Of a stretch of 64,000 nucleotides of DNA, positions 1 through 64,000 are shown piece by piece. The stretch is from Paenibacillus sp. GP183 (GTDB taxonomy: Bacteria > Bacillota > Bacilli > Paenibacillales > NBRC-103111): the NCBI RefSeq assembly GCF_900104695.1, contig NZ_FNSW01000001.1, positions 2,356,001 to 2,420,000 of the forward strand, written 5' to 3'. The notes beneath the pieces are model-generated. The model searched no databases. It was given only the letters and a program-made list of their open reading frames with translations, and was not told where the DNA came from. The position numbers and the translations under genes are program-made. How positions within the stretch are numbered: position 1 is the stretch's first letter; each line of letters starts with the position of its first letter.

Positions 1-5
1 GATTT

Positions 6-512
6 ATGGAAGAAGATAAGAAGAAATCCAATGTTAAAGGACAATTATTTACTATAGAGGTTTTAATGGAGGCTGAGTCCAATGGGATCGCCTTGGAAAG
101 GCTGCTCCATATTCTTAATACAGAAGCAATCAAGGACTATAAAGTGACAAGCGGCATCGAACTGGGGAAGCTGGTTGACCTGAATATCAAAGAGAGCGTC
201 AAGCAAGCGCTGCCCTACAGGAAGGACATCGAGACCAAAAAAGAAACAGAAACGAAAACCAGAAAGCAGCCTAACACCGCGGCTCGTCAAGATACCACTT
301 CAAATACACTGATCAATCAGCTTGGATCCTTCATACAAAATAATGTATTGATTCGGTTAACGGTCGTGAAAGGCAAGAGTGTGAAGCTCAACATCCCCTG
401 CAGAGTCCTGAATTATGATGCAGATTCACAAAATGTCAGCGTCTACCATGTGGATGAGAAAAAAGTTTATCTGTTTAAGCTGAACGAAATCGATGATTTT
501 GTTACTGGGTAA
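6..512 (+). CDS. Hypothetical protein, 168 aa
   Basis: I do not recognise this protein. Its ATG lies five bases from the window edge, so neither a ribosome binding site nor a longer start can be checked. Residues 1-65 are charged and probably helical. Residues 66-100 form a Lys/Thr/Gln-rich linker (KKETETKTRK). Residues 105-168 are hydrophobic and beta-rich (IRLTVVKGKSVKLNIP, ending VYLFKLNEIDDFVTG), which could be a small barrel; this is inference from pattern only. A terminator follows seven bases after the stop, so it is the last gene of its transcript. Confidence 0.7.
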   Translation: MEEDKKKSNVKGQLFTIEVLMEAESNGIALERLLHILNTEAIKDYKVTSGIELGKLVDLNIKESVKQALPYRKDIETKKETETKTRKQPNTAARQDTTSNTLINQLGSFIQNNVLIRLTVVKGKSVKLNIPCRVLNYDADSQNVSVYHVDEKKVYLFKLNEIDDFVTG

Positions 513-518
513 ACAGAG

Positions 519-563
519 AAAGGTGCTGACTCTCAGCCTTAGCTGATGGGCAGCACCTTTTGT
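519..563 (+). terminator. Rho-independent terminator
   Basis: The arms AAAGGTGCTG (519-528) and CAGCACCTTT (551-560) pair perfectly and are followed by T residues. It lies just after the first gene. Confidence 0.85.
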
Positions 564-633
564 TATTATGGCGGCGACGCAAATTACGTCTTATCACAAT
601 CAAGTTTCTTTTGACCGCCATTTACTTACACTA

Positions 634-2529
634 TCACTGAACCTCGGAAACCTCTTCTTTTTTAAGCATGGTTTCCAATTGGATGGCGCCCACTGGGGGG
701 CTGAACCAGTAGCCTTGTATCTCGTTGCATTGGTTCTCATGCAGGAAATGCAGCTGTTCCTTGGTTTCTACACCTTCGGCGATCACTTTCAAGTTCAAAT
801 GGTGCGTCATGGAAATAATTGTTGTGACAATTGCCGCATCATTCGGATCGATCATGATATCCCGGACGAAGGAACGATCAATTTTCAGCTTGTCGATAGG
901 GAATCTTTTCAAGTAATAGAGCGAGCTGTAGCCTGTCCCGAAATCATCGATACTGATCTTGACGCCCAGTTCCTTGAGCTCCAGCAGGGACTGAATGGCG
1001 TACTCGACATCCATGGTCATGCTTTCTGTAATTTCGAGCTCCAAATAATGCGGATCCAGCCCTGTTTGGAGAAGTACCTGGTTGATTTTTCCCTTTAAAT
1101 TATGCTGGAAGAACTGCCGCATCGACAGATTCACCGCTATAGGGAATGGATCGTAGCCCTGCTCCTGCCACTCTTTGTTCTGTTTGCAGGCAGCTCGCAG
1201 CACCCATTCGCCCAATGGAACAATCAGACCCGATTCCTCTGCCAGAGGAATAAACTGCTTCGGCAAGATCATGCCGCGCTCGGGGTGATTCCAGCGTACG
1301 AGTGCCTCGACACCTACAATACGGGCTGTCTCTATATCCATTTGCGGTTGATAATAAAGCTCGAATTCATCATTGGCAATGGCTTTTCGCAGTTCACTTT
1401 CCAGCTTGAGCCGGTTCAGTGAAACAGATTTCATATCCGTATTGAAAATTTGAAATTCATTTCGGCCTTTTTCTTTAGCTCTGGCCAATGCGATATCGGC
1501 GTACTTGGTAAGTGTTTCTGCATCTTCATTCTCATCGGAGGAAATCGCTATGCCGATACTGGCTGTGATATGAATCTCATTCTGCTCCAATAGAAAAGGC
1601 ACTTCCAATACCCGAATGATTCCGGCCACTAGAGTCATCACATCATTGTGATCCTCCACATTGGGATAAAAGAACGAGAATTCGTCCCCTTCCGACCTGG
1701 CTAGGAAATCACGATCCGTAATACAGCGTGTAAACCGCTCGGCAAGCTGCATGAGCAGCATATTGCCATAATCATGTCCGAAGCTGTCATTAACCAGCTT
1801 GAACCCGTCAATATCCAGATAAAATACGGCCAGATTAGTTCCAGCCGATTTCATGGCTTTTAATGTTTCGTTCAATTGTTCATTAAAGAGCAGACGGTTG
1901 GGCAAGCCTGTCATGTCGTCATAGAAGGCCATGTAGCGGATTTGCGCATCAACTCTTTTGCGTTCAGTGATATCCTGGCCTATCAAGATGCTCCCTCTGG
2001 TTTCTTGCTCCACCGCCAGCGGAATACCCGTTGCAGATAGATCCACCCTATAACCCGTTCTGTGAATGATCGCAGTTTCAAAAGAGGACGCATGGCCTCG
2101 CCTTACTTGATCAAAGCCCTGAAGGGTTACAAGCAAATGGTCCTGCGCGACAAAAGTGATAAAAGGCAAGTGAGCCAGCTCACCGGCAGAAAAGCCAAGC
2201 ATGCTTTCCGCAGCGGCATTGACACGTGTAAAATTGCCAAACTGATCAAAAACAGCGATTGCATTCGGATTGTGGTCAAACAAGGAATCAAAGATCTGTT
2301 CACTATCCCGGAGTCTATGTATGGTGCTTTTTTGTTCCTCCGGCCTTGGACTCTCTTCCAAACTTAAGGAGGATTGCTGTAATTCTTTTGCTTTTTTGCC
2401 GATGAAGCCTAGCAGCACAAGCAAAACAATAGAGGAAACCATACATACCCAACCGGCTGATTGCGGGACTGTCAATGACGCAATCAACGTTAGGACCAGG
2501 TGTCCACCTATAAAAATCTGCCTGCTCAC
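634..2529 (-). CDS. PAS-GGDEF-EAL c-di-GMP phosphodiesterase-type protein
   Basis: Membrane-anchored c-di-GMP turnover protein of about 631 residues. Two N-terminal membrane helices (about 5-45) lead to a PAS domain (about 75-190), a GGDEF domain (about 195-355) and an EAL domain (about 370-625). The GGDEF signature reads SEGDEF, so its first glycine is Glu, which argues against cyclase activity. The EAL domain keeps VEALVRWNHP, ITESM, DDFGTGYSSL, AEGVET and QGYWFSPP, so phosphodiesterase activity is likely. I chose the GTG at 2529 because GCAGGAGGGA lies seven bases upstream; an ATG at 2577 opens the same frame but has no ribosome binding site. The gene stands alone. Confidence 0.9.
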   Translation of the reverse strand: MSRQIFIGGHLVLTLIASLTVPQSAGWVCMVSSIVLLVLLGFIGKKAKELQQSSLSLEESPRPEEQKSTIHRLRDSEQIFDSLFDHNPNAIAVFDQFGNFTRVNAAAESMLGFSAGELAHLPFITFVAQDHLLVTLQGFDQVRRGHASSFETAIIHRTGYRVDLSATGIPLAVEQETRGSILIGQDITERKRVDAQIRYMAFYDDMTGLPNRLLFNEQLNETLKAMKSAGTNLAVFYLDIDGFKLVNDSFGHDYGNMLLMQLAERFTRCITDRDFLARSEGDEFSFFYPNVEDHNDVMTLVAGIIRVLEVPFLLEQNEIHITASIGIAISSDENEDAETLTKYADIALARAKEKGRNEFQIFNTDMKSVSLNRLKLESELRKAIANDEFELYYQPQMDIETARIVGVEALVRWNHPERGMILPKQFIPLAEESGLIVPLGEWVLRAACKQNKEWQEQGYDPFPIAVNLSMRQFFQHNLKGKINQVLLQTGLDPHYLELEITESMTMDVEYAIQSLLELKELGVKISIDDFGTGYSSLYYLKRFPIDKLKIDRSFVRDIMIDPNDAAIVTTIISMTHHLNLKVIAEGVETKEQLHFLHENQCNEIQGYWFSPPVGAIQLETMLKKEEVSEVQ

Positions 2530-2627
2530 TTGATTTCCCTCCTGCGCTATTCGATTAACCTGCTCAAGTGAGTACATTCTACATACCGGAATGATATTCC
2601 TGCATATTTAATATCATTAATTAAACA

Positions 2628-3002
2628 TTACTTCATGGCTGCGATCGCGAGTAGTATCCAGCCCAGCAAAAAGCTAACTCCGCCTAACGGTGTTATTGCA
2701 CCCAGAACCTTTATTCCAGAGAGACTCAGGGCATACAAACTTCCGGAAAATAAAACAATTCCGATAAATAAAGCCCAACCTGATACGTTCACCATGGAGC
2801 TGCTGCCCAATTTATCAGCCAGCACTGCTATCAGGATAAGCCCGATCGAATGAATCATATGATACTGAACACCGGTTTGATAAACATTCAACATATCCGT
2901 GCTCAGCCTGGATTTCAAAGCATGTGCGCCAAATGCCCCCAATGCAACGGATAAAAAGGCATTCAAACTTCCGAGCACCAAAAAGATTTTTAACATGGTC
3001 AT
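2628..3002 (-). CDS. DUF423 family membrane protein
   Basis: Small integral membrane protein of 124 residues with four predicted helices. It matches the DUF423 (YwdK-like) family in length and in the N-terminal LGSLNAFLSVALGAFGAHAL signature. The function of the family is unknown. Two ATGs are possible (3002 or 2996); GGGAG lies 4 and 10 bases upstream respectively, so the inner one is also reasonable. It reads the same way as the c-di-GMP gene downstream, with a gap of about 100 bases. Confidence 0.88.
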   Translation of the reverse strand: MTMLKIFLVLGSLNAFLSVALGAFGAHALKSRLSTDMLNVYQTGVQYHMIHSIGLILIAVLADKLGSSSMVNVSGWALFIGIVLFSGSLYALSLSGIKVLGAITPLGGVSFLLGWILLAIAAMK

Positions 3003-3155
3003 CTTACTCCCTTTGTCTATTGGACTTCCTCATTAATATAGCTCAAATAATGAGAGGTTTCCAGCTAAGTGCCATCGGGTTCATCTTGGATTGTTGACTC
3101 TGCCGAATTCGTCCTGTACGATTATTATTGAATACTCCTGAGAAGAGGTGAGAGA

Positions 3156-3551
3156 ATGAATATCAACCTGCGCTCGATGGAAAAAAACTATTCGGATAGC
3201 TCCTTCTGGCTGAAATTGAAACGATTCTCCAAAAAAGCGGGTACTAAAGTAGTCTATACCGCACTGCTTCTTTACTATGTGCTGCGAAGCCCTAATGTGC
3301 CTATTAAAGCAAAAGCTATTATTATAGGAGCTCTTGGATATTTCATTTCACCGATCGATATCATCCCGGACTTCTTACTTGGAGTTGGATACACGGATGA
3401 CTTGAGTGTTCTGGTCGGTGCGTTGGTATCTGTGGCTGTGTATGTAGACAATGACGTGAAGCATAAAGCTCGTACGAAGATTATCAAATGGTTCGGCACC
3501 GACTCCCCGTACGATCTTATCGCTATAGATGAGAAGTTGAATAGGGAGTAG
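3156..3551 (+). CDS. YkvA family (DUF1232) membrane protein
   Basis: 131-residue protein with the DUF1232 core: PIKAKAIIIGALGYFISPID followed by IIPD and a GYTDDLSVL segment, typical of YkvA-like proteins. One or two membrane helices span about 45-110. The ATG at 3156 follows AGAGGTGAGAGA, a good ribosome binding site. The function of the family is not established. A structured repeat begins three bases after the stop. Confidence 0.88.
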   Translation: MNINLRSMEKNYSDSSFWLKLKRFSKKAGTKVVYTALLLYYVLRSPNVPIKAKAIIIGALGYFISPIDIIPDFLLGVGYTDDLSVLVGALVSVAVYVDNDVKHKARTKIIKWFGTDSPYDLIAIDEKLNRE

Positions 3552-3554
3552 ACC

Positions 3555-3650
3555 AAGGATAAACGGCTACGCCGTCATTAATGACGAGCGCGTTTGTCAA
3601 GGTTGATGCGAAGCAAGATAAGTTTAGAAAAACTTATGCTACTTATCAAC
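3555..3650 (+). repeat. Dispersed two-hairpin repeat, copy 1
   Basis: First of three same-orientation copies (others at 37655 and 55798). Hairpin 1 spans 3558-3598: an 8 bp outer stem (GATAAACG with CGTTTGTC, one G-T), a one-sided bulge GCTA, a 3 bp CGC/GCG stem, then CGTC/GACG around a 6-base loop. Hairpin 2 spans 3602-3650: GTTGAT pairs with ATCAAC at the outside, and ATAAGTTT pairs with AAACTTAT around AGAA inside. There is no credible coding capacity. Confidence 0.85.
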
Positions 3651-3694
3651 AAAAAAAAGCCCAAGCATGGAATTTCCATTCCATGCTTGGGCTT
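3651..3694 (-). terminator. Terminator of the aldo/keto reductase gene
   Basis: A 17 bp perfect stem (3657-3673 with 3678-3694) around a 4-base loop. On the minus strand it is followed by a run of eight T. It lies seven bases after the aldo/keto reductase stop codon and abuts repeat copy 1. Confidence 0.93.
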
Positions 3695-3700
3695 CTATGC

Positions 3701-4687
3701 TTACCAGGCGTAGGCGCGGGGGGCATCGCCGCCCGGTCCTGGGAAGATGACATCCAATCGCTTCAATATATCGGCATCGAATTGAATGTCGACCACGCGC
3801 AGCGATTGCTCGAATTGTTTCAGCGTGCGCGGCCCGATGATCGGTGCTGTCATCGCCGGATGGACCAACGTCCAGGCCAGAGCCACGTTGGCTTCGCTCT
3901 CGCCGATCTCCTCGCATAAAGCGGCGAACGCTTCGAGCTGAGGGCGGTGCCTGGACACCCGCTCCGGATTGTTGGCTCTTCTGGAGCCTTCAGCCGGCCT
4001 CAAGGCATTTCCGCCAAGCAAGCCTCCGTCAAGCGGGCTCCATGCAATTACGCCTATGCCGAGCTCTTCCGCGGCAGGAAGGACCTCCAGCTCTGGCAGC
4101 CTGCACAAGAGGCTGTACTTATGCTGCTCGGAGATGAGGCCCAGCAAGTGTCGAGCTTTAGCTTCGTACTGCGCCTTCACCAAATCGCGTCCGGCAAAGT
4201 TGCTTGAGCCTACATATCCGATTTTACCTTGATAAACCGGAACCTGGAAAGCCTCCCAAAGCTCATCCCAGGACACGTTGCGGTCTACGTGATGCATTTG
4301 ATAAAGCTCGATATGGTCGGTCTGTAAACGCCGTAATGAGCTTTCGAGATGACGCCGGATTTTATATGCGGATAAACCTCCATCCCGGTTCGGCCCATCA
4401 TTCTCATCATGCATATCACCATACACTTTCGTTGCAAGGACTACCTTCTCTCGGCGTCCGCCGCCTTGAGCGAACCAGCGGCCGATGATTTCCTCCGTAC
4501 GCCCCGAATTTGTTCCCCACCCATAGATGTTGGCTGTATCAAAGAAATTGATCCCGGCATCCAGCGCCGCGTCCATAATCCGAAACGCTTCCTGCTCGTC
4601 TGTATCTACACCAAAGTTCATAGTTCCCAAACAGAGCTTGCTCACTTTTAAACCGGAACGTCCCAAATAGCTGTATTTCATTTTCAA
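3701..4687 (-). CDS. Aldo/keto reductase
   Basis: 328-residue cytoplasmic NADPH-dependent oxidoreductase with a TIM-barrel fold; the substrate is unknown. The catalytic tetrad is visible: Asp and Tyr in FDTANIYGWG, Lys in VLATKVYG and His in YQMHHVDR. The N-terminus MKMKYSYLGRSGLKVSKLCL is typical of the branch acting on small carbonyl compounds. The C-terminal GPRTLKQFEQSL segment matches the cofactor-phosphate-binding part of the family. The ATG at 4687 follows AAGGAGG. It is monocistronic, with its own strong terminator. Confidence 0.93.
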   Translation of the reverse strand: MKMKYSYLGRSGLKVSKLCLGTMNFGVDTDEQEAFRIMDAALDAGINFFDTANIYGWGTNSGRTEEIIGRWFAQGGGRREKVVLATKVYGDMHDENDGPNRDGGLSAYKIRRHLESSLRRLQTDHIELYQMHHVDRNVSWDELWEAFQVPVYQGKIGYVGSSNFAGRDLVKAQYEAKARHLLGLISEQHKYSLLCRLPELEVLPAAEELGIGVIAWSPLDGGLLGGNALRPAEGSRRANNPERVSRHRPQLEAFAALCEEIGESEANVALAWTLVHPAMTAPIIGPRTLKQFEQSLRVVDIQFDADILKRLDVIFPGPGGDAPRAYAW

Positions 4688-4784
4688 TTCCTCCTTCTTA
4701 TTCCTAACTTCCTTACTTAATATCGTAACTGAAACGGAGAGCTCTTGAAAGTACGCACCTAATATTCACATAATGCGATTAGGG

Positions 4785-5546
4785 TTACCTGCTTACCTTA
4801 TGGTTACCTGTCTGAAAATTTCGATTCTCCAGATATTCGCTCCCCATCAAATAAGGATATAGGAAAATGAGACCCAAGACAAATATCACAACGGCAAAAT
4901 AGGCTGGCAAAAGATGCCAAAAATCGGTATAGCCAATGACAGCATGAACGCCCAAGCCTGCAACAAAGCCTGGCAGACCGCCCAGCAAGAAAGTCCACCA
5001 TAACCAGCGTTGACCCTGATTGATACCCCAAAGCGCTGTCGTCAGAATGGCCAATGCATTGGAAAATAAAGCTCCTCCAAAGCCGGCACGATCATGAGCG
5101 ATCAGCGGCATGAAATGATCATTATGGGCAGCGAGATGCTGCGGTGTAGTGTTCAAAAACCCAAGATCCGTCGGCACAAAAACGTGGGTAATCCCGATGA
5201 TCGAGATGGTCGCCCCGCCCACAGCCAGGGCGAATCCAAGGATGACGAACATCAATTGGCCCCATTGAGCAATACGCCACTCGCGGTTATTGGTCACATT
5301 CGGAGGCTTCAGGGAAGGCTGATCCGCCTTTGCCCGCATGGAAATGAGAAACATGGGCAGTAGAATAATCGCAACCAGCGCATGAAGCGGATCAAAGTAA
5401 CCATACCCGAGGAATAAGAAAAAGCTGCCGAACCCAGCAAGTCCGGAAACGAGCAGCGCTGTTTTAAACCAATGCAGTCCATGTCTCAATCCGTATCGCC
5501 CTAATTGTGCATAAATTACGCCGATGGAAATCATCGTGCCGGCCAA
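4785..5546 (-). CDS. C-terminal membrane part of a frameshifted DHODH-like protein
   Basis: 253-codon frame opening at a TTG, rich in membrane helices (about 6-8). Its first residues, AGTMISIGVIYAQLG, read as the direct continuation of the upstream gene, which ends KLLPFMS in another frame. From memory of the family, these proteins continue across this point with an SHDR-like segment, which is missing here. I read this as the separated C-terminal half of one protein of about 660 residues. It overlaps the upstream frame by 16 bases and has no convincing ribosome binding site. Re-initiation by translational coupling cannot be ruled out. Confidence 0.65.
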   Translation of the reverse strand: MAGTMISIGVIYAQLGRYGLRHGLHWFKTALLVSGLAGFGSFFLFLGYGYFDPLHALVAIILLPMFLISMRAKADQPSLKPPNVTNNREWRIAQWGQLMFVILGFALAVGGATISIIGITHVFVPTDLGFLNTTPQHLAAHNDHFMPLIAHDRAGFGGALFSNALAILTTALWGINQGQRWLWWTFLLGGLPGFVAGLGVHAVIGYTDFWHLLPAYFAVVIFVLGLIFLYPYLMGSEYLENRNFQTGNHKVSR

Positions 5547-6769
5547 GGTGATCGGGACATGAAAGGCAGCAGTTTGTTATTCATGCTGTTGATTATTGCT
5601 GAGCCGATTCCGAGAAATTCAATATCATAAGGAAGCACAACGCTGGTTGCCGCAACGATCAAGGCCAGGATTCCGCCAAAGATCATGCTCAGCCCGAGAA
5701 TGTACATCCAGCCCCAGCTCCCCCAGAAGGAGAGCTGTTTGGGCAATTCAGGCCTTCCTGACAGATCCCTATCTTCCAATGCTTGTATACGCTCATGAAG
5801 GATCGCTTCATTTATACGCTTAGGCAGTCCCGGGCCGGAGAAAACAAGTCCGCTATGAAGCTGTACATAATCCGCCCCAGCCCGCATAAGCTCCAGTGCA
5901 TCGAGCGGTTCATGAATTCCCGCAGTCACAATAAGCTTCCCCTCGAATCGAGGAGAATCCTTGATCAAGCTAAGCAGCATCAGGCTTGGCGCTTTACCCG
6001 CTTTTCCGATTTCATCTCCTTGCTCAGTATGCATGGCCTCGCCAATGACCAAGCCCTGCAGCATGGAGAAGTTTAGCTTAATCATAAGCTCTTGAAGAAC
6101 AGGCTGCGGACAATCCAGCGGTATGTAAAAGAATATTGGAAGCTCTGGCTGCAAAGCTCTTGCAGCATGCATAATCTCTTCGCCGCAAATGACGGCTTCG
6201 TGCAGCTCCCAAGCCGAATCTAAAACATCTAGATATAAGCCGCTTGCATAGGGCAGCAGCATGGCCAGCATTTCTTGCTGCTGGGCAGCAGCTTCTATAG
6301 GAGAACTACCTGGAAGATGGCGCGTTCTAACCATCAATGGCAGCGGATAGTCTGCTCTTTGCGCTAATCTTCGGGCAATCGCATGGACACCGTCATTCGT
6401 GTATCGCTCAGGATACCAAATCGCTTCCCGCTTCACATCTTTCTGAATCGCTTTATCACAGACTATCGGCTCTAAGGTTATTGGACCTACTTCCATAAAT
6501 CCAAGTCCAAACTGCGACACCGCCCTTGGTGCAAATCCGTGGATATCCAGTGATCCGCTGACACCAACCGAGTATTTCACGGCTATGCCGGACAAGCTGC
6601 TTTTTAAACCTGGATAAGATTCCATGTGCCCCAAAGTACGGATCAATAGCGAGCCGCCCGGCAGCTTACTGACAGCACCCATTGCGAACAGGGTAAAATC
6701 TCTGGCCGCCCTGCCGGAAAGCCGAAAGAGCAATGGACGGAATATGGTTTGATACGACCAATCGGGCAT
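5531..6769 (-). CDS. Dihydroorotate dehydrogenase-like protein, N-terminal part
   Basis: 412 codons. Residues 1-335 have a class 2 DHODH-like FMN barrel: LGFMEVGPITLEP near the N-terminus and VTAGIHEPLDALELM then AGADYVQLHSG at the phosphate-binding end. The usual GNPxPR motif after the EVG segment is absent, so true dihydroorotate oxidation is doubtful. One membrane helix (about 355-380) follows, after which the frame is lost at KLLPFMS. The ATG at 6769 follows GGAGGAGA. It is probably a membrane-fused oxidoreductase broken by an indel of about 7 bases, or a sequence error. Confidence 0.72.
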   Translation of the reverse strand: MPDWSYQTIFRPLLFRLSGRAARDFTLFAMGAVSKLPGGSLLIRTLGHMESYPGLKSSLSGIAVKYSVGVSGSLDIHGFAPRAVSQFGLGFMEVGPITLEPIVCDKAIQKDVKREAIWYPERYTNDGVHAIARRLAQRADYPLPLMVRTRHLPGSSPIEAAAQQQEMLAMLLPYASGLYLDVLDSAWELHEAVICGEEIMHAARALQPELPIFFYIPLDCPQPVLQELMIKLNFSMLQGLVIGEAMHTEQGDEIGKAGKAPSLMLLSLIKDSPRFEGKLIVTAGIHEPLDALELMRAGADYVQLHSGLVFSGPGLPKRINEAILHERIQALEDRDLSGRPELPKQLSFWGSWGWMYILGLSMIFGGILALIVAATSVVLPYDIEFLGIGSAIINSMNNKLLPFMSRSPWPAR

Positions 6770-6884
6770 TCCATTCTCCTCCAGTCTATAGCGCTAGTAT
6801 AATATAGGGTACTACAGAAAAATAGCACTATATTTTTAAAAAGAGAGGTCTATACTGAAGTTAAAAGTAAGCGAGGTGAGCATA

Positions 6885-8114
6885 TTGAGTCGCAACATCA
6901 TTCAAAAAGAAGGTCGCCGCTGGACGGATTCCGGCATCATTACGCCCGCTCAATTGGAACAAATTCTTGGCCTATATCCAGATAAAAAGCATGCCATCGG
7001 TCTGATCCCGATTCTGGGCAGCATCCTTGTTGGACTGGGCATCCTCAGTTTTATGGCTGCCAATTGGCAGGATATCCCGCAGCTGCTCCGATTATTGATG
7101 ATTATTGCCCTGCTTGCAGGCTTTTATTGGGGTGGAGAGCGGATGCTTTCCCGTGATCATGAGAAGCTGGGAATCGCTCTGATCAGCCTGGGCCTCGTCT
7201 CGTTTGGAGCAGGCATTATTCTCATCGCTCAAATGTTCCACCTGCAGGCTTATGACGCATTTTCCTGGATCGTTTGGGGCACAGCCGGCATGCTGCTGAC
7301 CTACCTATATCGAAGCCGCTATCTATATATGATCAGCTTGCTGTTATTTTCCATTGCGCAATTATACAGCATCTCCCAGTTTCAGGAATTCAGTTATACG
7401 ACGCTGGTTATAGTGCTTGCGGGATTAGGTTATTTTACCTGGAAACGCAAGGATGCTTTGCTTGCTTGGCTGCTGTGCATCAGCTTGATTGCCCAAGCCA
7501 TCATGCTGATCTCGATTAACGATTGGAAGTTCCTTTGGGTTTTCATTCCTATTATGCTGCTCTATACATTGGGTGACTGGATCAAAAATAGAGATTTCGC
7601 CGCTCCCTTTCAATCGGCTGCCTGGATTGCCGCATATGTGTTTGATTTATTTATTGTGTATTTTGCAGGGAAATCCAATATTTTTGAACATTGGCAAACT
7701 ATGCTGGCTCAGTCGCTCCCTTTTATCCTAATCAGCGCAGTTATCTTCGCAGTTTCGATGTACCTTAAGGCAAAAGCCGGAAGAGCAAGCACTGGGTTTG
7801 AATGGATCATCATGCCGTTGCTGCTGTATGTGACAGAGTACGTCGATGTCTTATATCTTTTCATCCTCTTCTTCTTCTCCCTGTACATCTTATGGAGGGG
7901 TTATGTAGAAGAATGGAGATTCAAAATCAATTTGGGCACAGTGTTGTTTCTGCTGATCACCATGACCGCTTACGGGAAATTAGCTTGGAACTTTATGGAT
8001 AAATCCTTCTTTTTCATTATCGGAGGCATATTGTTGCTGACACTTAGCTGGTTTTTGGGCAGACGCAGAAAACAATTTTTGAATGACTCGAAGGAGGGGA
8101 CGAATCATGCTTGA
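6885..8114 (+). CDS. DUF2157 family membrane protein
   Basis: About 409 residues: a short soluble N-terminus (GRRWTDSGIITPAQLEQIL) followed by 10 or more membrane helices, matching DUF2157 proteins. Its role is unknown. I prefer the TTG at 6885, because GAGGTGAG lies just before it; a GTG at 6876 would fall inside that ribosome binding site. The stop overlaps the start of the next gene by eight bases (ATGCTTGA), so the two are translationally coupled. This pairing with a GDYXXLXY protein suggests a shared membrane function. Confidence 0.87.
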   Translation: MSRNIIQKEGRRWTDSGIITPAQLEQILGLYPDKKHAIGLIPILGSILVGLGILSFMAANWQDIPQLLRLLMIIALLAGFYWGGERMLSRDHEKLGIALISLGLVSFGAGIILIAQMFHLQAYDAFSWIVWGTAGMLLTYLYRSRYLYMISLLLFSIAQLYSISQFQEFSYTTLVIVLAGLGYFTWKRKDALLAWLLCISLIAQAIMLISINDWKFLWVFIPIMLLYTLGDWIKNRDFAAPFQSAAWIAAYVFDLFIVYFAGKSNIFEHWQTMLAQSLPFILISAVIFAVSMYLKAKAGRASTGFEWIIMPLLLYVTEYVDVLYLFILFFFSLYILWRGYVEEWRFKINLGTVLFLLITMTAYGKLAWNFMDKSFFFIIGGILLLTLSWFLGRRRKQFLNDSKEGTNHA

Positions 8115-8682
8115 TCCCACTGCGGAATTGCCAGCCGGGCCGACCCTGCGGAACCGCCGCCGTTCCCTGGTGCTGATTGTACTCGCAGCTCTTCAGATTG
8201 TTTTCCTGCTTGGCGTTGCCGTTTCTTCCTATTCAGTGCTTTGGTACGGACAAGAAATACGCATCCAAACGATGCCTCTGGACCCCAGAGATCCTCTGTA
8301 TGGCGACCATGTGAATTTGAAACTTTCAATCAGCGAGCTGTCGACATCCTTATGGAAGGAATCCGGAGATTTGCCAAAGAAGGGTATGGTGATATACGTG
8401 CTTATGAAGCGTAAAACTGCGGACAATGCCGGTATATACGATGCTGTCGGTGTTTATGCTCATAAACCTTCAGCTGGCCAGGATGAAGTTGTAATCAAAG
8501 GTCGAATGAGTTACAGCTACAATAATAAATTCAACGTTGAATACGGTCTTGAAAAGTTTTACGTGCCAGAAAACACAGGTAAAGCACTTGAAGAGCAGGC
8601 TAGGCAAGGGAATATGACAGCCCGAGTGAAAGTGGCATTTTGGGGAAGATCAGCGCTCGAAGGTCTTGAACCGGGGAAGTAA
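8107..8682 (+). CDS. GDYXXLXY domain membrane-anchored protein
   Basis: About 191 residues with one membrane helix (about 20-42) and an extracytoplasmic domain. The signature PLDPRDPLYGDHVNLKLSI corresponds to the GDYxxLxY motif, with the Tyr replaced by His (GDHVNLKL). The ATG at 8107 follows AAGGAGGGG; an in-frame ATG at 8083 lies before that site and is unlikely. It overlaps the upstream DUF2157 gene, its likely partner. A strong terminator follows. Confidence 0.83.
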   Translation: MLDPTAELPAGPTLRNRRRSLVLIVLAALQIVFLLGVAVSSYSVLWYGQEIRIQTMPLDPRDPLYGDHVNLKLSISELSTSLWKESGDLPKKGMVIYVLMKRKTADNAGIYDAVGVYAHKPSAGQDEVVIKGRMSYSYNNKFNVEYGLEKFYVPENTGKALEEQARQGNMTARVKVAFWGRSALEGLEPGK

Positions 8683-8723
8683 ATCCGGCAAAAATCGATG
8701 GGGATAGCCCGCTAATATTAAAT

Positions 8724-8760
8724 GAGCCGCCAAAGCAAACTTGCTGATGGCGGCTCTTTT
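8724..8760 (+). terminator. Rho-independent terminator
   Basis: GAGCCGCC (8724-8731) pairs with GGCGGCTC (8749-8756), followed by TTTT. An inner AGCAA/TTGCT stem extends it. It ends the DUF2157/GDYXXLXY operon. Confidence 0.9.
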
Positions 8761-8791
8761 CTGTCCGACACAATCTTGTCATTCTCGCAGC

Positions 8792-8820
8792 TTGACGCTG
8801 AATATTTTTATTGATATAGT
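8792..8820 (+). promoter_or_regulatory. Sigma-A promoter of the marR-MMPL operon
   Basis: The -35 TTGACG (8792-8797) and -10 TATAGT (8815-8820) are separated by exactly 17 bases. Confidence 0.82.
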
Positions 8821-8834
8821 TCTACTGTTGAATA

Positions 8835-8849
8835 ATTCTATCATAGAAT
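8835..8849 (+). promoter_or_regulatory. Candidate MarR operator
   Basis: ATTCTATCATAGAAT is a perfect 7+1+7 palindrome. It begins 14 bases after the -10 box, overlapping the expected early transcript, where autorepression by the downstream MarR protein would act. Confidence 0.65.
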
Positions 8850-8894
8850 AATACTACTGTGAAACTTATAACGGTTGAAAGGAGGAACACGCGA

Positions 8895-9335
8895 TTGAAC
8901 AAGGAAATGCTGCAAGACCTCATAAGACGCTATGAAACGGTTACTTTTACCGTGAATCGCAGATTGAACGCATCCATTCGGGATCACATGCCTGAAGGTC
9001 TTACCCTGGATCAATATTCTACGATTCGCTATATCCGAAGCCGTGGCCGCTGTACGTCCTCAGAGCTGGCGGATATTTTTTGTGTTGGAAAAAGCTCCAT
9101 TACGGCCATCATCACCCGTTTATTTGACAAGAGCTTGATTGAACGGCTCCCGGACGAAAAAGACAGACGGGTCACCTATTTGACTTTAACTGCTGACGGC
9201 GAACGTCTTTCTGACGAGATGGAAGTCAAGATCGGGGAACTGCTCGGGAAATATATCATGCATTTTAGCGAGCAGGAAGCGATCCAATTCATTGAAACCT
9301 TTGAGAAGCTGGCACAAGTATTGAATGAGGCATAG
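8895..9335 (+). CDS. MarR family transcriptional regulator
   Basis: About 146 residues with a winged helix-turn-helix: SSELADIFCVGKSSIT for the recognition region and PDEKDRRVTYLTLT for the wing. The TTG at 8895 is preceded by GAAAGGAGG at 10 bases; a GTG at 8859 and an ATG at 8907 are in frame but worse placed. It is followed after 20 bases by an MMPL exporter, the usual arrangement for a repressor of efflux. A palindrome between its promoter and start suggests autoregulation. The ligand is unknown. Confidence 0.92.
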   Translation: MNKEMLQDLIRRYETVTFTVNRRLNASIRDHMPEGLTLDQYSTIRYIRSRGRCTSSELADIFCVGKSSITAIITRLFDKSLIERLPDEKDRRVTYLTLTADGERLSDEMEVKIGELLGKYIMHFSEQEAIQFIETFEKLAQVLNEA

Positions 9336-9355
9336 GAGAGGGGAATTATAGAGAA

Positions 9356-12300
9356 ATGAAAACCATACTGAAGTTAAAATGGCTGGTGTTGGCGCTTTGG
9401 ATAGCAGCGACAGTCGGCCTCATGCTTAGCGCGCCCAATATGCAGACGCTCGTTCGGGAGAAAGGGCAAATCAAGGTCCCAGACGGGTATTCGTCGACCA
9501 TCGCCCAGGATATGCTGGCTAATATGGACGGCAAATCCCAAGCCGGAACCGGGAGTTCGCCAACCGTGCTTGTGTTTCATAACCCAAACGGTCTGACTTC
9601 CGCAGACATGGATGAAATCAAACGCGGCATCGATTTGCTGAAGGGCGGGGAAGCCAAATACGGCATCACCTCCGTGATTTCGCATTTTGATAATAAAGAG
9701 CTTGAGAAACAAATGGTAGCCAAAGACGGCAAAACTGTGCTCTCGCTAGTCAATGTCTCCATCGGTAAGCGCACTCCCGCAGAGGCTAGAGACGGGATTT
9801 ACCAAGCTATTTCCGACATCAAGGTTGACCATTATTACACAGGAAATTGGCTTATCTCGGAAGACGTGGTGCAGAGCTCCCAGGAAGGTCTGAAGAAAAC
9901 TGAATGGATCACCCTTGTTTTTATCATGGGTATTCTGTTCCTCGTATTCCGTTCCGTTGTCGCACCGATCATCCCGCTATTAACCGTGGGCTTCAGCTAC
10001 TTGGTCACCCAATCTGTCGTCGCTTACCTTGTCAAATATATGAACTTTCCGCTGTCGAATTTCACGCAGATTTTTATGGTGGCGGTCATGTTCGGTATCG
10101 GAACGGACTACTGCATTTTGCTGATCAGCCGGTTTAAAGAAGAGCTGGCTCATTCTGACAATCGTATGGAAGCCATCCTGGCCACCTACCGAACAGCGGG
10201 AAAAACGGTCTTTTTCTCCGGCTTGGCTGTTTTGGTCGGCTTTGCCTCCATCGGCTTCTCCACCTTCGTCCTGTATCGGTCAGCCGTTGCTGTGGCCGTC
10301 GGTGTAGCCGTACTGCTTATTGCACTTGTTACCATCGTCCCTTTTTTCATGGCGGTGCTCGGCAAAGTGATTTTCTGGCCGTCCAAAGGCAATCTCGAGC
10401 ACAAGCCCAGCGTTTTGTGGGGAACCGTAGGCCGATTCTCGCTCAAACGCCCCATTGTGGCACTTCTCATCCTGGCCGCAATTACGGTGCCTTTCCTTAC
10501 AGCCTATAAAGGCACGACCTCCTTTAATTCACTGGATGAGATCGGCAATAAATATAAATCCGTTCAAGCTTTCAATCTGATCTCTGCCAGCTTTGGACCG
10601 GGGGAATCTCTCCCCTCCACGGTGGTCGTGAAGTCCAATAAGCCGCTCGACAACGCCGCAGGCATGGCAGCGATCGAACAGATCAGCCGCGAGCTGAGCA
10701 AGGTTGACGGCGTGAAAGCCGTGCGAAGCGCCACCCGCCCAACGGGCGATCCGCTGGGCAACCTGCAGGTCACCGACCAGGTAGCCCAGCTTGGCAGCGG
10801 CATCGGGAAAAGCGGCGAAGGCCTGGGCCAGATCGGCCAAGGCTTGTCTGATGCCAGCAGCGCCCTGAGCGCGAATGCGCCGAAGCTGAGCCAAGCGGTC
10901 AGCGGCGTCGATCAATTGATCGACGGTACCGCAGGTCTCAAGACCGGCGTGACCGCGCTTGGCGATGGCCTGAAGAAGCTGCAGCAGGGTCTGCTCAGCG
11001 GTTCTGCCGGAGCAGGCGAGCTGCAAGCCGGACTTGAGCAGGCGAAGGCGAGCGCCGACCAGCTCAGCGCGGCCAGCCAGAAGCTGCTCGGCAGCTATAA
11101 GGAGATTGGCGCGGGACTCGGACAGCTTGCCGAGGGGTACGGCTCCATCGCCAAGAAGCAAGACGAGCTCGCGCAGGGGCTGGCCGGTCTTGGCCAGGGA
11201 CTCGGCGGGTTAGCGCAAAAGTACCCCGAGCTCCAGAAGGACGCCGATTTCCAGCGGGCACAGGGTACTGTGACCCAGCTCCAAAGCGGCGCCTCGCAGA
11301 TGAGCGAGGGCTTGAAGCAGCTGAACACGCAGCTGGCTGGTGTTAACGGCGGCATGCAGCAGGCTAATGCCGGTCTGCAGCAAGCCGCCGACGGGCAGGC
11401 TGCGCTGGGGCAAGGTCTTGCGAAGCTGGCCGAAGGCATCGCACAGCTGCAGGCTGGCATCGCCAAAGCCGCCGAAGGGCAAGGCCAGATCGTGACGAAG
11501 CTGCCGCAGCTTACGGCGGGCTTCGATCAGTTGACGGAAGGCCAGAAGGCGTTGAAGGCCGGGTTCGCGCAGTTGAACGGGCAGCTCGGGTCGCTGACCG
11601 ACGGGCTGAACCAAAGCGTGAGCGGGCTGTCGCAGGTCACCGGCGGACTGAAGTCAGCGCAGGATTACCTCGGCCAGCTGGCCAGCGCTCCGGATAAGCA
11701 ATTAACCGGCTGGTACATTCCGCAGCAAGCGATTGGCAATGCGGATTTCCAAAAAGCGCTCGACGCGTACCTGTCGAAGGATCGTTATACCGCCAAGTTC
11801 GATGTCGTCTTTGCCGGTAACCCTTATGAAATTGACACTTTAAAGAAAGTAAACGACCTGGAAGCTGCTGCCGCGCGCGGCTTGAAAGGCACCGACTTCA
11901 AAGATGCCAAGTATGCAGTCAGCGGAGTCTCGAGCATGAACAATGACCTTCGCAATATCTCAGCCTCCGATTATTCACGCACCGTAGTGCTGATGCTGAT
12001 CGGAATTGGAATTATACTGATCCTATTATTTCGTTCGATCGTGATGCCGATTTATCTCATCTTATCGCTGCTGCTGACCTTCTACACCTCAATGGCGATC
12101 ACAGAAGTGATTTTCGTCCGTATTCTCGGTCTCTCCGGAATCAGTTGGGCCGTTCCGTTCTTCGGTTTTGTCATGCTGATGGCGCTCGGAATCGACTACA
12201 GCATCTTCTTGATGGATCGATTTAAAGAATACAAGCACCTTTCGCCGAAAGAAGGCATCCTGAAATCGATGCAAAACATGGGTACGGTCATCATGTCCGC

Positions 12301-12553
12301 CGCCCTCATTCTTGGAGGCACCTTTGCGGCCATGCTGCCGTCCGGCGTGATGTCGCTGCTGCAAATCGCCACCATCGTATTATGCGGATTATTCCTGTAC
12401 GCGATGGTCATGCTGCCGCTGTTCATTCCCGTTATGGTTCGCGTGTTCGGAGAGGCCAATTGGTGGCCTTTCATGAAGCAGAAGAAACCGGACGGATTGT
12501 CGGTACCGGCAGCGCCTGTCGCTCCTGTTGTAACAACCCAGACACAGACATAG
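9356..12553 (+). CDS. MMPL/RND family transporter with long extracytoplasmic repeat domain
   Basis: 1065 residues, with the duplicated MMPL layout: one helix, an exterior loop and five helices, then the same again. Matching helix motifs occur in each half: GIGTDYCILLISRF and ALGIDYSIFLMDRF, the Asp residues probably serving proton relay. Between the halves (about 460-780) lies a long Gly/Gln/Leu/Ala-rich stretch of short imperfect repeats (GLGQIGQGL, AGLGQGLGGLAQ, AAEGQGQI) resembling YhgE/Pip-type rods. This part is visibly GC-richer. It is co-transcribed with marR. Likely substrates are lipids or amphiphilic drugs (inference). Confidence 0.92.
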   Translation: MKTILKLKWLVLALWIAATVGLMLSAPNMQTLVREKGQIKVPDGYSSTIAQDMLANMDGKSQAGTGSSPTVLVFHNPNGLTSADMDEIKRGIDLLKGGEAKYGITSVISHFDNKELEKQMVAKDGKTVLSLVNVSIGKRTPAEARDGIYQAISDIKVDHYYTGNWLISEDVVQSSQEGLKKTEWITLVFIMGILFLVFRSVVAPIIPLLTVGFSYLVTQSVVAYLVKYMNFPLSNFTQIFMVAVMFGIGTDYCILLISRFKEELAHSDNRMEAILATYRTAGKTVFFSGLAVLVGFASIGFSTFVLYRSAVAVAVGVAVLLIALVTIVPFFMAVLGKVIFWPSKGNLEHKPSVLWGTVGRFSLKRPIVALLILAAITVPFLTAYKGTTSFNSLDEIGNKYKSVQAFNLISASFGPGESLPSTVVVKSNKPLDNAAGMAAIEQISRELSKVDGVKAVRSATRPTGDPLGNLQVTDQVAQLGSGIGKSGEGLGQIGQGLSDASSALSANAPKLSQAVSGVDQLIDGTAGLKTGVTALGDGLKKLQQGLLSGSAGAGELQAGLEQAKASADQLSAASQKLLGSYKEIGAGLGQLAEGYGSIAKKQDELAQGLAGLGQGLGGLAQKYPELQKDADFQRAQGTVTQLQSGASQMSEGLKQLNTQLAGVNGGMQQANAGLQQAADGQAALGQGLAKLAEGIAQLQAGIAKAAEGQGQIVTKLPQLTAGFDQLTEGQKALKAGFAQLNGQLGSLTDGLNQSVSGLSQVTGGLKSAQDYLGQLASAPDKQLTGWYIPQQAIGNADFQKALDAYLSKDRYTAKFDVVFAGNPYEIDTLKKVNDLEAAAARGLKGTDFKDAKYAVSGVSSMNNDLRNISASDYSRTVVLMLIGIGIILILLFRSIVMPIYLILSLLLTFYTSMAITEVIFVRILGLSGISWAVPFFGFVMLMALGIDYSIFLMDRFKEYKHLSPKEGILKSMQNMGTVIMSAALILGGTFAAMLPSGVMSLLQIATIVLCGLFLYAMVMLPLFIPVMVRVFGEANWWPFMKQKKPDGLSVPAAPVAPVVTTQTQT

Positions 12554-12618
12554 ACGTAGACACTGAACACCGATCAAGGCACATTTACAGCACTACAAAC
12601 ATCAAAAGGGAACTTAAG

Positions 12619-12646
12619 ACTGCCGAAACGATTCGGCAGTTTTTTG
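12619..12646 (+). terminator. Rho-independent terminator
   Basis: ACTGCCGAA pairs with TTCGGCAGT around ACGA, followed by TTTTTTG. It ends the marR-MMPL operon. Confidence 0.92.
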
Positions 12647-12649
12647 TTA

Positions 12650-13035
12650 CCTTTTGGATACCGCCATTGTGTTACCGCCTTTTTATAATACCTTCATTGC
12701 AGAATAAGGCAAAGCTTATTAATAGCGAACCTAACCTCACTAAATAATGGCTTATCATCATTTGAGCTGGATTAATAAGTCTAGGCTCACAATTAACGAA
12801 CCGAAGTTCACCAACTAGGAGGCTAGACTCACTAGAGCTTATTCATTTGGATAGTGAGTTTCATTAATGAGTGAAGACTCATTAATAGTAAGATTATGCT
12901 CACTTATTCCAAGAGAAGCTGCTTTCGGGCCCAATGTCTATCATTGGGTAAACGAATGTCTCAAAATCTATCACCTGTCCACTCACATATCCATGTAGGA
13001 CTTGAATATATTTTGTAACAAGCACTTGAAAGCAT
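12650..13035. repeat. Gene-free stretch with recurring CTCAC words
   Basis: About 385 AT-rich bases without a supportable gene. Between 12733 and 12903 the word CTCAC (or its complement, or TTCAC) recurs six times, at 12736, 12786, 12807, 12828, 12854 and 12899. A perfect 10 bp inverted repeat, ATTAATGAGT/ACTCATTAAT around GAAG, lies at 12863-12886. The function is unknown. Confidence 0.6.
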
Positions 13036-13050
13036 AGAGGAGGCGTCTGC

Positions 13051-14208
13051 ATGAGTGAACCGCTTTTTACTGTATCCCGCGAAGATTGGTCCCTGCACCG
13101 CAAAGGCTATCAAGACCAGAACCGTCACCAGCAAAAAGTACGCGATGCTATTAAACAAAATCTGCCTGATCTCGTCACAGATGAAAGCATCGTGCTCTCG
13201 AATGGCAAGCAGATCGTCAAGGTGCCCATTCGTAGTCTGGATGAATATCGCTTCAGATATAATTTTAATAAAGGCAAGCATGTAGGGCAGGGAGATGGAG
13301 ACAGTGAGGTCGGGGATGTTCTTGGGGTAGACCCCGGTCCAGCTACTGGACCCGGTAAAGGTGAAGGCGCTGGGGATCAAGCCGGCGAGGATTATTATGA
13401 AGCCGAGGTCAGTATGGATGAGCTTCAGGAGATGCTGTTTGCCGAGCTGGAGCTGCCGAATTTGCAGCAGAAAGAGAAGCAGCATTTAACCGCGAAGGAA
13501 GTCGTTTTTAACGATATCCGCAAAAAAGGGATCATGTCCAATATCGACAAAAAGCGCACCATTATGGAAAACCTGCGCCGCAACTCCACTACTGGCTCGC
13601 CCGGGATTCATCATATCAACCCTGACGACTTGCGTTTTAAAACATGGGATGAAATCATCAAGCCTCACTCCAATGCGCTTATCATTGCAATGATGGATAC
13701 TTCCGGCTCCATGGGTTCATTTGAAAAATATATCGCACGCAGCTTCTTCTTCTGGATGACCCGCTTCCTGCGCAGCAAGTATGAAAATGTGGAAATTGTG
13801 TTTATCGCCCATCATACGGAGGCTAAAGAAGTTTCGGAGGAGGAATTCTTCACCAAGGGGGAAAGCGGCGGGACGATTTGCTCTTCCGCCTATCAAGCTG
13901 CGCTGGAGCTTATTGATCAACGTTACCCGCCGGCTCATTATAATATTTATCCGTTCCACTTTTCGGACGGCGACAACCTGACCTCGGACAATGAACGCTG
14001 CGTGAGGCTGATCGCCCAGCTTATTGAGCGCTGCAACATGTTCGGCTATGGGGAGGTCAATCAATATAATCGAAGCAGCACATTGATGTCGGCCTTTCGC
14101 GGGATCGATGATCCCAAATTTGTGCACTATGTAATCCGTGAAAAAGGCGAGGTCTACAAGGCACTCAAACACTTCTTTATCCAACCGGAAGAGAGGCTGG
14201 CGCGATGA
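13051..14208 (+). CDS. yhbH: YhbH/YeaH sporulation-associated protein (DUF444)
   Basis: 385-residue cytoplasmic protein of the DUF444 family. It has an N-terminal basic region, a Gly/Asp-rich low-complexity linker (about 75-115) and a von Willebrand A-like domain with the metal-site motif MMDTSGSMG. In Bacillus this family is expressed during sporulation; in many bacteria it is encoded with the kinase PrkA and SpoVR. The ATG follows AGAGGAGG. It overlaps spoVR by four bases (ATGA), so the two are coupled. prkA is not adjacent but lies near 25 kb on the other strand. Confidence 0.95.
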
Positions 14209-15635
14209 ACTCATCCAATTATCAAGAGCTCGAGTATGCCATAGCGGAAATCACGGAAATCGCCGAGGGCTTCGGCCTTGATTTTTATCCGATGCGCTAT
14301 GAAATCTGTCCTGCCGATATCATCTATACATTCGGTGCTTACGGAATGCCTACCCGCTACAGCCACTGGAGCTTTGGCAAAAATTTTCACCGCATGAAGA
14401 CTCAGTACGATCTGGGACTGAGCAAAATTTATGAGCTGGTAATCAATTCCGATCCCTGCTATGCATTCTTGCTCGAAGGCAATTCGCTGATTCAAAATAA
14501 ATTGATTGTTGCCCATGTGCTCGCGCATTGTGACTTTTTCAAAAATAATGCACGCTTTTCGAAAACAAACCGCAACATGGTAGAGAGCATGTCCGCCTCC
14601 GCCGAACGAATTCGCCAATATGAATTGGAGCATGGTACGGAAGAAGTGGAGCAATTCATCGATGCCGTTCTAGCCATACAGGAGCATGTTGATCCTACCC
14701 TGCATATGCCCTATCGACAGAAGGAAGCGAGGCACGACAAAAGAAAGTCAGCGTCGGCCCTTCTCCCGAACGAGCCTAAGTTCGGCTATGAGGATCTATG
14801 GGACCTGGATAACGAGCGAGTTCAGCCGTCACCCTCGAAGGAAGAGTCCAACCGATTCCCCATTCACCCGGAAAAGGATTTGCTGCTCTTTATCGAGGAG
14901 CATGCGCCTTACATGGAAGAGTGGCAGCGCGATATTCTCACCATGCTGCGTGACGAGATGCTCTACTTTTGGCCGCAGCTGGAGACGAAAATCATGAACG
15001 AAGGCTGGGCTTCCTACTGGCATCAGCATATTCTGCGCGAGCTGGATCTCTCCGAAGAAGAGACGATTGAATTCTCGATGCTGAACTCTTCCGTAGTGCA
15101 GCCTTCCCGCCACACATTGAATCCGTACTATCTGGGCCTCAAGATCTTCGAGGACATCGAAAAACGGTGGGATGCTCCCACAGAGGAAGAGATCAGACGC
15201 GGTCAAAGGCAAGCAGGCGATGGCCGTAAAAAGATCTTTGAAGTCCGCGAATACGAATCAGATACCTCGTTTATCCGCAATTATATGACGAGTGAGCTTG
15301 TTGAGGATTTGGATTTATACATTTTTGAGAAAAAAGGACCGGAGTGGAAAATAACAGATAAAACCTGGGAGACGATCCGAGATCAATTGGTCTATTCACG
15401 AACTAACGGAGGCTTTCCGTATATTGTCGTAGAGGATGGAGACTATCAGCGGAGCGGTGAGTTGTATTTGAAGCATATGTTTGAGCAAGTGGAACTGGAC
15501 CTCAAGTATATTGAGAAGACTCTCCCCTACATCTACCGACTGTGGGGTAAACCCGTTTACCTGGAGACGCTGGTCGAAGATAAACCGGTTTTGTTCAACT
15601 ATGATGGGAAGAAGAATAATCGTAAGTTTTTATAG
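14205..15635 (+). CDS. spoVR: SpoVR family protein
   Basis: 476-residue cytoplasmic protein of the SpoVR/YcgB family, close to the usual length. Recognisable parts are [20 protein letters not shown] near the N-terminus, [24 protein letters not shown] in the centre and [15 protein letters not shown]. In Bacillus, SpoVR contributes to spore cortex formation; its biochemistry is not established. The ATG overlaps the yhbH stop (ATGA). A terminator follows 35 bases after the stop. Confidence 0.95.
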
Positions 15636-15670
15636 GAATCTGAAAATTATAATTTACAGTTGAGCATTGG

Positions 15671-15692
15671 GCTGCCACACGGCAGCTTTTTT
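15671..15692 (+). terminator. Rho-independent terminator
   Basis: GCTGCC-ACAC-GGCAGC followed by TTTTTT. It ends yhbH-spoVR. Confidence 0.92.
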
Positions 15693-15809
15693 GTCATTCT
15701 GAATTTACCAAATCAATAATTGCAAACCCCGTTTGAAAAATCGCGCTGTTTATGTCACTATAGATTTATGCTGTAACAGCATGAATTTCATTTGTATAGG
15801 TGGGTAACC

Positions 15810-16715
15810 ATGACAACGGGAGAAGCTCCATACCGCATTCTTTTATATTATAAATTTGTTAAAATCGCTGATCACGAAGCTTTGGCGCGAGAGCATTTGA
15901 GCTATTGCAAAAAGCTCGGCGTCAAAGGACGCATTCTCGTCGCTCCTGAAGGAATTAACGGTACGCTGTCCGGTACTGTGGAACAAACTGATGCTTATAT
16001 GCGCATGATGCGCCAGATTCCTTTGTTCCAAGACCTTGTGGTGAAAATCGACGAAAGCGACAGTCACGCTTTCCATAAAATATTCGTGCGTCCCAAGAAG
16101 GAGCTCGTCACCTTCCGTTTGGAAGAGGACGTCGATCCGAATGAACTGACCGGCAAGCATTTGAAGCCGAAGGAGTTTTATGAGAAGCTCCAACAAGGCG
16201 ATGTGATCGTATTGGATGGACGGAATTACTACGAATATGACATCGGTCATTTTCGCGGAGCCATCCGTCCCGAGGTCGAGTCGAGCCGAGACTTTCCGGA
16301 ATGGATTCGCCAGAATCTCAGCGAATTCAAGGATCGACCGATCCTGACCTACTGCACTGGTGGCATTCGCTGCGAGAAGCTATCCGGTTTTCTGCTTAAG
16401 GAAGGCTTCAAGGATGTGTCGCAGCTCGATGGCGGGATAGTCACCTACGGCAAAGACCCCGAGGTGAAGGGTCGGTTGTTCGATGGCAAGTGCTACGTGT
16501 TCGACGAACGCATTTCCGTACCGATCAACAGCACCGACGAGGATATTATCGTGGGCCGCTGCCATCATTGCGGCAAAGAAGAGGATCGCTACATCAACTG
16601 TGCCAATGACGACTGCCACAAGAAGCACGTTTGCTGTGTGGAATGCGAAGAAGAACACAACAGCTTCTGCTCGCTGGAGTGTGAAGAAAAAACATTAAGC
16701 AGCTTGGAAGCTTAA
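15810..16715 (+). CDS. trhO: tRNA uridine(34) hydroxylase, rhodanese-like
   Basis: 301-residue oxygen-dependent tRNA hydroxylase family protein (YceA/TrhO) that forms 5-hydroxyuridine at wobble position 34. It has an N-terminal acylphosphatase-like domain ([16 protein letters not shown]), a rhodanese domain with the active-site loop [15 protein letters not shown], and a C-terminal Cys-rich zinc segment (CHHCGK, CCVEC, CSLEC). The ATG at 15810 follows AGGTGG; a TTG at 15792 is in frame but lies ahead of that site. A perfect ATGCTG-TAA-CAGCAT palindrome sits at 15768-15782 in the leader. It is monocistronic. Confidence 0.94.
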
Positions 16716-16725
16716 TTTCAAGAAG

Positions 16726-16760
16726 AAGCGGCCTCTCCTAACGAGAGAGCCGCTTTTTAT
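16726..16760 (+). terminator. Rho-independent terminator
   Basis: AAGCGGC (16726-16732) pairs with GCCGCTT (16749-16755), with an inner CTCTC/GAGAG stem, then TTTT. It follows trhO. Confidence 0.9.
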
Positions 16761-16901
16761 TGTGTTAGGTATATTGACATGTATTTCTTCGGGGTCTACA
16801 ATTGATTTAAATACTCTGAATTTTCAATTTCTTAATGTTAGATTTAATTACATCAATAAGCTGCATTTACTACTTTCGACCTAGAAGGAGGTCTGCGGCC
16901 C

Positions 16902-18449
16902 ATGATGCCCAAAGGGAGACCCATAGATCGCCCAGTTGTTCCTGAAGACCTTCAGCTTGTGAATAGCTTGGCTGCTTCAGATCATCTTGATTCAGAACAC
17001 CTTGCAATGCCTTATGACCCTCAGCCTTTTTATGATGAAATGTTTGCTGATGGGAACGCTGTACGTCCGCATTATAGCAGGGTTTTTGACCAATTTATGG
17101 CGATGAGTGAGGGTAAGCTAAGCAAACGTCAGTCGGCAACGATGAAGAGGATGATGGAAGAAGGCATTACTTTTACGTTGTATAACCCGGATCAGTTGGA
17201 GCCGTTGGAGCGGACGCTGCCTTTTGACCCTATTCCCAGGATTATTCCCAAGGAAGAATGGAATCAGCTTGAGCGCGGGTTGTGCCAACGCGTTAAAGCC
17301 TTGAATATGTTCATTAAAGATATTTATCATGACCAGCTTATTTTGAAGGAAGGTATCATTCCTCGCAAAATGGTGCTGTCCAACCGGTATTTTCGGCCGG
17401 AGATGATGCGACTTTCTGTACCTAATGATGTTTATGTCATGGTGTCGGGGATTGATTTGATTCGCGATGAAAAGGGCCAATATTTCGTGCTCGAGGATAA
17501 TCTGCGCTCCCCTTCCGGTTTCTCCTATTTATACAAAAGCCGCTCCATTATGACTCATTTGTTTCCTGAGCTTGTGTTCAGCCACTCCATTCAGGATATT
17601 GAACAAAGCTTGAATGGTTTTCTCTCGACCCTGCGCCGCCTCAATCCATCGGGCAAAACCGATCCTGTCATTGGGCTGCTTACCCCCGGATCCTTCAATT
17701 CCGCTTATTTTGAGCATACTTATCTGGCCCAGCAAATGGGCATCGAGCTTGTAGAAGGCACAGACCTTGTTGTCATCGACCATAAGGTGTATATCCGCGG
17801 CATAAATGGGCTGCGCCAGATCGATGTAATATATCGCAGAATTGATGATGATTTCCTCGATCCTCTGGCATTTAACCCATCCTCGATTCTGGGTGTTGCA
17901 GGGATTACGAACGCATATCGCGCGGGCAATGTCAACATAACCAATGCTCCAGGCACAGGAATTGCCGACGATAAAGCGATTTATGCATTCGTACCGGATA
18001 TGATCCGTTTTTACCTCAATGAAGAGCCACTGCTGAATAACGTACCGACCTATGTCCTGTCAAGACCGGAGGAAAGAGAGTACGTGCTCGCTCATTTAGC
18101 TGAAATGGTTGTAAAAGAAACTTCCCTCTCCGGAGGCTATGGCATGTTGATTGGACCGTCGGCAACGGATGAAGAGATCGCCCTCTTTGCGCAAAAAATC
18201 ATGGCTGAACCAGATCGCTACATCGCCCAACCCACTATCCAGCTGTCACGCGCTCCGGTCATGATGAATGGTCAGATGGTACCGCGGCATATAGATCTAA
18301 GAGCTTTCGTCATTACGGGTGAGCAGACCAAGGTCATCCCCGGCGGATTGACCCGGGTCGCGCTGAAGGAAGGCTCGCTGGTTGTAAATTCCTCGCAGGG
18401 CGGTGGCTGCAAGGATACATGGGTGTTGGGAGGTAAGGAGAAATGGTGA
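16902..18449 (+). CDS. Circularly permuted ATP-grasp protein
   Basis: 515 residues of the circularly permuted type 2 ATP-grasp family (DUF404/DUF407). Visible motifs are SNRYFRPEMMRLSVP, YFVLEDNLRSPSGFSY and, in the C-terminal half, SGGYGMLIG, HIDLRAFVI and SSQGGGCKDTWVL, which together would form the nucleotide and metal site. Such enzymes are expected to make an amide bond between a carboxylate and an amine; the substrate is unknown. The ATG at 16902 follows AGAAGGAGG. It overlaps the alpha-E gene by seven bases, in the three-gene cassette seen across many bacteria. Confidence 0.92.
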   Translation: MMPKGRPIDRPVVPEDLQLVNSLAASDHLDSEHLAMPYDPQPFYDEMFADGNAVRPHYSRVFDQFMAMSEGKLSKRQSATMKRMMEEGITFTLYNPDQLEPLERTLPFDPIPRIIPKEEWNQLERGLCQRVKALNMFIKDIYHDQLILKEGIIPRKMVLSNRYFRPEMMRLSVPNDVYVMVSGIDLIRDEKGQYFVLEDNLRSPSGFSYLYKSRSIMTHLFPELVFSHSIQDIEQSLNGFLSTLRRLNPSGKTDPVIGLLTPGSFNSAYFEHTYLAQQMGIELVEGTDLVVIDHKVYIRGINGLRQIDVIYRRIDDDFLDPLAFNPSSILGVAGITNAYRAGNVNITNAPGTGIADDKAIYAFVPDMIRFYLNEEPLLNNVPTYVLSRPEEREYVLAHLAEMVVKETSLSGGYGMLIGPSATDEEIALFAQKIMAEPDRYIAQPTIQLSRAPVMMNGQMVPRHIDLRAFVITGEQTKVIPGGLTRVALKEGSLVVNSSQGGGCKDTWVLGGKEKW

Positions 18450-19402
18450 TGATGGGGCGCACAGCGGAAGCATTATTCTGGATCGGCAGGTACACGGAGC
18501 GAGCGGAAAATCACGCTAGATTGATCGATGTGTATTATCATATCAGGGATGATGATGAGAACAGCGAGGGACAGACGTGGACTAGGTTGATCGATACGAT
18601 CGGCAATCGGGAAGCTTTTCAGCAGCAATATTCCGGGATTTCTGAGCAAAGCGCACTGCAATACACCACGCTCGACTATCACAACACCAATTCCCTGCTC
18701 TCCTGCATCAACCATGCACGTGCCAATCTTCGTACCATTCGTGAAAAATTGCCCAGCGAGCTTTGGGATATTTTGAACAGCTTATACCTCTGGCTTAAGG
18801 ATAAAGAGGTTTCCGACATTACCGGAGATTCTCCGCATTTATTTTACCGCCAAATCAGGGATACGCTGTCCATGTTTCAAGGGGCTTCACTTTCAGTCAT
18901 GACACGGGAAAATGAATGGTATTTCGTCGAGTCCGGCCGTTATCTGGAGCGAGCGGAAAATATTCTGCGGCTGCTTAAATCACTTGGTTATGCTCACGCC
19001 CAAGATGAATTGATTTCCTATCCGCTGATGCTGTCCGTACTTAAATCTGTGAGCGGCTTTGAAGCCTTCCGCCGGAGATACGCAGATACAATCACTGTGG
19101 AAAATATAGTCGAGCTGCTGATGCTTAATGATGTATTTCCCCGATCGGTTCATTATTGCCTAAGCCAATTGGAGATTTCGCTTCGTTCTATTGAAGAAGA
19201 GGACCCTGCACTAAGTGGATCACTGGAAAAGCTGGCAAGGTTGGTGAGAAAAGTGAAAGCCAACCTGGCGTGCATGGATGAGGAAGATCTGCAATCCGGC
19301 AAGCTGGACAGCACCCTGAGCTCCCTGCTCGAATCATGCGATATGATGGGCGGGCGCTTATCGAAAATCTTTTTTCCCCCTCGTAAGGAGGTCACGGCAT
19401 GA
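18443..19402 (+). CDS. Alpha-E domain (DUF403) protein
   Basis: 319-residue, almost wholly helical protein. The motif RYxERAEN occurs twice, as IGRYTERAENHARLI near the N-terminus and SGRYLERAENILRLL near residue 165, which suggests an internal duplication. The family is always found beside the permuted ATP-grasp and transglutaminase-like genes, and its activity is unknown. The ATG at 18443 (ATGGTGA) overlaps the previous stop, with AAGGAG just upstream. The stop overlaps the next gene by four bases, so all three are tightly coupled. Confidence 0.92.
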   Translation: MVMMGRTAEALFWIGRYTERAENHARLIDVYYHIRDDDENSEGQTWTRLIDTIGNREAFQQQYSGISEQSALQYTTLDYHNTNSLLSCINHARANLRTIREKLPSELWDILNSLYLWLKDKEVSDITGDSPHLFYRQIRDTLSMFQGASLSVMTRENEWYFVESGRYLERAENILRLLKSLGYAHAQDELISYPLMLSVLKSVSGFEAFRRRYADTITVENIVELLMLNDVFPRSVHYCLSQLEISLRSIEEEDPALSGSLEKLARLVRKVKANLACMDEEDLQSGKLDSTLSSLLESCDMMGGRLSKIFFPPRKEVTA

Positions 19403-20268
19403 AGCTCGAGATCAGCCACATCACTCGATATACGTACCTGGATCCGGTTCAGGGCAGTGTCAATGAAATTCGCTTGACCCCCAGATCCAATTACCGGCAA
19501 TCCTGTTATCACCATCAGATCGTTACGGAGCCCCCCTCCAATATGTTCACCTATGAGGATTTTTTTCACAATCGGGTGCATTCATTCACAGTCGATAAAC
19601 CGCATCGGGAATTGTTGATCAAGATGATTTCAACTGTAGTTACCCATGCAAATGACAACACCCAGCAAACCACGATGAGCCCGGAAGAAGAACGCCAAAT
19701 TATGCAACAGGATACATTCCAAAATAAATTTATCGAATACTTGCTGCCTACCAGCTATACGGAGTTTACTCCGGAGATTAAGGCCTATTCAAACCGCATC
19801 CCCGATACGGGTATCAGCATTTCCGACCTGATTGAGTCTATCTATACGACCATCAATCTTGATTTTGTCTATGATCCCTATGCAACAAGCGTTCAAACGA
19901 CCGTCGGGGAAATGCTTAAGATTAAACGCGGGGTATGTCAGGACTACACACATTTTATGATCGCCATTTGCCGTGAAAAAGGCATCCCAGCCCGCTATGT
20001 CAGCGGTTATCACTTTGTCGGGGATCTGCAGGGCGGTAATGCCGACTTCACTCAAGCTTCCCATGCCTGGGTGGAATGCTATATCCCGGGGACAAGCTGC
20101 TGGTTCGGTTATGATCCAACCAACAACTGTCCTCTGGACTGGCGCTATATCAAACTCGGCCATGGCCGCGATTACAATGACATTGTGCCTGTAAAAGGGG
20201 TCTACCGCGGCAGTTCCTTTCAAAATTTGGAGGTCACCGTAGACGTCCGGCTTGTGGAAGGGGCGTAA
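19399..20268 (+). CDS. Transglutaminase-like cysteine protease/amidase family protein
   Basis: 289 residues: the N-terminal bacterial transglutaminase-like beta domain (about 1-150) and the core with the catalytic triad Cys in RGVCQDYTHFM, His in SHAWVECYI and Asp in YDPTNNCP. These proteins are thought to hydrolyse or transfer amide bonds, here presumably on the product of the ATP-grasp partner (inference). The ATG overlaps the alpha-E stop and follows AAGGAGG. It is the last gene of the cassette; no clear terminator is visible before the AbrB-like gene 140 bases on. Confidence 0.92.
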   Translation: MKLEISHITRYTYLDPVQGSVNEIRLTPRSNYRQSCYHHQIVTEPPSNMFTYEDFFHNRVHSFTVDKPHRELLIKMISTVVTHANDNTQQTTMSPEEERQIMQQDTFQNKFIEYLLPTSYTEFTPEIKAYSNRIPDTGISISDLIESIYTTINLDFVYDPYATSVQTTVGEMLKIKRGVCQDYTHFMIAICREKGIPARYVSGYHFVGDLQGGNADFTQASHAWVECYIPGTSCWFGYDPTNNCPLDWRYIKLGHGRDYNDIVPVKGVYRGSSFQNLEVTVDVRLVEGA

Positions 20269-20407
20269 GTATTAAAGCTTTGACTCAAGTTTCAAAATTG
20301 TTACCTTCCCTATCATGTAAATAAAAGGTTTTGACGCTTAAATGTGGAATAAGTAGGTAAAGTCAAGGATCGCGGGTTGGATCCGCCATTTAAGCGAGGT
20401 GATGAAG

Positions 20408-20686
20408 ATGAAAGCTACGGGAATCGTAAGAAAAATCGATGAGCTGGGCCGCATTGTTCTCCCCATCGAGCTTCGCCGCACCCTTCGAATTGATATCGGA
20501 GATGCTGTGGAAATTTATGTCGATCCGGATAGAATCATGCTCAAAAAGTATACACCAGCTTGCTTATTCTGCGGAAACTTTGAGAACATGACGTATTTTA
20601 AGGGAAAGATGATCTGTGAAGTCTGCTTCCACGAGATGACCAATGGCATCGAGACACCACCGTTAAAAAGTACAGGGCAAGCCTAA
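20408..20686 (+). CDS. AbrB/SpoVT-type regulator with C-terminal CxxC pair
   Basis: About 92 residues. Residues 1-50 match the AbrB swapped-hairpin DNA-binding domain (GIVRKIDELGRIVLPIELRR). After it comes CLFCG, then 14 residues on IC-E-VC, a four-Cys arrangement likely to bind zinc, in place of the usual AbrB C-terminal oligomerisation domain. The ATG at 20408 is preferred because GAGGTG lies six bases upstream; GTG at 20399 and ATG at 20402 overlap that site. A paralogue lies at 34596. Targets are unknown. Confidence 0.9.
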   Translation: MKATGIVRKIDELGRIVLPIELRRTLRIDIGDAVEIYVDPDRIMLKKYTPACLFCGNFENMTYFKGKMICEVCFHEMTNGIETPPLKSTGQA

Positions 20687-20698
20687 TAAGATGCGACC

Positions 20699-20743
20699 AA
20701 AAAGCCACTGCTTCTACATCTCGTAGAACCAATGGCTTTTTTT
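20699..20743. terminator. Bidirectional terminator
   Basis: AAAGCCA pairs with TGGCTTT, with an inner TTCTAC/GTAGAA stem. Runs of A on the left and T on the right let it serve the AbrB-like gene and the convergent DUF2334 gene. Confidence 0.85.
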
Positions 20744-20745
20744 TA

Positions 20746-22665
20746 TTATTTCTTCATCTCATAAGAGAGCGCGGTATCCAATATACCGTCCGTGGGGCTA
20801 TACAAGAAGAGATCGCTTTTGCCATTCCCATCAAGATCTGCTATCCGCAGCTGTTGCCCTGCCTGCCCCCACGGGCCAAAACGGGAGAGAATGCGATACT
20901 CGTTCCCATCTGTTCGCAAATACACCGTATATGTATACCGATCCCGGTCAAAGCGAAGCACATCCTGCTTGCCATCTCCGTTAAAATCACCCAGCATCAA
21001 TCTTCCGCTCTGAGCAGGAACTGCAAACTGTACGCCAACCGATTTCCACTTCAGCTTGGCAGCATCAACCTCATATTTGAAACCGCTGCTTGTGCCTGAT
21101 TTTGAATAAAATAAGCTTTGAACCCCATCTTCTTCAATTACCTGTAACAGCTTGGGGCCAGGCACACTAAACAGATAAGGTTCAAGCGGCTTTGTGCTGC
21201 TGCCTTGCAAATATACACCGACGAGACGGGCTTTGTCAGCACTCATACCCACGACAGCCCAAGCAGCATTCGGCCGGTGAAGCACAAACAGATTTTGCAG
21301 TTCTCCTTGAGGAAATGTTCTTGACTGATTGAGCTTAAATGTGCTTCCCGTAGAAAGGAACGTCTCCAGCTTTCCGCTGGGGTGGACGATCCATAAATCC
21401 TTTTTGCCGTCTCCATTGGCATCAGCTAATGCGTAAGCCGCCCCTTTGGCGTAGGGGATATTCGCCCATAGCCGCTCATCGTTTTGCTGCTTATTCCGAA
21501 TACCGCCAAAACTGCCTGGGGTTACCGTTATTTCTCCGCTGCTCAGATCCCAGGAAACCGCATCCGCCTGACCGTCGCCGGTTACATCGCCCAGTTGTAG
21601 ATTTACCTTCTTCTTGGACAGCTGCAAGCTTTCACTCGGTGTAAAGGGAACGCAATCATGGAGCGAATAAAACTCATAATGCTGGTCACGAACTCCTGCA
21701 ATAATTTTCTGCAAATGGGTTACAGCCTCTTGGGGATAAGTGTAAACCGGGATTCCATCCCGAATCAAAGGCTTTCCTTCTGCATCCGCAGCCGCAGTCA
21801 GATATTTGAATTCCAAAAAAGGATGATAGAAAAAAGAAGCGATTTGATTGGTTTTACCCAGCTTATCCAAAATGACATGCTCATCCTTGCTAAAAGGGAC
21901 ATAGCCAAAAGGAGTCGGGATGTACACAGCCCCCAGCGAGGAGGCGCCGCTCATCACATTGCGCTTGTTGATCATTTTGACATTATCCGTCACCTTGGAA
22001 CCATGCACATCCGGGTGATAATTCAGACCAAAATAGCCGCGAAAGAGCAGATCCTGCTGCAGTGTCGAATGATAGTGCGGAGCTTCCCAGAACTTGGGAG
22101 CAAATCCGGCCTTATTCATGATCTGAATGCCTTCATTCATCCGCGTTTTGGCAAAAGGTATCGTCTTGCTGTCATCCGCTCCATGCACATTAAATTCACT
22201 GCCAATAGCCGTTTCATGACCGCCGTCTTTCCGCAGATCTGTCCCGTATTGATGTGTATAGCCATGCATGCCGATTACCGCTCCACCTTGCTCCGCTTCG
22301 TGCAGGACCTTTCTGAATGCCGCTATATATTCGCTGTCGGAGTTATCCAATACTTGATCGTACGTGCTTCCGTCTGTGTAAAAATTCAGCCAACGCGGGA
22401 TGACCGCCAATTGAACCGGCACTTTTTGATCACGAAGATAATTCAATACCGCTCTAAGCCGGCCAAGCTTCTCTATCGTATCAAACTGGCCGCCAGGCCC
22501 AATGTCCTCCAGACGAAGCAGCACAAACTTGGGATTCTCATCTTCGCTGGATACAGATTGAGCCTCTCCCATGAACAGCGAGCCGATCAGCAGCATCGCG
22601 ACCGTCAGTATAATAAATCTATGTATAATAAATCTATGTAAATGGACACCGAATCCCTTTTTCAA
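20746..22665 (-). CDS. Secreted DUF2334 polysaccharide-deacetylase-like protein with VCBS repeats
   Basis: 639 residues. An N-terminal signal segment (about 1-38) is followed by a DUF2334 domain (about 45-350), a deacetylase-like barrel with LLRLEDIGPGG, VIGMHGYTHQYG, WEAPHYHST and YHPFLE carrying the likely metal and catalytic residues. The C-terminal part (about 360-639) has four FG-GAP/VCBS calcium-binding-type motifs: DVTGDGQAD, DANGDGKKD, DFNGDGKQD and DLDGNGKSD. It probably acts on an extracellular polysaccharide. A 15 bp tandem duplication in the signal region gives RFIIHRFII. No clear ribosome binding site is seen at the first ATG. Confidence 0.9.
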   Translation of the reverse strand: MKKGFGVHLHRFIIHRFIILTVAMLLIGSLFMGEAQSVSSEDENPKFVLLRLEDIGPGGQFDTIEKLGRLRAVLNYLRDQKVPVQLAVIPRWLNFYTDGSTYDQVLDNSDSEYIAAFRKVLHEAEQGGAVIGMHGYTHQYGTDLRKDGGHETAIGSEFNVHGADDSKTIPFAKTRMNEGIQIMNKAGFAPKFWEAPHYHSTLQQDLLFRGYFGLNYHPDVHGSKVTDNVKMINKRNVMSGASSLGAVYIPTPFGYVPFSKDEHVILDKLGKTNQIASFFYHPFLEFKYLTAAADAEGKPLIRDGIPVYTYPQEAVTHLQKIIAGVRDQHYEFYSLHDCVPFTPSESLQLSKKKVNLQLGDVTGDGQADAVSWDLSSGEITVTPGSFGGIRNKQQNDERLWANIPYAKGAAYALADANGDGKKDLWIVHPSGKLETFLSTGSTFKLNQSRTFPQGELQNLFVLHRPNAAWAVVGMSADKARLVGVYLQGSSTKPLEPYLFSVPGPKLLQVIEEDGVQSLFYSKSGTSSGFKYEVDAAKLKWKSVGVQFAVPAQSGRLMLGDFNGDGKQDVLRFDRDRYTYTVYLRTDGNEYRILSRFGPWGQAGQQLRIADLDGNGKSDLFLYSPTDGILDTALSYEMKK

Positions 22666-22858
22666 TAGAGAGTAAACCTTCTTTTGGGGAGTATTTTTCT
22701 TTCATACGTAAAGTATACCATGATTATGAGAACTCAAGCGGACTAAAATTAATACTTTTCGACAACATGTATCGACTGTCTTTTTAATTAGAGCATGTTA
22801 CCCTGTACAAGGTCTATTCTTACCTACATAATTATATTCATAAGGAGAGATGTAAAGT

Positions 22859-23077
22859 ATGACTTTACAAACGAACATCATGTTCGAGAAGCAACCTGTT
22901 CCCGTAAACCTCATTGGAACCGATCAAAAGCTGCTGCCTTCTTTAATTGTCGCTCTGAAAAACAACAAAATTACTTTACAGGTTCTCGAATCCTCCTTGG
23001 AACGCATTGACCTCTTTAGCGCTGAGGCCATGATATATTCGTCCGATGGCAATAAAGCCAGAATCCCTATTTTTTAA
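22859..23077 (+). CDS. Small hypothetical protein, 72 aa
   Basis: Unrecognised small soluble protein. The ATG at 22859 follows TAAGGAGAGA at a good distance, the main support for its being real. Hydrophobic patches alternate with charged residues (LLPSLIVALKNNKITLQ, LERIDLFSAEAMIYSSDG), consistent with a small alpha/beta fold. Its TAA stop shares the TTAA palindrome with the stop of the convergent neighbour. About 180 bases upstream hold no other gene. Confidence 0.65.
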   Translation: MTLQTNIMFEKQPVPVNLIGTDQKLLPSLIVALKNNKITLQVLESSLERIDLFSAEAMIYSSDGNKARIPIF

Positions 23078-23337
23078 AGGTAAGATAACAAAATGGAGAC
23101 AGCCATCCCAACGAGCGAGAGCCACATTAATTTAGAACGAAAGAATCGCCGCAAACTCCGATCTTGTCTATCCATCGCGATTTGCTTGCGATTTTTATCC
23201 TTTACTTGTGCTCCTGGATCTTCATCTACTTGACTCCGAAAGCTGGCAAATTGAAAACCAATACCGCTCACTACCGCGGAAATCATTAATAGAATAAGAG
23301 ATCCCATAAAAAGCTTATCAGCAATTGAGTGTAACAC
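23074..23337 (-). CDS. Small two-helix membrane protein, 87 aa
   Basis: Membrane helices at about 8-30 and 65-86 flank a basic, charged cytoplasmic-type stretch (KDKNRKQIAMDRQDRSLRR). The start is a GTG at 23337 with GGGAGG about ten bases upstream. It matches no family that I can name. It ends tail to tail with the 22859 gene, with the two stops overlapping in one TTAA. Confidence 0.7.
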   Translation of the reverse strand: MLHSIADKLFMGSLILLMISAVVSGIGFQFASFRSQVDEDPGAQVKDKNRKQIAMDRQDRSLRRFFRSKLMWLSLVGMAVSILLSYL

Positions 23338-23366
23338 TTGCCGCCTACCTCCCAGTTGTATTCATT

Positions 23367-24218
23367 CTAAGCTTTCAGTTGGTAGCTTACAAAGGCCAGC
23401 TTTCCGCTATCGGGTGACCAAGAATTTACGTTGATGGTGCCTTGACCGCCAAACAACTTCAATAGTGTACGTGTCTCTCCACCCCTGCTAGACATTAGAC
23501 GAATTTCGACATTTTTATTCGCAGGATGTTGGTTAGGTTCTACATCTCCTTTACGGTATGCGAGAAAGGCTACGGATTTGCCATCGGGAGATACATGTGG
23601 AAACCAATTATTACTTTCATCGAAAGTCATCTGTGTCTGCTCGCTGCCGTCTACATTCATACGCCATACTTGCATAAGACCCGTTCGCACCGAATTGAAC
23701 CAAATGTGCTTTCCATCCGGCGAGTATTCAGGACCGTCATCAAGACCTGGGATATCAGTCAACTGCGTTTCAACACCGCCTGACAGCGGAATGGTGTAGA
23801 TGTCATATTGACCGTTTCTCTCAGCACAATAGGCCAACTGACTTCCGTCCGGTGACCATCCATGCAAATAGCTGGGGGCCATAGGTGTGATCAAGGTCGG
23901 ATTCCCCCCATGAAGCGGAAAAACATAGATGCGGGACAATCCATCCTCGTGAGTGTGATGGCTTATCGCAATATGTGAATTGTCAGGAGACAGCACATGG
24001 TCATTGTTGCAATGCGTTGCAAATCCTGAATCGATGACCGTACTTTTTCGATTAGCCATATCGAAGGAATAAATGCGACCCAGACTATTATAAATAAGCT
24101 TCTTACCGTCCCTTGTCCAATTCGGCGCCTCAACGAGGTAATCAAATTTGGCCAGAATCGTGCGTTCGCCGGTCGTTACATCCACTGTTTCAAGCGTGCT
24201 GATTATGTTGCTATTCAT
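23367..24218 (-). CDS. TolB-like beta-propeller (PD40) protein
   Basis: About 284 residues, cytoplasmic (no signal peptide). Six blades of the PD40 type are visible, each with an S/R-P/T/D-D-G-like turn: [62 protein letters not shown] and [13 protein letters not shown]. Such propellers bind proteins or act as lyases (the oligogalacturonide lyase branch looks similar). The ATG at 24218 lies eight bases after GGAG; the ATG at 24224 is too close. It is separated from prkA by the prkA terminator. Confidence 0.85.
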
Positions 24219-24306
24219 CGTCATTTCTCCTTCAATAAACTTCCTCAACTACTTGTCCATATTATACGATATTCCTGCAGTTCACGCATAAAAAAGCTCG
24301 CACTTC

Positions 24307-24351
24307 AGAAAAAAAATGACAACCGAACTGTTACAGTTCAAATGCCATTTT
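24307..24351 (-). terminator. prkA terminator
   Basis: A long interrupted stem: AAAATGACA with TGCCATTTT outside and GAACTG/CAGTTC inside, with a T-run on the minus strand. It lies 16 bases after the prkA stop. Confidence 0.8.
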
Positions 24352-24366
24352 CAAAAACTTATAAAA

Positions 24367-26262
24367 TTACCGGTTGAGCAAGCTCCCTACATAACGAAGC
24401 AGTTCATTCGCGCATACCGGGCAATAGTCGTGCTCATCGATCAAACGTTTGGTGACATCGTTAATTCTTTTTAGCTGCCGCTCATCCGGCGTTTTGGTCG
24501 ATGTGGTAATTTTAACGATATCCTTCAAGTCCGTGAACAGCTTCTTTTCTATGGCTTCTCTGAGACGGTCGTGGCTGCTGTAGTCAAATCTTTTTCCCTT
24601 TCGAGAGTAGGAGGAGATACGGATGAGTATTTCTTCACGGAAGGCTTTTTTGGCATTTTCGGATACACCGATTTGCTCTTCAATGGATCGCATCAAGCGT
24701 TCATCCGGATCCATTTCTTCACCAGTCAGAGGGTCCTTGATTTTACCCCAATTGCAAAAAGCTTCAATGTTGTCCAGGTAGTTGTCGAACAGTGTTCTTG
24801 CGGACTCCTCGAAGGAGTAGACGAAGGCCTTTTGAATTTCTTTTTTGGCGATTTCATCATATTCCTTGCGGGCCACAGAAATAAAATTCAAATAACGCTC
24901 CCGCTCCTCCTTGGTGATCGAAGGATGCTGATCCAGGCCATCCTTGAGAGCCCGCAAAATATCCAAGGCATTCATGCACTGCAGATCCTGCCTTATCAAG
25001 GCGCTGGAAATCCGATTAATGATATAGCGCGGATCAATGCCGCTCATGCCTTCCTCGGTGAATTCGTTCTGCATCTCCTTGATATCGGCGTCCTTGAAGC
25101 CCTCTACCGTCTCGCCGTCGTACATCCGCATCTTTTTCAGCAAATCCACGCCCTGCTTCTTTGTTTCCTTAAGCCTTGTGAGGATGGAAAAAATCGCTGC
25201 CGCCCTAAGGGAATGCGGAGCAATATGGATGTGCGACATGTCGCTTTGCCCGATGAGCTTGAAATAGATTTTCTCTTCATCGGACACCTTCAGATTATAA
25301 GGAATCGGCATTACAATCATCCGCGACTGAAGCGCCTCATTTTTCTTATTGGCTATAAAGCTCTTGTACTCAGTTTCATTGGTGTGGGCAATGATTAATT
25401 CATCGGCGCTGATGAGTGCGAAACGACCTGCTTTAAAATTGCCCTCTTGAGTTAAAGAGAGCAGGTTCCAGAGAAACTTTTCATCACATTTGAGCATTTC
25501 TTGAAACTCCATGATGCCCCGGTTGGCTTTATTAAGCTCACCGTCAAACCGATACGCGCGAGGATCTGACTCCGACCCAAATTCGGTAATCGTGGAAAAA
25601 TCAATGCTTCCCGTCAAATCGGCAATATCCTGAGATTTCGGGTCGGACGGACTAAAGGTTCCAATCCCAATCCGGTCATCCTCGGAAATGAGCACGCGTT
25701 CCACCATAACATTCTCGATGTTTCCCTCATATTCCGTCCTGAGTCGCATTTGGCAGGAAGGACATAGATTACCTTCAATCCGCACACCCAAGGTTTGCTC
25801 CACCTCGGGCCTAAGCTCCAGCGGGATCAAATGAAGCGGTTCTTCATGCATCGGGCATCCTTTTATTCCGTACAAGGCGCCTTCTTTGGTCCAGGTAAAG
25901 CGTTCCAGACCTCTTTTCAACAAGGTCACTATCGTCGATTTCCCTCCGCTGACAGGTCCCATCAGAAGCAATATCCTTTTCCTGACATCCAGCCTTCGCG
26001 CTGCGGAATGAAAGTACTCCTCTACCAGTTTTTCTATAGCTCGGTCCAATCCAAATATATCCTGCTCGAAAAATTTATACTGGTGCTGGTTTCCTTTCTC
26101 CCCAACTCCGTACGATTTTATCATTTCATACACACGTGCATGAGCTGTCATGGCAGGCAGCGGGTTATTCCCCAGCAGTTGAATGTACTCCTTGAAGGTA
26201 CCCGTCCAAGCCAGCTTGTCGCTTTCCGCCCTATATTCCGAAATTCGTTTGAAAATGTCCAT
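24367..26262 (-). CDS. prkA: PrkA serine protein kinase / AAA-type sporulation protein
   Basis: 631 residues, the usual PrkA length. An AAA-like N-terminal half carries the P-loop GPVSGGKSTIV. A Cys pair, CPSCQMRLR, and a C-terminal kinase-like region end with CPVCANELLRYVG. In Bacillus, PrkA is expressed in sporulation and influences late gene expression; enteric homologues (YeaG) phosphorylate proteins. The ATG at 26262 follows AAGGAGG; an open reading frame continues upstream to 26355 without a site. Its usual partners yhbH and spoVR are encoded about 9 kb away on the other strand. Confidence 0.95.
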   Translation of the reverse strand: MDIFKRISEYRAESDKLAWTGTFKEYIQLLGNNPLPAMTAHARVYEMIKSYGVGEKGNQHQYKFFEQDIFGLDRAIEKLVEEYFHSAARRLDVRKRILLLMGPVSGGKSTIVTLLKRGLERFTWTKEGALYGIKGCPMHEEPLHLIPLELRPEVEQTLGVRIEGNLCPSCQMRLRTEYEGNIENVMVERVLISEDDRIGIGTFSPSDPKSQDIADLTGSIDFSTITEFGSESDPRAYRFDGELNKANRGIMEFQEMLKCDEKFLWNLLSLTQEGNFKAGRFALISADELIIAHTNETEYKSFIANKKNEALQSRMIVMPIPYNLKVSDEEKIYFKLIGQSDMSHIHIAPHSLRAAAIFSILTRLKETKKQGVDLLKKMRMYDGETVEGFKDADIKEMQNEFTEEGMSGIDPRYIINRISSALIRQDLQCMNALDILRALKDGLDQHPSITKEERERYLNFISVARKEYDEIAKKEIQKAFVYSFEESARTLFDNYLDNIEAFCNWGKIKDPLTGEEMDPDERLMRSIEEQIGVSENAKKAFREEILIRISSYSRKGKRFDYSSHDRLREAIEKKLFTDLKDIVKITTSTKTPDERQLKRINDVTKRLIDEHDYCPVCANELLRYVGSLLNR

Positions 26263-26355
26263 GCCATGCCTCCTTCCATGTCCCCCCCGTTGCAGACAAA
26301 GCGCGTCCTCATTGACACGCCTCGCGGCGTAATCAACTTTTATGGAGTAATACAT

Positions 26356-26800
26356 ACCTATGCGTGTTCATAGGGGAAGTTGCCTCTAATTTTAATATGT
26401 CATATTGTAAAAATATCGATTTACAGTCATTGGAAAAAGGAAAAAGACTTGACTGGAGGCCAAGTCTTTCGATAAGCTGCAGAAAATGTCTTATCGGCTG
26501 ATTCCAAGGATCATAGGGAGAGTAAGTCAAATATAGGATTGCATGACTTTAAGACGTTAAATCCGTCTTATGAATTAATCCATGGGAGAGTGAGTTTAAG
26601 ATGATGTATAACACATCTTATCTGCGGCTTCCAAAAGGAGTGAGATAAGTAAAATCCATCATAATCGGGAGAATTCGGTAGCATCAGCTCGAAATCGGTC
26701 GATTAAGCTGCAAAAAACGACTTAATAATAAGCATCCTTGCTGTGTTCCCACTATAATACGTAAAATCCGTCTAAATGCTGTCAGCCGAGGCCAGAGCTG
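26356..26800. repeat. Gene-free stretch with recurring short inverted repeats
   Basis: About 445 AT-rich bases between prkA and araM with no supportable gene. Short dyads recur every 45-80 bases: GATAAG...CTTATC (26471-26495), TAAGACG...CGTCTTA (26550-26570), TAAGATG...CATCTTA (26597-26620) and ATTAAG...CTTAAT (near 26702). The words GTAAAATCC (26648 and 26761) and GTTAAATCC (26555) also recur. Two dyads share AAGCTGCA plus A-rich loops. Confidence 0.6.
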
Positions 26801-26817
26801 ACCCGCTGATCAAACGG

Positions 26818-28131
26818 CTAGTGCAGCCAGCGCTTCAATCGAAGAACCGTGAACCGGTTCCTCACAAAAAGCGCATCGTCCAGCGACAGCTGCACCAGCT
26901 CTGGCTCCACACCCAGCTCCGCAGGTGTGGTCGGACCTTGAACCGCCTCCAGCCATGCAGTGAGCTGCGCTGGAGAGGGAACCGAATGGGCGATGGCTTT
27001 CACCTCGCCCCATGCCTCCACGAGATGCGCGCGGAAAGCCTGCGCATCCAAAGGGACCATCGCCGGCGCATTCTCGGCGATGACCTGCTCGGCCATGGCC
27101 CCATAGGCACGTCGGATGCGCTCCGCATCCTCCTGCCGGCTGGGGGCACTGGCCGCCCGCTGTTGGACCTCCTCCGAGGAGAGGTCCAGCAGCGTACGGT
27201 ACTCGTGCGCCATCAGGACGGCGGCCACGCCGACCTTGGCGCCATGCAGCAGCGCACCGCGGCGCTGCTGGAGCAACACCATCTCCCAGTAATGGGAGAG
27301 ATGGTGCTCTGCCCCTGAGGCCGGCCGGGAGTGGCCGACTATGAGCATGGAAAGGCCGGAGAGGATCAGGCCTTCCATGAGCTTGCGCATGCCGAGCTCG
27401 CTGCGTTGCGCGATCTCTTGCAGATTGGCCGTGCACAGCTCCACGGCCTCCCGGGTTAAGCGCGCGCACAGCTCGCAGTAGTGCTCGCCCAGCAGCAGGC
27501 GGCCGAGCGCCCAATCGGCAAGCGACGTATGCTTGCCGAGCATGTCGCCGAAGCCGGCCGCCGCCATCGCCTGCGGCGCCGCCGCGAGCACGCCGAGGTC
27601 GGCGAAGATCGCCTCCGGCGCGGAGGCCGGGATCGTCTGCTTGAACCCGCGGACGATGATCGGCGCGCCGACCGAGGCGAAGCCATCGACCGAGGGCGCC
27701 GTCGGCACCGACAAGAACGTCCGCCCCGTGCGGTGGCTGACGAAACGCACGATGTCGTGGACGGTACCCGCGCCCACGGCGAGCAGGGCTTGCGACGAAA
27801 GCGGTGTATCGAGCAGCACCTGCACGATTGCCTCTTCGTCGGCGGCAACCTCGCCCAGCGCGTTGTCCTTGACGACGCTGAGCGAAACCTCCAGCTGCGC
27901 GGTTTCCAGCAGTCCGCGCAGCTGGGCACCTGCCGCTTCATACGTCCTGGAGTCCGCAACCAGCGTCACGTGCCGATACCCGGCTTCCTGCAGATAGCCG
28001 GGCACAGCTTCCAGTGCGTCCCGCTCCAGGACGATTTTCTTCACCGTAACCTCATGCCGCTTGCCGCACCTGCAGGTAAAGCTGGTATTCACCCAAGGAT
28101 CGAGTACGGATTGGATCTTTTGCTCAGCCAT
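26818..28131 (-). CDS. araM: sn-glycerol-1-phosphate dehydrogenase (AraM/EgsA type)
   Basis: 437 residues. Reduces dihydroxyacetone phosphate to sn-glycerol-1-phosphate using NAD(P)H, giving the archaeal-type glycerol enantiomer used in heptaprenylglycerol lipids in Bacillus. Visible parts are FTCRCGKRHEV at the N-terminus, GAGTVHDIVRFVSHR and TAPSVDGFAS for the nucleotide and substrate sites, and GHSRPASGAEHHLSHYWE with the metal-binding His residues. The ATG at 28131 follows AAGGGGGG. The gene is strikingly GC-richer than its neighbours, which creates long spurious frames on the other strand. No pcrB-like partner lies nearby. Confidence 0.92.
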   Translation of the reverse strand: MAEQKIQSVLDPWVNTSFTCRCGKRHEVTVKKIVLERDALEAVPGYLQEAGYRHVTLVADSRTYEAAGAQLRGLLETAQLEVSLSVVKDNALGEVAADEEAIVQVLLDTPLSSQALLAVGAGTVHDIVRFVSHRTGRTFLSVPTAPSVDGFASVGAPIIVRGFKQTIPASAPEAIFADLGVLAAAPQAMAAAGFGDMLGKHTSLADWALGRLLLGEHYCELCARLTREAVELCTANLQEIAQRSELGMRKLMEGLILSGLSMLIVGHSRPASGAEHHLSHYWEMVLLQQRRGALLHGAKVGVAAVLMAHEYRTLLDLSSEEVQQRAASAPSRQEDAERIRRAYGAMAEQVIAENAPAMVPLDAQAFRAHLVEAWGEVKAIAHSVPSPAQLTAWLEAVQGPTTPAELGVEPELVQLSLDDALFVRNRFTVLRLKRWLH

Positions 28132-28157
28132 GCAGCATCCCCCCTTAAAAGCGTATT

Positions 28158-28311
28158 TTCGATCTTTCATCATCTGTTCTTAAACTTTTCCTCTTCGATC
28201 TTCATAACTGTTCTTCGATCATTTCTTCGATCTTCATCATCTGTTCTTCGATCCGTACTTCTATCTGTACTTTGATCTGATCTTCGATCTTTCATCATCA
28301 CTTCTTTGATC
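28158..28311. repeat. Degenerate TTCGATC tandem array
   Basis: TTCGATC occurs at 28158, 28194, 28214, 28226, 28247 and 28283, and TTTGATC at 28271 and 28305. They are embedded in TCATCATCTGTTC-like spacers. The array fills the whole divergent gap between araM and the DUF2161 gene. Confidence 0.85.
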
Positions 28312-28395
28312 TCTATTCCTTTCACTTTCTCTCTCAATTTTAGCAAAGCTTATGCTATAATGACACCTAAGAACTCCACTCAAAGGAGAAACATC

Positions 28396-29127
28396 ATGGC
28401 CATTCGCAGTGAAACCGAGCTGTATGCTCCGGTCAAAAGCTTTTTTGAACAGAAAGGTTATGTGGTCCGCGGCGAAGTAAAGCATTGCGATCTCGTGGCA
28501 ATACGTGGTGATGAACCTCCTGTGATCGTTGAACTGAAAAAAAGCTTTACAATCCCGCTGCTAGTGCAGGGTCTCGAGCGCTTAAAGCTGTGTGAGCGAG
28601 TGTATGTTGCTTTTGAGCTGCCTCATAAAGGGAAAGCCCCCCATCGTCTCGGATGGGAGGATATTCGCCGATTGGGAAGAAGACTCGGGCTTGGTATAAT
28701 CACCGTGCAATTTTTTCAACGGAAACAGCCTGTTGTTGACATTGTTTGCGACCCGACGCCTTATATCCCTCGCTCTAACAAGAGGGCTGCGCTAAGCATG
28801 TTGAACGAATTCCATGAACGCAGCGGTGATTATAATATCGGCGGAAGCTCGCAGCGAAAGCTGATGACAGCCTATCGTGAAAAAGCGCTCCACTGCGTGT
28901 ATCTGATCCACCAGAAGGGTCAGCTGAGTCCCAAAAGACTTCGCGAATTTACCGGCAATGCAGTGGTCAGCGGGCTATTGCAAAAAAACTATTACAACTG
29001 GTTCGTTCGCAAGAGCCGCGGCCTGTATGATATAACCCCGCAAGGTATCGCAGCATTAACGGAATTTGAGCATGTTATTTTTAATCTCCCTATCGATCAA
29101 ACGCAGCCTATTGAACTGCAGAAATGA
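28396..29127 (+). CDS. DUF2161 family PD-(D/E)XK nuclease-like protein
   Basis: 243 residues. Residues 1-90 show a nuclease-like core: LYAPVKSFFEQKGYVVRGEV, then CDLVAIRG and PPVIVELKKSF, i.e. the Asp and Glu-x-Lys of the PD-(D/E)XK fold. The rest has a winged-helix-like segment (SPKRLREFTGN, YDITPQGIAAL). The family is annotated as putative phosphodiesterase/nuclease without a proven substrate. The ATG at 28396 follows AAAGGAGAA. It is 13 bases from the next gene and probably co-transcribed with it. Confidence 0.88.
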   Translation: MAIRSETELYAPVKSFFEQKGYVVRGEVKHCDLVAIRGDEPPVIVELKKSFTIPLLVQGLERLKLCERVYVAFELPHKGKAPHRLGWEDIRRLGRRLGLGIITVQFFQRKQPVVDIVCDPTPYIPRSNKRAALSMLNEFHERSGDYNIGGSSQRKLMTAYREKALHCVYLIHQKGQLSPKRLREFTGNAVVSGLLQKNYYNWFVRKSRGLYDITPQGIAALTEFEHVIFNLPIDQTQPIELQK

Positions 29128-29140
29128 GAGATTTTTCATC

Positions 29141-29798
29141 ATGAACAAAAAAGAAAGAATTCAAAGAATGAAGCTGCCTCCGGTTCCAGCCGAGCTTGCC
29201 CACAGGCTTCCTCCCGGACAAGTGCTGACGGATCGGTTTCCGATCCTCCATGAAAGTTCAGTTCCCGAATATGACTTGAACACCTGGAGCCTCAGCTTCT
29301 TTGGTGAACTGGATAAAGAAAATTTCATACCGCGATCTGATGGCACTTCCGCGTACCAAAGTTCAGTGTGATATTCACTGTGTAACTCGCTGGTCCAAGC
29401 TGGATACCGAGTGGGAAGGCATTCGCGTCATCGATTTGTTCCAGCATTTAAAGCTCGAACCAAAAACGAAGTATGTCATGGTTCATGCGGATCAAGATTA
29501 TGAAACGAACCTGCCGCTTAAGAAGCTGCTGTCCGAGGAGGCTTTGCTTGCCTTTGCTTACAACGGTGAACCGCTTACCCCTAAACATGGTTGGCCTCTG
29601 AGGCTGCTCATCCCTTCACTTTATTTTTGGAAAAGTGCCAAGTGGATAACGGGCTTTGAATTTATGCATGAAGACCACGGCGGTTATTGGGAGAAGCTTG
29701 GTTTTCATAATGAAGCTGAACCTTTTCAAGAGCAGCGTTTTTCGGGCGAGGATTTAAACATTCCCGACGATGAATGGTACCATAAAGATTTTGACTGA
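29141..29798 (+). pseudogene. Molybdopterin-dependent oxidoreductase (sulfite oxidase-like), frameshifted
   Basis: Two frames join into one sulfite oxidase-like protein of about 218 residues (YuiH-like). Frame one, from the ATG at 29141, runs to SLSFFGELDKE. Frame two resumes ISYRDLMALPRTKVQCDIHC and runs to 29798. Removing one A from the run of four at 29319-29322 restores DKEISYRDL without loss. The likely molybdenum-ligand Cys is in DIHCVTRWSK, and KHGWPLRLLIP fits the cofactor domain. It lacks a signal peptide. This is a genuine single-base insertion, slippage, or a homopolymer sequencing error. Confidence 0.85.
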
Positions 29799-29829
29799 TT
29801 AACATGTATGACTCGGCACTAGCTATTAC

Positions 29830-30858
29830 TCAAAACGCCGCTTGGCTCTTTACCAGTGCTTTGTGCATCCAAACGGCAGCTTGAGTGCCCTCACCCATAG
29901 CTATGGTCACCTGCTCGGCATGAACACCGACATCCCCGGCCGCCCAAACATGGCGAACATTGGTCATCTTGGTCCGGGGGTCAGCAAGCAGGTGCCGATT
30001 TTCCAAACGCTCCACCCCCAGCTGCTTCGCCAATTCAGACTTGACATGGTTCCCTCCAAAAGCAATAAAACCGCGCTCGCCGTCTAATATCTTACCATTA
30101 ACCAGCTTTACCCCTTCAAATTTGCCATTTCCATCCGACAGCACCTCGGCAATTTCTTCCTGCACATGATTAATCCCTTTATGTTTCAGCTTCTCTAGTG
30201 CCTCAGCCTTCACTTGTTTTCGTTCATGATTCACATACACCATTTCGCTTGCCGAGTCTGCCAAGAGCAGCGCCATTTCAGCTCCCACATCCCCTGCACC
30301 CATAATTATTGTCGATTTATCTTTGATCTCAAACCCGTCACAATCAGGACAAACATAAACAGTCATCCCAAAGCATGGCACAAGTCCAGGCAGATTAGGA
30401 AACCGATCCAGCAAGCCAGTAGCCAACAGGAGTGTTTGCCCCCAATAACGTTCTCCGGATTTACCTACTAACTCAAACCTCCCCTGTTTCGCACCAGTTG
30501 GATAAGAGCCTATATTCGAATCGGGATCGGGATTGGCATCGGAACTGGTATTAAAATTGGCAATTGCACTTACATTTTCACCTGCATTCACAAACGAACA
30601 GTTTCTTGCCTCAACAATTTCATCCAAAACAAATTCAACACCAAATGACTCAGCTTGCTTTCTGCCCTTGGACCTCAACTCTTCTCCACTAACACCATCG
30701 GGCCATCCAAGTATATTGTGATAGCTCCTGCACAATGTTGAACGGCCATAGCCAGAGTCAATTACGATTACATGATCCCCGTATCTTCCCAGCTGTATGG
30801 CCGCTTGAAGTCCTGCTATTCCACCGCCTACAATAAGGCTGTCCCATATTTTCGCCAT
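29830..30858 (-). CDS. Thioredoxin reductase-like FAD/NAD(P) oxidoreductase
   Basis: 342 residues with two Rossmann domains: VGGGIAGLQAAI binds FAD and MGAGDVGAEMALLL binds NAD(P)H. The redox-active pair is CPDC (VCPDCDGFE), placed as in thioredoxin reductases, and AAGDVG marks the C-terminal FAD contact. An unusual Asn/Asp/Pro/Ser-rich insertion (FNTSSDANPDPDSNIGSYP) interrupts the first FAD domain near residue 105. The ATG at 30858 follows AAAGGCGGGG. It could be a bacillithiol-type reductase or a generic TrxB paralogue; the substrate is not deducible. Confidence 0.9.
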   Translation of the reverse strand: MAKIWDSLIVGGGIAGLQAAIQLGRYGDHVIVIDSGYGRSTLCRSYHNILGWPDGVSGEELRSKGRKQAESFGVEFVLDEIVEARNCSFVNAGENVSAIANFNTSSDANPDPDSNIGSYPTGAKQGRFELVGKSGERYWGQTLLLATGLLDRFPNLPGLVPCFGMTVYVCPDCDGFEIKDKSTIIMGAGDVGAEMALLLADSASEMVYVNHERKQVKAEALEKLKHKGINHVQEEIAEVLSDGNGKFEGVKLVNGKILDGERGFIAFGGNHVKSELAKQLGVERLENRHLLADPRTKMTNVRHVWAAGDVGVHAEQVTIAMGEGTQAAVWMHKALVKSQAAF

Positions 30859-31024
30859 TTTGCCCCGCCTTTCTGCCTTAATGATAGAATTACTATCCAG
30901 CTTAAATTCTATGCGTACTCGCTGAACGGAAGCACAATCTATTCATTCCATTATTGTTTAATTACCCTCCTTACTGAACTTCGTAACTTTTACACTGACA
31001 CTCCTCATTAAAGCTAAAATGACG

Positions 31025-31208
31025 AGATGCAGTAAGTACATCTAAAAACTCAAACTAGTCTACTTTCAGCAGCACAAACTGCAAAACCTACATCTCAAAA
31101 AGACCAATTTTACTCAAATCAGTTTAATTCCCAGAAACAGATGTATGTTCTGCATCTCAGCACTCAGTAAACCAATAAACTTAAAAAATAGATGCAGGTT
31201 TTACATCT
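31025..31208. repeat. Array of 19 bp AGATG-N9-CATCT elements
   Basis: Three 19 bp dyads of the form AGATG-N9-CATCT lie at 31025-31043, 31139-31157 and 31190-31208. A degenerate inverted copy lies near 31078-31096. Spacing is about 51-62 bases. The whole gap 30860-31230 between the oxidoreductase gene and the MFS terminator holds no supportable gene. Confidence 0.75.
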
Positions 31209-31231
31209 CGCGTATGATTTCATTGTAGAAT

Positions 31232-31257
31232 AAAAAAACCGTCCCAATGGGGACGGG
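31232..31257 (-). terminator. Terminator of the MFS gene
   Basis: On the minus strand CCGTCCC pairs with GGGACGG around a short loop and is followed by seven T. Confidence 0.88.
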
Positions 31258-31291
31258 AGGGACGGGTTAATGGGTTCGATTCGTTTCTCTC

Positions 31292-32533
31292 TTATTCACT
31301 CTCCATCAGCCAAATGATGAAAAACTGGGTCAGTGTTGCTCCGAACAAAATCCAGGGAATGGAGCTGCCATGAAAATCTCCGGAAAAAACAACCAGCACC
31401 AGGATGGAAATGACCCTTCCCGGATTGATGAACATTTCTCTAACGACGACGCCTTCCACTTTCAATTCCCCTTTTAGAGGAAGCTTGGCTATCAATCCGT
31501 AATAGTTGCTGGTCATGGAATTACCCTGCAGCGGCGCGAAGATCGAGTATAAAACCATGAACGAGATGACGGTAAACAAAGTAAGGCTGCCTAATAAAAA
31601 AGTAACTCCGATGACTAGTCCTATGCTCGAAATGAGCAAATACAATCGCACACGATCTGATCTTGCATATCTGGAAATGAACATGCCTGTGAGGATGCTC
31701 AAGCTGGAATAAATGGCTCCCAGATACCCAACGATGTCCTCCCGCGGCATCACTTGAAACAGTAAAATGTTTGGAAGAAACAGCATAATGCCCTGAAGCA
31801 AACCCAGAACAAAAAAGCCAAGTAAGGAATTACGCCATACTCTATTCTTTTTCATCAAAATTCCGGTAAATTTCAAATAGTAAGGCTTGTGTCGGCCTCC
31901 GGCTTTCTTAATTTTGAAGCTGACCAGCGTCGCCAAGAAAAACATCAGAAAAGCAATTCCAAAAACAATCGTATATCCCTGCAGGCCTTCCTGAAGCTTA
32001 ATAATAAAACCTGCCAAGGCAGGACCGGCCAAGGTAGCTGCTGTAAAAAAGATCATATTATACGCTAAATAACGGATGCGGTTTTGTTCATTGGACACAT
32101 CATACATTAAAGTCAAATAGCCAACCCAATAGAATGCTTGGGCAATCCCTTGAAATATGGCGAACCAAACATAATACTCTACCAAGGTTCCTTGAACAAG
32201 GATAACGATTAAATAAAAAATGGATGTAAGGCCGATGCCCAATCGGCAAGCGACCATGCGGTCCTTCTTCTTGATCAGCCAGCCCCCAACCGCAAAAGCA
32301 ACCGGAACCGTGAGATAAAGAATGATATTATAAGTACCGTTAATGGTCAGACTGTGGGTTAAACGCCATAAATATAAATTTAAAAAAACACCAGACATGG
32401 AAGCTCCAAATTGAAACATGGAGTGGATGATCAAGGAGATCACAGCGTCGCGGGAGAGCTTTTTCTCCTCTGGAACTGGCTCCCGTTTAAATTGCCTCCA
32501 ATTGATAAGGCTGGTTCGAGCCAAGTCCGGCAT
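31292..32533 (-). CDS. MFS transporter
   Basis: 413 residues, 12 predicted membrane helices, with an N-terminal cytoplasmic tail of about 35 residues. The first helix region FQFGASMSGVFLNLYLWRLT and the helix 2-3 loop GGWLIKKKDRM fit the major facilitator superfamily. The substrate is unknown. The ATG at 32533 follows TAGGAGGA; an upstream in-frame ATG at 32563 lacks a site. It is monocistronic, with its own terminator. Confidence 0.88.
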   Translation of the reverse strand: MPDLARTSLINWRQFKREPVPEEKKLSRDAVISLIIHSMFQFGASMSGVFLNLYLWRLTHSLTINGTYNIILYLTVPVAFAVGGWLIKKKDRMVACRLGIGLTSIFYLIVILVQGTLVEYYVWFAIFQGIAQAFYWVGYLTLMYDVSNEQNRIRYLAYNMIFFTAATLAGPALAGFIIKLQEGLQGYTIVFGIAFLMFFLATLVSFKIKKAGGRHKPYYLKFTGILMKKNRVWRNSLLGFFVLGLLQGIMLFLPNILLFQVMPREDIVGYLGAIYSSLSILTGMFISRYARSDRVRLYLLISSIGLVIGVTFLLGSLTLFTVISFMVLYSIFAPLQGNSMTSNYYGLIAKLPLKGELKVEGVVVREMFINPGRVISILVLVVFSGDFHGSSIPWILFGATLTQFFIIWLMESE

Positions 32534-32844
32534 GTTGGTTCCTCCTATTAGCCATAGCTCCATTTATTGTAACAGCGATTTCACCGTCTGTTAAACGGCA
32601 AATAGCCCCAGTTTGGACGCTGAGGCTGTATAAGTGGCCGTTAGGCAGTTATTTCTTGAGGCTATCCCAAGTTTACTGGAAATCGGTCAATAATTGGACC
32701 ATTGTTGTCTGTTTCCCAATCAAAATTTTTAGTCACCGACTTTTAGCCTGCATTTTTCGACGAATTCTCTAAATAAATATTATGTGATATACTTATTCGT
32801 GAACTTTTTCCTTATTTCGACAATATTTTTTTGAGGTGATTGAA

Positions 32845-33279
32845 ATGGATGTGCCCATGAAATCTGTTCCCGCTGACTCTTCTTTTGAACGTGCAGATAG
32901 AGCTGCCAAAAGCAAAAGAAAAACGTATCTGCTGCTCTTCATGGGTTGGTTTGTACTCATTGCCATGGGAGTTACCGGAGCTATGCTTTACACAGATCAC
33001 TTAAAACATCAAATTGCAGCAGACATAGCGAGCCAAACCCGACAGCAATTGGATGGCATTCAAGCGGATTACCAAAAGCAAATGGCCGAGCTGAAAACGA
33101 ATATGAGCACTGACATGTCGAATCTTCAAACCAAGGTCAACTCCTTGAATGAGCTGCTCGCTTTCACCAAGGACAGCGCCAACAGCAAGACGGATAACAG
33201 CAACCAGCTTTACACCCAGCTCGCCGAAGTGAAAAAGAAGCTGGATGAGCTGCAAAAAAACCTGGAAGTGTTGAAATAA
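32845..33279 (+). CDS. Membrane-anchored coiled-coil protein
   Basis: About 144 residues: a basic cytoplasmic N-terminus (about 1-28), one membrane helix (YLLLFMGWFVLIAMGVTGAM) and an exterior helical/coiled-coil domain rich in Gln, Lys and Asn (about 50-144, ending KKKLDELQKNLEVLK). I do not recognise a family. GAGGTGAT precedes the ATG at 32845. It overlaps the start of the phosphodiester glycosidase gene by one base, so the two proteins are made together and may form a surface complex (inference). Confidence 0.8.
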   Translation: MDVPMKSVPADSSFERADRAAKSKRKTYLLLFMGWFVLIAMGVTGAMLYTDHLKHQIAADIASQTRQQLDGIQADYQKQMAELKTNMSTDMSNLQTKVNSLNELLAFTKDSANSKTDNSNQLYTQLAEVKKKLDELQKNLEVLK

Positions 33280-34346
33280 TGATTACAGTCAGGCAAGTGA
33301 ACCGCTTGCTCCTGCTCGCATGTGCCCCTTTTTTTGGCGCGATGATTTGGCTGTTGTCGATACATGTCAGTATTCAGATTCCTCAACTGGTTACTGAGAA
33401 GAATGAGACTTTCTCTATTCATAGTGAGGCGCTTAGTATAAACCAGAGGCTGGATCAAGCGAAGGCAAATGCGGTACTAACCAAATCGACGATCGAGCAG
33501 TATTTTAAGCTTTATGAACAAAGCGCCGGGACTGTCGCTGCTCTTCTGAAAAATGCGTCTGCTCAGGCTTCAATCCCGAATATGATCTACGATGGGCGTA
33601 TTTCGGCTAAGCTGGGCACCCCCTCCAGGCAAGCGGTGTCAGGTAACATCGATGCCAAGCTGTATACGATCAATGAAGCCAACTACTCGGGATATGCCCT
33701 CAAGGTTAATCTCAAATCCGATAAAGCCGTCAAGCTGGTGCTCGGTAAGGATAAATATGGGGGGAGTGAAACAACATATGATGCTGTGAGGCGTTATGGC
33801 GCAATCGCCGGGGTGAATGCAGGAGGTTTTGCCGATGACAGCCGCGGCAATCGTTTTCCGCAGGATACCACTGTGATCAACGGCAAATATGTGAGCGGGT
33901 TTTTCCCTAGCAACAATGATACGGTATTCATTGGGCTTTCCAAGGATCGCAAGCTGATCGGCGGTAAATTCAATCAACAGTCGGAGCTCGATAAGCTGGG
34001 ACCGCTGATGGGCTCTACCTTCGTTCCTACCTTGCTGAAAAACGGGAACAAACAGATCATTCCCGTTCGCTGGCAAACTTCGCCAGGACGCGCGTCAAGA
34101 ACCATCGTTGGCAGTTACAAGAATGACCAACTGCTGTTCCTGGTCACAGACGGATATGACGAGAGCGGCAATTCCGGGGCCACCTTGGCAGAGTTGCAGG
34201 ATAAGCTGCTTCAGTTGGGAGTCAAAGATGCTTATAATCTGGATGGAGGCGGGTCTTCTACGCTTGTTTTTGACGGAAATGTCATCAATCACCCTTCCGA
34301 CGGCAGGCTGAGGCCCTTGGCGACTCATTTTCTATTTTTCAAATGA
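33279..34346 (+). CDS. Phosphodiester glycosidase (NAGPA/DUF2233) domain protein
   Basis: 355 residues. One N-terminal membrane helix (about 10-30), a stalk, then a NAGPA-type domain (about 130-355) with GVNAGGF, TVINGKYVSG and NLDGGGSSTLV, the family's conserved metal and substrate loops. Members cleave phosphodiester-linked sugars and are implicated in cell-wall glycopolymer or exopolysaccharide processing; here it would act outside the membrane. The ATG overlaps the preceding TAA by one base. Confidence 0.9.
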   Translation: MITVRQVNRLLLLACAPFFGAMIWLLSIHVSIQIPQLVTEKNETFSIHSEALSINQRLDQAKANAVLTKSTIEQYFKLYEQSAGTVAALLKNASAQASIPNMIYDGRISAKLGTPSRQAVSGNIDAKLYTINEANYSGYALKVNLKSDKAVKLVLGKDKYGGSETTYDAVRRYGAIAGVNAGGFADDSRGNRFPQDTTVINGKYVSGFFPSNNDTVFIGLSKDRKLIGGKFNQQSELDKLGPLMGSTFVPTLLKNGNKQIIPVRWQTSPGRASRTIVGSYKNDQLLFLVTDGYDESGNSGATLAELQDKLLQLGVKDAYNLDGGGSSTLVFDGNVINHPSDGRLRPLATHFLFFK

Positions 34347-34436
34347 ACCTGAGCTGCCTGGAAAATTCACATTTTATTCGTTTCATTTTTCCGGGCTGTT
34401 GGGTATAATAAAAAATATATCCGGGAGGTGTGCATC

Positions 34437-34535
34437 ATGTCGGCAACATTTTGGTTAACGATGACTGTATTTGCGTTATTCATTGTATCGATGCTAACAG
34501 CTTCTTACAACGATGATAAAACTAAAGGCTTGTAA
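34437..34535 (+). CDS. 32-aa single-span membrane peptide
   Basis: Small frame with a near-ideal GGGAGG ribosome binding site 7 bases before the ATG, and a TATAAT box at 34404-34409. The product is one hydrophobic helix (ATFWLTMTVFALFIVSML) followed by a polar tail, TASYNDDKTKGL. A terminator follows directly. I know of no family for it; support comes from the signals around it. Confidence 0.65.
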   Translation: MSATFWLTMTVFALFIVSMLTASYNDDKTKGL

Positions 34536-34537
34536 AC

Positions 34538-34585
34538 AAAAAAAAGCATCCAACCTCTTATGATGAGAATGGATGCTTTTATTTT
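34538..34585. terminator. Bidirectional terminator
   Basis: AAAAAGCATCC pairs with GGATGCTTTT, with A/T runs on both sides. It serves the small membrane peptide and the convergent AbrB-like gene. Confidence 0.85.
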
Positions 34586-34595
34586 TGGATACATT

Positions 34596-34853
34596 TTATA
34601 CCTTCGCCTTCAATTCGTTCATTTCCCCGAGACAAGTTCCACAAATATGGCGTTCCTTGAAATCACTGACCTGATCCATATTTCCGCAAAACACACACTT
34701 CGGTCTGTATCTTTCGAGGATAATATGATCCCCCTGCACCAAAATTTCAACAGGATCTCCTTCGTTCATTAAATAACGCTTGCGAAGGGATTTAGGAAGT
34801 ACAATACGCCCAAGCTGATCAACCTTACGCACAACACCTGCTGGCTTCATCAT
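34596..34853 (-). CDS. AbrB/SpoVT-type regulator with C-terminal CxxC pair (paralogue)
   Basis: 85 residues. The AbrB-type domain GVVRKVDQLGRIVLPKSLRK is followed by CVFCG and, 14 residues on, ICGTC, the same four-Cys layout as the protein at 20408. The two are clearly paralogous but differ in the basic patch (KRYLMNEGD versus RTLRIDIGD), so they may recognise different sites. The start follows AGAGGTGA. It stands alone between its own terminator and trmL. Confidence 0.9.
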   Translation of the reverse strand: MMKPAGVVRKVDQLGRIVLPKSLRKRYLMNEGDPVEILVQGDHIILERYRPKCVFCGNMDQVSDFKERHICGTCLGEMNELKAKV

Positions 34854-34992
34854 AAAAACTTCACCTCTTTCTGATCCGCATACCCACCTAAAGACCTAAT
34901 TTATCAAGAAAACAGGTTCTTAAGGAACGTATTCGCCGTGAATTTATGAATTCCTTCTCAGAACGTGCAATATTGGTAAATTTTCGAATCGA

Positions 34993-35457
34993 TTAGGTAA
35001 GTCCCTTAAAGTCTGTTTGCCGCAATCCTTCATACAATAAAATCGCTACTGAGTTGGATAAATTCAGCGACCTCACGGCATCGGACATCGGCAGCCTTAG
35101 CAGCGTATCCGGATTAGCCCGGAGCAGCTCTTCAGGCAATCCTTGGGTCTCCTTGCCAAATACAAAGAAATCACCATCTTGAAAAGTGAAATCCGAATAT
35201 CGTTTTGTCGCCTTGGTAGACGCAAGGAAAAAACGGTGACCCGCATATAGCGCCTGCACTTCCGCGAATGAATCATAATAATCCAGCTTGACGGAATGCC
35301 AATAATCCAGACCAGCCCGCTTAAGCGTCCTGTCATCCGTATCAAATCCAAGCGGTCGGACCAAATGCAAATGCGTTCCTGTTGCCGCACACGTCCTGGA
35401 GATATTCCCCGTATTCGCCGGAATCTCTGGTTCAACTAAAACAATATGAAAGGCCAT
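34993..35457 (-). CDS. trmL: tRNA (cytidine/uridine 34-2'-O)-methyltransferase
   Basis: 154-residue SPOUT methyltransferase that 2'-O-methylates wobble position 34 of tRNA-Leu using SAM. It has the family length and motifs: NTGNISRTCAATG near the N-terminus, FGKETQGLP and RSLNLSNSVAILLYE forming the knotted SAM site. The ATG at 35457 follows CGAGGTGA. It is monocistronic. Confidence 0.94.
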   Translation of the reverse strand: MAFHIVLVEPEIPANTGNISRTCAATGTHLHLVRPLGFDTDDRTLKRAGLDYWHSVKLDYYDSFAEVQALYAGHRFFLASTKATKRYSDFTFQDGDFFVFGKETQGLPEELLRANPDTLLRLPMSDAVRSLNLSNSVAILLYEGLRQTDFKGLT

Positions 35458-35618
35458 AATCTATCATTCACCTCGGGTTATTCTATGATCAACTTGAACA
35501 GAGCTCCATTTGATGATTCCGCTCAATTTTAACACTCGTTTTACTTTATCTTAATATGTCGTTGATAGAATCTTGCGATAATAAGTATATCTTCCCCCTA
35601 AAGGAGCTGACTATCGCA

Positions 35619-36332
35619 ATGAAGAAGAAAATTTTAGTCGTAGATGATGAACCTTCAATCTCCATGCTGATCGAGTTTAATTTAAAGCTTGCCGGCTACG
35701 AGGTGCATTGCGTATATGATGGAGAGGCCGTATTTGAAGCTATCCAATCATTTCGGCCCGATTTGATTATTCTCGATTTGATGCTGCCCAAAATGGATGG
35801 TTTCCAGGTTTGTCGGAAGCTGCGCTCACAGAACAATTTGGTGCCCATTATCATGCTGACCGCCATGCAAGATCTCTCTGACAAAATCGCGGGCCTGGAT
35901 AACGGCGCCGATGATTATATGACCAAGCCCTTCAGCCCTCAAGAGCTGATTTCCCGGATTCAAGCCATTATACGAAGAATTCAAACATTGCCATCCTCCA
36001 GTGAAATTAACCCGATCCACATTGGCCAAATCTCGGTACAACCCGATCAGCGCGAGGTTTCCATGAATGGGGACCCGATCGAGCTGACGCCTAAGGAATT
36101 TGAGCTTTTGCTCTTCTTGTGCAAGCATCGCGGCAAAGTGCTAAGCCGACAACAGCTGCTGCACGGGGTGTGGGATTATCATTTCCTCGGTGACACGCGA
36201 ATCGTCGATGTGCACATTTCTCATTTGCGCGACAAAATCGAGAACAACGCACGCAATCCTGAATATATAGTTACTATTCGGAACGTTGGCTACAAACTGA
36301 CTGAACCTGTAGCGAAAGAATCCTATGCTTGA
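35619..36332 (+). CDS. OmpR-family response regulator (orphan)
   Basis: 237 residues. The receiver domain (about 1-118) has the acidic pair VDDE, the phosphoacceptor Asp in LIILDLMLP and Lys in TKPFSP. A winged-helix output domain (about 130-230) has LTPKEFELLLFLCKHRGKVL and VDVHISHLRDKIE. No histidine kinase lies next to it. The ATG at 35619 follows AAGGAG; upstream codons in frame from 35556 precede that site. A terminator follows. The output target is unknown. Confidence 0.93.
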   Translation: MKKKILVVDDEPSISMLIEFNLKLAGYEVHCVYDGEAVFEAIQSFRPDLIILDLMLPKMDGFQVCRKLRSQNNLVPIIMLTAMQDLSDKIAGLDNGADDYMTKPFSPQELISRIQAIIRRIQTLPSSSEINPIHIGQISVQPDQREVSMNGDPIELTPKEFELLLFLCKHRGKVLSRQQLLHGVWDYHFLGDTRIVDVHISHLRDKIENNARNPEYIVTIRNVGYKLTEPVAKESYA

Positions 36333-36362
36333 CCATCTCCGCTTACTCCTGACTATCCGATA

Positions 36363-36392
36363 AAAATAGGTGCCTATGCGGTGCCTATTTTT
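36363..36392 (+). terminator. Rho-independent terminator
   Basis: AATAGGTGCC pairs with GGTGCCTATT, with two G-T pairs, followed by eight T. It follows the orphan response regulator. Confidence 0.82.
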
Positions 36393-36453
36393 TTGTGTTC
36401 AAAAAACCTCAGTATCCGCACATGGCTTCAACCAAGGTTTATTTCAAGCTATA

Positions 36454-37542
36454 TCAGCTGTTACGATGCTGGAAATCTACCATAAAGTCGGCAAGGGCCT
36501 TACAGGATTCGTAAGGTACCGCATTGTAGGTGGAGGCTCTTAATCCGCCTACGCTGCGATGGCCTTTCAGACCAACGAAACCGTTTTGTTCCGATTCCTT
36601 TACAAATTTCTTCTCCAGCTCCTCATCCTGCAAACGGAAAGTAATATTCATCATCGAACGGCTTCCCTGATCGACAGGACCACGGTAGAAACCGCCGCTT
36701 TGATCGATTGCGTTATAGATGAGAGCTGTTTTCTTACGGTTTATTTGCTCAAGTACGGTTAGACCGCCCTGCTCTTTGATCCATTTTAACACCAGATTCA
36801 CCATGTAAACGGAATACGCGGGAGGTGTATTATACAGGGAATTGTTCTTTGCATGTATGTCATAGCGCAGCATGGTAGGGATATTCTTCGGCAGATCCTG
36901 CAGCATGTCGTCTTTGAGAATGACAACCGTTACCCCGGAAGGTCCCAGATTCTTTTGCGCTCCAGCGTAAATCATGGAAAATTGGGAGACATCGACCGGA
37001 CGGCTCAGGATATCACTGGACATATCCGCAATCAATGGGACGTTTCCGGTGTCCGGGAAGCTTTGAAACTGCGCTCCCTCAATTGTTTCATTAGAAGTAA
37101 GATGTAAATAGGCTGCATGGGGATCAATCTTAATATCGCGAAGATCAGGGATTTTCATAAATTTATCTGCTTCCGAGCTTGCCGCAATGATGGTTTCCCC
37201 GAATAATTGAGCTTCTTTGACTGCCTTTTCGGCCCATGCTCCAGTAAGCACATAGCTTGCCGATTTTCCTGCACGAAGAAAGTTCATCGGTATCATGGCA
37301 AATTGCGTGCTGGCTCCGCCCTGCAGGAACAGCACTTGATACCCGTCCGGAATGCCAAACAATTCTTTCAGCAGCTGCTGGGTCTCATCATTCACCCTTT
37401 CATAATGAGTACTGCGGTGTGAAATTTCCATCAGCGACATGCCAATTCCTTGATATTCCACTAGCTCCTCTTGCGCTTTCTGCAATACCTCAAGCGGCAG
37501 CGCCGCAGGTCCTGCATTAAAATTGTACGCCCGATTTCCCAT
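36454..37542 (-). CDS. serC: Phosphoserine aminotransferase
   Basis: 362 residues, PLP-dependent. Converts 3-phosphohydroxypyruvate and glutamate to phosphoserine in serine biosynthesis. FNAGPAALPLEVLQ at the start, MEISHRS, LFLQGGAST and the PLP Lys in YAGAQKNLGPSG are diagnostic; the C-terminus ends GGLRASTYNAVPYE. The ATG at 37542 follows AGAGGTGGG. It is divergent from thpR, with repeat copy 2 in the intergenic gap. Confidence 0.96.
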   Translation of the reverse strand: MGNRAYNFNAGPAALPLEVLQKAQEELVEYQGIGMSLMEISHRSTHYERVNDETQQLLKELFGIPDGYQVLFLQGGASTQFAMIPMNFLRAGKSASYVLTGAWAEKAVKEAQLFGETIIAASSEADKFMKIPDLRDIKIDPHAAYLHLTSNETIEGAQFQSFPDTGNVPLIADMSSDILSRPVDVSQFSMIYAGAQKNLGPSGVTVVILKDDMLQDLPKNIPTMLRYDIHAKNNSLYNTPPAYSVYMVNLVLKWIKEQGGLTVLEQINRKKTALIYNAIDQSGGFYRGPVDQGSRSMMNITFRLQDEELEKKFVKESEQNGFVGLKGHRSVGGLRASTYNAVPYESCKALADFMVDFQHRNS

Positions 37543-37654
37543 GTTTGACCCACCTCTGCATATTTGTAATATGGCTATGATAGCAAGATTCGCTGGATGC
37601 ATCAAGTAAAACCTGTTGTGGCAATGCTAAAAGCATTAACTTTTTAAATATTGC

Positions 37655-37752
37655 AAGGATAAACGGCTGCTCCGTCCTTAGAGACGAGAGCGTTTGTCAA
37701 GGTTGATGCGAAGCAAGAGAAGTTTCGAAAAACTTATACTTTTTTTATCAAC
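37655..37752 (+). repeat. Dispersed two-hairpin repeat, copy 2
   Basis: Same element as at 3555, here between divergent serC and thpR. The inner 3 bp stem is CTC/GAG (37670-37672 with 37688-37690) instead of CGC/GCG, so its middle pair changes on both sides and stays paired. The outer stem GATAAACG/CGTTTGTC is identical. Hairpin 2 has loop CGAA and one mismatch, and the element ends at ATCAAC just before the thpR ribosome binding site. Confidence 0.85.
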
Positions 37753-37771
37753 TGAAAAGGAGTACTCTCTT

Positions 37772-38365
37772 ATGCAGTCTTATTCCAGCTCGACTTACAG
37801 GATCTTTGTCGGCATTGCCCTGCCTGATGATCTGCAGGGCCATCTTCAAGACTGGGTGGCCGAGGCTCGCACGGCCCTGCCGTTTCAAAAGTGGACGCAT
37901 CCGCAGGACGTCCACGTGACCTTGCAGTTCCTCGGCGACTCCTCGCCCGAGGCTGCACTTGCGCTCAGCGCCGACCTGCGCCAGCTCGCTCAAGACGCGG
38001 CGGCGCTGCAGCTGCGCGTCGCCGGGCTTGGCACATTCGGCGCACCTGCGGCGCCGAATGTGCTCTGGGCGGGCCTCGCCGGCGACCTGGACGTGCTGAG
38101 CGCGCTCCAGGCCCAGGTCGAACGCGTCAGCGCCCGCCACGGGTTTCAGGCCGAAGCGCGAGCTTATCGGCCGCACTTGACCTTGGCCCGCCGTGCACGC
38201 GGGCCTGTGACTCGCGCCGCGCTGGATGCGGCGGCGCTGACCATGGGCGTCGAGGCCGAGTGGCTCGTACAGGACATCGTCCTGTACAGGAGCCACATGG
38301 GCCGGAAGCCGGCGTACGAGCCGCTAGGCGTGCACCCGCTGGGAGAGGCGGGGGCACGCGCGTGA
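37772..38365 (+). CDS. thpR: RNA 2',3'-cyclic phosphodiesterase
   Basis: 197-residue 2H phosphoesterase of the LigT/ThpR family. Both catalytic HxTx motifs are present: DVHVTLQFLG and RPHLTLARR. The family opens 2',3'-cyclic phosphates on RNA ends and has weak 2'-5' ligase activity. The ATG at 37772 follows AAAAGGAG at eight bases; a longer open frame from 37694 runs through repeat copy 2 and is not the start. From about 37850 the gene is far GC-richer than its surroundings. Confidence 0.93.
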   Translation: MQSYSSSTYRIFVGIALPDDLQGHLQDWVAEARTALPFQKWTHPQDVHVTLQFLGDSSPEAALALSADLRQLAQDAAALQLRVAGLGTFGAPAAPNVLWAGLAGDLDVLSALQAQVERVSARHGFQAEARAYRPHLTLARRARGPVTRAALDAAALTMGVEAEWLVQDIVLYRSHMGRKPAYEPLGVHPLGEAGARA

Positions 38366-38446
38366 GAGGCTCGGATAACTCCTCTCTTTTGTGCACCTTC
38401 CGTGCTGCATTTTTGTTTATCTACGCCAATGTGCTTTCCGTATGCA

Positions 38447-38992
38447 TCACTTCACTATAAAAGCCGTCAACCCGCTAAAGATCCCTACCATCTCATCCAG
38501 CTTCATGCGAACTAGCCCGCTGGTAGAAGGACATACGAATTCTACAACACCCGGGGTTACAGGATCGAGCTGCTGTCCCCATCCGATCTTGCGTTTACCG
38601 CTATATTGCTCATAAACACCCTTCCCCACAAAACAAGCCACTTTCGGCCGATACTGCTCTATTTTATGCCGGAGCTCTACCCGTCCTGCCCTATATTCTT
38701 CCTTCGAAATCTCATCTGCTGCAATAGTCGGTCTGGCAACAATATTCGTAAAGCCATACCCCAGCCTCAGCACTTCACTGTCCTCCTCAGGTCGATACAA
38801 TCTAGGGGTTAATCCAGCCAGATAAATGGCTTTCCAAAACCGATTGGTCGGATTCGCATAATGATGGCCAGTCTCCCAGGAACGGATACTTGGATTATAC
38901 CCAATGAACAAAATCAGCAAATCCTTGCTCAAATGATCCGTTATCGGTCCCATTACATTCACTCTTTCCAGACTAAAGTTGTCCTCGATCAT
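38447..38992 (-). CDS. mug: Mismatch-specific DNA glycosylase, Mug family
   Basis: 181 residues with the Mug/TDG uracil-glycosylase fold, which removes U or T opposite G and related lesions. LFIGYNPSIRSWETGHHYAN holds the catalytic Asn motif, followed by NRFWKAIYLAGLTPRL and GYGFTNIVARPT, all typical. The start is uncertain: the first ATG (38992) has a weak site, while a GTG at 38962 follows GGAAAGA and would give a family-like N-terminus (MGPITDHL nearby). Confidence 0.88.
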   Translation of the reverse strand: MIEDNFSLERVNVMGPITDHLSKDLLILFIGYNPSIRSWETGHHYANPTNRFWKAIYLAGLTPRLYRPEEDSEVLRLGYGFTNIVARPTIAADEISKEEYRAGRVELRHKIEQYRPKVACFVGKGVYEQYSGKRKIGWGQQLDPVTPGVVEFVCPSTSGLVRMKLDEMVGIFSGLTAFIVK

Positions 38993-39085
38993 GACCTATT
39001 TTACCATCTGCTGCAATCCCATGCTAATATATCCCTCTTATCTTGTGCGCTTCTCCTCCTGTTTAGAATTATTTTAATCAGTGGA

Positions 39086-39114
39086 TTGATATTATAAATT
39101 TTACCAGTTATAAT
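39086..39114 (+). promoter_or_regulatory. Sigma-A promoter of the SDR/QueA-like operon
   Basis: TTGATA (39086-39091) and TATAAT (39109-39114) are separated by 17 bases, about 74 bases ahead of the SDR start. Confidence 0.82.
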
Positions 39115-39187
39115 ACAAACATAACATACATTATTGTTTAAAAAGTATGGACCACTTCTTACTTTATGAAAACGGAGAGTGTTTACT

Positions 39188-39913
39188 ATGGCAAAAGACG
39201 CTGCGCAAGTAGTCATGATTACCGGAGCCTCAAAAGGCCTGGGCAAAGCCTTGACTCAGGCATTCGCTAAGCAAGGAGCCACACTCGCAATCTGCGCTCG
39301 AGGTCTGGAAGATCTAAATCTAGTTAAAGAGGAAGCTCTGTCACTTGGTGCGGACAAAGTTCTTGCTATCTCCGCGGACATATCTAAAGCGAGGGATGTA
39401 GAGGGTTTTGTGGCGACGGCCGAAGACGCTTTTGGACGCATTGATGTTTTGATTAACAACGCTTCGATACTTGGGCTAAGCCCCATCCCCTATTTGCTGG
39501 ATTACCCGGAGGAGGATTTTGCTGAGGTTCTGCGTGTGAATGCGGTTGGGACGTTCCTTGTTACACGCCGGGTTATCTCCGGAATGCTTCAGCGAGGCAG
39601 CGGATCCGTCATCAATTTGACTTCCGAAGCGGGAAACGTTGGGTACGCGGGCTGGGGAGCTTATGGGATATCCAAATTTGCCGTGGAGGGCATGACGCAA
39701 ACTTGGGCCGCTGAGGTAAAAGGGACAGGAGTTCGAGTAAATATGGTTGATCCGGGAGAAATGGATACTGAGATGCATGCCCTAGCCGTTCCTGATTGCG
39801 ATTACGAACTGGGTGATCCAAAGGATTCTGTAGATGTTTTCCTCTATTTGGCTTCAAGTGAAGCTAAGGAACTCAATGGACAGCGCTTCAACGCACAGGA
39901 ATTCACACGTTAA
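39188..39913 (+). CDS. Short-chain dehydrogenase/reductase
   Basis: About 241 residues, classical SDR. It has TGASKGLG for NAD(P) binding, NNAS, the catalytic Ser in NLTSEAG and YGISK as the Tyr-x-x-x-Lys pair. The substrate is unknown. The ATG at 39188 follows ACGGAGAG. The gap to the QueA-like gene is 15 bases, including that gene's ribosome binding site, so they form an operon driven by the promoter at 39086. Confidence 0.9.
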   Translation: MAKDAAQVVMITGASKGLGKALTQAFAKQGATLAICARGLEDLNLVKEEALSLGADKVLAISADISKARDVEGFVATAEDAFGRIDVLINNASILGLSPIPYLLDYPEEDFAEVLRVNAVGTFLVTRRVISGMLQRGSGSVINLTSEAGNVGYAGWGAYGISKFAVEGMTQTWAAEVKGTGVRVNMVDPGEMDTEMHALAVPDCDYELGDPKDSVDVFLYLASSEAKELNGQRFNAQEFTR

Positions 39914-39928
39914 TAGGAGGTGTTTTTC

Positions 39929-40963
39929 ATGGCAGTAGACGCAATGACCTTTGAATTGCCTGAGGAATTAAACGCCAGTATGCCTCCTGAAAGACGAGGC
40001 GTGCGAAGAGATTTTGTTCGCATGATGGTTCTGAACCGCTTAACCGGTGAGATCAATCATACTCATTTTCATAAAATTAATGCGTTTTTGAATCCTGGCG
40101 ACGTCATCGTTCTCAATGCGAGCAGAACCATTCCCGCAGTATTGAAGGCGGAGTGGTGCCTTGCAGAAGCCGCTTGCAACCAAGTGGAGGTTCGACTGTC
40201 ACATAAAAAAGGGCCAGCAACATGGGAAGCTCTACTCGTTGATGCAGATGTTTCGATTGGAGGTATTCTGCATTTCTCTCCGACCCTTCAAGCCACTGTT
40301 ACCGAGAAGCAAACAGCACCGATATACACCTTGCATTTTTCAGCATGCGACAGTGAATTGTATGAACAAATTTATCAACTCGGCGAGCCTGTCAGGTATG
40401 AATATATTGGGCAGCCATGGAGCTTGGATTATTATCAGACGGTCTATGCCACAATGCCTGGATCCGTTGAAATGCCATCAGCTGGAAGAGCATTTAGTTG
40501 GGAGCTGCTGCTCAAGCTGCAAAATAGCGGCGTACAAATCGTCTACGTACAGCTTCACACCGGACTCAGCTATTTGTTAAAAAATGAATGGCAGCAAAGC
40601 CCTGAGCAAAATTTTGAGGAGTACATCGTTCCTGTAGATACGGTTCGTACTATTCTTGATGCCAAAGCCCGGGGTAACAAAATCTTAGCCGTAGGAACAA
40701 CAGTAGTCCGTGCACTGGAAACTTCCGCGAATGAGTTTGGGGAGCTGCGCCCCGGAACCGGCTGGACCAACCTGTATATCCATGCGGACTACCCGCTTAG
40801 AGTCGTGGATGCTCTCATTACCGGCTTTCATGAGCCGGAAGCTTCACACCTTGACCTTCTCTCAGCTTTTATCGATCGTCACCTGCTATCCAATGCGTAT
40901 AAGCAGGCGGTGGATCACCGCTATCTATGGCATGAATTCGGGGATATGAATTTAATCATCTGA
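39929..40963 (+). CDS. QueA-like S-adenosylmethionine:tRNA ribosyltransferase-isomerase paralogue
   Basis: About 344 residues. It aligns by eye along the QueA family: PPERRGVRRDFVRMMVLNR, FLNPGDVIVLNASRTIPAVL, YQTVYATMPGSVEMPSAG and VQLHTGLSYLL. Authentic QueA has AGLHFT and LHVGxGTF at the last two places; here they are AGRAFS and LHTGLSYL. QueA transfers the ribosyl part of SAM to a deazaguanine in tRNA, the penultimate step to queuosine. No other queuosine gene lies nearby, so a divergent role is possible. The ATG at 39929 follows TAGGAGG. Confidence 0.82.
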   Translation: MAVDAMTFELPEELNASMPPERRGVRRDFVRMMVLNRLTGEINHTHFHKINAFLNPGDVIVLNASRTIPAVLKAEWCLAEAACNQVEVRLSHKKGPATWEALLVDADVSIGGILHFSPTLQATVTEKQTAPIYTLHFSACDSELYEQIYQLGEPVRYEYIGQPWSLDYYQTVYATMPGSVEMPSAGRAFSWELLLKLQNSGVQIVYVQLHTGLSYLLKNEWQQSPEQNFEEYIVPVDTVRTILDAKARGNKILAVGTTVVRALETSANEFGELRPGTGWTNLYIHADYPLRVVDALITGFHEPEASHLDLLSAFIDRHLLSNAYKQAVDHRYLWHEFGDMNLII

Positions 40964-41007
40964 AAAAAGGCCAGCTATTCCCAGTAGATACCAATTACAT
41001 CAGTCCA

Positions 41008-41089
41008 GCCAGTCTTACCAATCCCACCGTTCCCATCATCCCGCGCCAATACAAGCCAGTCTATCATCTTCCCAACATGCACGCCAGTC
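41008..41089. repeat. Three GCCAGTC words in a gene-free gap
   Basis: GCCAGTC lies at 41008, 41055 and 41083 within a pyrimidine-rich gap between the QueA-like gene and the glnA terminator. No gene is visible here. Confidence 0.5.
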
Positions 41090-41116
41090 CCGCTTCCTGC
41101 AACTTTTCACAAAAAA

Positions 41117-41146
41117 AACCTCCCGAAAATAAAATTCGGGAGGTTT
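41117..41146 (-). terminator. glnA terminator
   Basis: AAACCTCCCGAA pairs with TTCGGGAGGTTT, with a T-run on the minus strand, 22 bases after the glnA stop. Confidence 0.9.
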
Positions 41147-41168
41147 ATTTCGTATGGATAATTACTGA

Positions 41169-42593
41169 TTAGCAATCAAAGTATAAAGCGTACTCGTGTG
41201 GGTGAATGCGGATCGCAACGGATTTGGTTTCACCGCGTTTGAATTCAACATAGTTATCGAGGAAGTCTTTAGTGAATACGCCGCCTTCCAACAAGAATTC
41301 GCTATCGGCTTCAAGCGCATCCAGTGCTTCGTCCAAAGATCCAGGAACGCTGCGGATTTCTGATTTTTCTTCATCGGACATTTCATAGATGTTCTTATCA
41401 AATGGACCATAACCCAAAGCGCGAGGGTCGATTTTCTTCTTGATTCCATCCAGACCAGCCATCAGCATAGCTGCGAAAGCAAGGTATGGGTTCGCTGTGG
41501 AATCCGGCGTACGGAACTCGATGCGGCAGCCTTTAGGTGTTACGGCAGCTACCGGGATACGAACCGCTGCGGAACGATTACCCTTGGAGAACACCAGGTT
41601 AACCGGCGCTTCATAACCAGGAACCAAACGTTTGAACGAGTTGGTGCTTGGGTTGGTAAGTGCGATCAATGCCGGAGCATGGTACAGGATACCGCCGATA
41701 TAATGAATCGCCAAATCACTAAGATTGGCATAAGCGCCTGCTTCATAAAACAGCGGCTCGCCATTGTTGAAGATCGACATATGCACATGCATGCCGCTTC
41801 CGTTATCACCAAACAATGGTTTCGGCATAAATGTCGCTACTTTACCATATTGTCTGGCTGTGTTGGCAACAATGTATTTGTATTTCATCAGGTTATCTGC
41901 CGTTTTAGTCAATGTGTCAAAGCGGAAATTAATTTCAGCCTGTCCGGCTGTAGCCACTTCATGGTGATGACGCTCGATGCGCATGCCTGTCTCAGCCAAC
42001 AAACGACACATTTCACTGCGGATGTCTTGCTGGGAATCAATAGGTTGAACCGGAACGTAACCAGCTTTCACTTGAATTTTGTTACCCAGGTTACCGCCTT
42101 CTTCTTTACGGCCTGTATTCCATACCGCTTCTTCGGAATCTACCTCGAAGTAGGATTTGTTTATGCCCGTTTCGAATCTCACATCATCAAAGATGAAGAA
42201 CTCGGATTCAGGAGCGAAATAAGCTGCTGTACCCACACCGGCAGTTTGCAAATAGGCTTCCGCTCTTTGTGCTACGCTTCGCGGATCACGATCATAAGCT
42301 TCGCCTTCCGGTGTAAAGATGTTGCACATAATTATAAGTGTAGAATGAGCAGTGAAAGGATCTACATAAGCCGTGTCCGGATCCGGCATCATGACCATGT
42401 CAGATTGTTCAATACCGCGGAAACCCGGGATGGATGAACCGTCAAAAGCAACACCGTTCTTGAACGTTTCTTCTTCGACCTCGGAAGCAGGTAAGGAAAT
42501 ATGCTGGGCTTTACCAGAAAGTCCCACAAAACGGAAATCCACCCACTCGATGTTTTTTTCCTTAATCAGGTTTAATACATTTTGAACTGACAT
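41169..42593 (-). CDS. glnA: Glutamine synthetase, GSI-beta-like
   Basis: 474 residues; makes glutamine from glutamate, ammonia and ATP. Catalytic parts are FDGSSIPGFRGIEQSDMVMM, APESEFFIFDDVRF, DNGSGMHVHMS and RIEFRTPDSTANPYL. It is longer than the usual Bacillus GlnA (about 444) and carries the internal segment (EEAVWNTGRKEEGGNLGNKI) and C-terminus (GGVFTKDFLDNYVEF) of the GSI-beta type found in proteobacteria. A Tyr in DKNIYEMSDEE lies at the adenylylation position. There is no glnR next door. The ATG at 42593 follows AGGAGG. Confidence 0.94.
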   Translation of the reverse strand: MSVQNVLNLIKEKNIEWVDFRFVGLSGKAQHISLPASEVEEETFKNGVAFDGSSIPGFRGIEQSDMVMMPDPDTAYVDPFTAHSTLIIMCNIFTPEGEAYDRDPRSVAQRAEAYLQTAGVGTAAYFAPESEFFIFDDVRFETGINKSYFEVDSEEAVWNTGRKEEGGNLGNKIQVKAGYVPVQPIDSQQDIRSEMCRLLAETGMRIERHHHEVATAGQAEINFRFDTLTKTADNLMKYKYIVANTARQYGKVATFMPKPLFGDNGSGMHVHMSIFNNGEPLFYEAGAYANLSDLAIHYIGGILYHAPALIALTNPSTNSFKRLVPGYEAPVNLVFSKGNRSAAVRIPVAAVTPKGCRIEFRTPDSTANPYLAFAAMLMAGLDGIKKKIDPRALGYGPFDKNIYEMSDEEKSEIRSVPGSLDEALDALEADSEFLLEGGVFTKDFLDNYVEFKRGETKSVAIRIHPHEYALYFDC

Positions 42594-42672
42594 TGAAAAT
42601 TTCCTCCTATTTCCGTACATTCTACTTAGTTTGCACGTTGATTGTTCTATTTTTTTCGTTTTCTTAGCACAT

Positions 42673-42702
42673 ATTATAAAGCTATTCACTTTGTAACGTC
42701 AA
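42673..42702 (-). promoter_or_regulatory. glnA promoter
   Basis: On the minus strand TTGACG (42702-42697) and TATAAT (42678-42673) with an 18-base spacer, about 80 bases ahead of the glnA start. Confidence 0.75.
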
Positions 42703-42778
42703 TACTTATGTCAGGTATTTCTTTGTTAAGTGTAAGCTATGCTCACACAATTGACAGATTTGTTAGCTTCAACACAAA

Positions 42779-42825
42779 AAAGCGACTTGTTTTCTCATTT
42801 TCAGAAAAAACATGTCACTTTTTCC
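42779..42825 (-). terminator. Probable aroF terminator
   Basis: On the minus strand an imperfect stem pairs AGTGAC with GTCGCT (one G-T) and TGTTTT with AAAACA, and ends in six T. It starts 10 bases after the aroF stop. Confidence 0.65.
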
Positions 42826-42834
42826 CATGTACGA

Positions 42835-43878
42835 TTAATTGAAAACTGCTTCTTTTTTGGTGTTGAAGGTTTTGCCAAGAAGCGGAGATAATTTTTCCAA
42901 ATCAACCAGCAATTTCGCGAATTGTTCAGGAAATAGGGATTGGACACCGTCTCCCGTCATGGAATTGTCCGGATCTGTATGCATCTCGATGATTAAACCG
43001 TCTGCGCCAGCGGCTACTGATGCCTTGGTCATGGGCTCAACGAGCTCTCTACGGCCTGTGCCGTGACTTGGATCGGAGATGACAGGCAGATGGCTTAACT
43101 GCTTCAACACAGGGATCGCTGACAGATCCAGTGTGTTGCGAGTGTAAGTTTCAAAGGTGCGTATGCCTCTTTCACAAAGCATCACATTTGAATTTCCACC
43201 AGCCAGGATGTACTCAGCCGCATTCAGGAACTCATCGTAAGTAGAGCTGAATCCACGCTTGAGCAAGACTGGAGTTTGAACCGTTCCGAGCTTGCGAAGC
43301 AGATCAAAATTTTGCATATTCCGTGTTCCTACCTGCAAGATATCCGCATATTCACAGCAAATATCCACATATTCAGGAGTCATAACCTCTGTGATGGTCA
43401 GCAACCCATGCTTCTTGCCGGCTTCAGCCATCATGATTAAACCTTCTACGCCTACACCTTGGAAGCTGTAAGGTCCGGTTCTTGGCTTAAACGCGCCTCC
43501 GCGAAGCACTTGGCCGCCTGCTGCTTTAACCAACCGAGCAATCTCATCGATTTGCTCAGGTGTTTCAACTGCGCAAGGTCCGCCCATGACTACAAGCTCG
43601 TCTCCGCCAATTTCAACATCCTTGATTTTGATAACCGTGTTGGCTGGGTGGAAATCACGACTGGCCAGCTTGTAGGACTTTGAAATCTTGACCACTTGTT
43701 CAACTCCTGACATTTGACGCAAATGCTCTGCCAAAACAGGATCCGCTTTACCGATAATTCCAATAACTGTACGGTCCTCACCTCTGGAAATATGCGCTTG
43801 CATACCATGTTTTTCAATGACATGAACTATTTCGGCAATGCGTTCCTCGGCAACCTTATTGGATGTTACTACGATCAT
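42835..43878 (-). CDS. aroF: 3-deoxy-7-phosphoheptulonate synthase (DAHP synthase, type I-beta)
   Basis: 347 residues; condenses phosphoenolpyruvate and erythrose 4-phosphate, the first shikimate-pathway step. Residues 1-70 form a ferredoxin-like regulatory domain (IVVTSNKVAEERIAEIVHVI) instead of the chorismate mutase domain fused in Bacillus subtilis. The barrel has VVMGGPCAVETPEQ, LRGGAFKPRTGPYSFQG and DPSHGTGRRELV. This N-domain type gives Tyr/Phe feedback inhibition in characterised relatives. The ATG at 43878 follows TAGGAG. Confidence 0.95.
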   Translation of the reverse strand: MIVVTSNKVAEERIAEIVHVIEKHGMQAHISRGEDRTVIGIIGKADPVLAEHLRQMSGVEQVVKISKSYKLASRDFHPANTVIKIKDVEIGGDELVVMGGPCAVETPEQIDEIARLVKAAGGQVLRGGAFKPRTGPYSFQGVGVEGLIMMAEAGKKHGLLTITEVMTPEYVDICCEYADILQVGTRNMQNFDLLRKLGTVQTPVLLKRGFSSTYDEFLNAAEYILAGGNSNVMLCERGIRTFETYTRNTLDLSAIPVLKQLSHLPVISDPSHGTGRRELVEPMTKASVAAGADGLIIEMHTDPDNSMTGDGVQSLFPEQFAKLLVDLEKLSPLLGKTFNTKKEAVFN

Positions 43879-43996
43879 TAGTTTCACGCTCCTAATTTTT
43901 TGGGACACAGGCTCTTGATCGCTTCAACGCTTGTGTGCTTTTATGCTTTTAATCGCTAAAGTAAATATACAACGCTTGACGAATTTTCGTCAAGCA

Positions 43997-44554
43997 CTAA
44001 TTTGATTCAGTAGTATCGTTTGAAACCAGCTGCGCTTTGCGTATTTTGCGTTTTTCTTTTCTGCGGTCAGCATGATATCGAAGGAGAAACATGATTGGAA
44101 AATACATTATTAAACCTAGAACAACACCAACCACCATACCGCCGACGATCAGATCCAGACTTCCGCGAATGATATTGGACAGCAGATGCGGCAAATGATG
44201 AATCAGATAACGCTTGGTGCCTTTAGGGATGAGAAACGCTCCAACACTTTTGTTGAGAAAGGCGAACGGGATATAGATCACCTTACCGAATACAAATCCG
44301 ATAAGTGCACCCGCAAGATTAGCCCTAAACAAATAAATCAATGGAAAGATGAGCAGGAAAGCAAGCCCTCCTGTAGGCAATGTGAACATCTCGACCGCAA
44401 GTCCGATCGAGAAGCCCCTTGCTACCATGGAAGGCCCGCCTTTTGCCCGCAAGAGCAGCAAGTATTTGTATTTAAACCATCGCTTGGTTTTATTCCAATC
44501 GAAGCGAAGCTTGGACGGATTCCTCTTCGGTGCAGCCTGCACTATACCCAACAT
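43997..44554 (-). CDS. DUF2062 family membrane protein
   Basis: 185 residues with about three membrane helices between 40 and 165 and basic ends (RRKEKRKIRKAQ). FSIGLAVEMFTLPTGGLAFL is the DUF2062 signature. Its role is unknown. The ATG at 44554 has only a weak upstream AGG, so the exact start is uncertain. It lies 40 bases downstream of ispH on the same strand and is likely co-transcribed with it. Confidence 0.85.
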   Translation of the reverse strand: MLGIVQAAPKRNPSKLRFDWNKTKRWFKYKYLLLLRAKGGPSMVARGFSIGLAVEMFTLPTGGLAFLLIFPLIYLFRANLAGALIGFVFGKVIYIPFAFLNKSVGAFLIPKGTKRYLIHHLPHLLSNIIRGSLDLIVGGMVVGVVLGLIMYFPIMFLLRYHADRRKEKRKIRKAQLVSNDTTESN

Positions 44555-44594
44555 CCTGTCAAAAAGATTTATTCGAAGATTATCACATTTATTA

Positions 44595-45551
44595 TTAAAT
44601 GCTTGCTTTGGTTCTGACAGCGGGAATAAGCCTCTTCATATTGATAGTACGTTTTTGCTCCCAAGTGGTTTCATCTTTCGGATCATACGACTCCAGATAG
44701 GAAATCACTTCTTTAGTGATCGGTGTCGGTGTGGAAGCACCTGAGGTAACGCCTACTTTGCGGACTGATTCGAGCCATCTGCGATCCAATTCTGTCACAT
44801 CGGCGATCCGGTATGATTTGACTCCGGCGATCTCCTCCGACACTTGGGCAAGCCTATTGGAGTTGTTGCTCTTGGGATCACCTACCACAATAACCAGATC
44901 CGCTTCCTTCGCTTGCTCCGCAACAGCTTCCTGTCTTACTTGGGTAGCAAGGCAAATTTCATTGTGGATTTCCGCTTGGGGGAATCTCTCAAGCAATCTA
45001 TTCATGATATGCTTGATATCCCACTGGCTCATCGTCGTTTGATTTGTAATAATTATACGTTTAGCCGGAAGCTTCAGAACATCAGCTTCTTCAAGATTTT
45101 CGATCAGATGGACTTGGCTTGGAGCAACACCCATCGCGCCTTCCGGCTCGGGATGTCCCTTTTTGCCTATATAAATAATCTCGTAGCCCTCAGCCGCTTT
45201 TTCACGAATCAGAACATGTGTCTTAGTGACATCCGGGCAAGTCGCATCGACAACTGTAAGGCCCTTTTCCCGCGCTCTGCGCCGCACTTCTGGAGACACG
45301 CCATGAGCGGTCAGAATAATCGTTCCGTGTTCAATTTGTTCCAGAATCTCCAGACGATTCTCTCCATCCAGTGTAATAATACCTTCTTCTTCTTTAAAAA
45401 ACTCTGTAACATGCGAGTTATGCACAATCATTCCCAATATATAAATAGGCCGCGGCAAATTGAGATTTTTTGCAGTTTGCATGGCCAGGGCCATTGCGTC
45501 CACAACCCCGTAGCAATAGCCTCTCGGTGATATTTTAACGACTTCCATCAT
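44595..45551 (-). CDS. ispH: 4-hydroxy-3-methylbut-2-enyl diphosphate reductase
   Basis: About 318 residues. An iron-sulfur enzyme making IPP and DMAPP in the last step of the MEP isoprenoid pathway. The three cluster-binding Cys are visible in [21 protein letters not shown] and [11 protein letters not shown]. The Ser-rich C-terminal motif [11 protein letters not shown] is also present. The start is the ATG at 45551 or 45548, both just after AGGTGG; in-frame codons further upstream lack a site. Confidence 0.95.
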
Positions 45552-45604
45552 GTCCACCTGCCTTGAATCCGTATATGACTTTGACAACCTTCTACAATTA
45601 TAGC

Positions 45605-47086
45605 TTATTGCAGAGATGGTGAAAAGGAGGCGGGAAACCAGATGATGAAGGTACTGCCTTTTTCCTTGCTTGTGGTGACTTCAATCGATCCTTTATGCTC
45701 GTCAATAATCCATTTGGCAATCGATAATCCAAGCCCTGTTCCCGAGGTTTCCCCGCGGGATGGATCCGCACGATAGAATCGTTCGAAGATCAGTGGAATC
45801 TCTTCTTTGTCCATGCCTATTCCCGTATCTGTTACGCGTATCCCCACTTGTTCCCGAGAGCGGAGCGCATCCAGCTTCACCACGCCATGAGGGGTATATT
45901 TGAACGCATTTTCTATGAAAATAAACAACAACTGCTGGATATAGTCCCGATTTCCCAAAATGATTGCGCCTTCCAGCACATCGAGGTCGCCCACTTCCCA
46001 ATCCGCGGCACGAGGCAGAAATTGAGCCCTGCGTATCACCTCCTCGACCAACGGAACCAGCTCCTGCGGACTCTTCTCCATTTGAAACCCTGCGTCCGCT
46101 CTTGCCAAGGCAAGCAGATTATTAACAAGGCGGCTCATGCGCTGGGCCTCTCCGGCAATATCCTGCATAGCTTCCAGTGAAATTTCCATTTTTTCCGGAT
46201 TGGCCAACTGTTCGCTCCCCGAAGGCTGTTTCCACATTTTTTCGAGCAAATCAACATTGCCTCTAATCGTGGTAAGTGGAGTCCTCAGCTCGTGAGACGC
46301 ATCAGATACGAATCTGCGCTGCGCCCGATAAGCTTCATTCAGCTCGGAATAAATCACCTGCATGCGAGCCAGCATTCCGTTAATCGTGTCGGTCAATCTG
46401 CCGATTTCATCATTAGGTCCGTTGTATTCGATTCGCCGCTCGAGGTCATCACCTTTTTCAATCTGATTGGCGGCTGCGATGACCTGGTCGATCGGCATAA
46501 GAGCTTTGCGTGCCATAAACCAGCCGAAGGATGCTGCTATCAGGATGGTGAGCAGGGCAAGAAATGCAAGCGTGTACTGCAGCGCGTTAAAAAATTTCTC
46601 AAACGTTCCAATAGGGATAGCTGCCTGGAGCACACCTAAAAGCTGATTGGAATTGTTCGGATCATAAAGGCCCATATGATAAATGAGCAAGTCTTGCCCG
46701 GATACATTCGTTTTGACAAAAAAAGCTTTCTTTTTCTTAAGCATATCAATCGTGTTTTGATCAATGGGGAGATTAAAGTTGTAATAATCTAAAACTGCCG
46801 ATCTTTTCAAGCTTTTCATTTGAAAATTATACAATTGAAGGTACGTATTGGTGGCGTTCAAATCACGGTTTTCCAGCTCTAAGTCAAATACCAAAGATCC
46901 CTTTAAAGTCATAGTAGGATGCGATTGGATGCGAGAATAGGTTGTCTCCGCGTTTTGCTTCAAACTGTTTTCCAAATCATTGTACACATAGTAATTCAGG
47001 AAAAAATATAAGCTGATGCCGAAGAGCATCAGGGTAACCGCCAAAATCCCCGAATACCACATCGTTAACCGCAATCGGAGCGACAT
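45605..47086 (-). CDS. Membrane sensor histidine kinase
   Basis: 493 residues: helix 1 (about 10-32), an exterior sensor loop of about 130 residues, helix 2 (about 168-190), HAMP, then the kinase core with the His in [14 protein letters not shown] and ATP-binding NAFKYTP, DTGIGM and [12 protein letters not shown]. It starts one base after the response regulator's stop, so they form one unit. An htrA gene lies directly upstream. This layout recalls CssRS-HtrA and MprAB-PepD, in which the kinase senses misfolded protein or envelope damage (inference by context). Confidence 0.93.
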
Positions 47087-47087
47087 G

Positions 47088-47777
47088 CTAGTATTCTCCT
47101 CTCAGGACATAGCCGGCGCCGCGAACGGTTTGGATAATCCTTTTGTCTCCATACTCCTCCGTTTTTTGGCGAAGCAACGCGATATACACCTCGAGAACGT
47201 TCGATTCCCCGCTGTAATCATAGCCCCAAATTTTCTCCATAATGATATCTCGTGAAAGCACTCGCTTCGGATTTTGCAGAAAAAGGCTGAGAAGCTCAAA
47301 CTCCTTGGTTGTCAGCTCAACCAGCTTGCCTCCGCGGAATACCTCTCTGGTGTCGAGATCAAGCACAATATCCTCATAGCTTAGCCGATTCGTAGCCTGT
47401 TCGGGTCGCTCTGCTCGTCTGCGCAGCAAGACACGAACCCGCGCGAACAACTCCTCCAGCGCGAACGGCTTCACGAGGTAATCATCGGCCCCGAGATCAA
47501 GCCCTTTAACCCTGTCGCCGACTTCATCCTTTGCGGTCAGCATTAAGATAGGCATATCGCTGCCGCCCTCACGAACTCTGCGAACGACCTCCCACCCGTC
47601 GACCTGCGGCATCATCACGTCGACAATCAACAGATGGGGCTCTTGCTCCAATATTTGCTTAAGCCCTTCAGTGCCATTGGCCGCTGTAACCACGGTATAG
47701 CCTTCAAATGCCAATCCTCGCCGAAGCATGGAGGTAATTTTCTCATCATCGTCAATCACTAAAATCTTCTCTCTCAT
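47088..47777 (-). CDS. OmpR-family response regulator
   Basis: 229 residues. The receiver domain has DDDEK, the phosphoacceptor Asp in LLIVDVMMPQVDG and Lys in LVKPFALEE. The winged-helix output domain has LTTKEFELLSLFLQNPKRVL and GYVLRGEY at the end. The ATG at 47777 follows AAGGGCGG. It is transcribed with the kinase downstream and lies 129 bases after htrA, with no clear terminator between, so all three may share a transcript. htrA is a plausible target. Confidence 0.94.
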   Translation of the reverse strand: MREKILVIDDDEKITSMLRRGLAFEGYTVVTAANGTEGLKQILEQEPHLLIVDVMMPQVDGWEVVRRVREGGSDMPILMLTAKDEVGDRVKGLDLGADDYLVKPFALEELFARVRVLLRRRAERPEQATNRLSYEDIVLDLDTREVFRGGKLVELTTKEFELLSLFLQNPKRVLSRDIIMEKIWGYDYSGESNVLEVYIALLRQKTEEYGDKRIIQTVRGAGYVLRGEY

Positions 47778-47905
47778 ATCCGGCCGCCCTTCTCTATCCT
47801 GATAGGTGTATTGTATCAAAAATTCGCGATAGCAAAAAGAAGCGGAGCTTGCAAGCCTGTGGCCGCGTGTCTCCACTCCTTTTTTTGAAAAAAAACGGTC
47901 TCCCC

Positions 47906-49495
47906 TTATTGCGCCGGTGCTGTTTGATTCAACTGATTTTTGTCACCGACCGTTACAACTATATCAGTTCGTTTACCGTCGCGGATGATGCCCAGCGTCA
48001 CTTTGTCACCGACCTTGGTGGCCTTCACTTTTGCGACCAATTCTGCGCTGTTCTTCACTTTGGCACCGTTAATATCAACGATAACATCATAGGGGCGAAC
48101 TCCTGCCGTGAAAGCTGGCGTTTTGCGGTCAACAGTGCCTACAATAGCGCCTTCTGTATTTTGCAGCTTCAATTCAGTAACCCAACTGCTATCGATATCC
48201 TGAAGTGATACTCCCAGGTATGGGACTGGAGTTCTAGGGATGGTAACATTGTTTTTCAAGCTATCCAATACGGAGGAAATGGTGGTGGACGGAATCGCAA
48301 ACCCGATGCCTTGGGCTTGAGCGCTCACAGCCGTATTAATTCCAATAACTTCCCCATTCAGGTTCAGCAGCGGACCGCCGGAATTTCCGGGGTTAATCGA
48401 TGCATCCGTCTGGAGCAAGGCTTTGTAATTTCTTGTGCCTTTGGTATCCGGGATGCTGATTCCACGCTCTTTTGCGCTGAGTACGCCAACCGTTACCGTG
48501 TGATCAAATCCATAGGGATTTCCGATTGCTACGACCCAGTCACCCACATTCACACTATCCGCATTACCGATTGGCAGGGTGGAGAAATCAGCAGTGCCTT
48601 CAATTTTCAGAGCGGCAAGGTCAAGATCATAGCTGGTCCCGAGTACTTTGGCTGTAAATGGCTTATCAAAGCCTTGTACGGTAACCTGCACTTGATCGGC
48701 TCCGTCCACAACGTGTTCATTGGTCAGAATATAACCGGATTTTTCAAAAATAAACCCTGTTCCCATTCCAGCCGGTTGAAGCGCGCCGCTCCCGCCGCTG
48801 CCATTTTGCCCGCTGTTTGGAGGCGTGGGGCCGCCTTGCCCGTCGCCAAAAAATTGGCGGAAGAAAGGGTCATTGAAAATACCGTTATTAGAGTTGGCTT
48901 GGGTCTTTACCAATGCTTCTACCTTGACGATAGCCGGACCAGCATCCTTGGCAATTTGGGCAATGTTAGTAGGCCTGTTAAGATCCAGCGCTGTCTTTTG
49001 GACTCCGCCGTTATTGCTGCTGCTTGAATTAGTGCCGCTCGCTGCATTTGTCCCTGAACCGCTTGGAGCGAGTGGTTGGCTGCCAGTGAACAGATTCATC
49101 TTATCTGCAGAAAACATCAATGTCGCTACCACAACTGCTCCAGCCATGAAAGCTGCAAAGATACTCCGAGCGGATGAACGCTTCTTCTTTTCACGATCCC
49201 ACTCGTTGGCTGTATTCGGCAGCGGCGAATCCGCATATCCGAACGGACGCAGCGGCTTGGGCGGTGTTACTTCCACACTGGAAGTTCCGTTAGCGCTTGT
49301 AACCGATGTAGAATTCTGTCTTCCGTCTTCAGGTTTATTCTCTTGAAACGCGGAATTGTAAGGTCCATAGGAATAATAATAGGAAGGACGCTCAGGCTTG
49401 GCTGAAGGTTCTTTGGACGGGTCCTCCGGTGCATGATCATTTTGAGACTGCTGTTGCTTGAAAAAATCGCCGTAATCTTTTTTGTTGTCTTCCAT
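47906..49495 (-). CDS. htrA: HtrA/DegP-like membrane-anchored serine protease
   Basis: 529 residues. A long cytoplasmic N-terminus (about 115, Pro/Tyr/Ser-rich) precedes one membrane helix (IFAAFMAGAVVVATLMF). The trypsin-like protease domain has the catalytic His in LTNEHVVDG, Asp in YDLDLAALKI and Ser in INPGNSGGPL. One C-terminal PDZ domain (GVSLQDIDSSW through VRPYDVIVDINGAKV) follows. It degrades or refolds damaged exported proteins. The ATG at 49495 follows GGAGGTAGAG. Confidence 0.95.
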   Translation of the reverse strand: MEDNKKDYGDFFKQQQSQNDHAPEDPSKEPSAKPERPSYYYSYGPYNSAFQENKPEDGRQNSTSVTSANGTSSVEVTPPKPLRPFGYADSPLPNTANEWDREKKKRSSARSIFAAFMAGAVVVATLMFSADKMNLFTGSQPLAPSGSGTNAASGTNSSSSNNGGVQKTALDLNRPTNIAQIAKDAGPAIVKVEALVKTQANSNNGIFNDPFFRQFFGDGQGGPTPPNSGQNGSGGSGALQPAGMGTGFIFEKSGYILTNEHVVDGADQVQVTVQGFDKPFTAKVLGTSYDLDLAALKIEGTADFSTLPIGNADSVNVGDWVVAIGNPYGFDHTVTVGVLSAKERGISIPDTKGTRNYKALLQTDASINPGNSGGPLLNLNGEVIGINTAVSAQAQGIGFAIPSTTISSVLDSLKNNVTIPRTPVPYLGVSLQDIDSSWVTELKLQNTEGAIVGTVDRKTPAFTAGVRPYDVIVDINGAKVKNSAELVAKVKATKVGDKVTLGIIRDGKRTDIVVTVGDKNQLNQTAPAQ

Positions 49496-49653
49496 AAAGT
49501 CTCTACCTCCATTATTAGAAATGATAATAGCATATATGCAAGCTGTTGTCGCATAATGTCATGTTCGTGATGTCTACATTCATATAATGGACTCTTAACC
49601 TTAAACAAACCTTAAGAAACAATAAAATGGAGCTAAAAAAAAGCAATCAGAAG

Positions 49654-50070
49654 CTAAATCAGCTGCCAATTGCGTTCTACTTCTTTAAGCAGTGCAGAAG
49701 CTTTCTGGATCCACGGATCTTCCAATTTCGCATCAGCATCAACAGGCGTCTGGAATTGATCGACTAAAGCCCCGTACGTCTCCGCCTCGGCTTCCGGATC
49801 CAAGCCTTCATTATATAGATGCTTCAGCACAAACGGAGTACCGATTTGGACAAACGCATCCGTAGCTTCGGTATCTCCTTCCAATCTTCCGGTGATCACC
49901 TGGAAGGGAATCCTCAGCCAAACCTTTTGGGCTTCATCCAAGTTCCGATCAAAATATCCATGATCATAATCCCAATTTCCGCCAAGTGTAAAGTTATGCT
50001 TGTGTAAATTAGCCCTTACGCTGTCGAATGATTCCTGCACATGTTCCAGCTTGGATTCCAATGATTTCAT
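49654..50070 (-). CDS. yugN: YugN-like family protein
   Basis: 138-residue soluble protein matching the YugN family: FTLGGNWDYDHGYFD, WLRIPFQVITGRLEG and VQIGTPFVLKHLYNEGLD. The family's function is unknown. The ATG at 50070 follows AAGGAGTG at the usual distance; an ATG at 50079 is in frame but too close to it. It lies 80 bases downstream of liaR on the same strand, possibly in the same transcript. Confidence 0.85.
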   Translation of the reverse strand: MKSLESKLEHVQESFDSVRANLHKHNFTLGGNWDYDHGYFDRNLDEAQKVWLRIPFQVITGRLEGDTEATDAFVQIGTPFVLKHLYNEGLDPEAEAETYGALVDQFQTPVDADAKLEDPWIQKASALLKEVERNWQLI

Positions 50071-50149
50071 GCCGCCCACTCCTTAAATACTAAGGTTGAG
50101 CTATGGATAAGCTCTGCATTAATGTGTTCCAAATTGGATTTTTTATGTA

Positions 50150-50815
50150 TTATTTTGCCGTTTTTTCCACCCAGCCCTTGCGATGGGCAAAAATGGCCAG
50201 CTGTGTCCGATCCTCCAGCTCACATTTCATCAATAGATTGCTGACGTGTGTTTTTACTGTTTTGATACTGATATGCAGCTCTTCGGAAATATCCTTATTG
50301 TTTTTGCCATCGGCAATCAGCATTAGAACTTCTTTTTCCCGGAGCGTCAAGGCTTCATCATCGGAATTCGCGGTCCTTTGTCTCAGGCCTCGCGTAAGCG
50401 CAAGCGAAACTTCCGAGTTCATGACCGGCATGCCTTTGAATGCGCTCTTTACGGCGTGTACAAGCTGGTCGGAAGACACCGTTTTCAATACATAGCTGAT
50501 TGCGCCGGCTTCCACGGCCTCTACAACTTTCGCTTCCTCCAAAAAGCTGGTAAGCATAATGACTTTGATATGCGAAAATTGCTCGGAAATCAGCTTCGTC
50601 GCTTCAATCCCATCCATGACAGGCATCGTAAGATCCATTAAAATAACATCAGGAAGTCCTTCGGGAAAGCCAACCTTAAGCTTATCCAAAGCTTCCTTTC
50701 CATGCACAGCCTCTGCGATGATTTGCAGATCAGGCTCCAGAGATAAATAAGTACGCAGCCCGACCCTTACCATATCGTGATCGTCGACAATCATGACTCT
50801 GATAACGCTATTCAT
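50150..50815 (-). CDS. liaR: LiaR/VraR-like response regulator
   Basis: 221 residues, NarL/LuxR type. The receiver domain has VDDHDMVR, the phosphoacceptor Asp in ILMDLTMPVMDG and Lys in VLKTVSSDQ. The output helix-turn-helix is LTLREKEVLMLIADG then SIKTVKTHVSNLL. With liaS and liaF upstream it forms the cell-envelope stress system that answers antibiotics interfering with lipid II. It overlaps the kinase gene by eight bases. Confidence 0.94.
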   Translation of the reverse strand: MNSVIRVMIVDDHDMVRVGLRTYLSLEPDLQIIAEAVHGKEALDKLKVGFPEGLPDVILMDLTMPVMDGIEATKLISEQFSHIKVIMLTSFLEEAKVVEAVEAGAISYVLKTVSSDQLVHAVKSAFKGMPVMNSEVSLALTRGLRQRTANSDDEALTLREKEVLMLIADGKNNKDISEELHISIKTVKTHVSNLLMKCELEDRTQLAIFAHRKGWVEKTAK

Positions 50816-51869
50816 TCGTTTGTTCCTCCCCCAATATTGTTAGGTCTGCAGTGTCGGTGAATCTAGGAATCTGGACTCTCACCCTGGTTCCAGACCCCAG
50901 CTTGCTGAAAACCTCGGTGCTTCCACCCAGCTTCTGTGCCCTCTCCCGCATCGTCGACAGGCCGTGAGAGGCTGATGGAATTTCGCTGCGTTCAAAGCCT
51001 TGGCCGTTATCCTGCAGTTGCAAAATGTACTGATGCTCTCTTTCATATAATGAAAGCTGGATTTGTTTCGCGGAAGCATGTTTGACGATATTCGCCATGC
51101 CTTCCTGAATAATAAGAAACAGCTGGTGCTCAATAGCCTCCGATATGCCTTCCTGCAGCACCACCTCTAGTTGTCCCTGCAGCTCATTGGCACGGCAATA
51201 TTCCGGGAACCATTTATAGAGCGCCTCCTCCAGCGACATATCCTGCAGCTCAATCGGCCTCAATTGGGAAATCAAGCCCCTCATTTGCTTTTGTGCGTGA
51301 TGCGACATTTGGATAAGCTGGTCCATGACACTTGCTGATGCAGCAGGATTACGATCCATGATTTTCGGCAGCGAAGAAGCCGCCATGTGAATAGCGAACA
51401 GCTCCTGGCTGACGGTATCGTGAAGATCCCGCGCCAGCCGCCTTCTCTCCTCCATCACGGCCGCTTCTGTTTGCTGCTGATCCTGCAAAGCCTCCGCTTC
51501 TCCCAGCTTTTGCAGGAGCTGCACTTTTTGCTCCACGGCAGAGGCCATCACATTAAAGGATTCAAATAAATAACGAAAGGAATCTACGGGCTCCATGTTC
51601 ATTCTGCTCTTGAAATTCCCTTTGGAGAGCTCCAGCATTGCTACGTGAAGCTCATCCAGCTTGCGCTGCCACCTTTTCGTGGCCACATAGCCTATAACCA
51701 AGCCAACGAATAACAGGAGAGCCAATAACCCGAATCGGAACAGAATATTCGCCAGCTCCACCTGAAAGTACTCAAGTGCTATATATAAGGCGCAAACAGT
51801 GATCAAGCTTGCCGTAAAAAAATAACCAAGCAGCTGCCACTTCATATTGAACATTCGCAATTTATACAT
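50808..51869 (-). CDS. liaS: LiaS/VraS-like sensor histidine kinase
   Basis: 353 residues. Two close membrane helices (about 12-30 and 40-62) with almost no exterior loop, as expected for an intramembrane-sensing kinase, then HAMP-like and DesK/NarX-type dimerisation segments. The phosphorylated His is in ARDLHDTVSQ, and ATP-binding NIVKHASA and DNGQGF are present. It is encoded between liaF and liaR; LiaF is its expected inhibitor. Confidence 0.94.
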   Translation of the reverse strand: MYKLRMFNMKWQLLGYFFTASLITVCALYIALEYFQVELANILFRFGLLALLLFVGLVIGYVATKRWQRKLDELHVAMLELSKGNFKSRMNMEPVDSFRYLFESFNVMASAVEQKVQLLQKLGEAEALQDQQQTEAAVMEERRRLARDLHDTVSQELFAIHMAASSLPKIMDRNPAASASVMDQLIQMSHHAQKQMRGLISQLRPIELQDMSLEEALYKWFPEYCRANELQGQLEVVLQEGISEAIEHQLFLIIQEGMANIVKHASAKQIQLSLYEREHQYILQLQDNGQGFERSEIPSASHGLSTMRERAQKLGGSTEVFSKLGSGTRVRVQIPRFTDTADLTILGEEQTNE

Positions 51870-51878
51870 AATCCTGCC

Positions 51879-53000
51879 TCAACCTATCCTTTTGACGATA
51901 ACATCACCGATAAACATACTCGTCGTGAGCATCAGCTTGTGCTGAGCATCTTCATAGTGCATCGTCTGGGTTTTCAGATGGCGAAACATCCCGCTTTCAT
52001 GATGATCCAGCACCCTCATATCGCCAATAAACGAGCTCGATGAGACTTTTACCTCGATATCCATATCGCCTGGCACAAAAATTTTCACATCTCCTATAAA
52101 GGATGAAACTGTTATCGGAGTTTCGCCGAGTGGAATGGAGGCACGGGTTAAATCTATGACGGTATCGCCAATAAAATGTGAGATCACCATAGGCTGCAGC
52201 TCCCAAGGCTCATTGCCCAAATGAACGTCCCCGATAAAGCTGGATTTATAATGGGCTCCCTGGACATTGTAATTATTGACAAAGTCATCGTAATATTTAC
52301 TTTTATTCTCAAAAGGAGGTCGCGGTTGTCGCGGTGACTCTGCTGTACTGGGCGCTTGAGGCGGATCCGGCAAATCCCAGGGCTTGTTATGCTTGTCAGG
52401 ATCGAATTCACCGTGAATGTCCTTCAGTACCTCTTTTTCTTCTTCGCTAAGATGGCGATGGAGGTCTTCCGCGCGTTCCGGCTGTTCAGGCTGCCCTGGC
52501 TTTCCTTCATCCCTTCTGTGAATTCTTTCATGCTTATAGCGGTGACGCGCTTCACGATACTGATTTCGCTGCTCCCTATAAGCTTCACGTCTTTCCTTTC
52601 TTGATGCAGCAGCGGAGGAATCCCATTCCCATGATCGGCTGCCCTGCCGGCTGCTTCTGGACGGTTTAAATATAATGCTGAGTCCAAAAATGATTAACGC
52701 GGCTGGCCCAAGAAATTGAAACATCTGTCCCAGCGACAACGTGGTCAGCTCCAGATTTTTAAGCAAAAAGATAACCCCGACTGCACAAAGCATCAAACTC
52801 CATAAGGCACCGCCCCCATGCACCCTCAGCTTCCAGATAAAGCCCATGAGTCCACTGTAAATGAGGATTACAGGCCAGTAGGTTGAAAATATATATCCAA
52901 TATCGAAAGAGATCAACCCCAACTGATTCAGTAAAAAGAACACTCCCGCCATGATAATGACAAGACCCCACGTGAATTTTTGCATAAAATCCGAGTTCAT
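51879..53000 (-). CDS. liaF: LiaF-like envelope-stress regulator
   Basis: 373 residues. Four membrane helices (about 8-115), a highly charged, Arg/Glu/His/Pro-rich linker (about 125-240) unusually long for the family, and a C-terminal beta-repeat domain. Five FIGD motifs recur about every 25-35 residues: SSFIGDVHLG, SHFIGDTVID, SSFIGDVKIF, SSFIGDMRVL and SMFIGDVIVK. LiaF holds LiaS inactive without stress in Bacillus. The ATG at 53000 follows TTGGAGG. It is the first gene of liaFSR. Confidence 0.9.
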   Translation of the reverse strand: MNSDFMQKFTWGLVIIMAGVFFLLNQLGLISFDIGYIFSTYWPVILIYSGLMGFIWKLRVHGGGALWSLMLCAVGVIFLLKNLELTTLSLGQMFQFLGPAALIIFGLSIIFKPSRSSRQGSRSWEWDSSAAASRKERREAYREQRNQYREARHRYKHERIHRRDEGKPGQPEQPERAEDLHRHLSEEEKEVLKDIHGEFDPDKHNKPWDLPDPPQAPSTAESPRQPRPPFENKSKYYDDFVNNYNVQGAHYKSSFIGDVHLGNEPWELQPMVISHFIGDTVIDLTRASIPLGETPITVSSFIGDVKIFVPGDMDIEVKVSSSSFIGDMRVLDHHESGMFRHLKTQTMHYEDAQHKLMLTTSMFIGDVIVKRIG

Positions 53001-53180
53001 GACTGTTTCCTCCAAAGGTTTAACTTGCTTGGCATACTTCTATTTTATTGGAAGTGAAAAAATATGAAAAGAGCCGTAAGATTGAAACTTTACTCAGTCT
53101 GTAGACGGAGAGGGATGACGAGTCTTGATGAATATTTGACAAAATCACGAACAATCGAAAACGTGATTGTCTTGGTAAAT

Positions 53181-53222
53181 AAAAAGGCAGTCCCAAAGTC
53201 ATCTAGACTTTGAGGCTGCCCT
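53181..53222 (-). terminator. Terminator of the MCP-like gene
   Basis: On the minus strand GGCAGCCTCAAAGTC pairs with GACTTTGGGACTGCC (one mismatch/G-T), followed by TTTTT. Confidence 0.85.
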
Positions 53223-53278
53223 TGTTGCGCCTCAATGAATAACTTCTATCTATTGTTACGTGTGCACATTGCGGACCC

Positions 53279-54802
53279 TTATTTCAGCAATAAATCCATA
53301 CCGATGACGCCAATCGGGATTCCATTCTTGTCCATAATGGTTTTTGACATAGTAATACATGGTTTTTTAGTGATAGCTGACACGTATTCCGGAGAAATGT
53401 AAAATTCCCCTGACATCGCCTTTTTCCACCATTCCCGGCTCTTTCCATTAACCAGTCCGGCTTCCGGCAGCGAAAAAATAAAGGTTCCATCCCCTCTATT
53501 TGACCAGATCGCTTCAATTCCAGTTGTTTTGTTCAGCACAGTACTTAAATGAGCAGCATGTGCGTCTTCCACCATGGAGATAATGTCAGGCTCTTGCACC
53601 AATGAGCTCAATATCAGCTTCATATCAGAAATATTAACATCCACTGTGGACTCGAGCTTGCGTACTCCGATAGCTTGAATGGCCGTGATAAGCTCAGCTG
53701 AGGAACGATCCAGATTTGTATTAATTCGCTTTAGCATCGACACTTCATGTCTTTGTTTTTTCATCTGCTCAAGCGTATGCTCCACACTAATCCGGGTCCC
53801 GTTTACCAGCTCCACGACCTCTCCCAAGGAAGAAGTAGAATCTGAAGCTAATGCAGATTGCTGCTTGGTGGCATCCGTTGCCTTGGTCACCAAGGTGTTC
53901 ACGCTCAGAATCAGGGAAAAGATTTTGTCAATTTTATCCTTCATGACTTGCATTTCATCGATTCCATGGATAACCGCTTTTTTCTCATCTATAACGGCTG
54001 TCACCACCTGTGACACTCCGCTTTCGATGGATGAGAGAATCTCCGAAGAGCGGGTTACAGCTTCATGGCTTTGGGCGGCTAATTTCTTGATTTCCTGGGC
54101 AACCACTGAAAACCCTCTGCCTTGCTCACCGGCTCTAGCCGCTTCGATGGAGGCATTGAGAGCCAGCAATGAGGTTTGTGAAACTACCTCTGTGATAAAA
54201 GTATTGATCTCTTCGATCTTGGAAGTATGCAAATGGAGCTCTTCGATTCGCTGCTGAATTTTATCATTGTTATTATGTAAATCATTCATCACTTCATCTG
54301 TCGTATTAAGCGATTTGCATACATCAATAACCGTATCCTTCGTCTGCTCACTTTCCCGATGCATATGAACCGCGGAATCGAGGATTTGATCCGCAGCGGC
54401 GGCAACCTGCTGAATCGCAGCAAAAGCTTCCTGAAGCTGCAATGCTGCATGATTGCTACGAATCTGCAGCTCCTCTTCACCCTGAATCGAGGAATCCGCT
54501 ATCGTTGTAAGCTGGCTGATGGATCGATTCACTTCCTCTACAGCAGCTGCCAATCGGTCTGCGACGACTTGGGATTCCTGAATAAATAACAAGATCTGTT
54601 CCTGCTGCAATTGCTCAATCGCTGCTTCCTTGGAACTGAGTGAAGAACGCTGTCTGAAACACAAGATGAGCACGCATATCCATATTAACAATGTTGCTAA
54701 AGTGCCGTAGAGTGATGGCTTCCACAGGTCTGCAAGATTAATAAAAATACCTAAAAAAATAAATCCGAAAAGCCATTTAAAGCCATTTCCTGCGGCTTTC
54801 AT
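53279..54802 (-). CDS. Methyl-accepting-chemotaxis-type protein with C-terminal sensor domain
   Basis: About 507 residues. Two N-terminal membrane helices (about 8-50) with no exterior domain, then a helical signalling domain whose hairpin tip reads [20 protein letters not shown] (the CheA/CheW contact). After the signalling region a C-terminal module (about 390-507) has [26 protein letters not shown] and [14 protein letters not shown], typical of Cache/PDC ligand domains. No HAMP is evident. The ATG at 54802 follows AAAGGAG at 11 bases; a GTG at 54814 overlaps that site. Confidence 0.88.
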
Positions 54803-54900
54803 CTCAATTGGCACTCCTTTCCTGGATCCTTGCTGGATTTTGTTACATTATATCGAAAAGCAATGAATAATAAAAGGACTTTCCCGTGATTTACCTAACA

Positions 54901-54925
54901 AAAAAGAGGACATTTCTGCCCTCTG
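54901..54925 (-). terminator. Terminator of the SASP-like gene
   Basis: On the minus strand AGAGGGCA pairs with TGTCCTCT (one G-T) around GAAA, followed by six T. Confidence 0.85.
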
Positions 54926-54933
54926 TGTTCAGT

Positions 54934-55062
54934 TCAATATTTGTTTGTATTTTGAGTTGGTGTTGAAGTAGGCTGCTGTTTTTTGTTTGAGGCGTTAGCG
55001 TTAGTTTCTGAAGCAAATTCTGTGTCTTGTGCAGGCTTTTTGTTGCTTTTATTCTTAGCCAC
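54934..55062 (-). CDS. Short gamma-type SASP-like protein, 42 aa
   Basis: A GTG start at 55062 follows AGGAGGTGAG. The product is polar, rich in Asn, Lys, Gln, Thr and Ser, and contains DTEFASETNANAS. TEFASETN is the repeated core of gamma-type small acid-soluble spore proteins (SspE), where the germination protease GPR cuts. SspE usually has about 80-95 residues with two such repeats; here there is one. A terminator follows nine bases later. It is probably a spore-core amino-acid store made late in sporulation (inference). Confidence 0.78.
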   Translation of the reverse strand: MAKNKSNKKPAQDTEFASETNANASNKKQQPTSTPTQNTNKY

Positions 55063-55083
55063 GTTTCTCACCTCCTATGACTT

Positions 55084-55743
55084 TTATTCTTTCCCAAAGG
55101 CAGGCTTCAATACTTCTTTTTTCAATTGATTCCAAATTCCTTCGTTAATAATCCCGGTTCCTTCTTTTACGACAAATACCTTCACGGTTTTCTTGCCCCA
55201 TTGTTCGTAGACTTGATTTTTTGTATTAAAATAGAGATCAATTTTTTTCCCTTTGATGGCGCTGCCCGTATCAGCTACAACCCCGTAGCCGTAACCCGGA
55301 ATAAACAGTACCGTTCCAAGTGGGAATACCTTCGGATCCGCTGCAATGGTGGACAAAGCTTTGCCATCCCGAACCACTTTAAGACCGGAAAAGGTGATGC
55401 CATACTCAGGGTGACCCGGATTTTTACCGGTCGATTCTTTCCCGGCCGAATATCCGGTAGCCACTACTTCAACAGCAGAGTATTTGGTTAAATCTCCATC
55501 CAGATTAGGAATGAATTGATAATTACTTTTTGAATCCTGCAGCGGCTTGACGGCAGCGGATACTTTTTCGGAATTATCGCGAAATACATTTGATTTGGGT
55601 TGGTTCAATAAAGCATTATATGTTGAGGGACTTTGCTCGAAATGGTGCACTCCAGCTCTACCCGGTCCGAAAAAGGCGGCACAAATCATAAATATGATGA
55701 ACAATACAAACAATTTGGTGTTACTAATTCTAATAGGCAACAT
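55084..55743 (-). CDS. 3D-domain (YuiC/Sps-like) muralytic protein
   Basis: 219 residues. An N-terminal membrane anchor (about 9-27) is followed by a linker and a C-terminal 3D domain: [31 protein letters not shown] and GKKIDLYF carry the three family Asp residues. Homologues (YuiC and stationary-phase survival proteins) are lytic transglycosylase-like enzymes that cut peptidoglycan during resting or germination. It lies 21 bases upstream of the SASP-like gene on the same strand and may share its transcript. The ATG at 55743 follows GGGAGGTCAACGATC. Confidence 0.88.
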
Positions 55744-55797
55744 TGATCGTTGACCTCCCTATTACAGAAGGTTGTCCAGATTTGATTGCCCTTATAC

Positions 55798-55894
55798 AAG
55801 GATAAACGGCTACGCCGTCCTAAATGACGAGCGCGTTTGTCGAGGTTGATGCGAAGCAAGATAAGTTTAGAAAAACTTATACTTTCTTATCAAC
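55798..55894 (+). repeat. Dispersed two-hairpin repeat, copy 3
   Basis: Nearly identical to copy 1, with the same inner stem CGC/GCG. Hairpin 1 is 55801-55841 and hairpin 2 is 55845-55894 (GTTGAT/ATCAAC outside, ATAAGTTT/AAACTTAT inside). It lies between the YuiC-like gene and the thrS terminator. Confidence 0.85.
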
Positions 55895-55895
55895 A

Positions 55896-55924
55896 CAACA
55901 AAAAGCACTATCCGAAGATAGTGC
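55896..55924 (-). terminator. thrS terminator
   Basis: GCACTATC-CGAA-GATAGTGC (55905-55924), followed on the minus strand by TTTTTGTTG. It directly abuts repeat copy 3. Confidence 0.9.
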
Positions 55925-55944
55925 CCGGGTGATTCTAAACCTTT

Positions 55945-57879
55945 TTACTGCTTCAAGCGAATCTCTTCCTGAATCGTGGCGATGACGCTGTCTACCGGAT
56001 GAGTACCCAGATCGCCTTGGCCGCGTTTACGAATCGACAACGAATCGGAGCTCACTTCATTCTCTCCCACAACCAGCATGAATGGAATTTTCTCAAGCTG
56101 GGCTTCGCGAATTTTGTAGCCGAGCTTCTCATTGCGGTTGTCTGCCTCGACTCGGATACCGGCCATTTTCAGACGCTCAGTCACATCATTCGAGAAAGCT
56201 TCAAAGGCTGGCGATACTGGTATGACTTTGGCTTGAACCGGCATGAGCCAGGTTGGAAGCGCACCTGTAAAGTTTTCCAGCAGGTAGGCTGTCATGCGTT
56301 CCATGGTGCTGATAATCCCTCTATGAATTACGACTGGACGATGCTTTTGGCCATCTTCGCCTACATACTCAAGCTCGAAGCGTTCCGGCAGGAGGAAGTC
56401 CAGCTGAACAGTGGATAAAGTTTCTTCCTTTTTCAAAGCAGTCCTGATTTGCACGTCCAGCTTAGGGCCGTAGAAAGCCGCTTCACCTTCCGCTTCATAA
56501 AACGGCAGATCCATTTCCTCCACAACCTCACGGAGCATACGCTGGGACATTTCCCACATGGCATCGTTTTGAAAATATTTTTCAGTATCCTTGGGATCGC
56601 GATAGGACAATCGGAAACGGTAATCGGTAATGCCGAAATCTTTATATACCTCACGAATCAAAGTCACAACACGTGCGAATTCATCCTTGATCTGATCCGG
56701 ACGACAGAAGATGTGAGCATCATTCAAGGTCATGGCACGCACGCGGTGAAGACCTGTCAAGGCTCCTGACATTTCATAACGATGCATGGTGCCAAGCTCC
56801 GCAATACGTATTGGAAGATCCCTGTAGCTGCGCATATCAGCCTTATAGACCATCATGTGATGCGGACAGTTCATGGGGCGAAGAACGAGCTCTTCATTAT
56901 CCATGATCATCTTGGGAAACATATCTTCATGGTAGTGGTCCCAGTGTCCGGACGTTTTGTAAAGCTCCACGTTGGCAAGCACAGGAGTATACACATGTTG
57001 ATATCCCAGCCGCTCCTCAAGATCAACGATATAACGCTCCATGGTGCGGCGTACCTTTGCTCCGTTAGGCAGCCAAAGCGGCAAGCCCTGTCCCACCTCA
57101 CGGGAAAAAGCGAACATTTTCAGCTCTCTGCCCAGTTTACGATGATCACGCTTTTTGGCTTCTTCCAGCAAATGCAGATGCTCATCCAGCTGTGCCTTCT
57201 TTGGAAAGGCAGTGCCGTAAATGCGCTGAAGCATCTTGTTCTTGGCATCTCCGCGCCAGTAAGCACCCGCGATGCTAAGAAGCTTGAAGGCTTTGATTCT
57301 CCCTGTCGAAGGCAGATGCGGACCTCTGCATAGATCAAAAAACTCGCCCTGCTCGTAAATGGTGATAACGGAGCTCTCCGGCAATTCCCGGATCAGCTCA
57401 AGCTTAAGAGGGTCATCGAGATCGGCGAAAATGCGAAGTGCTTCTTCACGTTCCACGACACGACGATTGATCGGAAGATTTTCCTGCACAATGCGATCCA
57501 TTTCCTTTTCAATTTTGCCCAAATCTTCAGGCGTTAGTGAAGTCTCCAAATCGACGTCATAATAAAACCCATCTTCGATTACAGGTCCAATCCCAAGCTT
57601 CACGGCATTCGTGCCGTAAATCCGTTTAAGCGCCTGGGCCATCAAATGGGCTGTGCTGTGACGGTAAATCTCCAGACCCGCTTCGCTGTCAAGCGTCAAT
57701 ATTTCCACATCGGCATCCTGCTCGATTGCAAAGGATAGATCCACAGGCTTGCCATTCACCTTGCCGGCAATGGCATTCTTCCTCAGCCCAGACGAAATCG
57801 CCTCCGCTACTTGTTCGATGGTTGTGCCATAAGCAAACTCTCTTACTGCGCCATCGGGTAATTTTACTTGTACAACCAT
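55945..57879 (-). CDS. thrS: Threonyl-tRNA synthetase
   Basis: 644 residues, full length. TGS domain (about 1-62: [20 protein letters not shown]), editing domain with [16 protein letters not shown], class II catalytic core ([11 protein letters not shown] has the zinc Cys; [15 protein letters not shown]) and the C-terminal anticodon-binding domain ending at [10 protein letters not shown] and beyond. It charges tRNA-Thr. The ATG at 57879 follows GGGAGG. A T-box leader lies upstream, so expression rises when tRNA-Thr is uncharged. ytxC precedes it, as in Bacillus subtilis. Confidence 0.97.
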
Positions 57880-57899
57880 ATGAATTCCTCCCATAATTT

Positions 57900-58215
57900 T
57901 TTTTGAACGCAAAAAACACACGTCATCCCAAAAGGGACGAGTGCGTTCAGCTCGTGGTTCCACCCTAGTTCGATCCGCTCCAATCATACAAGCGAATCCT
58001 CATCAGCATTCTTTAACGGAAATGATCCGGTATTGTTTACTTTGGGCCTTGAAACATTTCCCTAACCCAGTTCCACTATACAGCTACAAAGGGGTAAATA
58101 TACCGTTTCACTGAAGGAGATTTCAGCCAAGTCTCCTATCTCTGGGCAGTTACTATCCGTACATTCATGTCTTTGGTCCAGCGCCTTCGTACTCATTATA
58201 AAGGTCGCTCCCTCT
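57900..58215 (-). ncRNA. T-box riboswitch leader of thrS
   Basis: The conserved T-box core reads AGGGTGGAACCACGAGC on the minus strand, around 57950-57968. It is followed by a terminator hairpin, CACTCGTCCC with GGGATGACGTGTG, and a T-run just before the thrS ribosome binding site. About 240 bases of structured leader precede it. Uncharged tRNA-Thr would favour the antiterminator. I could not place the specifier codon with confidence. Confidence 0.92.
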
Positions 58216-58219
58216 CAGG

Positions 58220-59122
58220 TCAAGGGTAGAGATGATCCTTAATCCCGATTTCACCCAAGTAAGCTTGGCAATCCCTGCAATATGAGCATAGGACTGTCCT
58301 GCCTTCGAAGATTTGACTGATCGTTTTTATGATGAGCAAATCAGGCTCCCTCGTATGAATCCGGATCGTCGCCGGTGCCACCGCAATTAAAGTGCTGACG
58401 ACCATATCTTCAAAATTAATGTCCTTATCGAGTACCTCCAGCTTGAAGGTGGCATCGAGCTCCTTTAGCTCAATCAGTTCAAACCGATCATTAAAGATCA
58501 GGAACTCACTTCCTCCTTTATGAATCAAATGAGCCGAGGGAGTTTTGCTTTCCTGCATATATACAAAATACTGAAGCAAGGAAATGAATTCCTGATACTG
58601 CCGGTCCAGCATGCTTTCATCAATGGCTACTTCTACCAGAACTCTTAGCTCCTCAACATACTCCTGCAAGCGAAACCGAACAAAGCCCTCCACCACCATG
58701 AGGGGGTGTTCTTTGAAATATTGTATGATTTGCTCGGTCACATAAGCCTGTCTGCGATCCAATAAGGAGGAAATGGTGGACAAGGGTGCCTTGCTGCCAT
58801 CCAAAAACTGCTTGCAGTATTGCTGGACACTGTGAATATCCGTATCTGTGAGCGGCTGAAATTCCCTTTTAATCAGCTCCGCAAGAACCACCGAGTCCAT
58901 AACATGAATCATATATTCAGCCAAAATAGAGCAAACCGTTACTTCCACAGTATCCGGCACACTCAGTTGAACAATCGAAAATTGCTCATAGATACTGCTT
59001 GTTAGTTGTAAATCGATTGCATCTTTATGTACTGCGACAAGCTTTTGCTCCAATGAAACAATCCAATCATCCGGAGACTGCCGAGCCGGGTTCTTCATCA
59101 CTATGGTCAATGACTTTGTCAT
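58220..59122 (-). CDS. ytxC: Putative sporulation protein YtxC
   Basis: 300-residue soluble protein of the YtxC-like family. No membrane helices. FKEHPLMVVEGFVRFRLQEY and EYVEELRVLVEVAIDE in the centre and a C-terminal CSYCRDCQAYLGE Cys motif are recognisable. The family is conserved next to thrS in endospore formers; its role is not established. The ATG at 59122 follows AAAGGAG. The T-box begins right after its stop. Confidence 0.9.
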   Translation of the reverse strand: MTKSLTIVMKNPARQSPDDWIVSLEQKLVAVHKDAIDLQLTSSIYEQFSIVQLSVPDTVEVTVCSILAEYMIHVMDSVVLAELIKREFQPLTDTDIHSVQQYCKQFLDGSKAPLSTISSLLDRRQAYVTEQIIQYFKEHPLMVVEGFVRFRLQEYVEELRVLVEVAIDESMLDRQYQEFISLLQYFVYMQESKTPSAHLIHKGGSEFLIFNDRFELIELKELDATFKLEVLDKDINFEDMVVSTLIAVAPATIRIHTREPDLLIIKTISQIFEGRTVLCSYCRDCQAYLGEIGIKDHLYP

Positions 59123-59244
59123 GGAAGGTACTCCTTTCGAATAACCGGGTATATCCTTTTCTCCCTAAACCAAGTATATGGTCGATTAGAAACAGATATA
59201 CAACGTAACCTTTTCCATTTGGTCTATCGCCCGTCCGGCAACAG

Positions 59245-59291
59245 AAAAAGCTCTTCGTCCCTCAAATTCAGGAAGGAACGAAGAGCTTTTT
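59245..59291. terminator. Bidirectional terminator after mqnC
   Basis: AAAAAGCTCTTCGT pairs with ACGAAGAGCTTTTT, with an inner imperfect CCCT/AGGA region. It lies 17 bases after the mqnC stop. Confidence 0.9.
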
Positions 59292-59307
59292 GTTGTGAAC
59301 ATCCGCT

Positions 59308-60444
59308 CTAATTTTGCATGACAAAGTCGTTTGTGATCACTTCGGACTCATCTTCAAACATACGCAAGGTTTGGTACTTGGTGTTGCGCTGAGCTGGAAT
59401 TTTACCCGCTTCTCGGATCAGCTTCAGGGTTGAGGTGATGTTCACCTTGTAGGTCGTTCCCGCTGCTGAAACTACGTTTTCTTCGATCATCGTGCTGCCG
59501 AAATCATTACAGCCGTATTGAAGCGTCTGCTTGCCAATTTCCGGACCCATGGTGACCCATGAGGATTGGAAATTAGGAATGTTATCCAGCATGATGCGGC
59601 TAATGGCCAGCGTCTTCAAGTATTCCTCTGGCTTCACCTTATCTGCTTTCAAGTTCGTATTGTCTGGTTGGAAGGTCCATGGGATAAAGGCAAGGAAACC
59701 TGGTGTATTCAGCTTCTGCAGCTTAACATCATCTTGCGCATCACGGATACGCAGCAGATGAAGCGCACGCTCTTCCATGGATTCGCCAAAGCCGATAACC
59801 ATGGTACCCGTCGTGTGCATGCCAAGTTTATGTGCCGTCTGCATCACTTCGATCCAATCGCGCCAAGAGCCTTTCAAACGGCTGATTTTTCTGCGAGTGC
59901 GGTCATCGAGGATCTCGGCGCCTCCGCCCGGAAGGGAATCGAGGCCGGCGTCTCTCAGCTCGCGCACGATCTCTTGAAGCGATAAGCCGCCAGAAACATC
60001 TTTCATCTTCATAATCTCTGCCGGAGAAAAAGAATGCATAGTGATTGTGAAGCGTTTCTTGATTTCTCTCAGCAAATTGGTGTAATAGCTGAAAGGCAGA
60101 TCGGGGTTTGTACCGCCCTGCATTAAAATTTCGGTGCCGCCAACATCTATGGTTTCTTGAATCTTGTTGAAAATAGTCTCATCCGGCAGGATGTACCCTT
60201 CGCTAGAACCCGGCGGTCTGTAAAAAGCGCAAAACTTACAGTACACATCACAGATATTCGTATAGTTAATATTTCTGCCTATGACAAATGTTGTAATCGG
60301 GTCGGGATGCCATTTTTGCATAATCAGATTAGCCGTATGGCCCATTTTCTCTATTTGATCGGATTCGAACAAGGTGATACATTCTTCTACATCTATTCGT
60401 CCACCTGCAAGTGATTTTTGCAAGATACCATCCACATTTGACAT
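59308..60444 (-). CDS. mqnC: Cyclic dehypoxanthinyl futalosine synthase
   Basis: 378-residue radical SAM enzyme of the futalosine route to menaquinone. It has the cluster motif CDVYCKFCAFYR, LMQGGTNPDL after it, and HSFSPAEI and LDSLPGGGAEIL typical of MqnC. Its presence implies that this organism makes menaquinone through futalosine, not the o-succinylbenzoate route of Bacillus subtilis. The ATG at 60444 follows AAAGGAG. No other mqn gene lies in the window. Confidence 0.94.
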   Translation of the reverse strand: MSNVDGILQKSLAGGRIDVEECITLFESDQIEKMGHTANLIMQKWHPDPITTFVIGRNINYTNICDVYCKFCAFYRPPGSSEGYILPDETIFNKIQETIDVGGTEILMQGGTNPDLPFSYYTNLLREIKKRFTITMHSFSPAEIMKMKDVSGGLSLQEIVRELRDAGLDSLPGGGAEILDDRTRRKISRLKGSWRDWIEVMQTAHKLGMHTTGTMVIGFGESMEERALHLLRIRDAQDDVKLQKLNTPGFLAFIPWTFQPDNTNLKADKVKPEEYLKTLAISRIMLDNIPNFQSSWVTMGPEIGKQTLQYGCNDFGSTMIEENVVSAAGTTYKVNITSTLKLIREAGKIPAQRNTKYQTLRMFEDESEVITNDFVMQN

Positions 60445-60521
60445 CCTGACAGCTCCTTTTGTTTAACGATTGTTTCTTCCATCGTACCATATTCGGTACA
60501 TGTCGTCACGACAAAAGGATT

Positions 60522-61712
60522 CTACTTGCTGCTTACACTCTGAAGTGCCTGCTCCAGATCTTGAATAATATCTTCCACATCCTCTAACCCTACTGAGTAA
60601 CGGACAAGGCCATCGGTTATGCCTCTCTGAAGCCTGACATCCCTAGGCATTGCTGCATGAGACATCATGGCGGGATAGGACAAGATGCTCTCAACGGCTC
60701 CAAGGCTCACAGCGACCAAAGGGATCTTCACTTTGGCCATAAGCTGTTTGGCGCGTTCTCCTGAACCAACATCAAACGAAACAACAGCTCCGTAGCCAAG
60801 GGATTGCTTCTCATGAATCTCCCGTCCCGGGTGGTTAGCCAATCCCGGGTAGTACACGGAGTCGATGCCTGAATGCACGGATAACCACTGTGCAAGCCGG
60901 CGGGCTCCTTTTTCTGAGACATCCATCCGGGCTTGCAGTGTCTTCATACCTCTGATAAGCAGCCAGGAATCCTGCACCCCAAGTACGTTGCCCAAGCCGT
61001 TTTGAATTTGCTTCATCCTGCGGCCCAAGCTTTCGTTTGCGGTTACGGCAAGGCCTGCAAGCAGGTCACTGTGGCCTCCGAGGAATTTGGTCGCGCTGTG
61101 CAGCACAATATCAATGCCGTACTCAATGGGCCGTTGATGGTAAGGGGTCATGAATGTGTTGTCCAGCATGGTCAGCAATTCATGCTCTTTAGCCCAGTCG
61201 GCAACCGCACGGATATCTGTGATTTTAAGAGTTGGATTCGACGGCGTTTCAATAAAAACAGCTTTCGTGTTCGGCTTCAAGGCTGCCTTCATTTGATCCA
61301 GATCAGTCATATCCACGAAGGTGGTCTCTATGCTCATACGGTTTAAAATCGTCGTTAAAAGCCGATACGTACCACCATAGACATCTTCCGTACAGATGAT
61401 ATGATCACCGCTGGAAAGCAGCATAAACGCAGAGGAAATGGCCGCCATCCCGGAGGAAAAAGCGAACCCCCTCGCCCCGCCTTCAAGCTTGGCTATGTAA
61501 TCCTCCAGAGCCTGCCGAGTCGGATTTCCGGAACGCGTATAATCGTATTCCGGCGGATTGTCTAAAGAAAAATGATGAAAAGTAGATGCTTGATATAAGG
61601 GAACGCTGGAGGCTCCAGTCGCTTTGTCAATTTCCGCTCCGAAATGGATCAATCGGGTTGCGAATTTGGCTTCTTCTTGCTTAAGGTCCTCATTGTCATG
61701 TTTGTTGGCCAT
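60522..61712 (-). CDS. metC: Cystathionine beta-lyase-type PLP enzyme
   Basis: 396 residues, Cys/Met metabolism PLP family. It has [32 protein letters not shown], the PLP Lys in [12 protein letters not shown] and the C-terminal [11 protein letters not shown]. Cleaves cystathionine to homocysteine; the exact activity (beta-lyase or gamma-type) rests on its position after metI. The ATG overlaps the metI stop by one base (TAATG). It is the last gene of the S-box-controlled operon. Confidence 0.88.
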
Positions 61713-62884
61713 TATTTGGGTTCACCTTCCAGTTCCGCTCCAGCCAAATCCAGTGCATGGCCCAGATCTTCGATTAAATCATCGATGTGCTCAATCCCTA
61801 CGGAAAAGCGCAAGAGACGATCATCCACGCCAATTTTTTGGCGAATTTCAAGCGGAATATCGGCGTGTGTCTGCACGGCAGGATAAGTCATCAGGGATTC
61901 GACGCCGCCCAAGCTTTCTGCAAAAGCGATCAGCTGAATATGGCGAAGAATGGGCTCAACGAGTCTCGCATCCTGCACTTTAAAGGAGAAAATCCCGGTA
62001 TTTCCGCTGGATTGTTTATTTTGAATCGCAAAGCCCGGATGATTCTCCAGAGCAGGGTAATACACTTCTGCAATGAGCGGGTGTGTGAGCAAAAACTTCG
62101 CTAATGCAGTCGCATTAAATTCATGCCGTTCCATACGAAGGGCTAATGTCTTCATACCTCTCATCAGCAGCCAGCTATCTTGAGGTCCAAGTACGGCTCC
62201 AATGGAGTTGTGCAAAATGGCCATCTGCTCGGAAAGCTCTTTCCCCTTGGTCACGATCAGTCCGGCAAGCACATCATTATGTCCACCCAGGTATTTCGTG
62301 GCGCTATGAATGATAATATCCGCACCCAGCTCAATAGGGCGTTGCAAGAATGGGGTCAGCAGTGTGTTATCGACAATGCTCACGATTCCTTTATTGCGAG
62401 CCCAAGTACAAACCAGCTCAAGGTCAGTTACCATCATAAGCGGATTAGTTGGTGTTTCAACGACAATTCCTTTGGTATTTGGCTTGGCAGCTGCTTCAAG
62501 GGCATCCATGTCGTTCGTATCGACATAGGTCGCGGTCACTCCAAATCTCGACATGATCTTCTCCAGCAAACGATAAGTGCCTCCATACAGATCAAGTGAA
62601 ACAATCAGATGGTCGCCATGGCTGAACATCGCAAAGATCGTTTGCAGTGCGGCCATGCCTGATGAGCAGGCAAATCCCTGATCTCCGGATTCAAGCTGAG
62701 CAATGGCTTGTTCAAGGATGGCCCGGGTAGGGTTCTTGGTCCGCGAATAATCAAAGCCTGTGCTCTGCCCGAGCTTGGGGTGACGAAATGCGGTGGACTG
62801 ATAAATCGGAAAGCTGACGGCTCCGGTATCTGGATCGGACTGGGAGCCAATCTGGGCGAGATGACTTTCTATTTTCATAATCAA
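61712..62884 (-). CDS. metI: Cystathionine gamma-synthase / O-acetylhomoserine thiolyase
   Basis: 390 residues, paralogous to the next gene. IYQSTAFRHPKLGQSTGFDY, SRTKNPTR and CSSGMAALQTI precede the PLP Lys in HSATKYLGGHND; LLRFSVGIEHI closes the domain. Joins O-acetylhomoserine to cysteine or sulfide. The TTG at 62884 follows GAGAGG at about nine bases; an ATG at 62878 is the alternative. It lies 37 bases downstream of metA and is coupled to metC. Confidence 0.9.
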   Translation of the reverse strand: MIMKIESHLAQIGSQSDPDTGAVSFPIYQSTAFRHPKLGQSTGFDYSRTKNPTRAILEQAIAQLESGDQGFACSSGMAALQTIFAMFSHGDHLIVSLDLYGGTYRLLEKIMSRFGVTATYVDTNDMDALEAAAKPNTKGIVVETPTNPLMMVTDLELVCTWARNKGIVSIVDNTLLTPFLQRPIELGADIIIHSATKYLGGHNDVLAGLIVTKGKELSEQMAILHNSIGAVLGPQDSWLLMRGMKTLALRMERHEFNATALAKFLLTHPLIAEVYYPALENHPGFAIQNKQSSGNTGIFSFKVQDARLVEPILRHIQLIAFAESLGGVESLMTYPAVQTHADIPLEIRQKIGVDDRLLRFSVGIEHIDDLIEDLGHALDLAGAELEGEPK

Positions 62885-62920
62885 TGCGCCTGCCTCTCTA
62901 TAATAATAATCATGAAATCA

Positions 62921-63832
62921 CTAAATACTAAAATCATAAGGGGTTTCCTGGTACACATAATAATTGAGCCAATTCGAGAACAGCAGGTTGGCATGAGCTC
63001 GCCAGGTGATGTAAGGAGCTTTGGTTGGATCGTCATTGGGATAATAATTTTTGGGAACGGCGATCTCAAGCCCTTTATTGATGTCGCGGTCATATTCCCA
63101 CTTGAGCGTATGCCCGTCATATTCCGAATGTCCTGTCACAAAAATATGCTTGCCGTCCTTCGTTGCCGCGATATAAACGCCAGCCTCTGATGATTCCGAA
63201 AGTATTTCCAGATCCTTATGCTTCTGAATGTCCTCTTTGCGCACTTCCGTGTGTCGGGACTGGGGAACGAAGAAAACCTCGTCAAACCCGCGCAGCAGCT
63301 TGGTATTCACTACCTCTACCGAATGCGGGAACACACCAAACATTTTCTCTTCAAGCGGGTATTTGGGCACTCCAAAATGGTGATATAACCCGGCTTGCGC
63401 TGCCCAACAAATATGCAGGGTAGATGTCACATTGGCCTTGGTCCAATCCAGGATTTCCTGAAGCTCTTCCCAGTAATGCACATCCTTGAAATCCATTTGT
63501 TCAACCGGGGCGCCGGTGATGATCATTCCGTCCATTTTTTGATCCTTGATATCATCAAAGGTTTTATAGAACGTCTCCAGATGCTCGGCGGAGGTGTTCT
63601 TGGATAGGTGTGTTTTAGGATGTAAAAGCACAAATTCCACCTGCAAGGGAGTATTCCCGATCAACCGCAGAAGCTGTGTCTCCGTTGTTTCTTTGGTCGG
63701 CATCAGGTTCAGTAACGCTATGCGCAAGGGGCGAATATCCTGATGATAGGCAACGGATTCATCCATGGTGAAAATATTCTCTTGATTCAGTATTTCTTTA
63801 GCCGGCAGATTGTCTGGAATTTTAATCGGCAT
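62921..63832 (-). CDS. metA: Homoserine O-acetyltransferase (MetA type)
   Basis: 303 residues. Activates homoserine for methionine synthesis. The catalytic Cys is in [10 protein letters not shown] and the His/Glu pair in VTGHSEYDG. The acyl-selecting position follows GAP in GAPVEQMDF: Glu there marks acetyl-CoA users in characterised MetA enzymes, where succinyl users have Gly. The ATG at 63832 follows GAAGGAG. It is the first gene after an S-box riboswitch. Confidence 0.94.
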
Positions 63833-63862
63833 CTCACTCACTCCTTCAAATCGATTGAAAAC

Positions 63863-64000
63863 AAAAAATAGCCCTCTCAATAGAGAAAGGCCATTCCTAA
63901 TAAACAGTCAATGTCCTCTCTCATCTCTCAGAAACAACGCCATAAACGCGCCTCTGCAAGAATTAGCACCGTTCATTCCTTTGCATCCAAAGGATTGTCG
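63863..64000 (-). ncRNA. SAM-I (S-box) riboswitch, 5' part outside the window
   Basis: On the minus strand GGTGCTAATTCTTGCAGA, a stem-loop, then GAGAGATGAGAG are the conserved 3' elements of the S-box aptamer. The terminator GGCCTTTCTC-TATT-GAGAGGGCT with a T-run (63892-63863) follows, 31 bases before the metA start. SAM binding would end transcription of metA-metI-metC. The aptamer's first strand lies beyond base 64000. Confidence 0.92.

Follow-up and report, generated by a model that had tools for sequence, protein, structure and literature searches.

The repeat analysed here is very probably a non-autonomous miniature mobile element of Paenibacillus and its relatives, one that is targeted to intrinsic terminators and chooses its sites much as group IIC introns do. 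It lies in the window, by which we mean the whole stretch of 64,000 nucleotides of Paenibacillus sp. GP183 (the host) that was analysed, and the initial annotation had taken it for a structure-selected mobile or regulatory element. The mobile part of that proposal is borne out by empty orthologous sites in relatives and by compensatory change in the stems, and the regulatory part, though it may yet hold, is not needed. What had not been seen, and what emerged on mapping the copies against gene ends and strand, is that most of them stand in a near-fixed register behind the T-run of a terminator on the opposite strand.

Structure and conservation of the element

The element is a unit of about 97 bp, CAAGGATAAACGG...ATCAAC, consisting of two hairpins; copies begin with CAAGGATAAACG and finish with ATCAAC, and the unit has no ORF, no ribozyme domains and no inverted ends. 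Hairpin 1 has an 8-bp outer stem, a 4-nt bulge and an inner CGCCGUC/GACG-A-GCG stem. Hairpin 2 follows 3 nt later, with an outer GUUGAU/AUCAAC stem and an inner AUAAGUUU/AAACUUAU stem. A scan of the window with a covariance model (CM) at E <= 0.001 returned exactly three copies, at 3554-3650 (CAAGG...ATCAAC, 86.7 bits), 37654-37752 (82.1 bits) and 55797-55894 (92.0 bits), all on the plus strand and all intergenic. The orientation and placement reported initially are thus confirmed, with every start moved one base upstream to a conserved C. The two consecutive hairpins fold from the plus strand of each copy, and the stems first named were correct; missed among them was the inner CGC/CGUC-GACG/GCG stem of hairpin 1, past the bulge. 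In copy 1, folding and covariation place hairpin 1 (GATAAACG/CGTTTGTC plus the inner CGCCGTC/GACG-A-GCG stem) at 3558-3598 and hairpin 2 (outer GTTGAT/ATCAAC, inner ATAAGTTT/AAACTTAT) at 3602-3650. From folding and the CM, the corresponding hairpins lie at 37658-37698 and 37702-37752 in copy 2 and at 55801-55841 and 55845-55894 in copy 3, all on the plus strand. Against 200 dinucleotide shuffles the minimum free energies of copies 1, 2 and 3 have z-scores of -5.40, -1.75 and -4.13, the fold of copy 2 not being significant taken alone (10 of the 200 shuffles were equally stable). According to Pfam matches, the neighbours are a DUF1232 protein and an aldo/keto reductase for copy 1, a class-V aminotransferase and a LigT-like phosphoesterase for copy 2, and a 3D-domain protein and threonyl-tRNA synthetase for copy 3.

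Substitutions do not ignore the predicted pairs, as the initial annotation had considered they might; the base pairs are kept by compensatory change. When 33 chosen sequences were aligned, both partners had changed in 14 of 26 pairs, and the covariation score was 0.291 against 0.134 when shuffled; this alignment, made of 30 of 41 copies from relatives plus the three window copies, leans towards structure, the 11 excluded copies being mostly divergent or odd-ended. A larger set, fitted to the model, took in every one of the 107 matches from 91 chosen loci, 96 of them distinct; here 21 of 26 pairs had changed on both sides, and the score was 0.304 against 0.139 when shuffled and at most 0.057 with the partners slid. 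The outer stem of hairpin 1 is near-invariant. Most of the compensatory change falls in the outer stem of hairpin 2, where the variants GTTGAT/ATCAAC, GTAGAT/ATCTAC, AATTCTAAG/CTTAGAATT and AAATATAAG/CTTATATTT occur, and hairpin 2 varies between lineages. As to the folding strand, G-U outnumbers A-C by 203 to 65 in the paired columns of the relatives, a ratio to be read with the facts that the model presupposes the plus strand and that four columns supply 152 of the 203 G-U and one supplies 19 of the 65 A-C, leaving 51 to 46 without them. No curated Rfam family matched the element at its gathering score in the window or in 60 loci, and 8 loci scanned permissively yielded nothing beyond overlaps at E values of 0.063 and 0.78, under the gathering score. 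In G014 (L085:1075-1180), the hairpin 1 loop contains a further palindrome, GCTAACACGCAAC...GTTGCGCGTTAGC, possibly another small mobile one.

Copy number and distribution

At E <= 2e-4 the CM has 46 matches in the host genome (5.83 Mb). Relaxing the threshold to E <= 1 raises the number to 52, every one of them on contig C1, and BLAST found 42 matches, 4 of them partial. The covariance-model search envisaged at the outset was thus positive in the host, and it was also positive in relatives, while the suggestion of a hundred or more copies per genome proved too high: a constant density of 3 per 64 kb would have given about 270. In the host's family, the CM found the element in 73 of 104 genomes (the host's own included), 33 of them with at least 10 matches. 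Its presence is patchy, carriers ranging from 1 to over 40 matches, where the per-genome counts are lower bounds drawn from the roughly 40 best candidates scored in each; in these family counts, of element and protein domains alike, a genome with no entry was taken as zero. An exact hairpin 1 pattern occurred in 46 stretches of the genome collection, 43 titled Paenibacillus (P. piri, P. contaminans and P. psychroresistens among them) and three from a metagenome-assembled genome titled Bacilli bacterium. BLAST with one copy was positive in 11 of 40 genomes, the host's own included, three of which belong to other families of the order. As for a phage or plasmid vehicle, there was no match in IMG/VR (searched with one exact pattern), PLSDB or INPHARED.

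Empty sites and arrays

A 17-kb stretch (L239) in the genome of a relative, G059, holds three copies of the element, and most of it can be aligned, at 84-92% identity, with seven other genomes of the same genus. Four of these (G068, G082, G074 and G081), about 90% identical to G059, have an exact empty site with a gap of 0 (TTTAC|TAAAAAAAG) in place of the copy at 2902-2994; that copy is present in G076 and missing from G061 with 4 diverged bases, and three relatives whose flanks aligned only partly (L262, L265 and L269) were left out. Because the left flank at this exact site and the right end of the element both read TAC, a 3-nt duplication there would look the same as none. None of the six relatives with both flanks identifiable has the copy at 14932-15024. 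The gaps at these sites hold 3 to 17 diverged bases, that of G076 being a shifted alignment start; there the site reads hairpin-CTTTTTTTCA^TCTC, with no shared bases. The third copy is missing from three relatives, in which the flank has diverged. Since orthologous sites are empty in relatives, it follows that the element inserts. Of the 46 host copies, two are flanked by a direct repeat of 2 nt and the remaining 44 by none of that length or longer.

Like units also follow one another head-to-tail in exact arrays: G083 has one with three units of 93 bp, and P. contaminans one with three of 88-89 bp. In addition, members of different subfamilies abut at one terminator, once in the host (1454939/1455036) and twice in G064 (3249797/3249891 and 3071702/3071793), the latter two in opposite orders. 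Slippage cannot join different subfamilies, and we therefore infer from these three pairs that insertion has been repeated at the same terminator. The idea that the terminator-side copy of a tandem pair always scores better was refuted by the reverse-order pair in G064; the poorer scores in tandem pairs reflect the other subfamily rather than decay. One element copy in P. contaminans has a different tandem repeat right beside it (L135:2291-2382), of which two units of about 49 bp were seen, with one base N.

Placement behind intrinsic terminators

Read on the opposite strand, the order is terminator hairpin, T-run, about two bases and then the element. On the plus strand this appears as an A-run at +3 to +9 to the right of the element, both in the 46 host copies and in 96 copies from relatives (those left after removing duplicates and edge cases). 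By our terminator score, which like our gene caller is a simple, unvalidated script, 38 of the 46 right flanks in the host are terminator-like, against one of the 46 left flanks; terminators in the relatives' flanks were judged by eye. The same score called 90 of 351 intergenic TTTTYA control sites terminator-like (Fisher 8e-14), and of 4759 intergenic positions picked at random it called 187. A T-run followed by [T/C]A is enriched on the opposite strand, and the hairpin contributes beyond that short target.

Two of the three window copies illustrate this arrangement. Copy 1 is abutted by the T-run (3651-3658), which forms the insertion target, of a minus-strand intrinsic terminator (3651-3692, hairpin 3659-3692) behind the aldo/keto reductase gene (PF00248). 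Copy 3 lies 5 nt from the T-run (55900-55904) of another minus-strand terminator (55900-55924, hairpin 55905-55924), behind the threonyl-tRNA synthetase gene (55945-57879, minus strand). Both right flanks were counted as terminator-like in the automatic score, and copy 2 is among the eight of 46 host copies with no recognisable terminator.

In 35 of 44 cases the gene to the right lies on the opposite strand and is read towards the element, for which reason a role as a simple plus-strand regulatory RNA (3' UTR or riboswitch) was set aside. Not all of the terminators follow protein genes: host copies are found behind tRNAs (L064, L076) and an FMN riboswitch (L070), another copy behind a T-box leader (L166), and copies in relatives behind a cobalamin riboswitch (L153) and an L20 leader (L080). 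At L070:2938-3486 (host about 1446537-1447085), a truncated and a full unit stand head-to-tail between the FMN riboswitch and the next gene. The association with terminators could have been sharpened by selection against harmful insertions.

Orientation relative to the replication fork

With dnaA as the mark of the origin, 43 of 46, 42 of 52, 19 of 25 and 31 of 32 copies in four genomes are oriented against the fork, 135 of 155 when pooled. From the host, the counts use those 46 of its 52 matches that reach E <= 2e-4. G051 contributes 52 of its 53 matches and G064 32 of its 33, each after removal of one opposite-strand match that overlapped another copy. This orientation makes the strand carrying the terminator hairpin and T-run the lagging-strand template. 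The controls come from the host only: 147 of 196 genes (eleven control regions plus the window) and 60 of 108 terminator-like sites are leading. Measured against these host controls, the pooled count exceeds both the gene bias (p 0.005) and the terminator-site bias (p 1e-8); taken singly, G051 (p 0.47) and G061 (p 1.0) do not exceed the gene bias, and part of the orientation bias may follow gene orientation. At convergent host sites, where gene direction is neutral, 10 of 11 copies are against the fork (p 0.012).

Comparison with group II introns

Bacterial-C group II introns are described as inserting directly behind rho-independent terminators with a preference for the lagging-strand template, and the g6, U1 and U2 types are likewise often found there, in the parts of PMC8919778 consulted; a group IIC RNP is described as recognising a DNA stem-loop in the portion consulted of PMC10190682. 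The element resembles group IIC introns on both counts, by its insertion right behind intrinsic terminators (38 of 46, with the A-run register) and by its preference for the lagging-strand template (135 of 155 pooled). Three host introns and five from G064 start with GTGCG 7-8 nt past a terminator hairpin, after tails such as TTTTTGT, TTTTTCAT or TTTTTCT, and these group II introns share a similar register with the element. A second group II type in G064 (L318-L321, four near-identical copies), which is not behind terminators, starts near GGCGTGTCC after coding-like sequence. The element differs from group II introns in size, at about 97 nt against about 2 kb, and in having no RT, no ribozyme domains and no GTGCG start. 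It shows no similarity above shuffles to three host and G064 intron stretches, and no group II Rfam domain was found on elements in the window and the scanned loci.

In G095, a group II intron (Rfam RF02001, RF00029) begins, as judged by eye, directly past a hairpin-TTTTTTTA. Its 3' end is placed by Rfam at L237:1963, and the next base, 1964, is the first of an element. The intron thus sits exactly between the terminator T-run and the element (L322:2181-2218, L237:1893-2064), the two sharing one insertion point. The simplest order of events is that the element came first and the intron second, at the same site.

Candidate machinery and alternative readings

No mobilising gene for the element was found among the candidates carrying GIIM or Y1_Tnp domains. 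GIIM occurs in 24 of 33 high-copy genomes vs 41 of 71 others (p 0.19) and Y1_Tnp in 12 of 33 vs 24 of 71 (p 0.83); six of the 33 have neither, several of these being drafts, which can hide repeated genes. One of 22 group II loci fetched holds an element, and so does one of 46 Y1 loci fetched (a subset of the carriers' Y1 genes, scanned with the CM), where the element lies beside a Y1 fragment. Eight of the 15 Y1 transposase matches in the host lie on contig C2, where no element copy was found. An autonomous parent was sought among 165 distinct left ends (overlapping loci included) in 1.93 Mb, scanned for a missing hairpin-1 partner, and none was seen, nor any copy with an internal ORF; by eye, the 13 odd ends among the 165 were decayed or had small loop insertions.

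Two readings name a machinery. The element might be a SINE-like retroelement, an opposite-strand RNA inserted in trans at terminator hairpins by the protein or RNP of a group IIC intron. The target register, similar to that of group IIC introns, and the identical strand would fit this, as would the G095 intron at the T-run/element junction, the exact head-to-tail arrays, the 44 host copies with no flanking duplication and the published targeting of group IIC introns, as far as it is set out in the parts consulted of PMC8919778 and PMC10190682. Nevertheless, nine of the 33 high-copy genomes have no GIIM match, the intron stretches compared bear no resemblance to the element, no Rfam group II domain falls on it and the RNA intermediate is putative, and we regard this reading as possible but unlikely. 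In its fullest form, a bacterial counterpart of SINEs in which a non-coding retroelement of about 95 nt parasitises group IIC retrohoming or reverse splicing in trans at terminators throughout the family, it is doubtful. Derivation from IS200/IS605 (Y1 HUH), as a miniature or in a RAYT-type system that excises and inserts single-stranded DNA with hairpins, would likewise account for the hairpins, for the lack of flanking duplication and inverted ends, for the lagging-strand-template bias and for the short T-rich target. Miniature elements derived from IS200/IS605 (PATEs) have hairpins, no target duplication and a single-strand strand bias, all of which the element shares; unlike them, its ends are not matched at any Y1 locus examined, and carriers free of Y1 exist. 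Y1_Tnp is missing from three of seven named carriers, including the complete P. psychroresistens chromosome, and from the high-copy one- or two-contig genomes G051, G064 and G081. Ten host Y1 loci share only chance matches of 9-13 bp with the element in BLAST, and the single element-bearing locus among those fetched has only the Y1 fragment. Moreover, IS200/IS605 hairpins are subterminal, whereas those of the element reach its very tips. We hold such a derivation to be improbable.

The element is also neither a REP nor a classical MITE. Like the REPs and REPINs of RAYT systems (GTAG and CGTC super-families), it is a short intergenic palindrome in many copies, and CGTC REPs apparently have no dedicated transposase, in so far as the consulted text of PMC3733652 treats them; neither Paenibacillus nor terminator occurs in the main text of that source. 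REPs measure 20-40 bp, carry an unpaired GTAG or CGTC tag and often form inverted dimers, whereas the element is a 97-bp unit of two different hairpins with CAAG at its foot, its own CGTC paired, and its tandem arrays run head-to-tail; a Y1 gene flanked by the repeat, as in RAYT systems, was not found at the Y1 loci fetched, the one locus with an element having a Y1 fragment. A MITE of a classical DDE transposon would likewise be short, intergenic and present in many copies, but it would have inverted ends and a target duplication. The ends of the element are not inverted repeats, duplication is absent in 44 of 46 host copies and at the empty sites, and orientation is strand-biased, which leaves this reading with next to no likelihood. 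The near-fixed place behind terminators, the conserved fold and the orientation bias could instead mark a functional RNA of the cell or a protein-binding DNA site, kept there by selection and spread mainly by recombination. Against this stand the sites in relatives that are empty to the base, a copy carried by just one of the seven genomes compared, the uneven distribution (73 of 104 genomes, with between 1 and over 40 matches) and the variation of hairpin 2 between lineages. Such a cellular site is quite improbable, as are the roles that it would suggest (insulator, anti-read-through or topoisomerase/replication site). Pneumococcal BOX, RUP and SPRITE are interspersed structured repeats as well; SPRITE itself resembles a terminator, as described in the part consulted of PMC10969869, while the element lands behind existing ones.

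Proposed mechanism and significance

In the reading that we favour, that of a mobile, terminator-targeted element, the repeat inserts as an exact unit, in most copies a few bases past the T-run of an intrinsic terminator, with the hairpin just upstream. By analogy, target choice and entry would proceed as for group IIC introns, the target being recognised as a single-stranded DNA hairpin and T-run exposed at the replication fork. The element's own hairpins may serve as the identification for a protein or RNP supplied in trans, candidates for which would be a group II intron-type maturase or RNP, or a single-strand (HUH-type) transposase, neither of them present in all carriers. Different subfamilies do stand head-to-tail, in either order, at one terminator, which is what repeated insertion at one point would produce. 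The element is thus group IIC-like in target choice, yet it is not a group IIC intron.

Landing behind terminators allows multiplication in a gene-dense genome with little harm. Among the element types that we found described, group IIC-like introns are the ones behind terminators (PMC8919778, in the parts consulted), and our search of open-licence PMC text, weak evidence of absence though it is, returned no description of this repeat and no terminator-targeted element besides group II introns. That a non-coding element of 97 nt has such a target means either that terminator hairpins have come to be recognised convergently or that the element is a parasite of intron machinery. Being so small, it offers a practicable experimental way to ask what recognises terminator hairpins in single-stranded DNA. 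Since some copies stand behind a riboswitch or T-box leader and ahead of its gene, they could also rewire regulated operons. The left flanks of the 46 host copies have a weak T-C-A preference at -5 to -3, like the right end of the element itself, which perhaps reflects microhomology or a short second target contact.
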